The position numbers and the translations under genes are program-made. Of a stretch of DNA of 33,997 nucleotides, positions 1-33,997 are shown piece by piece; position 1 is the stretch's first letter, and every line of letters starts with the position of its first letter. The notes under the pieces were generated by a model, which did not search any database, was not told the DNA's origin, and saw nothing but the letters and a program-made list of their open reading frames with translations. Origin of the DNA: Chitinophagaceae bacterium (GTDB lineage: Bacteria; Bacteroidota; Bacteroidia; Chitinophagales; Chitinophagaceae); the NCBI GenBank assembly GCA_947455215.1, contig CANGNA010000050.1:1-33997 (forward strand), written 5' to 3'.

Positions 1-12
1 GACCGATCATCT

Positions 13-123
<111 letters not shown>

Positions 124-131
124 TTTATTTG

Positions 132-157
132 AAAGCCTCAGCTAACGCTGGGGCTTT
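132..157 (+). terminator. rRNA operon terminator, copy 1
   Basis: An 11-bp stem (AAAGCCTCAGC at 132-142, GCTGGGGCTTT at 147-157, with one T-G pair) and a TAAC loop is followed by CTTCGTTTT. It sits nine bases after the 5S RNA, so it is the natural end of the rRNA transcript. Confidence 0.85.
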
Positions 158-201
158 CTTCGTTTTGGGCGGCAACTGTAGTTGTGCCACATATTTATTT
201 G

Positions 202-227
202 AAAGCCTCAGCTAATGCTGGGGCTTT
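202..227 (+). terminator. rRNA-type terminator, copy 2
   Basis: Second copy of the 5S terminator, 70 bp downstream, with the loop changed to TAAT and the same ATATTTATTTG lead-in. It is preceded by GTAGTTGTGCCA, which resembles the last bases of the 5S gene (GTAGTTGCCA), so it looks like a duplicated 5S 3' end plus terminator. Confidence 0.75.
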
Positions 228-307
228 CTTCGTTTATGTCTGAATCAGTATGGTCAGTATTGAAGTATTGACAGTATTTTGCTACCCATATACCGCATAT
301 TTATTTG

Positions 308-333
308 AAAGCCTCAGCTAACGCCGGGGCTTT
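308..333 (+). terminator. rRNA-type terminator, copy 3
   Basis: Third copy with the same ATATTTATTTG lead-in and CTTCGTTTT tail. The distal arm reads GCCGGGGCTTT, which introduces an A-C mismatch, so this copy is decaying or weaker. No gene lies between the copies. Confidence 0.7.
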
Positions 334-382
334 CTTCGTTTTGGCTAGTCTCAGAATGGCTCTACGTGCTGTGGCGGGGTTT

Positions 383-595
383 GTTACGCCGGATGGAATC
401 CGGCTACCGGGTTTTCTGCCGTAGCTATAAGCTACGGCAAACGGCTTGTGGGAGCGCAGTTATGGAAAATGCATATCAGGTGTACAAAGCGAGTACGTCC
501 GGTTAAGCCCCGGGGTTGAAACCCCGGCTATGATACCCCGCCCTTACCTGCCAGAGGCAGACGGGCAGGGCGACACAAAGGAGTTATACAGTGTC
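383..595 (+). repeat. Left direct repeat of the defence block (hairpin modules A-B-C-D)
   Basis: Four hairpin modules in a row: an imperfect GCCGGATGGAATCCGGC palindrome (388-404); a 9-bp stem GCCGTAGCT/AGCTACGGC with an ATA loop (418-438); CCGGGGTT-GA-AACCCCGG (510-527); and CTGCC-AGA-GGCAG nested inside CGCCC/GGGCG (539-572), ending ACAGTG. The same modules recur in the same order and orientation at 9055-9245. The stretch 439-497 between modules B and C is not conserved. Module A is present once more near 650-666. An open frame over 446-739 is judged non-coding because it consists of these palindromes. Nothing else is seen between the last terminator and the small ORF ending at 729. Confidence 0.8.
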
Positions 596-728
596 GATAT
601 GGTAATTGCCGACCGTATTATTGAAATTATAAAATGTTTGCGGTACGACGCCGGACGGAATCCGGCCAGCTGGTGCTACAGTGCCAGATGCAACCGCAAA
701 GGGGGGCATTGCGCTGATCAAGCAGTAG

Positions 729-860
729 TTATTGCCTGAAGCCAGGTGGATCGCCTCTTCTATTATTTTTTGTATTTGTTTTCTTTGATAATTTCCTGAC
801 AACCTGTTTGGCAGCAGATTTTTTTGCGGGGGCTGATTTTTTAGGCAGCTTTTTGGCCAT
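729..860 (-). CDS. Small Lys/Ala-rich protein, 43 aa, last gene of the type III RM operon
   Basis: A 43-residue ORF on the strand of the restriction operon, starting 47 bp after the 225-aa gene. The N-terminal half is a very basic Lys/Ala/Pro/Ser tract (MAKKLPKKSAPAKKSAAKQ), like histone-H1-type or nucleic-acid-binding tails. The end is RRGDPPGFRQ. This DPPGF resembles the DPPDF that closes the two larger proteins upstream (Res and the 219-aa protein), which is the main reason to think the ORF is real. No family is recognised. An overlapping frame over 584-802 on the same strand is less convincing because it starts inside this ORF and runs into the repeat. Whether it is translated is an inference from context, composition and the shared tail. 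Confidence 0.5.
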   Translation of the reverse strand: MAKKLPKKSAPAKKSAAKQVVRKLSKKTNTKNNRRGDPPGFRQ

Positions 861-907
861 ATTCGTAGTTCATTAAATCAATTCAATCAAATAAAACCAG
901 GTTGTCG

Positions 908-1585
908 CTATGAAGCTGGCATTTTGGGTGGATGGGGAAGGGTGTCGTTGCAATTGCAAGTGTCGTTTGTGTCTACATCATAAATGTAGTAGTTCAGGCT
1001 AACATTAGTATCGTTTTTATGATTTTCGCATTTTGTCGGTTTACAACACTCAACAACCTTGCAACAGTGACATTCCTGTTTAGCCTTCGATTTTGTTTTA
1101 GCTTCCTTTTCCTGTACAAGATTATACCCTACGTAAAAGGAAAATGATACGACACCCATTATAAACGTTCGTACGGCCCAAAAACGCATAGACTTCAATC
1201 TATTCTTAGCTGCATGAAAAATAACAGAAGAGCTAAGTTTGTAATCCTTCATATCATTTGCATCTAATCCTTCATCTGGTGAAAATTTGTTCTTGTTTGC
1301 AAGAAAGTCATCTACGTGTTTAGAGAGTTCTGAACTAGCATTAGCAGAGTCTAAAAAGGCCCACATCATTAAGGCTATAGCTATTATGATGAGTGCCCAG
1401 CCGGTAAATAAGAAAAAGATGAGGGTTGATTCCTCGACTTTTACGATGTCCTTGATGAAGGTGACAGAAAATGCCAGCAAGCCGGAAGCTATCAGAATGA
1501 AATTCTTTTCAAATGCTTCCAGCTCTCTTGTCTGAGAGGAATACAATTCCTTTTTATAGTCTTTAAGGTCTTTGACTGTTGCCAT
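908..1585 (-). CDS. Three-TM membrane protein with Cys-rich tail, RM-operon accessory
   Basis: A 225-aa protein of unknown function, 14 bp downstream of the 219-aa gene and on the same strand, so probably co-transcribed with mod and res. Visible parts: a charged N-terminus (1-26), two closely spaced membrane helices (about 28-46 and 53-78), a polar segment of about 55 residues, a third helix (about 135-157), a Lys-rich stretch, then a cysteine cluster (C172, C174, C175, C180, C181, C186, later C210 and C212) that could bind metal or be oxidised. The paired N-terminal helices loosely recall SLATT-type membrane proteins of defence islands, but that is an impression of architecture only. It ends PHPPKMPAS, a weak echo of the DPPDF tails of its neighbours. 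The gene is relatively AT-rich. A membrane effector or sensor role next to a restriction system is speculation. Confidence 0.75.
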   Translation of the reverse strand: MATVKDLKDYKKELYSSQTRELEAFEKNFILIASGLLAFSVTFIKDIVKVEESTLIFFLFTGWALIIIAIALMMWAFLDSANASSELSKHVDDFLANKNKFSPDEGLDANDMKDYKLSSSVIFHAAKNRLKSMRFWAVRTFIMGVVSFSFYVGYNLVQEKEAKTKSKAKQECHCCKVVECCKPTKCENHKNDTNVSLNYYIYDVDTNDTCNCNDTLPHPPKMPAS

Positions 1586-1599
1586 GGGTACTAAAATTA

Positions 1600-2259
1600 T
1601 TAAAAATCAGGGGGATCGGCACTTTCAAATTTCAGAAACGAATTTCCGTTTTCCCCAATTATGCTTAAAGCCTGATTTATTTTGTCAGTGAGCAGTTTAA
1701 CAAGTGAACCGTCTTTATGAAGCAACTCATAGGGCGCTATATTATAGTGAACACCTAATGAAGCACAAATATGTAAACGTGTATAGTCTCTGTACAATAC
1801 TTGTTCCTGGAATCGTTCTCTTGTTTTCGAATCAAAACTGATAATCCGATTTTCAGACAAAAAAACCAATAGTTTTTCAATATTTTCCGGAGAATGCCTG
1901 TACAATAAACCTGCATGCTCTCGCCAAAAATTTACATATTTTCCTACAGATGTAACATTCGGAGTTTGAAAATAGAATAGATTTTCATAACTGCCGGCTA
2001 TATGAAAGTTAGGGGTGATTTCCCATTTACTGTCTAATCTGTCTAGTTTTAATGCGTGTGTGTAGAAAGCACGCGATTGACTCTGGCTCTCACCGAAATA
2101 TAGACTTATGGCAAGTGTTCCGTCAATTTGCGGAATTAGCCCAATCATCTTTACCGCTTCGAAGTCAACATTAATGTAAAATCCCCATTTCCTGTTGAAT
2201 TTGACAGAGTCGGGATTTTTTACAATTGACTTGAGTATTTTTTCAGCATCTATTGCCAT
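1600..2259 (-). CDS. Unknown 219-aa protein, RM-operon accessory, ends in ADPPDF
   Basis: A 219-aa soluble protein starting 12 bp after res on the same strand, so part of the same transcript. No family is recognised. It is mixed alpha/beta in character, with aromatic-rich stretches in the first half (WGFYINVDFEAVKMIG near 25-40; ENLFYFQTP near 92-100) and a helical second half (about 120-205). There is no signal peptide, membrane helix or obvious catalytic motif. The last residues, SADPPDF, match the end of Res (RADPPDF), although the rest of the two proteins is unrelated. Local base composition is AT-rich (about 37% GC near 1861-1920) compared with much of res and the ends of mod. It could be a regulator, an immunity protein or an additional effector; the sequence does not decide. 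Confidence 0.8.
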   Translation of the reverse strand: MAIDAEKILKSIVKNPDSVKFNRKWGFYINVDFEAVKMIGLIPQIDGTLAISLYFGESQSQSRAFYTHALKLDRLDSKWEITPNFHIAGSYENLFYFQTPNVTSVGKYVNFWREHAGLLYRHSPENIEKLLVFLSENRIISFDSKTRERFQEQVLYRDYTRLHICASLGVHYNIAPYELLHKDGSLVKLLTDKINQALSIIGENGNSFLKFESADPPDF

Positions 2260-2271
2260 AGCTAATTTCTT

Positions 2272-5157
2272 TTAAAAGTCAGGAGGATCTGCTCTGTAAT
2301 AAACAGCATCGTTTTTTCGCGGCGGGGACCCACCTTTAGGACCTGAAATATTATTACCTATGATCTGTCCGATATCATTAGGATCAAATGATACAGCCCA
2401 CGTCCAATGGCCAAAGCCTCCATGTTGGTTTACCGCTTTACACCATTCATCCAGAAAGCTCCGCTTCGTTTTGTCCTGGTCGGTGTCTCTTCCCTTGGTC
2501 TCGAGTATAAGGTGGTCTCCGTTAGAGAGTTTTACAATGAAATCAGGAAAATATCGCCTGATCACGCCCTGATGATTATACGTTATTGCAAATCCCAGAT
2601 GATCATTCTTTACAAATGATAAAACGTGTTCGCTGTCGTTAAGCGCCCTTGCTTCCTGGTACTCCCATTTACTGTCTACCACAGTGAACGAAACATGCGA
2701 CTTTTCAAAGTTCTCACAAGGCTTGCTTGTCCACCATGTTCTTATATCGGATGTAGATCGTATAGGATGTTCGTTATCGAATACGGGGGCTAATTCTGTG
2801 GCATTTTCACTACGTAACTCATTCCATATATGCTGGACGACCTTGTTCATGTTGAGCATGATCAAGATCCGTTTTTTCGCGTCGTCCTGGTTAAATAAAG
2901 GGTCTTTGATGACTATTTTGCCAGATGCAATGAAGCGTTCTATTATATTGATCAGCTGGATAAGAAATACTTCTTTGCTTCCTTTCCAGTCTGGCTTTTT
3001 TTCAGCATTGTATATTGAAGATGCTATCTTAAATATTATCGTCTGTAGCCTGGTTTTTTCGCCTATCTCCTTAAGGTCTATTTCTGAAAGCGCAGCCGGA
3101 TTTGGCTTGCCTGCTATCATAGCGGCCAGTTCGGCTTCCGTTATTGCCTGATAAGGATCAAGCACTAGTGGCGCTACGGCATTGATGTCAAGCGTAAGTT
3201 GTGGTTTGTATACATGATCGATGCGTACCACAACCGGGAAACTGATCTCATGCTGCTGTTTTTCGCGAGATGGTTCAATTTTGGTTTTAGGTGCAGGTGG
3301 TGGCGGTGGTGGGCCGTCTTTGCCGCCTTCGTGCGGCAGGAAGGTAAATGGTACACCAAAAATGTTTACATACTCAGCCTCGAATAATCCATCTTCGCCA
3401 ACATCATAGCTTGTTCTCCTTAATCCGCGCCCTACAACTTGCTCACATAATAACTGCGAGCTGAATGCACGGAGGCCCATAATGTGTGTGACCGTTTTAG
3501 CATCCCAGCCTTCGCTGAGCATACCCACCGATATGACGTTCTGTATCTGCTCTCCGGGTTCGCCCACCTTACCAACTGAATCGACTGTTTTTCTCAGCAG
3601 TTCGGCCTGTTGCTTTTTTGTAAGCTTGCGTTCTTTGGGTTGTTCGCTATCTTCCTCAGTCGTTTCATCAGCGGTGGTTTCGGTTACGTCTACCTGTTCG
3701 GTTTCAGCTTCCGCCTTTTCCAGCACGCTGCTGTCTATTTGCAGGGTTTTGTCGGGGTCGCATAATTCCGGTAGCCCGGCGATCGCCAGGTTAAATGCGT
3801 CGTGATCGAAAGAGTATTTTATGCGTGCAGAAGTGAAGGTAGTATTGGCAACCGTTATCATTACCGGCGGAATGGTGTATCCGGCATTTCGCCAGGCATC
3901 GTAGGTGGCTTTCCAGTCTTTACCCAACAGCATGTATGCGTTGCGTATCAGGTCGGGCAGTGGTTCGCTGGCATCTGCTTTCCTGTTTATATCATCCTTT
4001 ACAGTTTCATCGTTGTAAATGTGGTATAACCTTGACCGCAGATCATTGTCTACATTACCATCATCGCGAACGACAACGCGGGGTGTTTTTACGAGGCCGG
4101 ACTCAATGGCATCGTTTAACCCAAAGTCGCTAACTATCCAAGGGAAGAGTGCTTCTTCCGACGCCTTTTTGCCAGAGGGTGCGAATGGAGTAGCGGAGAG
4201 GTCGAAGCACTGGAGTATGCCGCGCGCGCGATGGATGCGATCTAGGCCGCCAATCCAGATGGTACTTTCTTCAATGTCCTCTTTTTTGAGGCCTTTCACC
4301 TTACTCTCTGCAGGAATGCGCCACGCATGGTGCGCCTCATCGTTGATGACAATTATATTTTTGGCAAATGCCATGTCGCCCAGCACTTCCCTTACGTAAG
4401 CCTCATCGCTTTTGGCCCCACGCTTATCTACTGTTTTTCGCTTAGCGATCTTTTCTTCGCTATCCCACGCAAGGGCATGCCAGTTAATTATCTTAACCTT
4501 ACCCTGCCGCAGGGACTCCATAAGGGCGGGCGGTACTATATTGAACTCCTCGTAGTAATTATCTGCAGCTGAAGGGTCTAATACGGCCAGCCTGCTACGC
4601 ACCGTGAGGCCGGGAGCTACAGCCAGTACATTTTTTGAAAAGCGACCGTCTTTATTATTGGCCACCTTGTTGAGCACCTGCCATGCTATAAGCATGCTCA
4701 TAACAATGGTTTTGCCGGAGCCTGTAGCCATTTTATTACACCAGCGGGCAAAGCTGCCCCCATCGCCCGGTACGATAATACCAGTGCGTTCGGAGGGGTG
4801 TGCCTCTGTAAGCCAGATAAGTGTTTCTATAGCTTCGAGCTGGCAAAAGAAGAACCGGCGGTCTTTTCTTTCTTCGGGATCCTGCCAGTGGGTAAGCAAG
4901 CGTTTGGTAATACCGGTAACGCCAGGATAGCCGGCATCGCGCCATTTCCTGATGCGAGGACGAATAGCATTGACGAGGTCTATCTCTATAAAATTGCCGG
5001 GATCATCGAACGACTTAGAGCTTTCTGAGGCTACAACATAGCCTGCAGGCCGCCTGCCATTTTGCAACACAAACTCGCGCGTGTCGCGGAGATACTCCCA
5101 GTATTGCTGAGGTTCCACGTATGGCGAGTTGATAATGAGCTTATCTATCTTATTCAT
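2272..5157 (-). CDS. res: Type III restriction enzyme Res subunit (helicase-nuclease)
   Basis: The 961-aa Res subunit, which together with Mod translocates on DNA using ATP and cuts unmodified DNA. Superfamily 2 helicase motifs are complete: Walker A ATGSGKT (144-150), DEAH (273-276), SAT (321-323), EGWDAKTVTH (549-558) and motif VI QVVGRGLRR (573-581). A PD-(D/E)xK nuclease follows near the C-terminus: PD at 871-872, then LETK with E886 and K888. A highly acidic insert (about 482-510) and a run of seven prolines (616-621 region) are probably linkers. The protein extends about 30 residues beyond the nuclease fold and ends RADPPDF, a tail shared with the next gene. Its start is 3 bp after the mod stop codon, so the pair is translationally tight. 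The enzyme appears intact. Family assignment is secure; DNA specificity lies in Mod. Confidence 0.95.
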   Translation of the reverse strand: MNKIDKLIINSPYVEPQQYWEYLRDTREFVLQNGRRPAGYVVASESSKSFDDPGNFIEIDLVNAIRPRIRKWRDAGYPGVTGITKRLLTHWQDPEERKDRRFFFCQLEAIETLIWLTEAHPSERTGIIVPGDGGSFARWCNKMATGSGKTIVMSMLIAWQVLNKVANNKDGRFSKNVLAVAPGLTVRSRLAVLDPSAADNYYEEFNIVPPALMESLRQGKVKIINWHALAWDSEEKIAKRKTVDKRGAKSDEAYVREVLGDMAFAKNIIVINDEAHHAWRIPAESKVKGLKKEDIEESTIWIGGLDRIHRARGILQCFDLSATPFAPSGKKASEEALFPWIVSDFGLNDAIESGLVKTPRVVVRDDGNVDNDLRSRLYHIYNDETVKDDINRKADASEPLPDLIRNAYMLLGKDWKATYDAWRNAGYTIPPVMITVANTTFTSARIKYSFDHDAFNLAIAGLPELCDPDKTLQIDSSVLEKAEAETEQVDVTETTADETTEEDSEQPKERKLTKKQQAELLRKTVDSVGKVGEPGEQIQNVISVGMLSEGWDAKTVTHIMGLRAFSSQLLCEQVVGRGLRRTSYDVGEDGLFEAEYVNIFGVPFTFLPHEGGKDGPPPPPPAPKTKIEPSREKQQHEISFPVVVRIDHVYKPQLTLDINAVAPLVLDPYQAITEAELAAMIAGKPNPAALSEIDLKEIGEKTRLQTIIFKIASSIYNAEKKPDWKGSKEVFLIQLINIIERFIASGKIVIKDPLFNQDDAKKRILIMLNMNKVVQHIWNELRSENATELAPVFDNEHPIRSTSDIRTWWTSKPCENFEKSHVSFTVVDSKWEYQEARALNDSEHVLSFVKNDHLGFAITYNHQGVIRRYFPDFIVKLSNGDHLILETKGRDTDQDKTKRSFLDEWCKAVNQHGGFGHWTWAVSFDPNDIGQIIGNNISGPKGGSPPRKNDAVYYRADPPDF

Positions 5158-5160
5158 AGG

Positions 5161-7656
5161 TTAGGGCCGGATTATTTTTAAGCTTTCGATACCACGGGCA
5201 TCAATTATTTTTACGGCAATGGCTTTACCAGGCACGAAAGGCAGCGATACGGTGCCGCCAAATGATTCTATTTTTTCCTCATCAATCTCAGCTTTCAGGT
5301 TTTTAGCCAATGTGGCCCAGCCTTCTTTGGCACCCGCCATAGGGAAGAATACCTGCGATGGAAATATGCTGCGGCTATCGTAATCGGTATCCAGCATCCA
5401 CATGGCAATATCGCCCTTGCCACCACCATCTACCGTGCCGGTTTTGGGGTTATAATAGTCGAAGCCAAGTACCTCGACAATGAACTTACCTTTCTCATCG
5501 GCTGGACGGTAGGCCACATCGGGCTGGCCAATGAGCCAGAAGCTCTCGTTGCTGCTGCGTTTTTTCTTCAGGTCGTCGGTAAGCATATCGGCGTTCATCT
5601 GCGCTTTGAGCAGGGTAACACCGGGCCAATTGGTCTCGTCGATATCTTTAGCGGCTTCCTCATCGAACTGGAAGGCACAGAAAAGCACCATTACCGGCTT
5701 TGGCCGCAGGTGGCCTGCTTCTTCCAGCGCCAGCTCTACGGTACGCTGCTCTAACGGTGCGTACTCCGGCCCAAAGCACACTACTACCCGCTTGCCGTCC
5801 CTAGTTTCGGCATCGCACTGCAGGAACCGTGTGCCTGCCAATGGCTCTACGCGTACGAATTCTATCTTTTGGCCACCCTTAGCGCGCACGCCAGCCCTCA
5901 GCAACTCGTCGCGCCATTCGCTTTGGCGCAGTGTTTCGCCTGTGCGGGCAACGGATACATCGGCCTCGAGTGCATATTCGCTTTGTATTTCATCGAATGA
6001 TTTAGCAACAGGAGCCGGAACCGCCTCTACGGTAAATGGACCCGTGACTCGGCTACGCTTGTTGTCAATTAAAGGTTGATCATTCAACGTCTCTACCGGG
6101 GTAGGTTCATTGTTTGCGATACTCTTAAGTGTAATATGGGGGACAGTTTTGTATTTAAATCCACTTCCAACACCCTCTTGTGGATGCGCCAATTCAAAGA
6201 AGTCAAAACACGAGCTCATTAGTCGCTGTTTGGTTAATGTTACTGCAACACGAGAGGTATCACAAGTAATCCATCGTCTTCCAAATTCCTCTGCAACTCG
6301 TGCTGTAGTGCCACTGCCACAAGTTATGTCTAAGACTAAATCACCTGGATCTGTGGACATTAGAATGCAACGTTGAACTGGAAGTTCCGCAGTTTGAACT
6401 ACGTATAATTTTTGCGAAAATGTACCGATTATCGTGTCGTGCCAGACGTTGTTAATAGGCGACAATATAAAGTCGGATTCATAGAGTTTATACGATAATA
6501 TACTTCCCAAAGAAATTACTCGTTTTGCTTTTGTCAATCTGTCCAATCCGTCTGGGCAACTAGCAGCCCAATGTCGTCCCGGTGATGGATTGTATAACTT
6601 GTCTTCGAATACATACGGTTGTGGGCTGCTAGGGGCACCCTGCCTACTGATATCAGCAGCTCGAAATATTCTTCCTTCAGGCAATGGTGTTTTATTAGAC
6701 AATTCGTCTTTAGATAGCCTTCGCCAAGAGCCGTCACCTAGTTCAATACAGTTGTATGTTCCACCTTCAGTTTTTTCTTTCCTTTCGACAAAAGGTTGGT
6801 GATATTTCGTTTTCTCTTTATTACTACCATACCAAATTATATAGTCATATGTTGCTGCCAAATAGCTTGATCTAATTGATGAGGTTTTGGCAAACGATAT
6901 TAAACTGATGTAGTTATGTCCACCAAAAACCTCATCCATCAATTCCCTAACATGATGTACGTTCTCATCGCTAATCTGGACGAAAATACTACCGCTCTCA
7001 TGCAATAATTCTTTAGCTAATAACAATCTATCACGGAGATAGGTAAGGTAGCTATGAATGCCCAACTCCCATGTGTCTCTAAAAGCCTTTATCATTTCGG
7101 GCTCGGTAGTCAGGTCTTCATCCTTTCCGTCCTTTACATCGCGTTTGTTAACAAAAGGCTGGAAATTGCTACCATATTTAATACCATACGGCGGATCGAA
7201 ATAGACCATCTGCACCTTGCCGGCCATAGCTTCTTTTTCCAGCAGGCTGTTCATTACCAGCAGGCTATCGCCTGCGATGAGCCTGTTGCTCCAGTTCTCT
7301 TTATGCTTATAAAATTCTATTGCTTCGCGTAAAGGCTTTTTATCCTCTTCGAACAGAGAGAGTTGAGGCTTAGGCACATCTTTTTTTACGGTGTCAATTA
7401 TTTTACGCGGGTCGATACGTTCATGCACATGCAGGCTTACCGTTGGTACCTCGAAGCTAGTATGCTCGGCCTTGCCTGCCCATTGCAATTGAGGGTCGAG
7501 ATGGGGATCGTACTCGTACTTTTTCTTTTTAAAGCCGCCATTGTCGCTATGGGCATCTACAAGACCTACGGGTGGGTTGTTCAGCCTTGTTTTATCTGTG
7601 TGTTCGTACTGCTCAATTGGTTTCGCAGTTTTTTTCGGTTTGGTAGCTTTAGCCAT
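5161..7656 (-). CDS. mod: Type III restriction system adenine methyltransferase (Mod)
   Basis: The beta-class N6-adenine DNA methyltransferase and target-recognition subunit of the system, 831 aa from the chosen start. Motif IV DPPY is at residues 154-157, and the AdoMet motif LDITCGSGTT follows at 442-451, the order expected for this class. The DNA-recognition region lies between them. The last 280 residues form an extra C-terminal part (including VEVLGFDYYNPKTG) that I associate with long Mod proteins paired with Res of about 960 aa. I chose the ATG at 7656 (MAKATKPKKTAKP) because the upstream reading to 7785 adds 43 unlike residues; 7785 remains possible. The segment 6110-7130 is strikingly AT-rich (28% GC at 6481-6540) against 60% at 5761-5820 and 52% at 7201-7260, which suggests exchange of the specificity region. 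No simple-sequence tract typical of phase-variable mod genes is visible. Confidence 0.93.
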   Translation of the reverse strand: MAKATKPKKTAKPIEQYEHTDKTRLNNPPVGLVDAHSDNGGFKKKKYEYDPHLDPQLQWAGKAEHTSFEVPTVSLHVHERIDPRKIIDTVKKDVPKPQLSLFEEDKKPLREAIEFYKHKENWSNRLIAGDSLLVMNSLLEKEAMAGKVQMVYFDPPYGIKYGSNFQPFVNKRDVKDGKDEDLTTEPEMIKAFRDTWELGIHSYLTYLRDRLLLAKELLHESGSIFVQISDENVHHVRELMDEVFGGHNYISLISFAKTSSIRSSYLAATYDYIIWYGSNKEKTKYHQPFVERKEKTEGGTYNCIELGDGSWRRLSKDELSNKTPLPEGRIFRAADISRQGAPSSPQPYVFEDKLYNPSPGRHWAASCPDGLDRLTKAKRVISLGSILSYKLYESDFILSPINNVWHDTIIGTFSQKLYVVQTAELPVQRCILMSTDPGDLVLDITCGSGTTARVAEEFGRRWITCDTSRVAVTLTKQRLMSSCFDFFELAHPQEGVGSGFKYKTVPHITLKSIANNEPTPVETLNDQPLIDNKRSRVTGPFTVEAVPAPVAKSFDEIQSEYALEADVSVARTGETLRQSEWRDELLRAGVRAKGGQKIEFVRVEPLAGTRFLQCDAETRDGKRVVVCFGPEYAPLEQRTVELALEEAGHLRPKPVMVLFCAFQFDEEAAKDIDETNWPGVTLLKAQMNADMLTDDLKKKRSSNESFWLIGQPDVAYRPADEKGKFIVEVLGFDYYNPKTGTVDGGGKGDIAMWMLDTDYDSRSIFPSQVFFPMAGAKEGWATLAKNLKAEIDEEKIESFGGTVSLPFVPGKAIAVKIIDARGIESLKIIRP

Positions 7657-7823
7657 GGGACTTATGGTATTTAAGTGCTTAAAGATATTGTTAATTGGAA
7701 GAATCTCAAACAGATAGTGATAAATGCTGCCAGGGATACACAAGGTTGTTGCCTGACAATTATGGACCAAGGTTACTTTTGCCAATGTTACGGCCTGCTT
7801 TGCCGAAGGCTACGGCGGCTGAG

Positions 7824-7860
7824 GGGGACATTGGGGACAAGTGGGACTTTTGGGACAGGG
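7824..7860 (+). repeat. GGGACA-type short degenerate tandem repeat
   Basis: Four degenerate units based on GGGGACA/TGGGAC (GGGGACATTGGGGACAAGTG and onward) lie directly after the HNH stop codon, between the HNH and mod genes. It is a simple-sequence spacer with no evident function. Confidence 0.5.
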
Positions 7861-7861
7861 T

Positions 7862-8500
7862 TTATGCGGCGAGGTTGCTTTTACCGATGTTGCAGGTGTG
7901 GCAGAGGGTTTGCAGGTTGCTGATGGTATTTGTGCCACCCTTGCTGTGGGGGATAATGTGATCGATATGGAGGGTGATGCCGGGTGTTTGGGCCGGGCTG
8001 GCCCCGCAGTGTATGCACCTGAAGTTGTCTCGCTTCATGACGAGGTGCCTGGTACGCCAGGGGATGTTTCTTGAGTTTTTTTCTTGTTTGTGCGTGTGGG
8101 TTTGTGTGCGAGGAGTGATTTGTGCTACGGCCAGCCGAAGTGCTTCGCTCCATTTGCCGAAGACGCGTATATATGGTTTGCGGCCATATTTAGAGTGTGG
8201 CGGGGTGAGATCGGACAGGGTGGGTTGTCGGCCGAGGATGTTCCATAGGGATACAATGTTGCTGAGGAGATGGGAAGGTGGTATGTTGGTGACGCGGGCG
8301 GGCCGGAGGCCGGCCTGGGCGAGTGCCTGGTTCCAACTGCCGAAGCGGCGTAGGTATATGGACGGGTAGTAGCGCCCGGTGTGCAGGTACTGTTTGTAGG
8401 TGAGGGTAGTGGTGTTGAGCTGTTGGGCTACAAGGATAAGGTCTTGCAGGAGGGTTTGGTTGGTGGCACGACAAGCGTAACCGTTGAGTGTGACGGACAT
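7862..8500 (-). CDS. HNH endonuclease with homing-endonuclease-associated repeats
   Basis: A 212-aa nuclease. Residues about 15-130 hold two related helical units, each with an FGSWNQAL- or FGKWSEAL-type core (about 53-60 and 115-122), which is the pattern of the homing-endonuclease-associated HNH repeat. The C-terminal 60 residues are a complete HNH domain: FRCIHC, then LHIDHIIPHSKGG, NLQTLCHTC and N, with the four zinc-ligand cysteines and the catalytic His present. It is followed on the same strand by mod, about 200 bp away, and has its own promoter (8599-8630). A defence role as a stand-alone, McrA-like restriction nuclease would suit the location, but a domesticated homing endonuclease is equally possible. 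No intron or intein that it could have mobilised is visible. Confidence 0.88.
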   Translation of the reverse strand: MSVTLNGYACRATNQTLLQDLILVAQQLNTTTLTYKQYLHTGRYYPSIYLRRFGSWNQALAQAGLRPARVTNIPPSHLLSNIVSLWNILGRQPTLSDLTPPHSKYGRKPYIRVFGKWSEALRLAVAQITPRTQTHTHKQEKNSRNIPWRTRHLVMKRDNFRCIHCGASPAQTPGITLHIDHIIPHSKGGTNTISNLQTLCHTCNIGKSNLAA

Positions 8501-8598
8501 GGTTGAAGGAGAATAGGGTAGGTGAATAATATTGTTTGCTGCTGGTGTTTATGGGTTGGGCGGACTGGTGTGTTTCATAGTTTTTTGTTTTTGGAGGG

Positions 8599-8630
8599 CA
8601 AATGTAGGTGATGTATTGACACACCCCAAA
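8599..8630 (-). promoter_or_regulatory. Bacteroidota promoter for the HNH nuclease gene
   Basis: On the minus strand, TTTG (8630-8627), a 20-bp spacer and TACATTTG (8606-8599) match the Bacteroidota -33 TTTG / -7 TAnnTTTG promoter. Transcription would start near 8595, giving a leader of about 95 nt before the ATG at 8500. Confidence 0.6.
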
Positions 8631-8739
8631 AAGCGATAGGTATTGCGGGAGGGTGGTATAGATAAAACGCATTATCCACAAAAAGTGGTTTTTTTATGTT
8701 GTATTAAAATAAGTTGATGTTAGTAGCTCATGTGGTTAC

Positions 8740-9012
8740 CGGCGAGTCCTCGCCAATGCGCATTGCTATACTTTCGAGAGACTCCCCGGGGACAGAAAAT
8801 TGCAGATTTCGCCGAGCTGATGCGCAAGCGAGATGCTTTCGACCAGTTGATGTTTTTTGTCTGAACCATGATTTACAGGATTGGAGGATTGTCAGGATAT
8901 CGCGTGGTGGTTTAGGCCAGTATTGCGTGAGTGTTCGGCGATTCGGAGATCGCCTATACCTGCGACGAAATTGCAGATTTGGCCGAGCTGATGCGTAAGC
9001 GAGACGCTTGCA
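8740..9012 (+). repeat. Degenerate repeat modules between the HNH promoter and the right direct repeat
   Basis: The gene-free stretch 8631-9054 holds fragments of repeats seen elsewhere. A GAGTCCTCGC...GAGAGACTCC segment (8747-8790) resembles part of the 171-bp tandem repeat at 10601-11284. Two copies of ATTGCAGATTTnGCCGAGCTGATGCGnAAGCGAGA (around 8799-8832 and 8969-9003) are variants of another part of that repeat, and GGAGATCGCCTA at 8945 also matches it. The AAGCGAGACGCTT hairpin recurs at 24211-24257. No convincing gene is present. Confidence 0.6.
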
Positions 9013-9054
9013 GGGGTATGGCCAGTTTAGGTGAGAGCCATAGAGCGGATAGAG

Positions 9055-9245
9055 TTGTAACGCCGGACGGAATCCGGCTACCGGGTGCTGCCGTAGCTAT
9101 AAGCTACGGCAAACGGGGCTGGATGGTACGGCAAACGGACGGCACGTGCGGTTAAGCCCCGGGGTTGAAACCCCGGACTATGATAGCCCGCCCTTACCTG
9201 CCAGCGGCAGACGGGCAGGGCGGCACAGTGGAGCTGTACAGTGCC
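9055..9245 (+). repeat. Right direct repeat of the defence block (hairpin modules A-B-C-D)
   Basis: The same four modules as at 383-595, in the same order and orientation: GCCGGACGGAATCCGGC (9062-9078), GCCGTAGCT-ATA-AGCTACGGC (9090-9110), CCGGGGTT-GA-AACCCCGG (9159-9176), and CTGCC-AGC-GGCAG inside CGCCC/GGGCG (9189-9222), again ending in ACAGTG. Together the two copies bracket the complete HNH-type III RM block. Either they are recombination boundaries or the block happens to lie between two copies of a dispersed repeat. Confidence 0.8.
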
Positions 9246-9272
9246 GGGGTATTTATCAGGGGGTGCTGCAGA

Positions 9273-10052
9273 TCACTTGGCTACATCTTGTATTTTCCGG
9301 GTCACTTTTACTACGATGGATCGTGGGAGGAACCTGACGGAGTTGGCCATGATATAATTGAGGAGTCCGTGTATGGCTACTGTTTTTCCTTTCATCATGG
9401 CGCGATAGCCGTATTCTGCCACTTCTTTTGAGGAGGGTAGTTTTCTGCCTTTGACGAGTGCGCTGTTTTCCATGGCTGCTGCTGCCTGGAAGCCGCTTTC
9501 GGTAGCGCCGGGACACAGGGCGGTAACGGTAACGCCCTTGTCGCGCACTTCGTTATCTATTGCTTCTGAAAAGCTAAGCACGTATGCTTTGGTAGCATAG
9601 TATACTGCCATTGTAGGGCCCGATTGGAACGCTGCTGTGGACGCTACATTCATGATCTTGCCATTGCCACGCTTCACCATATCTTTCAGGTATAGCTTAG
9701 TAAGTTGTGTAAGGCAGGTGATGTTGAGGTCTATCATCTGCTGCTCTTTATGCCAATCGGTTTCTGTAAACATGCCGAAATCGCCGAAGCCTGCATTGTT
9801 GATGAGATAGTTGATATTGATGTCGGCGCGGTTTGTTTCGTTGTATACATCTTGTGCTGCATCGCGGGCTGAGAGGTCTTTGGCCAGCACTATCACTTTT
9901 ATGCGATGCTTTTGTTCCAACTCCGCTTTTATCTCGCTGAGTTTGTTTGCAGAGCGTGCTACAAGTACCAGGTCGTCGCCGTTTGCGGCGTGTATGCGGG
10001 CCAGCTCCAGACCTATTCCATTGGATGCGCCGGTGATCAATGCGGTTGCCAT
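9273..10052 (-). CDS. Short-chain dehydrogenase/reductase (SDR family)
   Basis: A 259-aa classical SDR, a cytoplasmic NAD(P)-dependent oxidoreductase of unknown substrate. The cofactor motif TGASNGIG is at residues 7-14, NNAG follows in the fourth strand, and the catalytic Ser (NVASTAAF) and YxxxK (YYATK) are present. The C-terminus (TRKIQDVAK) and length are normal for the DltE/YqjQ-like subgroup. I start at the ATG at 10052, directly before the Rossmann motif; an upstream in-frame ATG at 10112 would add a 20-residue non-family extension across the promoter region. It is divergent from the MerR gene with 115 bp between, which suggests that the regulator controls it. Confidence 0.92.
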   Translation of the reverse strand: MATALITGASNGIGLELARIHAANGDDLVLVARSANKLSEIKAELEQKHRIKVIVLAKDLSARDAAQDVYNETNRADININYLINNAGFGDFGMFTETDWHKEQQMIDLNITCLTQLTKLYLKDMVKRGNGKIMNVASTAAFQSGPTMAVYYATKAYVLSFSEAIDNEVRDKGVTVTALCPGATESGFQAAAAMENSALVKGRKLPSSKEVAEYGYRAMMKGKTVAIHGLLNYIMANSVRFLPRSIVVKVTRKIQDVAK

Positions 10053-10115
10053 TTTGTTTGCGTTTTTAAAGTATACTGCAAAAATGGGAGAAGGTTTTAA
10101 AACTACCAACATTAG

Positions 10116-10130
10116 AGTATGGTCTATACT
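10116..10130. promoter_or_regulatory. Candidate MerR-family operator
   Basis: A perfect dyad AGTAT-GGTCT-ATACT lies in the SDR/merR intergenic region, ending on the -33 TTTG of the merR promoter. The same half-sites abut as AGTATACT at 10070-10077, nearer the SDR start. Two related palindromes in a 115-bp divergent promoter region suggest control of both genes by the adjacent regulator. This is an inference from symmetry only. Confidence 0.4.
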
Positions 10131-10160
10131 TTGCTTATTTTTTGTTAATACTTATTTTTG
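10130..10160 (+). promoter_or_regulatory. Bacteroidota promoter for the MerR gene
   Basis: TTTG (10130-10133), a 19-bp spacer and TATTTTTG (10153-10160) match the Bacteroidota consensus. The -7 box ends only 7 nt before the ATG at 10168, so the transcript should be leaderless or nearly so. Confidence 0.6.
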
Positions 10161-10167
10161 GGTCATT

Positions 10168-10530
10168 ATGCTTATCAGTGAATTATCTAAACGCACCGGA
10201 GTTACTGCGCACACCATAAGGTTCTATGAAAAGATGGGCCTGATAAAGGGTGAAAGAAATGCGGAAGTACGATCAAACAATTATTTTCATTACAATGAAG
10301 CGTGTGTAGAAAAGTTGCTGCTGATAAGGGATGCAAAGTCGATAGGCTTTACGCTGAATGAGATAGGTGAACTTATAGATGCGTGGTATAGCGATGGTAT
10401 CACCATACCGGATAAGTTAGTGATACTGGACAATAAGCTGCAGGATATCGATGGAAAGATAGCTGAGTTAAAACAGATGAAAAAGCTGATCTCGCAATTC
10501 AGAAAGAGTGTGCAGGATGAGGAGTGTTGA
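10168..10530 (+). CDS. MerR family transcriptional regulator
   Basis: A 120-aa MerR-type regulator. Residues 2-26 are the winged helix-turn-helix (LISELSKRTGVTAHTIRFYE), followed by the second wing/helix region (NYFHYNEACVEKLLLIRDAK) and a C-terminal coiled-coil dimerisation helix (about 80-112). The usual metal-binding cysteine pattern is absent: the two Cys are in EACVEK and at the last residue. The effector is therefore more likely organic or redox, or unknown. The reading frame is open much further upstream, but that part is antisense to the SDR gene; the ATG at 10168 gives the canonical MerR N-terminus. It is divergent from the SDR gene, which is its probable target, and probably autoregulated through the dyad at 10116. 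Confidence 0.9.
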   Translation: MLISELSKRTGVTAHTIRFYEKMGLIKGERNAEVRSNNYFHYNEACVEKLLLIRDAKSIGFTLNEIGELIDAWYSDGITIPDKLVILDNKLQDIDGKIAELKQMKKLISQFRKSVQDEEC

Positions 10531-10600
10531 TGGGGGGGACTAGCCTGAGCTATTACAAGATGTCGGACAAGATCCGGCTGCCGGTTAAACTGGTATTGAG

Positions 10601-11284
10601 GTTATTCGGCGATCTGGAGATCGCCTACACCTACGACGAAATTGCAAATTTCGCCGAACTGGCAAAGAGGGGGAGTTTCCCATGTTTTTGTAGTGCTCGT
10701 GTGGTTATCGCCGAGTCCTCGCTTACGCACGGTGGCCAGGCTTCGAGAGACCCGGCGAGGACACAACAACTTGAGGTTATTTGGCGATCTGGAGATCGCC
10801 TACACCTACGACGAAATTGCAAATTTCGCCGAACCGGCAAAGAGGGAGTTTCCCATGTTTTTGTAGTGCTCGTGTGGTTATCGCCGAGTCCTCGCTTGCG
10901 CACGATGGCGAGGCTTCGAGAGACCCGGCGAGGACACAAACTTGAGGTTATTCGGCGATCTGGAGATCGCCTACACCTACGACGAAATTGCAAATTTCGC
11001 CAAACTGGCAAAGAGGGAGTTTCCCATGTTTTTGTAGTGCTCGTGTGGTTATCGCCGAGTCCTCGCTTGCGCGCGGTGGCGAGGCTTCGAGAGACCCGGC
11101 GAGGACACAACCTTGAGGTTATTCGGCGATCTGGAGATCGCCTACACCTACGACGAAATTGCAAATTTCGCCAAACCGGCAAAGCGGGGAGTTTCCCATG
11201 TTTTTGTAGTGCTCGTGTGGTTATCGCCGAGTCCTCGCTTGCGCACGGTGGCCTGGCTTCGAGAGACTCCGCGAGGACACAAAA
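10601..11284 (+). repeat. Tandem array, four copies of a 171-175 bp repeat
   Basis: Near-identical units start at 10601, 10776, 10947 and 11118 (spacings 175, 171, 171). Each unit holds three nested palindromes: GGCGATC-TGGA-GATCGCC, CGAAATT-GCA-AATTTCG, and an outer stem GTCCTCGC...GCGAGGAC (11059-11066 with 11099-11106 in unit 3) enclosing a variable arm. Because 171 is a multiple of 3, long frames stay open on both strands (10524-11300 plus, 10631-11425 minus). I judge them non-coding because they are mutually overlapping translations of the palindromes. A single partial unit recurs at 29919-30000 and diverged pieces at 8745-9005. This fills the gap between the MerR gene and the large surface protein, apart from the short elements at 11301-11398. 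Confidence 0.9.
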
Positions 11285-11300
11285 TCGGCACACTATATGA

Positions 11301-11338
11301 AGCCTCACCCAGGCCCTCTCCAAAGGAGAGGGAGGTGT
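11301..11338 (+). repeat. CCTCACCC-AGGCCCTCTCC hairpin repeat (family F)
   Basis: GGCCCTCTCC followed by GGAGAGGGAGGTG is one of several dispersed copies in the window (also 24400, 28009, 30012 and 32812-32960). It lies between the tandem array and the 3' end of the surface-protein gene. A further 18-bp match, TACAAACGCGGACCAGTT at 11381-11398, is half of the palindrome at 16712-16734. Confidence 0.6.
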
Positions 11339-11447
11339 ACTGCCGCGGAATGATATCGACTTTTGATATACAATTGGTATTACAAACGCGGACCAGTTCA
11401 AGGTTGCCCAGTTTTCACCCATCAAGCGACTGCTGTGTGAACATGCG

Positions 11448-14400
11448 TTATTTTACGAGGGTTACGTCGCCTTTAAATTCGAGGATATGATCGTGGCGGT
11501 TGCCACAGTATAGCCTGATGTAATAGTAATAAGTGCCGATATCGCAAGGCTCGTCTTTATACGAACCATTCCAGCCTTCGGTTATTTGCTTGGTGAAGAA
11601 TACGCGCTCGCCGAAGCGGTTGTATACCGAGAATTCTATCAACTCAATATCGCCCTTGTATACCAGGCGGTAGAGGTCGTTATGTCCATCGCCGTTGGGT
11701 GAGAATGCATTGGGCAGGAAGGGTGTGCAACAGTTGTCGTAAGTGATGGTAGCTGTTGCGGAGTCGCTACAGTTATGCGCATCTTTAACGTACACGGTAT
11801 AGTCGCCATTGGGCAGATTGGCAATGAATGAAGCAGTGTCTGCATTAAGGTTCCACAGGTAGGTGTATGGCAGTGTGCCGCCTGTAACATTGGCCACAAC
11901 AACACCCTGTGTTTCGAGGCCCAGGCAGCTATTGGGTGTGATAGTAGTAGTGACCTTTACACTATCGGGTTGAGGAATGTTGATGAGCGAATCTTTAGTA
12001 CAATTCTTGGCATCGGTAATGGTTGCGGTATAGTTGCCGGCCATAAGCGCGGTGAAGATGTTGGGGGCTGTGGTTGGCACCATGCCGCTAAGTGAATAGG
12101 TGAGTGGCGGGTTGCCACCGCTGCCGTATATGATGATGCCGCCATCCTGCCGGCCGGCGCAGCCTGCGGAGGTAATGGTGAAGCTATCGTAGTTGATATG
12201 TGGGTAGCCGATGAGCGTGAGTGTAGTGTCGGTAGTGCACCCGTGGGCATCTTTGATGAATATAGTATAAGTGCCCTCGGTAAGTGTGTTGAATGTTGTG
12301 CCGGACACGAAAGTTATATTGTCTTTTGAGTATTGATAAGGCGTGGTGCCCCCGCCGGCGGTAATAGTTATAGCACCATCGGCATAGCCCTGGCAGGTAG
12401 GGTTAGTGACAGTAACAGATGCTATAACAAGTGTGGCTGGTTGCGTTAATGTAACCGAAGAATCGACAGCACAGCCGTGGCTATCCTGTACGTGTAGGGC
12501 GTATGTGCCTGCGGTGAAGCCAGTGAGTGTAGCCGATGCCTGGAAGGCGCCACTACCTGATGCATATTGATATGCGGGCGTGCCACCGGCAGCAGTAACC
12601 GTTACCATACCATCGGCACCGCCATTGCAGGAGATGTTGGTAATATCGAGCGCATTAATAGTAAGTGGTGATGGTTGGCCAATGACGACCACTGTTTGAC
12701 GGACGCAGTTGTGTGCATCCTGAACGGCTACGGTATAGGTGCCTGCGGCAAGGTTTGTAAACGTAGCAGCAGCGCTGAATGTGCCGCCATTGATGGCATA
12801 TGTATAAGGCGCAGTGCCGCCAGCACCTGTGGCTGTAGCTGTGCCATCGGTATACCCATAGCATGATGGCTGAGTGGTAGTGACCGCTATAAGTACCAGT
12901 GATGGCTGTGTGACAGTAATAGTAGTATCGCCGATGCAACCAACAGCATCGCGGATATGGAAGGTATTGGCACCAGCCGATATGCCGGTAAATGTATTGG
13001 TGGTGCTATAGCTGCCCGTGCTGAAAGCATAGTTGTATGGCGATGTGCCGGTGGTGCCGGTAACGGTAACAATACCATTGGCATCGCCATTGCACAGCGG
13101 CGGAGTGACCGCAAATGATGCCATGATATGCACCAGGTTGGTGATGGTAAGTGTAGTATCGGCAATGCAGCCATTGACATCGCGGATGTGGAAGGTGTAA
13201 GTGCCTGCTGCCAATGGTGAGAAGGTAGGCGAAGCGCCATATGTACCAGTGCCCCGAGCATAGACATAGGCAGGGGTTCCGCCTGTGCCGGATAGGGTTA
13301 CCACGCCATCGGCCAGGTTTTGACAGTGCGATGGGGTGACGGTGGCGCCAGGGATAACACTTGGCGGATTGACAAGGGTGACGGTAGTATCTTTTATGCA
13401 GCCATTGGCATCTTTGATGTGCAGTGTGTAAGTGCCTGCCGCCAATGCGGTAAATATGCCGGACGCGCCGTAGGTGCCGGTATTGATAGCATAAGTGTAA
13501 CCGGGAGTGCCACCCGAAGCATAGATGTGCAGGACTCCATCGGCAACGCCGTTACACAGCGGCAGTTGCACGGATACAGAATCGGCAGCTACAGCGGCAG
13601 GCTCTGTAATGGTGATGGTAGCGGTGGCAATGCAATTGTTGGCATCCTGAACGGTAACGGTATGTGTGCCGGCAAGGAGGCCTGATATTGTTGATGACGC
13701 TCCGTATGTGCCGCCATCGATAGCGTAGGTGTAACCAGGAGTGCCGCCAGAGGCCGTGATGCTTACGCCGCCTGTAGCCGAGCCGTGGCACGTGGCAGCG
13801 GACGGGGTAGTGGCTATGGTTACCGGTGTGGGTTGAGTGATGGTAATGGTAGTATCGAAGAAGCAGGATTGCGGATCGGTAATGTGGAATGTGTACGTGC
13901 CCTGGCCCAATGTAAATGAGCCGAATGGACCGAATGCGCCGGTATTATATGCATAGGCATATGGTATGCCAAAGCCGCCGATACCAGCAACAGTAACCGT
14001 AGATGTGCCGCCATAGCAGGCTATGGGTGTAGCAGATATGCTGCCATGCAGGTATTGAGAATCGACAAAGGATAGTGTGGTGTCTTTGATGCAGCCATTG
14101 GCATTTTTGACGTGGAAGGTATATGTGCCGGCTGTAAGGTTATCGAACGTATCGGTAGCGGAATAAGCACCTGAACCCATAGCATACGTGTATGGCGCTA
14201 TGCTGTTGTAGCCCACAATGATGACACGGCCATTAGCATAGCCATTGCAGGTGGAGCGGCGGACAGCAACGGACAAGAGTATTGGCGCGGTGGCTGCAAT
14301 ACTTACAGAAGTGTCTTTGACACAGTTATTGGCATCGCGGATGTGCAGTACATATACACCTGCAGTAAGCCCGGTGAATGAGCCCGATGAAGTGTAGCCA

Positions 14401-15995
14401 CCTGCGCCCAGCGCATACGTGAATGGCGCAGTGCCGGCAGTGCCGATAACGGAGATAGTTGCATTAGCATCGCCGGTGCATAGTGGCGGTGTGATGGTAA
14501 CAGTGCCCGATGGTAGCGGTGGTGCGGCGAAGGTGACTGTAGTGTCTTTATAACAAGATACGCTGTTGTAGGTACGGATAGTGTATGTGCCGGGGTTAAG
14601 GCTATCGGTAAGCGTAGCAGTGAGCCCGGTGAATGTTTGCACAGTAGTAGCACCCTGCAGTATGTTGATGCTCCATGGACCAGATACGGTGCCGGGTGTG
14701 AGCGTAAAGACCGCCTTGCGAGTGCAGGTAGCGGCTGATATAAAGTTGAAGGCTAATGATGGTGCGGGCAGTACATTGATGGTATAAGCTATAGATTGCC
14801 TGCTGGCAATAGGGCAGCCACGATCCTGATAATTGACAAAGAAAGTGTACGTGCCGGGCGTGACGCCTGTGGTGTTCCAGAAAAAGGTGCCCTGCGGCGC
14901 TGCTGTATTATTGTTGACGATATTAAAAGTGGCGCCGGTTGGCAGGCCGCTGGCGGTCATGCTGATGGTGTCGCCGTCGGCATCGGTAGGGTTGATATGA
15001 AAGGAGAACGCACCCACATTGTTACAGATATTGATCTGCGTGCCGCCTGAGAGTGAACCGCCTGTAGGGGCGCTCATGCTGCCCGTGGGTGGGTTGTTTG
15101 TACATGGGCTGAGGACGACAATGGTCATCTCTCGCTGGCTGGTGCCGCGGAGCACGCCACCTACCGTTTCGCGAACGTTATATACCACATCGGCACGCTG
15201 TGCAATGTTGGGCGTAAAGCTGAGCTGGCCGTTGGTAGGTGTAAAAGAGAATGTGCCGGCTGTAACGCCGAGTGGTGCTGTTGGTCCGTAGGGCCATACA
15301 TAATTGACACTGACACCTGTTGCCGCATCGATAGCAGACACAAGATCGAACGAGAGCACATCGCCATTGGGGTCGACAGCGGCAGGGTTGTAATTGGCCG
15401 GTGTGTTAACGCAGAAATAAGGTGTGGGTATGGTGTTGTACAGGGGGCTGGAATTGCCGCCGGGTGTATTGTTGAGCGTATCGACAAGGGATATGGTAGA
15501 GCCTGTGCCCGGTATGTTGATGTTGGTAATGGCATTGCTGCGGCCTGCCGAAGAGGTGCCACCCATATTGCCATTGAACAAAAAGCGCCAAACCGTAGAG
15601 GTGGTGGATAAGGTAATATTGCCCTGGTAAATGAATTTTTTGATGCCGGGCAGTGAACTTGAAGTATTGGAGCAAGTGGTATTGCCGAGCTGCGATGGGC
15701 AGACGGGCGATACCTCGACCCCATTGGTTGGTGGTTGCACGGTGAGCGTCATAGAGCTGACATATGTGCTGCCGTTGTATACTTCGATGGTAGGGGATGA
15801 GGTAGACAGGTTATAGAATGCGCTGCCAGAACAATCGCCATATACAGCAAGGGTAACGGTATATACATTGCCACCGACATTAGTATAGTACAGATCGACC
15901 CCGAAGATATGCGAGGCCTGTGCACTCGCCGAGGCCAGTATGCAGGTGATAGTAACCAGCAGGCAGCGGAACAGGTATAATGAATAGTTGCGCAT
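11448..15995 (-). CDS. Large SprB-repeat surface protein with type B T9SS sorting domain
   Basis: A 1515-aa exported protein. It has a signal peptide (about 1-27, cleaved near ASAQA-SHIF), then an N-terminal beta-rich region (to about 500) with DPNGD and DADGD Ca-binding-like turns. Twelve SprB-type repeats of about 76 aa follow (about 506-1418), each beginning C-x-G-x-x-D/N-G, passing through GGTxPYTYA and AGTYTxHIxDxxGC, and ending at a Cys. Residues 1422-1515 are the gliding-motility-associated C-terminal domain (LPNAFSPNGDGHNDL; EFSVYNRFGERVF; GTYYYYIRL), which targets proteins through the type IX secretion system to the cell surface. By analogy with SprB-type adhesins it may be a motility or attachment adhesin. 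Neighbouring genes give no functional clue. Many overlapping frames on both strands are shadows of the repeats. Confidence 0.93.
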   Translation of the reverse strand: MRNYSLYLFRCLLVTITCILASASAQASHIFGVDLYYTNVGGNVYTVTLAVYGDCSGSAFYNLSTSSPTIEVYNGSTYVSSMTLTVQPPTNGVEVSPVCPSQLGNTTCSNTSSSLPGIKKFIYQGNITLSTTSTVWRFLFNGNMGGTSSAGRSNAITNINIPGTGSTISLVDTLNNTPGGNSSPLYNTIPTPYFCVNTPANYNPAAVDPNGDVLSFDLVSAIDAATGVSVNYVWPYGPTAPLGVTAGTFSFTPTNGQLSFTPNIAQRADVVYNVRETVGGVLRGTSQREMTIVVLSPCTNNPPTGSMSAPTGGSLSGGTQINICNNVGAFSFHINPTDADGDTISMTASGLPTGATFNIVNNNTAAPQGTFFWNTTGVTPGTYTFFVNYQDRGCPIASRQSIAYTINVLPAPSLAFNFISAATCTRKAVFTLTPGTVSGPWSINILQGATTVQTFTGLTATLTDSLNPGTYTIRTYNSVSCYKDTTVTFAAPPLPSGTVTITPPLCTGDANATISVIGTAGTAPFTYALGAGGYTSSGSFTGLTAGVYVLHIRDANNCVKDTSVSIAATAPILLSVAVRRSTCNGYANGRVIIVGYNSIAPYTYAMGSGAYSATDTFDNLTAGTYTFHVKNANGCIKDTTLSFVDSQYLHGSISATPIACYGGTSTVTVAGIGGFGIPYAYAYNTGAFGPFGSFTLGQGTYTFHITDPQSCFFDTTITITQPTPVTIATTPSAATCHGSATGGVSITASGGTPGYTYAIDGGTYGASSTISGLLAGTHTVTVQDANNCIATATITITEPAAVAADSVSVQLPLCNGVADGVLHIYASGGTPGYTYAINTGTYGASGIFTALAAGTYTLHIKDANGCIKDTTVTLVNPPSVIPGATVTPSHCQNLADGVVTLSGTGGTPAYVYARGTGTYGASPTFSPLAAGTYTFHIRDVNGCIADTTLTITNLVHIMASFAVTPPLCNGDANGIVTVTGTTGTSPYNYAFSTGSYSTTNTFTGISAGANTFHIRDAVGCIGDTTITVTQPSLVLIAVTTTQPSCYGYTDGTATATGAGGTAPYTYAINGGTFSAAATFTNLAAGTYTVAVQDAHNCVRQTVVVIGQPSPLTINALDITNISCNGGADGMVTVTAAGGTPAYQYASGSGAFQASATLTGFTAGTYALHVQDSHGCAVDSSVTLTQPATLVIASVTVTNPTCQGYADGAITITAGGGTTPYQYSKDNITFVSGTTFNTLTEGTYTIFIKDAHGCTTDTTLTLIGYPHINYDSFTITSAGCAGRQDGGIIIYGSGGNPPLTYSLSGMVPTTAPNIFTALMAGNYTATITDAKNCTKDSLINIPQPDSVKVTTTITPNSCLGLETQGVVVANVTGGTLPYTYLWNLNADTASFIANLPNGDYTVYVKDAHNCSDSATATITYDNCCTPFLPNAFSPNGDGHNDLYRLVYKGDIELIEFSVYNRFGERVFFTKQITEGWNGSYKDEPCDIGTYYYYIRLYCGNRHDHILEFKGDVTLVK

Positions 15996-16043
15996 GTAAT
16001 AAAAGCAAAAAGCCTGACAGGGGCTCTGTTATACTATGATATA

Positions 16044-16051
16044 CAAATATA
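16044..16051 (-). promoter_or_regulatory. -7 box for the SprB-repeat protein gene
   Basis: TATATTTG on the minus strand matches TAnnTTTG and lies 48 bp upstream of the ATG at 15995, giving a leader of about 45 nt. No clear -33 TTTG is seen at the proper distance. Confidence 0.4.
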
Positions 16052-16161
16052 GATTTATTTATGGTATCTTGAGGAGGGGTGAGGGTAATTGGCCACAAAA
16101 AGCTGGGGTGGGGGTGTCTGAATCAGAATTGGCCAGAATTTTAGAATTTACAGAATAGTTA

Positions 16162-16677
16162 ATGAAAGAGATTTTTTTAATTGCTTTAATGGGCTGGCTG
16201 GTTGGGTGTGAGCCTAAGCCGGTGGAGCAGAAATATGTGCAGTATGCTGCACTGGTGCAGGAAAAAATGTGGGTGCGGAGATTTTTTTCCGATAGCTTTG
16301 GAACAAAAGGATATGGGACTGCAGACACAAATTTGCTGCGTGAGTACATGGAGTCGGTAGATGGCGGTATCAGGGAAGGTATCCATGACGGCATACAAGA
16401 TTTCGACAACCAGGCGGACCCTGACCCTATGTGGGGAACAGGCAAACAGGCCCAGAAGATGTTATCGGTAGCAGACTCTGTGGTAAAGCTGGATCAGTAT
16501 GTATTATGGTATACAATAGAAGGTAAGCAAAACCTAACGGACAATACCTTGCACAGATTACAGCAATTTAAGCAAAATGGGAGCCGGGAAATGAATAAAC
16601 TTGATTCTATGTTGCGCTTTTTTAAAGAGGTGCATGGGGTAACGGATAAGGATGTGTGGAAGGTGGTTAAGAGGTAG
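16162..16677 (+). CDS. Putative lipoprotein, 171 aa
   Basis: Unknown function. The N-terminus is a short lipoprotein signal (MKEIFLIALMGWLVGCEPK) with the lipobox LVGC; the lipid-anchored Cys would be residue 16. The mature part is helical and highly charged, with a conspicuous RxGIHDGIQDFDNQADPDP stretch (about 75-92) and no recognised domain. It faces the MORN-type gene in convergent orientation and lies divergent from the surface-protein gene. There is no sign of truncation: length and codon use look normal and the ORF fills the space between the intergenic regions. Confidence 0.75.
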   Translation: MKEIFLIALMGWLVGCEPKPVEQKYVQYAALVQEKMWVRRFFSDSFGTKGYGTADTNLLREYMESVDGGIREGIHDGIQDFDNQADPDPMWGTGKQAQKMLSVADSVVKLDQYVLWYTIEGKQNLTDNTLHRLQQFKQNGSREMNKLDSMLRFFKEVHGVTDKDVWKVVKR

Positions 16678-16687
16678 CTTGATTACG

Positions 16688-16734
16688 GGCGTTACAAACG
16701 CCGCGCCGTTGGGTCCGCGTTACAAACGCGGACC
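16688..16734. repeat. Two ACA-loop palindromes between convergent genes
   Basis: GGCGTT-ACA-AACGCC (16688-16702) and GGTCCGCGTT-ACA-AACGCGGACC (16712-16734) are perfect stems sharing the same triloop. Half of the second recurs at 11381-11398. They lie between the convergent lipoprotein and MORN genes and could end transcription, although no T-tract follows. Confidence 0.65.
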
Positions 16735-16790
16735 AGTTAATGGGAATTATATAGTATTTCTATTGCGTTGCACTGTTTGTTTAAAAGGTG

Positions 16791-17666
16791 TTACTTTACT
16801 TTGATGATTAAATATGTCGTATCTCTGATAATATGTTTATTGGAGATAGTATCTGTTAATTCGCATATTGCAAGGAATTTTGTTGTTCCCTCTTTACATG
16901 GGTATTGCAAATCTTTGATGCCAACATTTGCTGGTTCCAAAATGTGAAAATCTGCGTAAGTATATTGGTAGGCTATTTTGCTAAAATTGTTTTTGAAAAT
17001 TTTTACTGAAGCTTTTGCCCTCGGAGGTCTTGCTATTACAAATGTTATGTTGGCTGTGTCGGTCTTATCATAAACTTTTTTTCCTTTACTCAACTCGACA
17101 GCTAAAGGATGACCTTTTCTTTCTATGACATTATCTCGTTTGTCATATTCCAGGAGTAGTTTATAGCTGTTTGTATGTTGTTGCAGTTGGTACTGGTAAA
17201 TTTTATGTGTGCCGCTATCCAGACGATATTGAGATCCGAATTTGTCATTATCTAAATAATAATCCTTTTGAAAAGTATCTCCATTTCTGTAGAATGAGTA
17301 AAATACTCCATTTGCTGCCCCATCTCTAATTTCGCTCCAAGTCATTAATTTGCCATCATCATAATACATGAGTAATACACTATCTACTTCACCTTTTCTG
17401 AAGATGCGCTCCTGGCTAATTTGTCCATTAGGGTAGAACATTCTCGAATATCCGTCGTTTACTAATCCAGTGTCAGTGTCCAGGAAAAGTTCTTCTTCGG
17501 TCAATACGCCGGAACTGTCAAATACCTGTTGTTTGATATGCCCATCTGGCAGTCGTATTTTTTTTACATCAAACCCACGAGCAAATGACCATCCTAAGGA
17601 TATTAATAGCAAGATGAAACATGCTATGTGTATCGCTTTACTTGTCTTAGGTTTTGAGCGTTCCAT
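16791..17666 (-). CDS. MORN-repeat (YwqK-like) membrane-anchored protein
   Basis: A 291-aa protein with a single N-terminal membrane segment or uncleaved signal (about 11-28), so most of it probably lies in the periplasm. Residues about 72-150 contain three MORN_2-type repeats (YPNGQISQERIF; YYDDGKLMTWSE; YRNGDTFQKDYY), the pattern found in YwqK-family proteins. The C-terminal 130 residues are a beta-rich region without recognised motifs. Family members are often labelled antitoxin, but no toxin partner is visible on either side, so that role is not supported here. It lies upstream of rho in the opposite direction of reading order (same strand, beyond the rho terminator), so it is a separate transcription unit. 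Confidence 0.8.
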   Translation of the reverse strand: MERSKPKTSKAIHIACFILLLISLGWSFARGFDVKKIRLPDGHIKQQVFDSSGVLTEEELFLDTDTGLVNDGYSRMFYPNGQISQERIFRKGEVDSVLLMYYDDGKLMTWSEIRDGAANGVFYSFYRNGDTFQKDYYLDNDKFGSQYRLDSGTHKIYQYQLQQHTNSYKLLLEYDKRDNVIERKGHPLAVELSKGKKVYDKTDTANITFVIARPPRAKASVKIFKNNFSKIAYQYTYADFHILEPANVGIKDLQYPCKEGTTKFLAICELTDTISNKHIIRDTTYLIIKVK

Positions 17667-17701
17667 AACTAAAATTACAAATAGACATCAATTAAAAGCA
17701 C

Positions 17702-17730
17702 AACAGGCAACCTTTTTGGGGTTGCCTGTT
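17702..17730 (-). terminator. Intrinsic terminator after rho
   Basis: A perfect 11-bp stem (AACAGGCAACC at 17702-17712 and GGTTGCCTGTT at 17720-17730) with a 7-nt loop lies 24 bp beyond the rho stop codon. On the minus strand it is followed by GTGCTTTTAATT, a modest U-tract. Confidence 0.8.
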
Positions 17731-17753
17731 GGGTATGGTTAAGTGTGCTGTTG

Positions 17754-19589
17754 TTATCGGTTCATTGCGGCAAGGAATTCTTCGTTGCTGCGGGTGCCCT
17801 TCATTTGTTTGAGGAGGAAGTTCATGGCTTCGTCGACGTTCATATCGGCAATGTGATTGCGGAGCAGCCACATCTTGTTCTGTACGTCTTTTTCCAGCAG
17901 GAGGTCGTCGCGGCGGGTAGAAGATGAGGTGATGTCGATAGCCGGGAATATGCGCTTGTTAGACAGTTTACGATCGAGCTGGAGCTCCATGTTACCTGTA
18001 CCCTTGAATTCTTCGAAGATCACTTCGTCCATCTTAGAGCCGGTATCTATGAGGGCTGTGGCCAGGATGGTGAGTGAGCCGCCATTCTCTATTTTACGTG
18101 CCGCACCAAAGAACTGTTTTGGCTTTTGCATAGCGTTGGCCTCCACACCGCCGGAGAGTACTTTACCGCTGGCAGGTGCTACTGTATTGTGTGCACGTGC
18201 CAGGCGGGTGATAGAGTCGAGCAGTATCACCACATCGTGGCCTACTTCTACCAGGCGCTTAGCCTTTTGCAGGGCTATTGTAGATACCTTTACGTGTTTA
18301 TCAGCAGGCTCATCGAACGTAGAGGCGATCACCTCGGCACGTACGCTGCGCTGCATATCGGTAACTTCTTCCGGGCGTTCATCTACCAGTACGATCATCA
18401 GGTATACCTCGGGGTGGTTGGCTGCAATAGCATTGGCCACTTCCTTCAGCAACATGGTCTTACCTGTTTTAGGCTGTGCTACTATCAGTCCGCGCTGGCC
18501 CTTACCTATAGGGGTAAAGAGGTCCATGATGCGGGTGCTGTAGTTGCTGCCTGTGCTGGTGAGGTTGAGCTTTTCGAAAGGGAAGAGCGGGGTAAGATAA
18601 TCGAACGGCACGCGGTCGCGGATCTCATCGGGCAGCTTACCATTGATGGTTTCCACCTTCAGCAGAGCAAAGTATTTTTCGCCTTCTTTTGGCGGGCGTA
18701 CGCTACCTTTCACAGTATCGCCGGTTTTAAGGCCGAAGAGTTTTATCTGTGAAGGAGATACGTAAATATCATCGGGAGAGCTGAGGTAGTTATAGTCGCT
18801 GCTGCGCAGGAAACCATAGCCATCAGGCATCATTTCCAATACGCCTTCGCTCAGTACTACGCCATCAAAATCGAGATTGAAGTTGGATTGTTTTTCTTCG
18901 CGGCGCTGGCGGTTGAACGGCTGTTGCTGCGGCGGTGCGGGCCTTTCGGTCTCGGCCTGCGGTGGTTGTATCTCAGAATTATCTTCCGTAGGCATAATGA
19001 TGCCAGAACCTTCTTCAGCTTCTGCTGCGGCAGCAGGCGCCGGTGTTTGTGTTGGTGCGGGAGCCGGTGCCTGGGCTTCGTGGCGTGGCTGCTGCTCGAA
19101 ACGGCGTTGCTGGTTATTATTGTTGTTGTTGTTATTGTTCTGCCTGAACTCTCTCCTTTGTTCGTGCTGCCTGTGCTGCACGGGCGCTGGTGCCTGTGTT
19201 GGCGCTGCGGGTGCTTCAGGCGCTGATGGTGCAGGAGCGGCTGCTGCGGCTACTACTTCTTCGGCAGCGGCTTCGGCATTTTCTTTGGGCTTACGGCCGC
19301 GTTTTTTCTTTTCTGCAGGTTCTGCAGTGTCGGCTACAGGAGCAGGTGCTGCTGCAGGTTGTGGTGCTTCGGCAACGGGTGCTGCGGCTGCGGCTTCTTT
19401 AGGTTTGCGGCCGCGTTTCTTTTTATCGCTATCGTCGGCAGCTTTAGCGCCGAGTGCCTGAGTATCTAATATTTTATAAATAAGGGCTTGTTTATCGTAA
19501 CCGCGGGGATTGTCAATTTTAAGATCTTCTGCTACGTCTAACAGCTCGGGGATGAGCATATCACTTAATTGCAAGATGTCGTAAGGCAT
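17754..19589 (-). CDS. rho: Transcription termination factor Rho
   Basis: An RNA-dependent ATPase/translocase that ends transcription; hexameric and cytoplasmic. In the 611-aa protein, residues 1-45 are the Rho N-terminal domain. Residues 46-235 form a long low-complexity insert rich in Ala, Pro and Gln, with an Asn run at 151-159. The RNA-binding cold-shock-like fold is at about 245-320 ([25 protein letters not shown]), and the ATPase has Walker A PKTGKT (373-378) and the later segments [13 protein letters not shown] and [20 protein letters not shown]. The insert carries two [12 protein letters not shown]-hook-like motifs (57-66 and 95-104), suggesting a nucleic-acid-binding arm. Such inserts are common in Bacteroidota Rho. 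The gene is complete with its own terminator; the upstream leader has no clear consensus promoter. Confidence 0.97.
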
Positions 19590-19885
19590 GCCTTGATGTT
19601 TTCGGATTGAAATTGTTTGAATAATAATGATGCCACTATAAGTGTCTTATCGATATTTTTTGGGGGAGGTTATCTGAACGGGAATTCTGCTAACCGGTTG
19701 AAGAATGAAACAATAGATTGTTTCCGTAATGCAAGTTTACGACTGTTTTTTATAAAAACGAAAAAATATCTATTATTTGTGAGGAGTATGCTATTCCTTC
19801 TGCCTTAGCGTTTGTATAAAGAAATAGTATGCTTAGTTGACTTGTTTTATCATTTGTTAATACTAATCTCGTGTTTATCTGCCCA

Positions 19886-20050
19886 CCTCTTCTTTACTTT
19901 TCTTTGTGCTGCCGCAAAGAAAAGTAACAAAAGAAAGCGGCACTTTTTCGTATCGCTCCGCGCGAAAAAGGAGCTATAATGCGTGTTATTGTGGTTGGCT
20001 CGACCGCTCCTCGCTACCGCTCGGCCAACGCTTCTTTCCGTGAAAATGGA
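19886..20050 (+). repeat. Dispersed hairpin repeat family H, copy 1
   Basis: In the 514-bp gap between rho and the epimerase gene. The key element is a perfect 13-bp stem, TTACTTTTCTTTG (19894-19906) with CAAAGAAAAGTAA (19915-19927), followed by ACAAAAGAAAG, a second small palindrome (CTTTTTCGTATCGC...GCGCGAAAAAG, 19952-19970) and CCAACGCTTCTTTCC. Copy 2 is at 27860-28000 with compensating stem changes. The rest of the gap (19590-19880) is AT-rich rho leader with nothing recognisable. Confidence 0.7.
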
Positions 20051-20103
20051 TGCATATAGCTCGTTAAAAGATTTACAATTCGCAAACAGTGATATCTGCT
20101 GCT

Positions 20104-21081
20104 TTATTGATCTTTATTCTTAAAGGCGGCAGCCATGCGGGTAATGGTCTCATCTACAAGGGTGTAGGTGAAAGACGGGAGTGCGTGTAGTAGTTTGCTG
20201 TTGTTGTAAATAGAGCGGTGATGGGCGTTGCGGGCGGTCTCGCGGGTGATGACCGGTTTTTTGCCCATCCACGCCTGCAGGCGGCCCAGGCGCCAGGCCA
20301 TGTTGGTAATGAAAGGCCCTGCATGTATATGTGGTGGTTTTTTGCCCAAGGCCAGTGCCATGCGGGTGAAGATATCTTTATAGGCATAGTTGCCCTGGCT
20401 AACGATATATCGCTCGCCCTCAATATCGGAGTGCATTAATGCAACCATGATGGTGGCCACGTCTTTAACATCGGTCCAGGCCGTGATACCATCGGTATAG
20501 AAAGGGAACTCTTTGGCAGCGATCTTCATGAGTGCGGCAGAGCCATCGTTGAAATCGCCTTCGCCAAGTATTACGCCGGGGTTGACGATGACGGCATTGA
20601 GCCCTTCGCCAATGCCGCGCCACACTTCGGTCTCTGCCAGGTATTTGCTGATAGCGTAGGCTGAGTTGTAGCCACTTTCGCCCCATTGTTCTTCTTCGGT
20701 TATCTCGTTCTTCTTCTCATCGCCACGGCCCAGAGCGGCTATGGAGCTGACATAAACCATCTTTTCTATGCCTTGTTCAATAGCCTGGTTCACAATATTG
20801 GCGGTACTTTCAGGATTGAAGTGCAGCATTTTTTTATGCTCATGGGGCTGGAAGGATACGATAGCTGCGCAATGGTATACCTGTGTGATACCCTTCATGG
20901 CTTCTTCGACATCAAATACATCGAGCAGATCGGCCTTTTGCCAGGAGACACCAGGCAGGGCTGCATCGGCAGATGACGGAGCGTGGCTGTGATACAGTGC
21001 ACGCACAGTAGCCCCCTGTGCAGATAGCATATGCACGAGATGGCTGCCCAGAAATCCGCTTGCGCCTGTAACCAATATCAT
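20104..21081 (-). CDS. NAD-dependent epimerase/dehydratase family protein
   Basis: A 325-aa extended SDR that binds NAD(P) and would oxidise, reduce or epimerise an unknown substrate (sugar nucleotide, flavonoid-reductase-like or sterol-type subfamilies are all possible). The N-terminal TGASGFLGSHL is the cofactor motif (residues 5-15). VYVSSIAALG supplies the active-site Ser, and YAISKYLAE gives YxxxK. NPGVILGEGDFNDGS is the usual substrate-side loop. I start at the ATG at 21081, directly before the Rossmann fold, because the 38 extra residues of the longer frame come from a GTTAAAG-rich simple repeat. It is divergent from the exported charged protein, and a -7 box sits 8 bp before the ATG. 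Confidence 0.9.
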   Translation of the reverse strand: MILVTGASGFLGSHLVHMLSAQGATVRALYHSHAPSSADAALPGVSWQKADLLDVFDVEEAMKGITQVYHCAAIVSFQPHEHKKMLHFNPESTANIVNQAIEQGIEKMVYVSSIAALGRGDEKKNEITEEEQWGESGYNSAYAISKYLAETEVWRGIGEGLNAVIVNPGVILGEGDFNDGSAALMKIAAKEFPFYTDGITAWTDVKDVATIMVALMHSDIEGERYIVSQGNYAYKDIFTRMALALGKKPPHIHAGPFITNMAWRLGRLQAWMGKKPVITRETARNAHHRSIYNNSKLLHALPSFTYTLVDETITRMAAAFKNKDQ

Positions 21082-21089
21082 AAGGAAGG

Positions 21090-21097
21090 CAAAAGTA
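21090..21097 (-). promoter_or_regulatory. -7 box for the epimerase-family gene
   Basis: TACTTTTG on the minus strand matches TAnnTTTG exactly and ends 8 nt before the ATG at 21081, predicting a near-leaderless mRNA and supporting the short start. No clear -33 box is seen; the place is filled by degenerate GTTAAAG repeats. Confidence 0.5.
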
Positions 21098-21182
21098 GGG
21101 TAAATAGTTAAAGCGTTAAAAGGGTAAATGGTCAAAGAGTTAAAGGGTTTGATGGGCAGGTATATTTTAACATTGTAATCAG

Positions 21183-21190
21183 TAGCTTTG
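21183..21190 (+). promoter_or_regulatory. -7 box for the 260-aa exported protein gene
   Basis: TAGCTTTG matches TAnnTTTG and lies 13 nt before the ATG at 21204. No convincing -33 TTTG is found at the normal spacing. Confidence 0.5.
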
Positions 21191-21203
21191 TACAAATTGA
21201 GTT

Positions 21204-21986
21204 ATGAATAAAAGGGTGCATATATGGATACTGGCGATGCTATTGCTATGTAGCACGGGTAGTTTTGCGCAGCAAAGTGCGGAGGAGTATAATGAGCTGC
21301 TGACCAATTCGACAGACAGCCTGTACCTGCTGGCGGCCACATGGGTGCATGCCTGCCAGGATATTAATGGCAGTAAGCCGGACTATAGCGTGCTGGCAAG
21401 GCCACGCAGGGACATGGAGCAGTTTTTGAAGAAGCAGGTAGTACGATTCAAAAAGCCTACAGATGTAGAAGGTGGTGATGATATGCGCAAGAACCTGCTG
21501 GCCTTTTATGAATTTGAACTGAAGGTGGTAAAGGAAGTGTTCACACCTTTTGAAGAACTGAAAAGCAATGCCAGTGATGATGAGGTGGCCAAATGCCGCG
21601 ACGCATTTAAAGCGGTAGCGGCGCAGGAAAAGCAATACCTGCTTGCGTATAACAAGGCCAGGCAGGAGTTTGCAGACAAGAACAATATAGAGCTGATCAA
21701 AAAGCCGGATGCACCTAAGGCCGCTTACCGCAGGCCAAGTATGGTGAAGAAGCAGCCACAGGCACAGAAGCAGGAGGATAACGACCCGGTACCGGAGCAG
21801 GCGACAGTAACTAAAAAGATAAAGGCTTCATCGGCACCAGCACCGCAGGCGCAGCCTGAAGCAGCACCAGAGCGCAAGGAAAATGACAGGCCATCATCGG
21901 CAGGCAACCCGCACAATAAGATGCCTGCTAAAGAGGAACCCAAGAAGCCTAAAGATGAAGATGAGGACGAAGGGGAGGAGAAGTAA
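21204..21986 (+). CDS. Exported protein with charged low-complexity tail, 260 aa
   Basis: Unknown function. It begins with a clear signal peptide (MNKRVHIWILAMLLLCSTGSFAQ, cleaved near residue 22). The middle (about 30-165) is helical with no recognised family. The last 95 residues are low-complexity: Lys/Pro/Gln/Ala-rich, then a run of Lys, Glu and Asp (DEDEDEGEEK at the end). The tail lacks a T9SS sorting domain, so export beyond the periplasm is not indicated. It stands alone, divergent from the epimerase gene. A polyelectrolyte tail might bind cell wall or ions, but that is speculation. Confidence 0.75.
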   Translation: MNKRVHIWILAMLLLCSTGSFAQQSAEEYNELLTNSTDSLYLLAATWVHACQDINGSKPDYSVLARPRRDMEQFLKKQVVRFKKPTDVEGGDDMRKNLLAFYEFELKVVKEVFTPFEELKSNASDDEVAKCRDAFKAVAAQEKQYLLAYNKARQEFADKNNIELIKKPDAPKAAYRRPSMVKKQPQAQKQEDNDPVPEQATVTKKIKASSAPAPQAQPEAAPERKENDRPSSAGNPHNKMPAKEEPKKPKDEDEDEGEEK

Positions 21987-22086
21987 AAAAAGTAAAAAGT
22001 AAAAAAGGTTAGTTAGCTAAAGGGTTTTTCTCGCGCAATGATGGGGGGCATTAGTTTACAGATAAGCGACCTCGTAGTCTCTCAAG

Positions 22087-22126
22087 CCCATGTCCGTGTC
22101 GCACTTCGACAGGCTCAGTGTGACAC
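22087..22126 (+). repeat. Dispersed repeat family I, copy 1
   Basis: CCATGTCCGTGTCGCACT, then TTCGACAGGCTC, then AGTGTGACAC: an imperfect stem (GTGTCGCACT with AGTGTGACAC). Related copies are at 24511-24573, 26730-26775 and 29699-29752. It is followed by an ATTGGAGAATGATTGAGAG segment also found near 26790. It lies downstream of the exported-protein gene. Confidence 0.65.
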
Positions 22127-22210
22127 TATGTAATGGTTGCTGTGATTGGAGAATGATTGAGAGATGGCTTCGTTCCTTGCCATGACCGTTTTTTATTAGA
22201 ATTATAAAAT

Positions 22211-22243
22211 CAATACAGCCACGGCATCGCCGTGGCTGTATTG
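22211..22243. terminator. Bidirectional terminator hairpin
   Basis: A perfect 15-bp stem with a 3-nt loop (CAATACAGCCACGGC at 22211-22225, ATC, GCCGTGGCTGTATTG at 22229-22243) lies 15 bp beyond the nitroreductase stop codon. A-rich on the left and T-rich on the right, it can serve the nitroreductase on the minus strand and the upstream plus-strand unit. Confidence 0.75.
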
Positions 22244-22257
22244 ATTTATGCTGTTGG

Positions 22258-22845
22258 TTATTTCCAGATCACTTTTTCTGAGGGGTGGGTGTTGCGTACG
22301 CCGGGCTTTAATGGTTCGTCGGTATAGCCGAGGTAGATGAGGCCAAGTACTACATCTTCGGCACCGAGGCCAAGGTATTGTTTCATGGCTGGTTTCAGCG
22401 TCATGCCGCCGGTATTCCAGAAGCTGGCAATGCCCATGGCTGTGGCGCCAAGTAGTATGTTCTGTACGGCTGCTGATGCTGCGGCTATCTCTTCCAGCTG
22501 CGGTATCTTATCGTTGGCTCCGCGCTTCATGACGCTTACTACCAGGTGCGACACGTTTTTAATGTTGTTCTCCAGCTTTTCTTTGGTGCCCTGCATGCGG
22601 GTCTCTTCAGGGGTATTGTTCCAGTAGAGGTTGCCGTGGTCGAGGCCAAACTGCAGCAGTGCTTCGCCGGTATAAACGTGGAACTGCCATGGCTCTGTGC
22701 GGCCGTGGGTAGGGGCCCAATGGGCGAGTTCCAATAGTTCTTTTACGGTTTCGTCGGGTATTTTCTGCCCGTTCATCTTAGGGCCGCCTATGGAGCGCCT
22801 GTTCTTTATTACGTCGGCTACAATGGTGTAGTTATTGTTTGTCAT
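22258..22845 (-). CDS. Nitroreductase family protein
   Basis: A 195-aa FMN-dependent, NAD(P)H-using oxidoreductase of the YdjA/small nitroreductase type. The FMN-phosphate-binding NRRSIGG is at residues 15-21. The segment WAPTHGRTEPWQFHVYTGEAL (about 47-67) is characteristic, as are AAASAAVQNILLGATAMGIASFWNTGG and the C-terminal GLIYLGY. It probably reduces nitro, quinone or enone compounds; the natural substrate is unknown. It is divergent from an Old Yellow Enzyme gene, another FMN family acting on similar electrophiles, so the two may be a functional pair. A -7 box ends 5 bp before the ATG. Confidence 0.93.
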   Translation of the reverse strand: MTNNNYTIVADVIKNRRSIGGPKMNGQKIPDETVKELLELAHWAPTHGRTEPWQFHVYTGEALLQFGLDHGNLYWNNTPEETRMQGTKEKLENNIKNVSHLVVSVMKRGANDKIPQLEEIAAASAAVQNILLGATAMGIASFWNTGGMTLKPAMKQYLGLGAEDVVLGLIYLGYTDEPLKPGVRNTHPSEKVIWK

Positions 22846-22850
22846 GGGTG

Positions 22851-22858
22851 CAAAGATA
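22851..22858 (-). promoter_or_regulatory. -7 box for the nitroreductase gene
   Basis: TATCTTTG on the minus strand is a perfect TAnnTTTG and ends 5 nt before the ATG at 22845, so the mRNA should be leaderless. The place where a -33 element should sit is occupied by the octamer array at 22863-22894. Confidence 0.55.
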
Positions 22859-22862
22859 TATA

Positions 22863-22894
22863 ATGGCTCAATGGCTGAATAGCTGAATAGCTCA
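22863..22894 (+). repeat. Degenerate octamer array, four units
   Basis: ATGGCTCA, ATGGCTGA, ATAGCTGA, ATAGCTCA in tandem, the same octamer that forms the perfect 15-copy array after the Old Yellow Enzyme gene at 24047. It lies upstream of the nitroreductase -7 box, inside the divergent promoter region. Confidence 0.8.
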
Positions 22895-22939
22895 ATGAGG
22901 GTATTGTGAATGACAATTGGGTGGGCGACACTGAGGTTG

Positions 22940-22972
22940 TTGCACGCAGCAATTCTTCGATACGTATTTTTG
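22940..22972 (+). promoter_or_regulatory. Promoter for the Old Yellow Enzyme gene
   Basis: TTG (22940-22942), a 22-bp spacer and TATTTTTG (22965-22972). The -7 box ends 7 nt before the ATG at 22980, again predicting an almost leaderless transcript. Confidence 0.55.
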
Positions 22973-22979
22973 CGGGGCT

Positions 22980-24047
22980 ATGGTAAAGTTGTTTAGTCCG
23001 CTGCAGATAAGGAGTGTTATGTTGAAGAACAGGCTGGTGGTATCGCCGATGTGCCAATATTCGGCTGTTGATGGTTTTGCTAATGATTGGCACCTGGTGC
23101 ACCTGGGTAGCAGGGCGGTAGGTGGCAATGGGCTGATCATTGTTGAAGCTACGGCCGTAACGCCGGAAGGGCGTATCTCTCCGCACGACCTTGGCCTGTG
23201 GCAGGATGAGCATATAGCACCGCTGCACCGCATTACCACCTTTATAGAACAACAGGATTGTGTGCCGGGTATACAGCTGGCGCATGCGGGCAGGAAGTCG
23301 AGCCTTTCTGCACCGTGGGAGGGCGATAAGTTGATACCTGTATCCGAAGGTGGATGGGACACTGTAGCACCCGGCACCGGCGCTTTTACCGAAGGTTACC
23401 CTGAGCCTGAAGTATTGACCATTGCCGGCATACAGCGCATAGTAAGTGCTTTTAAAGATGCTGCAAAACGTGCACTGGCAGCGGGGTTTAAGGTGCTGGA
23501 ACTACATGGCGCGCATGGCTACCTGATCAATGAATTTTTATCGCCACTGGTGAATAAACGTACCGACGAATATGGTGGCAGTTTTGAAAACCGCTGCCGC
23601 TTTTTGCTGGAGGTGATAGATGCTGTGCGTGTTGTGTGGCCGGAAGAGTTGCCACTGTTCCTGCGTATATCGGCCAGCGATTGGGTAGAGGGTGGCTGGA
23701 CGGTTGAGGACTCTGTAAGGCTTGCAGGTATTGTAAAAGAGCGTGGTGTGGATGTGATGGACTGCTCATCGGGCGGGGCAGTGTCTTATGCTAAAATACC
23801 TGCAAGGCCCAATTACCAGGTGCCATTTGCAGCCGCTGTGCGCAAGGCAGGCATACCTACAGGTGCTGTAGGCATTATTGTTACGCCGGAGCAGGCCGAG
23901 GAGATATTGCAACAAGAACAGGCAGACCTGATATTTATGGCACGGGAGTCTTTACGCGATCCTTATTTCCCTATTCATGCCGCGGGTGCGCTGGGCTATG
24001 ATATTAAATGGCCGGTGCAGTATGAAAGGGCGAAGAGGAGGAAATAA
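22980..24047 (+). CDS. namA: NADPH dehydrogenase, Old Yellow Enzyme family (YqjM/NamA-like)
   Basis: A 355-aa FMN enzyme that reduces activated C=C bonds of enones and similar electrophiles with NADPH. It belongs to the YqjM (thermophilic-like) class: the N-terminal KLFSPLQIRSVMLKNRLV and PMCQYS with the redox-modulating Cys (C25), IQLAHAGRKSS, and LHGAHGYL with the substrate-binding His pair (H176, H179), then SPLVNKRTDEYGGSFENR. Length is normal and all key residues are present. The stop codon TAA overlaps the first base of the octamer array, so the repeat begins inside the stop codon. It is divergent from the nitroreductase; both probably serve detoxification of electrophiles, as an inference from family. 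Confidence 0.93.
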   Translation: MVKLFSPLQIRSVMLKNRLVVSPMCQYSAVDGFANDWHLVHLGSRAVGGNGLIIVEATAVTPEGRISPHDLGLWQDEHIAPLHRITTFIEQQDCVPGIQLAHAGRKSSLSAPWEGDKLIPVSEGGWDTVAPGTGAFTEGYPEPEVLTIAGIQRIVSAFKDAAKRALAAGFKVLELHGAHGYLINEFLSPLVNKRTDEYGGSFENRCRFLLEVIDAVRVVWPEELPLFLRISASDWVEGGWTVEDSVRLAGIVKERGVDVMDCSSGGAVSYAKIPARPNYQVPFAAAVRKAGIPTGAVGIIVTPEQAEEILQQEQADLIFMARESLRDPYFPIHAAGALGYDIKWPVQYERAKRRK

Positions 24048-24166
24048 TGGCTCAATGGCTCAATGGCTCAATGGCTCAATGGCTCAATGGCTCAATGGCT
24101 CAATGGCTCAATGGCTCAATGGCTCAATGGCTCAATGGCTCAATGGCTCAATGGCTCAATGGCTCA
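24047..24166 (+). repeat. Perfect octamer minisatellite, 15 copies of ATGGCTCA
   Basis: Exactly 120 bp of uninterrupted ATGGCTCA units, beginning with the last base of the Old Yellow Enzyme stop codon and ending at ATGAAAATAAATCG. Three units make 24 bp, so every frame translates to an 8-residue repeat (MAQWLNGS in one); the resulting ORFs run into unrelated repeats and are judged non-coding. Perfect identity means recent expansion, so copy number probably varies between strains. Confidence 0.97.
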
Positions 24167-24204
24167 ATGAAAATAAATCGTGCAAGATACAGATACGTTG
24201 TTAT

Positions 24205-24600
24205 TAATTTTCGCAAGCGGGACGCTTGCCGGGCTTAGGACGAAGCGGGACGCTTCGACCAGAACAGGTAATCACCCCCGACGTCCGACAGCACGCCTAC
24301 GGCTGGTCGGACATCGTCCCCTCTTTAGGCCTGCGCACAAGGCTATACAAAGAGGGGAGTTCCCGAAAATGGATACGTCCCGACGCGAGACTGCTTGCTT
24401 AATTAAACCCCGGCCCTCATCGGCTGAGCCGAGACACGGTAAAGGGAGGTGAAGTTAGCGCTTCATTTATTTACGAGACTGCTTCGTTCCCTGCCAATGA
24501 CAGAGTCCATGACCGTGTCGCACTTCGACCCTTCGACAAACTCAGGGTAAACTAAGCTCAGTGTGACACTAAGTGGTGGTTGCTATTATTTAAGCATGAC
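24205..24600 (+). repeat. Composite of dispersed repeats (K, G, F, I)
   Basis: This fills the gap between the octamer array and folB. In order: two AAGCGGGACGCTT hairpins (GCAAGCG-GGA-CGCTTGC at 24211-24227 and CGAAGCG-GGA-CGCTTCG at 24241-24257); repeat G (24271-24370, ATCACCCCCGAC to GAGGGGAGTTCCCGAAAA with a GTCCGAC...GTCGGAC core); repeat F (24400-24452, CCCCGGCCCTC with a TCGGCT-G-AGCCGA core, ending GGTAAAGGGAGGTGA); CTTCATTTATTTACGAGACTGCTTCG; and repeat I (24511-24573). The order G-F-ATTTATTT-GAGACTGCTT is repeated at 29800-30110. No gene is seen. Confidence 0.8.
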
Positions 24601-24646
24601 TGCGGGTTTTCACGAATACACCTTGCGATGATCGTGATTTTTTAGG

Positions 24647-24979
24647 TCATTTCTCATAACACACTTGCGAATAACCTACGCTGCCGCTCATGGGTGGGTT
24701 CAGTTTGCGAACGGCTACGCGCACAGATAGGGCCATGGGGAAGAGTTCTTTAAGGGCAGTGTGTATGTTGTACACAAATGTTTCCAGCAGCTGGCCTTCG
24801 CGGTGAAATACTTTTACTACTACCTGGTGTATGAGGGTATAGTCTACAAAGGGCCAGGGTTGCTCATCGGGTACGTTCACATCTACATCTACTTCGAAAG
24901 TGTTGCCCAGCACGTGCTCCTGCGGGTACAGGCCGTGCGGGGCGATCAGTTTGATGGTATTGAGCGAGACAGTGAGCAT
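24647..24979 (-). CDS. folB: Dihydroneopterin aldolase FolB
   Basis: A 110-aa enzyme of folate synthesis that converts 7,8-dihydroneopterin to 6-hydroxymethyl-dihydropterin and glycolaldehyde. Family signatures: HGLYPQEHVLGNTFEVDVDV with the pterin-anchoring Glu near residue 21, DYTLIHQVV (46-54), LLETFVYNI with the second conserved Glu (E66), and RKLNPPMSGS with the catalytic Lys (K92). Length is normal for the family. It is not in an operon with other folate genes here; it lies downstream of a pseudouridine synthase on the same strand across a 170-bp repeat-containing gap. A short TTTAGTCGTAAG duplication (24980-25005) directly precedes the start codon. Confidence 0.93.
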   Translation of the reverse strand: MLTVSLNTIKLIAPHGLYPQEHVLGNTFEVDVDVNVPDEQPWPFVDYTLIHQVVVKVFHREGQLLETFVYNIHTALKELFPMALSVRVAVRKLNPPMSGSVGYSQVCYEK

Positions 24980-25047
24980 TTTAGTCGTAAGTATTTAGTC
25001 GTAAGTTGAAAGCTGTTTGAATCGGGTAAGTCCAGTCGCCGTGGTCG

Positions 25048-25113
25048 ATCACCCCCGACGCAGCCGCAAGCGGCGCATCGTCCCCTCTTTGGCAAGAGGG
25101 GAGTTTCCGAAAA
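25048..25113 (+). repeat. Repeat G, short copy
   Basis: ATCACCCCCGACGC, a GCCGC-AA-GCGGC core and CATCGTCCCCTCTTTGGCAA, then GAGGGGAGTTTCCGAAAA: the scaffold of repeat G with a different, shorter palindromic core. It lies between folB and the pseudouridine synthase gene. Confidence 0.75.
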
Positions 25114-25150
25114 CGACGGTGCTCATCAAACAAGGTTTTGCTAAGTTCAT

Positions 25151-25879
25151 TTACTGGGTTGGTTTGCACCATTTGTTCAGTTGGTTGACCATAGCTGCCA
25201 TGTCTTTGGGTAGTGGTGCTTCGGCGGAAATGAGCTGGCCGTCTTCTTTCTCGAATTCTAGTTTGTAGGAGTGGAGCGCCAGGCGGCTGAGCAATGGGCG
25301 TTCTTCTTCGTCGTGCTTGCTTTGATTGTACTTGCGTTTTACTGATGACAGGTAGAACGGCTTGCCATCTCCATACAATTCGTCGCACACAATAGGGTGG
25401 CCAATAGACTGCATGTGTACGCGTATCTGGTGGGTGCGGCCGGTGTGTATCTGGAACTGCATGAGCGCGTAGAGCGGCCATTGTTCGGCTACGCGATAAT
25501 CGGTTACAGACAGCTTACCCTTTTTAGCCACTATCATTTTACCGGCCACATACGGGTGTTCGGCTATCATGTTCTCAATGCGTCCCTGCTCCGGCAGTAC
25601 TATACCCGTTACCAGGCCAGCATAGTACTTATTCACGTCGCGCTCTGTAAAAGCCATCGACAGGTATTTGTGATATGCTTCTGTTTTGGCAAAGCAAACG
25701 ACACCGCTGGTGTCGCGGTCGAGGCGATGCACCACCCATGCTTTTTGTTTCAGCTGGGCTTCCAGTAATTTATTCAGGCTGGCTATATTCTGGTCAAAGC
25801 GGTCGGGGATGACCAGCATGCCCGCAGGTTTGTTCACCAATAACAAATCGTTGTCTTCGTACAGTATCTCTATCTTCAT
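25151..25879 (-). CDS. RluA-family pseudouridine synthase
   Basis: A 242-aa RNA pseudouridine synthase of the RluA/RluC/RluD family, which isomerises uridine in rRNA or tRNA. The catalytic motif HRLDRDTSG is at residues 51-59 with the nucleophilic Asp at 54 or 55. KPAGMLVIPD (17-26) and the C-terminal IHTGRTHQIRVHMQSIGHPI and GDELYG-like segments are typical. There is no N-terminal S4 domain, so it belongs to the short subgroup; the target site cannot be named from sequence. It lies upstream of folB on the same strand and downstream of ybeY, two other translation/housekeeping genes, but separated from both by repeat DNA. Confidence 0.92.
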   Translation of the reverse strand: MKIEILYEDNDLLLVNKPAGMLVIPDRFDQNIASLNKLLEAQLKQKAWVVHRLDRDTSGVVCFAKTEAYHKYLSMAFTERDVNKYYAGLVTGIVLPEQGRIENMIAEHPYVAGKMIVAKKGKLSVTDYRVAEQWPLYALMQFQIHTGRTHQIRVHMQSIGHPIVCDELYGDGKPFYLSSVKRKYNQSKHDEEERPLLSRLALHSYKLEFEKEDGQLISAEAPLPKDMAAMVNQLNKWCKPTQ

Positions 25880-25934
25880 CAGTTGTCTTTTTATGTTTCT
25901 TTCGCCTTAAGCAGATGGGTTGAAACGAAATATT

Positions 25935-26075
25935 ATTTAGTTAAGGGATTCTGTAGGGTATCTTTCGCTCCTACAGAGCTCGCCCCGACTTGTTTCCTCC
26001 TACCCGGGACTACATCCCGGGCTATTATCTTTCGGTCTTTCAGACCGTACTTTTCTTAACTTAATGACATTGCCC
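25935..26075 (+). repeat. Direct repeat E, copy 1
   Basis: About 140 bp from ATTTAG to TGACATTGCCC, with TCTTTCGCTC-CTACAGAGCT, the hairpin CCCGGGA-CTACA-TCCCGGG and the hairpin CGGTCT-TTC-AGACCG separated by GCTATTATCTTT. Copy 2 (28063-28200) matches closely over the whole length in the same orientation. The two flank the ybeY-acyltransferase segment. Confidence 0.85.
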
Positions 26076-26088
26076 TTACAGAGCTTTA

Positions 26089-26529
26089 TCATGTAGTTGC
26101 AGCGTCCAAATAAGTGGCAAGGCATGCATCTTCCTGTTTGCGCATCTCTTGTTTGTCGGCCGGTTTTTTGTCGCCAAAGCCGCACAGGTGCAGTGTGCCG
26201 TGAAAAATTACGCGGTGCAGTTCGTTCTGGTAGCTAACACCAAATTTTACTGCATTCTCTTTTACCCTGTCGGCGCTCACATAAATCTCGCCGGTCAGGT
26301 TGTGTTCGGTCTCGCTGAGGTCGAAGGTGATGATGTCGGTATATGTATCGTGGTTCAGGAACTGTTTGTTGATCTGCAACAGGTAATCGTCGCTGCAGAA
26401 GATGTAGTTCAGTTTTATCTTCTTTATACCTTCCAGGTGCTTATGCACAAGGCTATCGAGGTAAGCCGACAGCTTACGTTTATCTTTTAGTCCCGATGTG
26501 ATGTCATTATCCTGGAAAGTGGCAGGCAT
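26089..26529 (-). CDS. ybeY: Endoribonuclease YbeY (rRNA maturation factor)
   Basis: A 146-aa single-strand-specific metallo-RNase needed for 16S rRNA 3' end maturation and ribosome quality control. TDIITFDLSE (64-73) corresponds to the TDVLSF family motif, and HGTLHLCGFGDKK (110-122) to the metal site. The usual H-x3-H-x5-H has an Asp-bearing GDK instead of the third His, a form I regard as usual in Bacteroidota rather than damage. I start at the ATG at 26529 (MPATFQDND); the frame is open to 26814 but that part translates dispersed repeats. Repeat E copy 1 begins 14 bp past the stop. Confidence 0.92.
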   Translation of the reverse strand: MPATFQDNDITSGLKDKRKLSAYLDSLVHKHLEGIKKIKLNYIFCSDDYLLQINKQFLNHDTYTDIITFDLSETEHNLTGEIYVSADRVKENAVKFGVSYQNELHRVIFHGTLHLCGFGDKKPADKQEMRKQEDACLATYLDAATT

Positions 26530-26559
26530 GCAGCAAAAATTTGTGCAAATGTCGGGAAT

Positions 26560-26795
26560 TTTGATCAGGATGGTCAGGATTGTAGGAAAAGGAGGATGGG
26601 TTTGTTGGGCAAATAGTTCACGCATAGTACGCGAAGAAAGGTATGCAAAGAGCGCAAAGGCCTTTAAGCAGGCGGAGGACGCAAAGGCAAAATAATTGAT
26701 TGGGTGCTGCAATGTGCTTGCGATGACAAACCCATGTCCGTGCCGCCCTTCGACAAGCTCAGGGTGACACTCGGTGGTGGTTGCTGTCATTGGAG
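26560..26795 (+). repeat. Dispersed repeat fragments upstream of ybeY
   Basis: The gap between ybeY and the acyltransferase contains TTGATCAGGATGGTCAGGAT (26561-26580; a similar string at 8870-8900), a CGCGAAGAAAGGTATGCAAAGAGCGCAAAG-like direct-repeat segment (about 26628-26660, then GACGCAAAGGCAAAATA), and repeat I copy 3 (26730-26775) followed by TTGGAGAATGATTG. No gene is seen. Confidence 0.6.
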
Positions 26796-26859
26796 AATGA
26801 TTGCGCGCCCGCAATGAAGGCCGGAATCAGAGCACCTGCAGAATGGTAGATAGATCGTC

Positions 26860-27801
26860 CTACCCGCGTATCAGCTGTTTTAGTTTCCAGACGGCGGAGT
26901 CGTTTTTGGAGAGGATGAGGTATAGCTCTCTGCGGCCGCCGAAGGTGCGGTAGAAGCGTTCTACGCCGGGGTCCATGCTGCCCTCGCAGTCGAATGTGTG
27001 TTGGCCCATTTGCTTTGATGCTTTCATTGCATGCCACATCAGCAGCGACATGGCCTTGTAGTTATCCGAGTCGGGGTTTTGGCCCAGGCTGAGGGCATAG
27101 CCGCAGCGGGCGTCCCACACGTGCCAGAGTATGCCATGTATAGCGCCATTGCTCCGGGCTACCCAAAGGGCGCCGCTATTATTGGCCGTGCAGGCATCCA
27201 AAAGCTTTTGCAGGTCGGCCTGGCTCATGAACGGCGCTTTCTTTTTACGCGCCAGCATGGTGGTGTAAAAAGAGTATAGTTGGGGCAATGCTGCCGGCTC
27301 GGCAGTAATGGTCAGTTCTTTTTCTGCCTGGCGGATATTTTTGCGCAGGCTGTCTTTCATATTGGCCAGTAGTGTTGGCTCGTCCTGTTGCAGGTCTATA
27401 AGAAACGTCTGCTGTACGGTTTGTTCCAGACCATTTTGCCGGAAAAGCCCTGCTTGTTTTATGCCGGGTTGCAGGGCAATGTGCCATACATCGGCTTTGG
27501 GCATTTGCTTCAGCAGTTCTGCAATGGTCTCGTGCTCATAGCTGTCGCGGTTGCTCTCTTTCATGTCGTGCGGGAAGAACACCGTTGGGCCCAGGTACGG
27601 GGTAAAGAAAGGATTGCGGATGAGCGACACGCCCGCCTTTTGCTCCAGGGGGTAGGCCCATACGCCACGCACGTGGTCGCCCTTCATGGCAATGGCCACA
27701 TCCCACCTGGCACAGGTGGCATTGAGCCAATGGTGCTGTGTGCACACCGGTATCCCGGGGTGCTGCTGACAAATGGTTTTATATTGTGTTTTGTTGCTCA
27801 T
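26860..27801 (-). CDS. FemAB/GNAT-like acyltransferase
   Basis: A 313-aa protein that I assign to the FemAB-like branch of the GNAT superfamily. An N-terminal GNAT-like half recognises a lipid or peptide substrate; a C-terminal half contains LWHVWDARCGYALSLGQNPDS, then YKAMSLLMWHAMKASKQMGQHTFDCEGSMDPGVERFYRTFGG. The FDCEGSMDPG...RFYRTFGG run is what I take as the FemAB/peptidoglycan-bridge or exopolysaccharide acyltransferase signature (DFxGS..P.v..FK..FG). It would transfer an amino-acyl or acyl group; the acceptor is unknown. The start at 27801 removes 51 upstream residues that translate repeat H. It lies on the same strand as ybeY but is separated by 330 bp of repeat fragments, so not clearly an operon. 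Confidence 0.8.
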   Translation of the reverse strand: MSNKTQYKTICQQHPGIPVCTQHHWLNATCARWDVAIAMKGDHVRGVWAYPLEQKAGVSLIRNPFFTPYLGPTVFFPHDMKESNRDSYEHETIAELLKQMPKADVWHIALQPGIKQAGLFRQNGLEQTVQQTFLIDLQQDEPTLLANMKDSLRKNIRQAEKELTITAEPAALPQLYSFYTTMLARKKKAPFMSQADLQKLLDACTANNSGALWVARSNGAIHGILWHVWDARCGYALSLGQNPDSDNYKAMSLLMWHAMKASKQMGQHTFDCEGSMDPGVERFYRTFGGRRELYLILSKNDSAVWKLKQLIRG

Positions 27802-27857
27802 GTTGTTTTTAGTTCCAAAGCAAGTGGTACGAATGTCCATGTGCTTTTGTCCTGGTC

Positions 27858-28000
27858 GCTCTTTACTTTCTTTTTGCTTCGCCAAAAAGAAAGTAACAAA
27901 GAAAAAGGCGATCGGAAAAATTGCGCTACCGCATCCCGGCTTAGCCGGGACCAACGCGAGCTGCCGTTTTCCGAAGGCTAAGCTTCTTTCCCTGAACTTT
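27858..28000 (+). repeat. Dispersed hairpin repeat family H, copy 2
   Basis: A perfect 14-bp stem, TTACTTTCTTTTTG (27863-27876) with CAAAAAGAAAGTAA (27883-27896), is followed by ACAAAGAAAAAGGCGATCGG, a core TCCCGGCT-T-AGCCGGGA (27934-27950), CCAACGCGAGCTGCCG and CTTCTTTCCCTGAA. Relative to copy 1 at 19894 the stem has changed length and sequence on both sides in compensating fashion. The core hairpin is identical in its arms to one inside repeat G at 29811-29827. Confidence 0.75.
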
Positions 28001-28008
28001 TCGCATTT

Positions 28009-28062
28009 TAATTAAACCCCGACCCTCCCGCAATTTTGCGGGACCTTGCGCCAGGAGGTGTC
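28009..28062 (+). repeat. Repeat F with a CCCGCAA core
   Basis: AATTAAACCCCGACCCTC, then the core CCCGCAA-TT-TTGCGGG (28027-28042), then CCAGGAGGTGTCATTT. It is the same scaffold as F at 24400 and 30012 with another palindrome in the middle, and is followed directly by repeat E copy 2. Confidence 0.7.
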
Positions 28063-28200
28063 ATTTAGTAAAAGATCTTGAATGGTGTCTTTCGCTCTTA
28101 CAGAGCTTGACCCAACTTCTTTAATTCCACCCGGGACTGCATCCCGGGCTATTATCTTTCGGTCTTTCAGACCGCATTTTCTTAATAAATGACATTGCCC
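28063..28200 (+). repeat. Direct repeat E, copy 2
   Basis: Second copy of the 140-bp element at 25935-26075, with CCCGGGA-CTGCA-TCCCGGG and CGGTCT-TTC-AGACCG, again ending AATGACATTGCCC. It lies upstream of the acyltransferase gene and downstream of the permease gene. The remaining 28201-28297 shows nothing recognisable. Confidence 0.85.
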
Positions 28201-28297
28201 AGCCGCGTGCCGCCTTAGTTTTAGCTATGGCGAAAGGTGTTGTTAAACATCGTTTTCTTTATTGCCTATCGTTTAGGTTTTGTTATGTTAGCTGTTA

Positions 28298-29521
28298 TTA
28301 TTTGAACTGCAGCACTTTGGCAGGTTGTATCCTGCGGATATAGAGTGCCGGTAGCCAAAGATATATCACAAAAACGATGAGTGTGGCAATATCTGTAAGT
28401 GCCACATGCCACCACACTACTTTTATAGGTACATACTTCATAAAATAGGTGGCCTCGTCGAGCTTGAAGATGCCGTAAGTTTTTTGCAGCCAGCAAATTC
28501 CTAACGCTAAAACATTGCCTGCGAGTATGCCAATAGCGCTGATGATAGCCCCTACATTGATGAACACCCTGCCAATGCTGCCGAATGGCATGCCCAGTGT
28601 TTTGAGCAGCCCTACCATGGCTGCGCGGTCTATCATGAGTACCAGGATAACGCCCGACACGTTGATGAATGCCACAATGGCCATAATGATGAGCAGGATA
28701 ATGCTGTTCATAGACTGTAGTTTAAGCCAGTCGAACAGGCCGCCGTTGCTTTCCTCGGTAGTAAAGGAGTCGACAGGGGCATTGACGAGGTTGTAATGTA
28801 TATAATTGGACACGGTATCAGCATAGGCGTCGTTGTCCAGCGCCAGCTGCCAGGCGTTGATGCTATCGGCGGTCCAGTTGTTCATGCGCTGGAGGAGACG
28901 AAGGTCGCACAGGCCGTAATATTTGTCTACATCCTCCATGCCGCTGTGGAAGGTGCCGCTGATGCGCACCTTGCGCAGGCGGGGTGTGGCGCCCGATTCG
29001 AAGAACTGCAACAGCACGGTGTCTCCCGGGCGCACATCCAGCAGGTCGGCAGTGCGTTGGGATATCATTACCTGGCGAGAGTAGCTGCTGTCGGCATAGC
29101 TGATGGACTGGCCGGTAGTGGTGATGCCTGCGGGCAGGTGATAGTTTTTTTCTACACCCTTTAGCCTGATGCCTTCCATTTTGCCGTGGTACTGGATGAT
29201 GACCGGACGCTGGGCGAAGGGGATGACACTGACCACGTGGGGGATGTGGCGCATGCTGTCCTGCAGGCGCTTATCGTAATATATAGGCGGCGTGGTGATG
29301 CCGTTGGACTTCAGCGGATCGAAATAGGTGACATGTACATGGCCGGAAAAGCTATATAATTTTTCTTTTATGGCATCTTTGAACCCGGTAGATACGGCCA
29401 GTGAGAGGATCATAACGGCGGTACTAAGGCATGTGGCCACTACCCCTATACGTATAATAAAGGAGAAGCTACCCTTGTGCCTGGCCAGGTAACGGCGCGC
29501 TATGAAGAGGGAAACATCCAA
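28298..29521 (-). CDS. LolC/LolE-type ABC transporter permease (FtsX-like)
   Basis: A 407-aa inner-membrane permease of the MacB/LolCDE (type VII ABC) family, which uses ATP hydrolysis by a partner to extract lipoproteins or move other substrates. Layout: a first membrane helix at about 22-45, a large periplasmic domain (about 46-265), then three helices (about 272-296, 320-345, 373-396), and the FtsX C-terminal signature ending RRIQPAKVLQFK. No ATPase gene is adjacent, which is common in Bacteroidota LolCDE sets. The start codon is TTG (29519-29521): there is an in-frame stop at 29528-29530, and the N-terminus SLFIARRYLARHKGSFSFII fits the family. A -7 box ends 7 nt before it. Confidence 0.92.
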   Translation of the reverse strand: MDVSLFIARRYLARHKGSFSFIIRIGVVATCLSTAVMILSLAVSTGFKDAIKEKLYSFSGHVHVTYFDPLKSNGITTPPIYYDKRLQDSMRHIPHVVSVIPFAQRPVIIQYHGKMEGIRLKGVEKNYHLPAGITTTGQSISYADSSYSRQVMISQRTADLLDVRPGDTVLLQFFESGATPRLRKVRISGTFHSGMEDVDKYYGLCDLRLLQRMNNWTADSINAWQLALDNDAYADTVSNYIHYNLVNAPVDSFTTEESNGGLFDWLKLQSMNSIILLIIMAIVAFINVSGVILVLMIDRAAMVGLLKTLGMPFGSIGRVFINVGAIISAIGILAGNVLALGICWLQKTYGIFKLDEATYFMKYVPIKVVWWHVALTDIATLIVFVIYLWLPALYIRRIQPAKVLQFK

Positions 29522-29528
29522 GATGGCT

Positions 29529-29536
29529 CAAAAATA
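29529..29536 (-). promoter_or_regulatory. -7 box for the LolC/E-like permease gene
   Basis: TATTTTTG on the minus strand ends 7 nt before the TTG start at 29521, so transcription should begin at or next to the start codon. No clear -33 TTTG is visible. Confidence 0.45.
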
Positions 29537-29649
29537 GGGGATTTTAATAGCTGATGCATTTAAATGGTTTCTATAAAGTGCGTAAGATCGGTTTTACAGC
29601 GCGGCGGCGGTGGAAAGGCGTTTCTGAAAACGAGTAAATTTACCAGGGA

Positions 29650-30130
29650 ACACGGCTTTCCCGAAAGCATTCGGAAATGGGCGGTTCCTGCGATTAAGCC
29701 CATGCCCATGTCGCCCGCCGTTCTTCGACAGGCTCTGGGTGATACATTGTGTGTTACGTTGATTTTCAATGTGCAAGGCAAATACGTCCCGATGCAGCAA
29801 TCACCCCCGATCCCGGCTGAGCCGGGAACAACGCTCTCGGCTCAGCCGAGATTGGTCAAATATCGTCCCTTCTTTTGGCAGGCGCACCAAGCCAGGCAAA
29901 TAGGGGAGTTTCCCATGTTGTTGTAGTGCTCGTGTGGTTATCGCCGAGTCCTCGCTTGCGCACGGTGGCCAGGCTTCGAGAGACTCGGCGAAGACAGAAA
30001 GACAGCCTGTCTAATTAAACCCCGGCCCTCGTCGGCCGAGCCGAGACACGGTAAAGGGTGGTGATGATAGCGATTCATTTATTTGCGAGACTGCTTTCCC
30101 GAAAGCAATCGGGACGGGCTGTTCCGCGCA
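29650..30130 (+). repeat. Composite of dispersed repeats (J, I, G, tandem-repeat unit, F, J)
   Basis: In the 722-bp gap between the permease and the small membrane-protein gene. In order: CTTTCCCGAAAGCATTCGG (29652-29670); repeat I (29699-29752); repeat G (29800-29915) with two cores, TCCCGGCT-G-AGCCGGGA (29811-29827) and CTCGGCT-C-AGCCGAG (near 29840-29854); one partial unit of the 171-bp tandem repeat (29919-30000); repeat F (30012-30064) with a TCGG-CCGAG-CCGA core; then TTCATTTATTTGCGAGACTGCTTTCCCGAAAGC to 30120. The layout copies 24271-24500 with the tandem-repeat unit added. No gene is seen. Confidence 0.8.
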
Positions 30131-30243
30131 GAGACATGTGTCATTTGCAAAGCTCTTAAGCGTAGGTAATTGTTTACTGAGGGGAGATACCAAATAGGGG
30201 ATTTTATGGTCAGCGGCAGAGCAGTTTACGCAAAGAATTAGCC

Positions 30244-30651
30244 CTACAGATAAGTAGCCTGGCGTTGTAACAGATGTACCTTTTTGCCGTTCCGGCATCT
30301 GATATATACATCGTTTGAGTTTTTCTCCTTTGTTATAGTATCCCCAACACTTATACTATCTATTTTATTCCATGGACCTGTCAATGCTCTATGTATGACG
30401 GAAGTGTCGGCATATAAATCATGGTAAAATATTTCCAGACTATAGTCGTCTGCTGAGTCATGACTATGGGTCTTGAAAATAATATCTGTATAAATGGTAT
30501 CCCGCGAGGTAATAATGCCAGTACATGCAGGGTTGGCTCCGCACCCGCGAAGAAGGAATAGTGCTAAAATAACAGCACTTACAGCCACTATTACCGTTGT
30601 ATTCCGTAATATCTGCCAAATAACACTTGTGAAAAATCTTGTTTTGTGCAT
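30244..30651 (-). CDS. Small membrane-anchored protein of unknown function, 135 aa
   Basis: A single membrane helix near the N-terminus (about 13-37, TVIVAVSAVILALFLLRGCG) is followed by a 95-residue soluble region rich in Asp, Thr and Tyr with no recognised motif. The RGCG following the helix could be read as a lipobox-like site, but the helix is too far in and too long for a typical lipoprotein signal. I start at the ATG at 30651 (MHKTRFF); an in-frame ATG at 30684 would add 11 residues. It is divergent from rpsA with 136 bp between. The ORF is modest in length, so confidence is moderate. Confidence 0.6.
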   Translation of the reverse strand: MHKTRFFTSVIWQILRNTTVIVAVSAVILALFLLRGCGANPACTGIITSRDTIYTDIIFKTHSHDSADDYSLEIFYHDLYADTSVIHRALTGPWNKIDSISVGDTITKEKNSNDVYIRCRNGKKVHLLQRQATYL

Positions 30652-30726
30652 GACGGCTAACTTTCCATCAGGCAATGTAGCCAATATGCCGATAAATGTC
30701 TCACTTCAATCACATTAGAAATATTT

Positions 30727-30756
30727 TTTGCATCAGGTAAAATACCCTTATCTTTG
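30727..30756 (+). promoter_or_regulatory. Strong Bacteroidota promoter for rpsA
   Basis: TTTG (30727-30730), an 18-bp spacer and TATCTTTG (30749-30756), followed by CACTCC. The tRNA promoter at 33632-33662 has the same TATCTTnGCACTCC arrangement, suggesting a shared class for translation genes. Transcription should start near 30760, with a leader of about 28 nt. Confidence 0.75.
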
Positions 30757-30787
30757 CACTCCTTTTTAAAAACAGAGGGAATTTATT

Positions 30788-32749
30788 TTGGAAGAGAATC
30801 AAGTTCATTCGGAAACAGCCGGAACTACGCCTGAAAGCGTGGAGTCCGTACAAACAACTGCAGCCGCAGCCACTGAGGCTCCCGTTGCAGAAACACCAGC
30901 TGCTGAAGCTGTTCAAACACGCGCACCGCGTCATTATTACAAAGAAGTAGCCAATACTTCTCATGATGATTTTGACTGGAGCGTAGACAAGCGTAACGTG
31001 GCATCTTACAAAGAAGATGACCGCAAGAAGTACGATCAGGTTTATGATGGCACATTCAAAGCTATCTCTGAAAACGAACTGATGATGGGTACGATCGAAG
31101 GTATGACCAAGACCGACGCTATCATCAACATCGGATTCAAGTCTGACGGCCTGATCTCCCTGAACGAATTCCGCGACATGCCGAACGTACAGATCGGCGA
31201 CGTGGTTGAAGTGATGGTAGTAGAAAAAGAAGACCGTGGCGGTCACCTGCACCTGAGCCGTAAGATGGCCCGCGCAGCCCGTTCATGGCAGCAGATCGTT
31301 GACTTCTACAAGACCGGCGAAGTTGTTACAGGTACTATTACCTCTAAGACTAAGGGTGGTTTGATCGTAGACGTTCACGGCCTGGAAACATTCTTGCCTG
31401 GTTCACAGATCGACGTTAAACCGGTTACAGATTACGACCAGTACGTTGGTAAGACAATGGACTTCAAGGTTGTTAAGATCAACGAAACTATCCGCAACGC
31501 GGTGGTATCTCATAAAGCACTCATCGAGAGCGATATCGAGCAGCAGCGTAGCGTTATCATCGGCCAGCTGGAAAAAGGTCAGGTACTGGAAGGTACAGTT
31601 AAGAATGTTACCGATTTCGGTGCGTTCATTGACCTTGGCGGCGTAGATGGTCTCCTTTATATTACAGACATCAGCTGGGGCCGCGTAACGCACCCAAGCG
31701 AAGTGCTGCATAACGGCCAGAAACTGAACGTGGTTGTTCTCGACTTTGATGACGAGAAGAAGCGCATCAGCCTGGGTCTGAAACAGCTGACCCCACATCC
31801 ATGGGATAACCTGCCAGAAGCAATTGTGGAAGGTGCTAAGGTGAAGGGTAAAGTTGTAAATATCGAAGATTACGGTGCATTCCTGGAAATTCTGCCTGGC
31901 GTAGAAGGTCTGGTACACGTATCTGAGATCACATGGTCTTCACAGCCTATCAACGCGAAGGAATTCTTCAAGTTGGGCGAAGAGCATGAAGCAGTAGTAG
32001 TAACCCTGGATAAGGACGAGCGCAAGATGAGCCTGTCTATCAAGCAGCTGTCTGCTGATCCGTGGGAAACTATCGAGAACAAGTTCCCTATCGACAGCCG
32101 TCACCACGGTGTTGTTAAGAACATCACTCCTTACGGTGTGTTTGTTGAGCTGGAAACTGGTATCGGCGGTATGATCCACATCAGCGACCTGAGCTGGATC
32201 AAGCGTTACAATCACCCAAGTGAGTTCGTTAAGACCGGCGAAGGTATCGATGTTATCATCCTGGGCATAGACAAGGAGAACCGCAAGCTGTCTCTGGGTC
32301 ATAAGCAACTGGAAGAAGATCCTTGGAACACTTTCGAAACAGTATTCCCAATTGGTTCTATCCACGAAGGAAGCGTAACCCGTAAGGATGAAAAGGGTGC
32401 TACAGTACAGCTGCAGTACGGCCTTGAAGCTTACGCGCCTGCACGTCACCTGCGCAAGGAAGATGGTAATAACGTAGAAGTTGAAGAAACACTTCCGTTC
32501 ATGATCATCGAATTCGATCGCAACGACAAGCGCATACTGGTATCTCATTCAAAAGTTTGGGAACAATCTAAGAATGAAGAGAAGGAAGCAGTGAAGAAGG
32601 AAGCTGCCAGCGAAAACGAAAAGACCAAGAAAGCTGTTAAGAACATCCAGAGCAAGGTTGAAAAACCAACACTTGGCGACCTGGGTGCACTTGCATCTAT
32701 CAAGGACAAGCTGAAGAAAGCTGAAGACGACGCAAGCAGCGCTGAATAA
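30788..32749 (+). CDS. rpsA: 30S ribosomal protein S1
   Basis: S1 binds mRNA and helps its loading on the 30S subunit. The 653-aa protein holds six S1 (OB-fold) domains in a row: about 95-165, 185-255, 265-340, 355-430, 440-515 and 525-600. Domains 3-5 have the canonical form (GTVKNVTDFGAFIDLGGVDG; KVVNIEDYGAFLEI; VVKNITPYGVFVEL). The acidic/alanine N-terminal extension and the Lys/Glu C-terminal tail are typical of Bacteroidota. The start is a TTG (30788-30790) placed 7 nt after AGAGGGA, one of the few strong Shine-Dalgarno-like sequences in the window; no in-frame ATG precedes it after the promoter. Codon use is strongly biased, consistent with high expression. Confidence 0.97.
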   Translation: MEENQVHSETAGTTPESVESVQTTAAAATEAPVAETPAAEAVQTRAPRHYYKEVANTSHDDFDWSVDKRNVASYKEDDRKKYDQVYDGTFKAISENELMMGTIEGMTKTDAIINIGFKSDGLISLNEFRDMPNVQIGDVVEVMVVEKEDRGGHLHLSRKMARAARSWQQIVDFYKTGEVVTGTITSKTKGGLIVDVHGLETFLPGSQIDVKPVTDYDQYVGKTMDFKVVKINETIRNAVVSHKALIESDIEQQRSVIIGQLEKGQVLEGTVKNVTDFGAFIDLGGVDGLLYITDISWGRVTHPSEVLHNGQKLNVVVLDFDDEKKRISLGLKQLTPHPWDNLPEAIVEGAKVKGKVVNIEDYGAFLEILPGVEGLVHVSEITWSSQPINAKEFFKLGEEHEAVVVTLDKDERKMSLSIKQLSADPWETIENKFPIDSRHHGVVKNITPYGVFVELETGIGGMIHISDLSWIKRYNHPSEFVKTGEGIDVIILGIDKENRKLSLGHKQLEEDPWNTFETVFPIGSIHEGSVTRKDEKGATVQLQYGLEAYAPARHLRKEDGNNVEVEETLPFMIIEFDRNDKRILVSHSKVWEQSKNEEKEAVKKEAASENEKTKKAVKNIQSKVEKPTLGDLGALASIKDKLKKAEDDASSAE

Positions 32750-32776
32750 GCCTGTAAGTGTTTGAACAATAACGTG

Positions 32777-32804
32777 CAAGAGCCATCCGCAAGGATGGCT
32801 CTTG
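32777..32804 (+). terminator. Intrinsic terminator after rpsA
   Basis: A perfect 12-bp stem (CAAGAGCCATCC, GCAA tetraloop, GGATGGCTCTTG) is followed by TTGTTTTAG, 28 bp past the rpsA stop codon. Confidence 0.9.
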
Positions 32805-32811
32805 TTGTTTT

Positions 32812-32960
32812 AGCCTCACCCCGGCCCTCTCCAAGGGAGAGGGAGACGTTATGCGACTTAGTGAAAACCCCGGCCCTCATCGGCTAAGCCGAGACACGGT
32901 AAAGGGAGGTGTTATGTGTCCAGCCTCGCCCCGGCCCTCCCTGGGAGAGGGAGACGTTAT
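32812..32960 (+). repeat. Three family-F repeats in a row
   Basis: GCCTCACCCCGGCCCTC with a TCC/GGGA arm (32812-32852, ending GAGACGTTATG), the full F scaffold with a TCGGCT-A-AGCCGA core (32865-32915, ending GGTAAAGGGAGGTGTTATG), then GCCTCGCCCCGGCCCTCC (32921-32960, ending GAGACGTTATG). Three versions of one element with different cores sit side by side between rpsA and the lipocalin gene. Confidence 0.75.
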
Positions 32961-33006
32961 GTGGCACTGTTCAGGGAGTGTTTATGTGCCATTGGCGTGT
33001 GTTGAT

Positions 33007-33528
33007 CTATGGGCATTGTTGCACGGTCTTCTGCAGTCTTGACAGATCGAAACCGTTTTGTTGGAGCCTGTTGGTGATGCTATTGTAAACGGCATCATCC
33101 ATTTTAGGTGTGCGGGATAATATCCACAGATAGTTCCGGCCTGGGTGGCTGACCACGGCATAGCTATAATCGTCGGCAAGATCGATGATCCAGTATTTGG
33201 CCCTGAAGGGAAAGAAGAACTGCACCTTTAGCTTAGCGTTACCGGTGTTTGGCTGCACAAAGGCTTTGCCTTTAATATAAGACTGCATGCCTTTGATGCT
33301 ATCGCGGTTGCAGCGATTCTCTACGATAATGAATCCTTTGTCTGACAGGGTATACTCTGCGGTAGTGCAGTGGCAGCCTTTCTGGAACCTTTGAGGGAAG
33401 GAGGCGATCTCGTACCACATGCCTGCGTAGCGTGCTACATCGACATGTTCTACCGTTTTGAGTTCGGGCTGTTGCGCAAGGCTGGTAAAGAAGCTGAGTA
33501 GTGACACTATGAACAAGATGTTTTTCAT
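33007..33528 (-). CDS. Lipocalin family protein (Blc-like)
   Basis: A 173-aa small beta-barrel carrier for lipids or other hydrophobic molecules, of the bacterial Blc/apolipoprotein-D type. It has a signal peptide (about 1-18, ending SLAQQ) without a lipobox Cys, so it is probably soluble in the periplasm rather than anchored. The lipocalin motif YAGMWYEIASFPQRFQKGC (34-52) contains the invariant G-x-W. WIIDLADDYSYAVVSHPGRNYLWILSR matches the second and third structurally conserved regions. I start at the ATG at 33528; an in-frame ATG at 33585 would add 19 residues before the signal peptide. It is convergent with rpsA. Confidence 0.92.
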   Translation of the reverse strand: MKNILFIVSLLSFFTSLAQQPELKTVEHVDVARYAGMWYEIASFPQRFQKGCHCTTAEYTLSDKGFIIVENRCNRDSIKGMQSYIKGKAFVQPNTGNAKLKVQFFFPFRAKYWIIDLADDYSYAVVSHPGRNYLWILSRTPKMDDAVYNSITNRLQQNGFDLSRLQKTVQQCP

Positions 33529-33631
33529 AGTGTAAGTTATGAAAGATGATATTGGGGATGCGCATTTAGCGGTAAATGCGGGCAAGAAACAAATAATGAG
33601 GAATTAGATTTTTAAAAAAAGTTGAAAAGAT

Positions 33632-33662
33632 TTTGTTGAAAAAGAAAATGCCATTATCTTCG
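33632..33662 (+). promoter_or_regulatory. Promoter of the tRNA cluster
   Basis: TTTG (33632-33635), a 19-bp spacer and TATCTTCG (33655-33662), one base off TAnnTTTG, followed by CACTCCC as at the rpsA promoter. It lies 40 bp upstream of the first tRNA gene. Confidence 0.65.
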
Positions 33663-33702
33663 CACTCCCTTAGCGAATAAGGGATGTTCTTTAACACAAA
33701 TT

Positions 33703-33777
33703 GGAAGCATAGCTCAGCTGGTTCAGAGCATCTGCCTTACAAGCAGAGGGTCCGCGGTTCGATCCCGTGTGCTTCCA
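33703..33777 (+). tRNA. tRNA-Val (anticodon TAC), copy 1
   Basis: 75-nt cloverleaf: acceptor GGAAGCA/TGCTTCC with discriminator A, D arm GCTC...GAGC, anticodon loop CTTACAA on stem TCTGC/GCAGA, T loop TTCGATC. No CCA is encoded (CAC follows). Confidence 0.95.
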
Positions 33778-33805
33778 CACCGAAGTAGTTCTTTAATATA
33801 AAATT

Positions 33806-33880
33806 GGAAGCATAGCTCAGCTGGTTCAGAGCATCTGCCTTACAAGCAGAGGGTCCGCGGTTCGAACCCGTGTGCTTCCA
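33806..33880 (+). tRNA. tRNA-Val (anticodon TAC), copy 2
   Basis: Identical to the preceding tRNA except for one base in the T loop (TTCGAAC instead of TTCGATC). It begins 28 nt after copy 1, and the spacer repeats the TTCTTTAA segment found before copy 1. No CCA is encoded. Confidence 0.95.
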
Positions 33881-33918
33881 CAAAGAGACCTTGACTTACC
33901 GATAGGTTTCTTTTAAAT

Positions 33919-33991
33919 GGTGCGGTAGCTCAGTCGGTAGAGCAAAGGACTGAAAATCCTTGTGTCGCCGGTTCGATCCCGGCTCACACCA
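33919..33991 (+). tRNA. tRNA-Phe (anticodon GAA)
   Basis: Anticodon loop CTGAAAA on stem AAGGA/TCCTT, D arm GCTC...GAGC, T arm GCCGG-TTCGATC-CCGGC, discriminator A at 33991, followed by CCA (33992-33994). The acceptor stem GGTGCGG/TCACACC has one C-A mismatch and one G-T pair. The window ends three bases after the CCA. Confidence 0.92.
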
Positions 33992-33997
33992 CCAGTA

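Follow-up and report, generated by a model that had tools for sequence, protein, structure and literature searches.

Diprolyl ends of successive genes in a Chitinophagaceae restriction operon look more like ribosome-pausing signals than like a protein tag

All four genes behind the methyltransferase gene of a type III-like restriction operon in a Chitinophagaceae bacterium, whose proteins are unrelated in other respects, end in short tails with a common diprolyl core, and these tails look more like a ribosome-pause signal at gene ends than like a tag on finished proteins. They lie on the minus strand of the window, namely the whole stretch of 33,997 nucleotides of contig CANGNA010000050.1 that was analysed. 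That they are nascent-chain C-termini which slow or arrest translation is suggested by the sequence and is put forward tentatively, at somewhat less than an even chance. Such a signal is preferred because the tails share the diprolyl core but not the terminal residue (F, F, S and Q), and because three of them match published arrest or pause motifs.

Table 1. Genes of the restriction operon and their C-terminal tails (window positions).
Feature	Positions	Strand	Basis
Mod, type III-like DNA methyltransferase	5161-7785	-	Pfam N6_N4_Mtase; PADLOC MTase_III, 1.9e-154
Res (961 aa), type III-like helicase-nuclease of the BPTD_3080 restriction endonuclease family	2272-5157	-	NF046055; Pfam ResIII
219-aa protein, no known family	1600-2259	-	No convincing relatives in searches
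225-aa membrane protein	908-1585	-	Hydropathy; relatives of its core
43-aa Lys-rich open frame, candidate gene, last of the operon	729-860	-	Reading frame; no convincing family match
Res tail, ...YYRADPPDF (R-A-D-P-P-D-F-stop)	2272-2295	-	Inside extension 936-961
219-aa protein tail, ...FESADPPDF (S-A-D-P-P-D-F-stop)	1600-1623	-	Translation
225-aa protein end, ...LPHPPKMPAS-stop (weak echo)	908-940	-	Translation
43-aa protein end, ...RRGDPPGFRQ (R-G-D-P-P-G-F-R-Q-stop)	729-758	-	Translation

Res scores 1112 bits against the NF046055 (BPTD_3080) profile (cut-off 800) and lies next to Mod, which identifies the pair as a BPTD_3080-type system (Pfam, NCBIfam and PADLOC); the conserved polyproline run in Res is a further likeness to these type III-like Mod-Res systems. 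This operon differs from them in the C-terminal extension that carries the Res tail and in three extra downstream genes, which were not recognised beside the homologues read. Behind an ordinary Mod-Res pair stand three additions of low GC content, the genes of the 219-aa, 225-aa and 43-aa proteins (0.365, 0.385 and 0.394, against 0.483 +/- 0.035 in sampled genes of the same genome). Gaps of 12, 14 and 47 nt follow the Res, 219-aa and 225-aa genes, respectively, and the 43-aa gene is the final minus-strand gene in the window, the next feature being a 5S rRNA on the opposite strand. Among the four tailed proteins, clear hydrophobic segments were recognised by hydropathy in the 225-aa protein only (maximum over 19 residues 2.71, versus 1.46 for Res, 1.28 for the 219-aa and -0.84 for the 43-aa protein).

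The translations bear out the four ends of the original prediction, DPPDF on Res and the 219-aa protein, DPPGFRQ on the 43-aa protein and PHPPKMPAS on the 225-aa protein, and DPP[DG]F proved specific to this locus within the genome. Mod ends in IESLKIIRP, with no diprolyl tail, and the 219-aa, 225-aa and 43-aa proteins each contain a single PP, at the end. The second Pro lies 9, 9, 18 and 15 nt from the stop in the Res, 219-aa, 225-aa and 43-aa genes, and 24, 26 and 68 nt from the next start in the first three; the codon preceding PP is GAT in all three DPP tails. In Res, positions 2-968 of the 970 in the BPTD_3080 profile align to residues 5-935 (NCBIfam), so residues 936-961 form an extension beyond it; the tail had been described as an addition of about 30 residues past the nuclease fold, and the addition holds, although it measures 26 aa rather than quite 30. 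The proposed comparison with homologues came out in its favour, since the extension, with its tail, is missing from all 20 that were aligned (24 were found; identities of up to 81%). Descent of the tail from a C-terminal domain that is fused to eight of those 20 was rejected: its SGHIFADTDDF matches ADPPDF at four of six residues and leaves the second tail unexplained. DPP[YFW] is the motif IV pattern of methyltransferases, and Mod has FDPPYG; mimicry of this motif was set aside, the tails reading DPPD or DPPG and not DPP[YFW].

Between the tail DNAs of Res and the 219-aa gene, four of 24 nt differ, and all four differences fall at third codon positions (chance 0.0066), so the likeness is one of peptide and not of DNA. 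This bears on a shared origin without function, in which gene ends were copied or carried along when the low-GC genes joined Mod-Res and the tail is a leftover. The accessory genes are compositionally foreign and the tail is an innovation of this Res with respect to its homologues, as such an origin would have it, but the likeness ends at the stop codon, neutral copying does not predict differences at third positions alone, and no direct-repeat family links the two tails (among 20 of 21 families listed), which makes this origin improbable. A DNA repeat or cassette end was rejected as well, the likeness being confined to the tail codons both in that repeat search and in a four-way alignment.

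The tail motif was picked after the tails had been seen. The pattern GAYCCNCCNGRYTTY, representing the DPP[DG]F codons, occurs three times on both strands of the whole 4.2-Mb genome, each time as one of these tails, in frame and at a gene end, and the reversed-pattern control occurs nowhere in the genome. By our own arithmetic, about two such sites are expected from base composition in a genome of this size; the number of sites is ordinary, and their placement is not. Among 896 genes of a background sample (60 stretches of 20 kb, or 1.2 of the 4.2 Mb, with a simple in-house gene caller), PP occurs within the last 10 residues in nine, compared with all four genes after Mod, and DPP within the last 12 in none. 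DPP[DG] is absent anywhere in the 317,206 sampled codons, which is weak evidence, as 1.5 to 3.7 would be expected. When the sampled genes are taken in overlapping same-strand windows of four, none of the 230 contains as many as two PP tails; two of 559 adjacent same-strand pairs have six or seven terminal residues in common, and their ends resemble those of tandem paralogues. A coincidence of short Pro-containing ends, noticed since thousands of windows were read, has some basis: a six-residue end shared by two neighbouring genes is not in itself unheard of and is to be expected occasionally across very many genomes, some 5-mer common to the last ten residues of genes is frequent in this genome, and the two expected sites are near the three observed. 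It is nevertheless a poor candidate given the PP ends of four genes out of four after Mod and the restriction of all three coding sites to gene ends of this operon, and the pattern is called non-random because three to four tails stand in one operon.

Beyond this genome, the pentapeptide failed to show the enrichment at C-termini of Bacteroidota that had been envisaged. In overlapping phylum and order samples, surveyed for TAA and TGA stops, DPPDF-stop closes only short frames of at most 66 codons (nine of 394 and eight of 347 other genomes, respectively) and no long reading frame, so a widespread tag was rejected. Viral contigs hold the ADPPDF-stop pattern at 14 loci, with frames of 8-120 codons, and no match to the tail pattern of the 43-aa protein; no relatives of the DPPDF tails were found. 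For the 219-aa protein, 394 other phylum genomes gave no convincing relative (two matches with E-values of 0.003-0.006 and internal stops), none was found in 84,980 species genomes (pattern search), viral contigs, plasmids or phages, and single-sequence AlphaFold2 gave no usable model (mean pLDDT 38.9). The 43-aa protein had only three low-complexity matches in 197 other class genomes (E-value = 0.02-0.07) and no relatives in plasmids.

If the tails were docking or assembly tags, a motif [DH]PPx[FM] on flexible C-termini would bring the Res, 219-aa, 225-aa and 43-aa products to a common partner in the style of encapsulin cargo. The peptide-level likeness would suit such a tag, as would the location of the Res and 225-aa tails on C-terminal extensions absent from aligned relatives, the inclusion of the last gene, and a Pro-rich end on an R subunit that neighbours a relative of the 225-aa protein (see below). 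Encapsulin cargo-loading peptides, as described in the excerpts available, are likewise short C-terminal sequences that mark a protein for its partner; unlike that situation, a Pfam scan of 26 window ORFs recognised none that encodes a shell, a peptide-binding or a modifying protein, and the terminal residue is not common to the tails. R[AG]DPP[DG], built of stall motifs missing from the sampled proteome, would also be an odd choice, and we regard docking as rather unlikely. In short, the recognition tag first suggested keeps its real tails, the Res addition and the peptide-level likeness, whereas a general tag is unsupported and the terminal residues differ. A terminal PPDF is not known to resemble any degron. 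Control of the nuclease by a protease through a C-terminal degron, as for ClpXP and EcoKI HsdR, has a parallel in that ClpXP restriction alleviation targets an R subunit (PMC4231737), but in the available part of the same article every N- or C-terminal mutant kept the degron, and the tail is present on the 43-aa peptide as well, so this reading is very improbable. Mimicry of the FtsZ C-terminal peptide was rejected, the FtsZ of this genome having NVPAYMRK, which is not close, and mimicry of an SSB tail was dropped, no SSB having been found in the assembly for comparison.

A pausing signal is best read as [R/S][A/G]DPP[D/G], which would fuse two published stalling motifs, a SecM/RAPP-like R-[A/G]-x-P core and an Asp-Pro-Pro-Asp/Gly pause. 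According to excerpts of the literature, stalling contexts have Asp or Ala before PP and Trp, Asp, Asn or Gly after it (PMC4176338), as found in DPPD, DPPD and DPPG but not in the HPPK of the 225-aa protein; several PPD sites are among the EF-P-dependent pauses (PMC4140641), and arrest is stronger if the codon preceding P(P) starts with G (PMC11611912). The tails here occupy the last codons of consecutive genes, a position not seen for published XPPX pauses as far as the excerpts go. RAGP, RAPP, RAPG and RGSP are demonstrated arrest cores, and RADP is a motif in uORFs that cluster with SecM (excerpts of PMC10987492); two of the four tails have the core near the C-terminus (RADP in Res and RGDP in the 43-aa protein), and SADP of the 219-aa and PHPP of the 225-aa protein do not match it. 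Proteomes avoid motifs of the RAPP type, and those present are concentrated near C-termini (excerpts of PMC12992588, the main text of which does not contain the word 'restriction'). In the 317,206 sampled codons, R[AG]DP is absent, against 4.6 expected from composition, and so is R[AG]PP; R[AG][PGDS]P is found five times against 19.4 expected, but the controls are low too (Ala 21 against 39.5, Lys 7 against 28.2). The tails are partly like SecM, ApdA, ApdP and ApcA, and CruR as proposed: two have an R-[A/G]-x-P among the last ORF residues, three have a same-direction gene downstream, and the motif is rare in the proteome. The differences are that they sit on a full-length restriction enzyme and successive genes, that one has Ser for Arg, that an extra Pro and Asp/Gly follow, that Res and the 219-aa protein have no hydrophobic segment, and that they are known from sequence alone.

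As to stalling, its target and its purpose, a ribosome nearing the end of the Res or 219-aa gene would encounter R/S-A-D-P-P-D, first as the SecM/RAPP-like core R-A-x-P, with Asp in the P site and Pro in the A site, and then as the Asp-Pro-Pro-Asp diprolyl pause, its second Pro codon 9 nt from the stop and 24-26 nt from the next start. The parked ribosome might set the output of the next gene by delayed or coupled initiation, or by protecting nascent mRNA against Rho, a mechanism proposed for CruR (excerpts of PMC9426467), whose RAPP, three residues from the C-terminus, is required for expression of the downstream operon genes. The tails may thereby meter the newly acquired module of the 219-aa, 225-aa and 43-aa genes. 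Co-directional genes follow closely after the Res, 219-aa and 225-aa genes; none is seen after the 43-aa gene, and a tail with no visible gene to control counts against stalling.

Known arrest peptides usually bear a signal or membrane segment. The want of a hydrophobic segment in Res and the 219-aa protein therefore counts against arrest, although this feature is usual and not universal. The Ser in place of Arg in the 219-aa tail and the PHPPK of the 225-aa protein, outside the core, count against it as well, and AAPP, with Ala replacing Arg, is arrest-defective (PMC12992588, excerpts). In excerpts of PMC10987492, most tested RAPP-like sequences from E. coli or B. subtilis proteins gave no arrest, and the arrest of CruR itself lacks direct demonstration. 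EF-P had no effect in CruR (excerpts of PMC9426467), while plain diprolyl pauses would be expected to be relieved by it; an EF-P gene is present in this genome. A SecM-like RNA switch at the junctions was rejected: the RNA folds are weak (z = -1.81, -0.59, -0.73 and -0.16), and the predicted opening of the next start on masking by a stalled ribosome is ordinary, 36%, 33% and 62% of 130 background junctions doing as well, which also counts against stalling.

The 225-aa protein has a core like that of 135-163-aa proteins, which we read as three-helix membrane proteins (hydropathy was computed for the 225-aa protein alone), followed by a Cys-rich C-terminal extension of its own, about 60 residues long. 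It has no DUF2946 match (Pfam), and its CXXC (172-175) and PHPP (217-220) are separated by 41 residues, outside the spacing in CruR/DUF2946, where CXXC and RAPP are 45 residues apart, constant within one or two (excerpts of PMC9426467). No relatives of it were found in viral contigs or plasmids. In two genomes (L166 and L167), a relative has a 4-nt overlap with the end of a type I R subunit gene, and these R subunits close with FIPPP[RK]PIPP and a few further residues, past the EcoEI_R_C domain (domain scan of L167 only). Such a Pro tail resembles the LPPP uORFs, a further arrest class with polyproline near the C-terminus (excerpts of PMC10987492). With 85% identity between the two R subunits, the parallel represents one lineage. 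The upstream neighbour of a third relative (L169) has no Pro tail, nor has any of six other R subunits (26-31% identical) from 27 genomes of one family; downstream of five of these there is no closed plus-strand frame of at least 80 aa, and the sixth (L177) is followed by a 187-aa frame (about 280-760 bases scanned, L173 being too short to tell). The L167 relative had no counterpart in viral contigs or plasmids, and the L167 R subunit had no match in viral contigs; in plasmids it matched 47 records, each over less than 80% of its length. A literature search found nothing combining HsdR, membrane and proline-rich.

The Res C-terminal domain ends about 20 residues ahead of the stall core. It is conceivable, though unlikely, that the restriction enzyme is itself an arrest peptide, the end of the nascent nuclease holding the ribosome until the C-terminal domain leaves the tunnel, folds or meets a partner; only held or released ribosomes would then open the accessory and membrane-protein genes, and the serial tails would act as successive translational gates, which in the type I systems of L166 and L167 would take a polyproline form. 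Arrest-type C-termini are described, in the excerpts available, chiefly for small leader proteins that are secreted or lie in the membrane, and the titles and abstract openings among the matches listed contain no description of such tails in a restriction or phage-defence operon. If the pausing reading is true, nascent-chain arrest on a large restriction nuclease and the genes that follow it would mean that this kind of control also meters anti-phage operons.

A tail shared by proteins of this operon, as originally predicted, is present in Res, the 219-aa protein and the 43-aa protein, with a weaker echo in the 225-aa membrane protein (table below); the 219-, 225- and 43-aa proteins each have a single PP, the terminal one. 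The DPP[DG]F codon pattern occurs at three sites in the whole genome (4.2 Mb in 118 contigs, the window being contig 50), every one in this operon; because about two sites are expected from composition by our own arithmetic, the location is notable and not the number. In a 1.2-Mb sample of the same genome, with genes called by our own gene caller, PP was found within the last ten residues of nine of 896 genes and DPP within the last twelve residues of none of the 896. DPP[DG] was found nowhere in the 317,206 sampled codons (1.5 to 3.7 expected), and none of 230 windows of four same-strand genes contained two PP tails. The shared tail on the Res and 219-aa pair alone could, over many genomes, be an accident; for three or four such tails in a single operon this is improbable, although the motif was picked after the tails were seen. 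The 24-nt stretch encoding [R/S]ADPPDF and the stop differs between Res and the 219-aa gene at four sites, each the third position of a codon (chance 0.0066), and in the repeat search and alignment the likeness does not extend past the stop codon. Judged from these sequences, the likeness is one of peptide and not of DNA. In short, the tails are a real, local, peptide-level peculiarity.

Features of the operon and of the type I loci carrying relatives of the 225-aa protein
Feature	Position	Strand	Description	C-terminal tail
Methyltransferase (Mod)	5161-7785	-	type III-like	
Res	2272-5157	-	BPTD_3080-family restriction endonuclease, 1112 bits (cut-off 800)	RADPPDF
219-aa protein	1600-2259	-	no confident family in any library	SADPPDF
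225-aa membrane protein	908-1585	-	no confident family in any library	PHPPKMPAS
43-aa frame	729-860	-	Lys-rich; no confident family in any library	RGDPPGFRQ
5S rRNA	13-124	opposite to operon	after 43-aa frame	
Type I R subunit	L166:7202-10050	-	beside 225-aa relative	Pro-rich
Type I R subunit	L167:5127-7996	+	beside 225-aa relative	Pro-rich

The tail of Res is, as predicted, an extension, absent from the homologues compared: the BPTD_3080 profile reaches residue 935 and no further, and none of 20 aligned homologues (of 24 loci from 84,980 species genomes) ends in DPPDF. Twelve of the 20 are 928-976 aa long and end close to the profile end, and eight instead continue into a domain of about 165 residues fused at the C-terminal end. 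The fused domain starts near SGHIFADTDDF (homologue loci L067, L068, L069, L070, L073, L075, L078 and L083). The ending was also missing from 25 other Res matches examined (L005 is the same locus as L069, and L024 is incomplete), and plasmid matches, among 40 listed of 58 records, reach residue 939 at most. A six-Pro run at Res residues 616-621, kept as five to eight Pro in all 20 aligned homologues, is a potential conserved stall site inside the restriction enzyme. The 225-aa protein has its own Cys-rich C-terminal extension of about 60 residues, which four relatives lack; its Cys-rich end (window 950-1072, minus strand) holds eight Cys at residues 172-212 and one CXXC. The three accessory genes have GC contents of 0.365-0.394, below the mean of 0.483 (sd 0.035) for genes sampled from this genome; Res is at 0.478 and Mod at 0.459. 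The accessory genes seem to have joined an ordinary Mod-Res pair at a later stage. Their best family match in the profile libraries searched was phrog_25713 (function unknown; E = 0.0033), for the 225-aa protein.

Elsewhere in the window, three near-identical successive terminator-like copies, GAAAGCCTCAGCTAA.GC.GGGGCTTTCTTCG, follow the 5S rRNA (124-340), an Acido-Lenti-1 RNA match at 28130-28174 (plus strand) scores 37 bits, exactly the gathering score, in this probably Bacteroidota genome, and a domain scan found SprB and CHU_C domains. For the SSB family PF00436, nothing in the assembly, called 100% complete, matches even at E 10 (10 of 14 control genomes are above the cut-off), perhaps owing to an assembly gap.

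A C-terminal tag widespread in Bacteroidota, the broader form of the original prediction, was not upheld. DPPDF followed by a stop (TAA, TGA) was searched in 395 phylum and 348 order genomes, overlapping samples that both include the window's own. Outside the latter it occurred in nine phylum and eight order genomes, once each, at the ends of frames of 5-66 and 6-32 codons, respectively, none a credible gene. The reversed pattern gave two and three matches, so DPPDF-stop somewhat outnumbers it, yet not at gene ends. A docking tag, the main rival of ribosome arrest as the role of the tails, seems rather unlikely.

As for arrest, published stalling contexts have Asp or Ala before PP, with Trp, Asp, Asn or Gly as the residue that follows (PMC4176338). 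Demonstrated arrest cores are RAGP, RAPP, RAPG and RGSP, and RADP is one motif among uORFs clustering with SecM (PMC10987492). Compared with such SecM/RAPP-like cores, Res has RADP, then PD, and the 43-aa protein RGDP, then PG, whereas the 219-aa protein has Ser where Arg stands. RAPP-like motifs are avoided in proteomes and concentrate near C-termini upstream of other genes (PMC12992588). Our genome sample contained neither R[AG]DP, of which 4.6 were expected, nor R[AG]PP, and R[AG][PGDS]P occurred five times against 19.4 expected, a deficit specific only in part, since the Ala and Lys controls were likewise low (21 against 39.5 and 7 against 28.2). The C-terminal RAPP of CruR can determine expression of the operon genes downstream (PMC9426467), direct proof of its arrest still being called missing (PMC10987492); PMC10951233 treats RAPP arrest at the structural level. 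In Res and the 219-aa gene, the second Pro codon is 9 nt ahead of the stop and 24 or 26 nt, respectively, ahead of the next start; in the 225-aa gene the distance to the next start is 68 nt. A gene for EF-P, which would be expected to relieve diprolyl pauses, was found in the genome.

Polyproline close to the C-terminus is a further published arrest class (PMC10987492). A search of 335 class genomes with the 225-aa protein turned up, apart from the protein itself, five weak relatives, of which one has internal stops. In two of the genomes the gene for the relative, a small membrane protein, shares 4 nt with the end of a type I R subunit gene. These R subunits end in FIPPPRPIPPKTNSK or FIPPPKPIPPTGNIK; the Pro codons differ while the peptide core of the tail is constant, and in L167 the tail lies beyond the EcoEI_R_C domain. 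Because the two are 85% identical, the parallel represents one lineage. At L169 the upstream neighbour of the relative lacks a Pro tail, and at L168 the neighbour is oppositely oriented. Six distant R subunits have no Pro tail; in the short DNA downstream, a closed frame of at least 80 aa is absent after five, and a 187-aa frame follows the sixth. The type I parallel is a lead, not a demonstration.

Several results weigh against arrest. The 43-aa gene is last in the operon, with no downstream target seen; in predicted folds, masking by a stalled ribosome frees the next start no more than at 130 ordinary junctions; and neither Res nor the 219-aa protein has the hydrophobic segments typical of most arrest peptides. 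When RAPP-like sequences from proteins of E. coli and B. subtilis were assayed, the majority caused no arrest (PMC10987492), and no homologues of the 219-aa or 43-aa gene able to show selection on the tail were found. Separately, the 43-aa frame would begin between the two arms of a nine-pair helix, GACAACCUG/CAGGUUGUC (window 798-806/898-906), in a region that folds no better than shuffles. We tentatively regard a pause or arrest at the ends of the ORFs, which would set the expression level of the genes downstream, as the most likely function of the tails.
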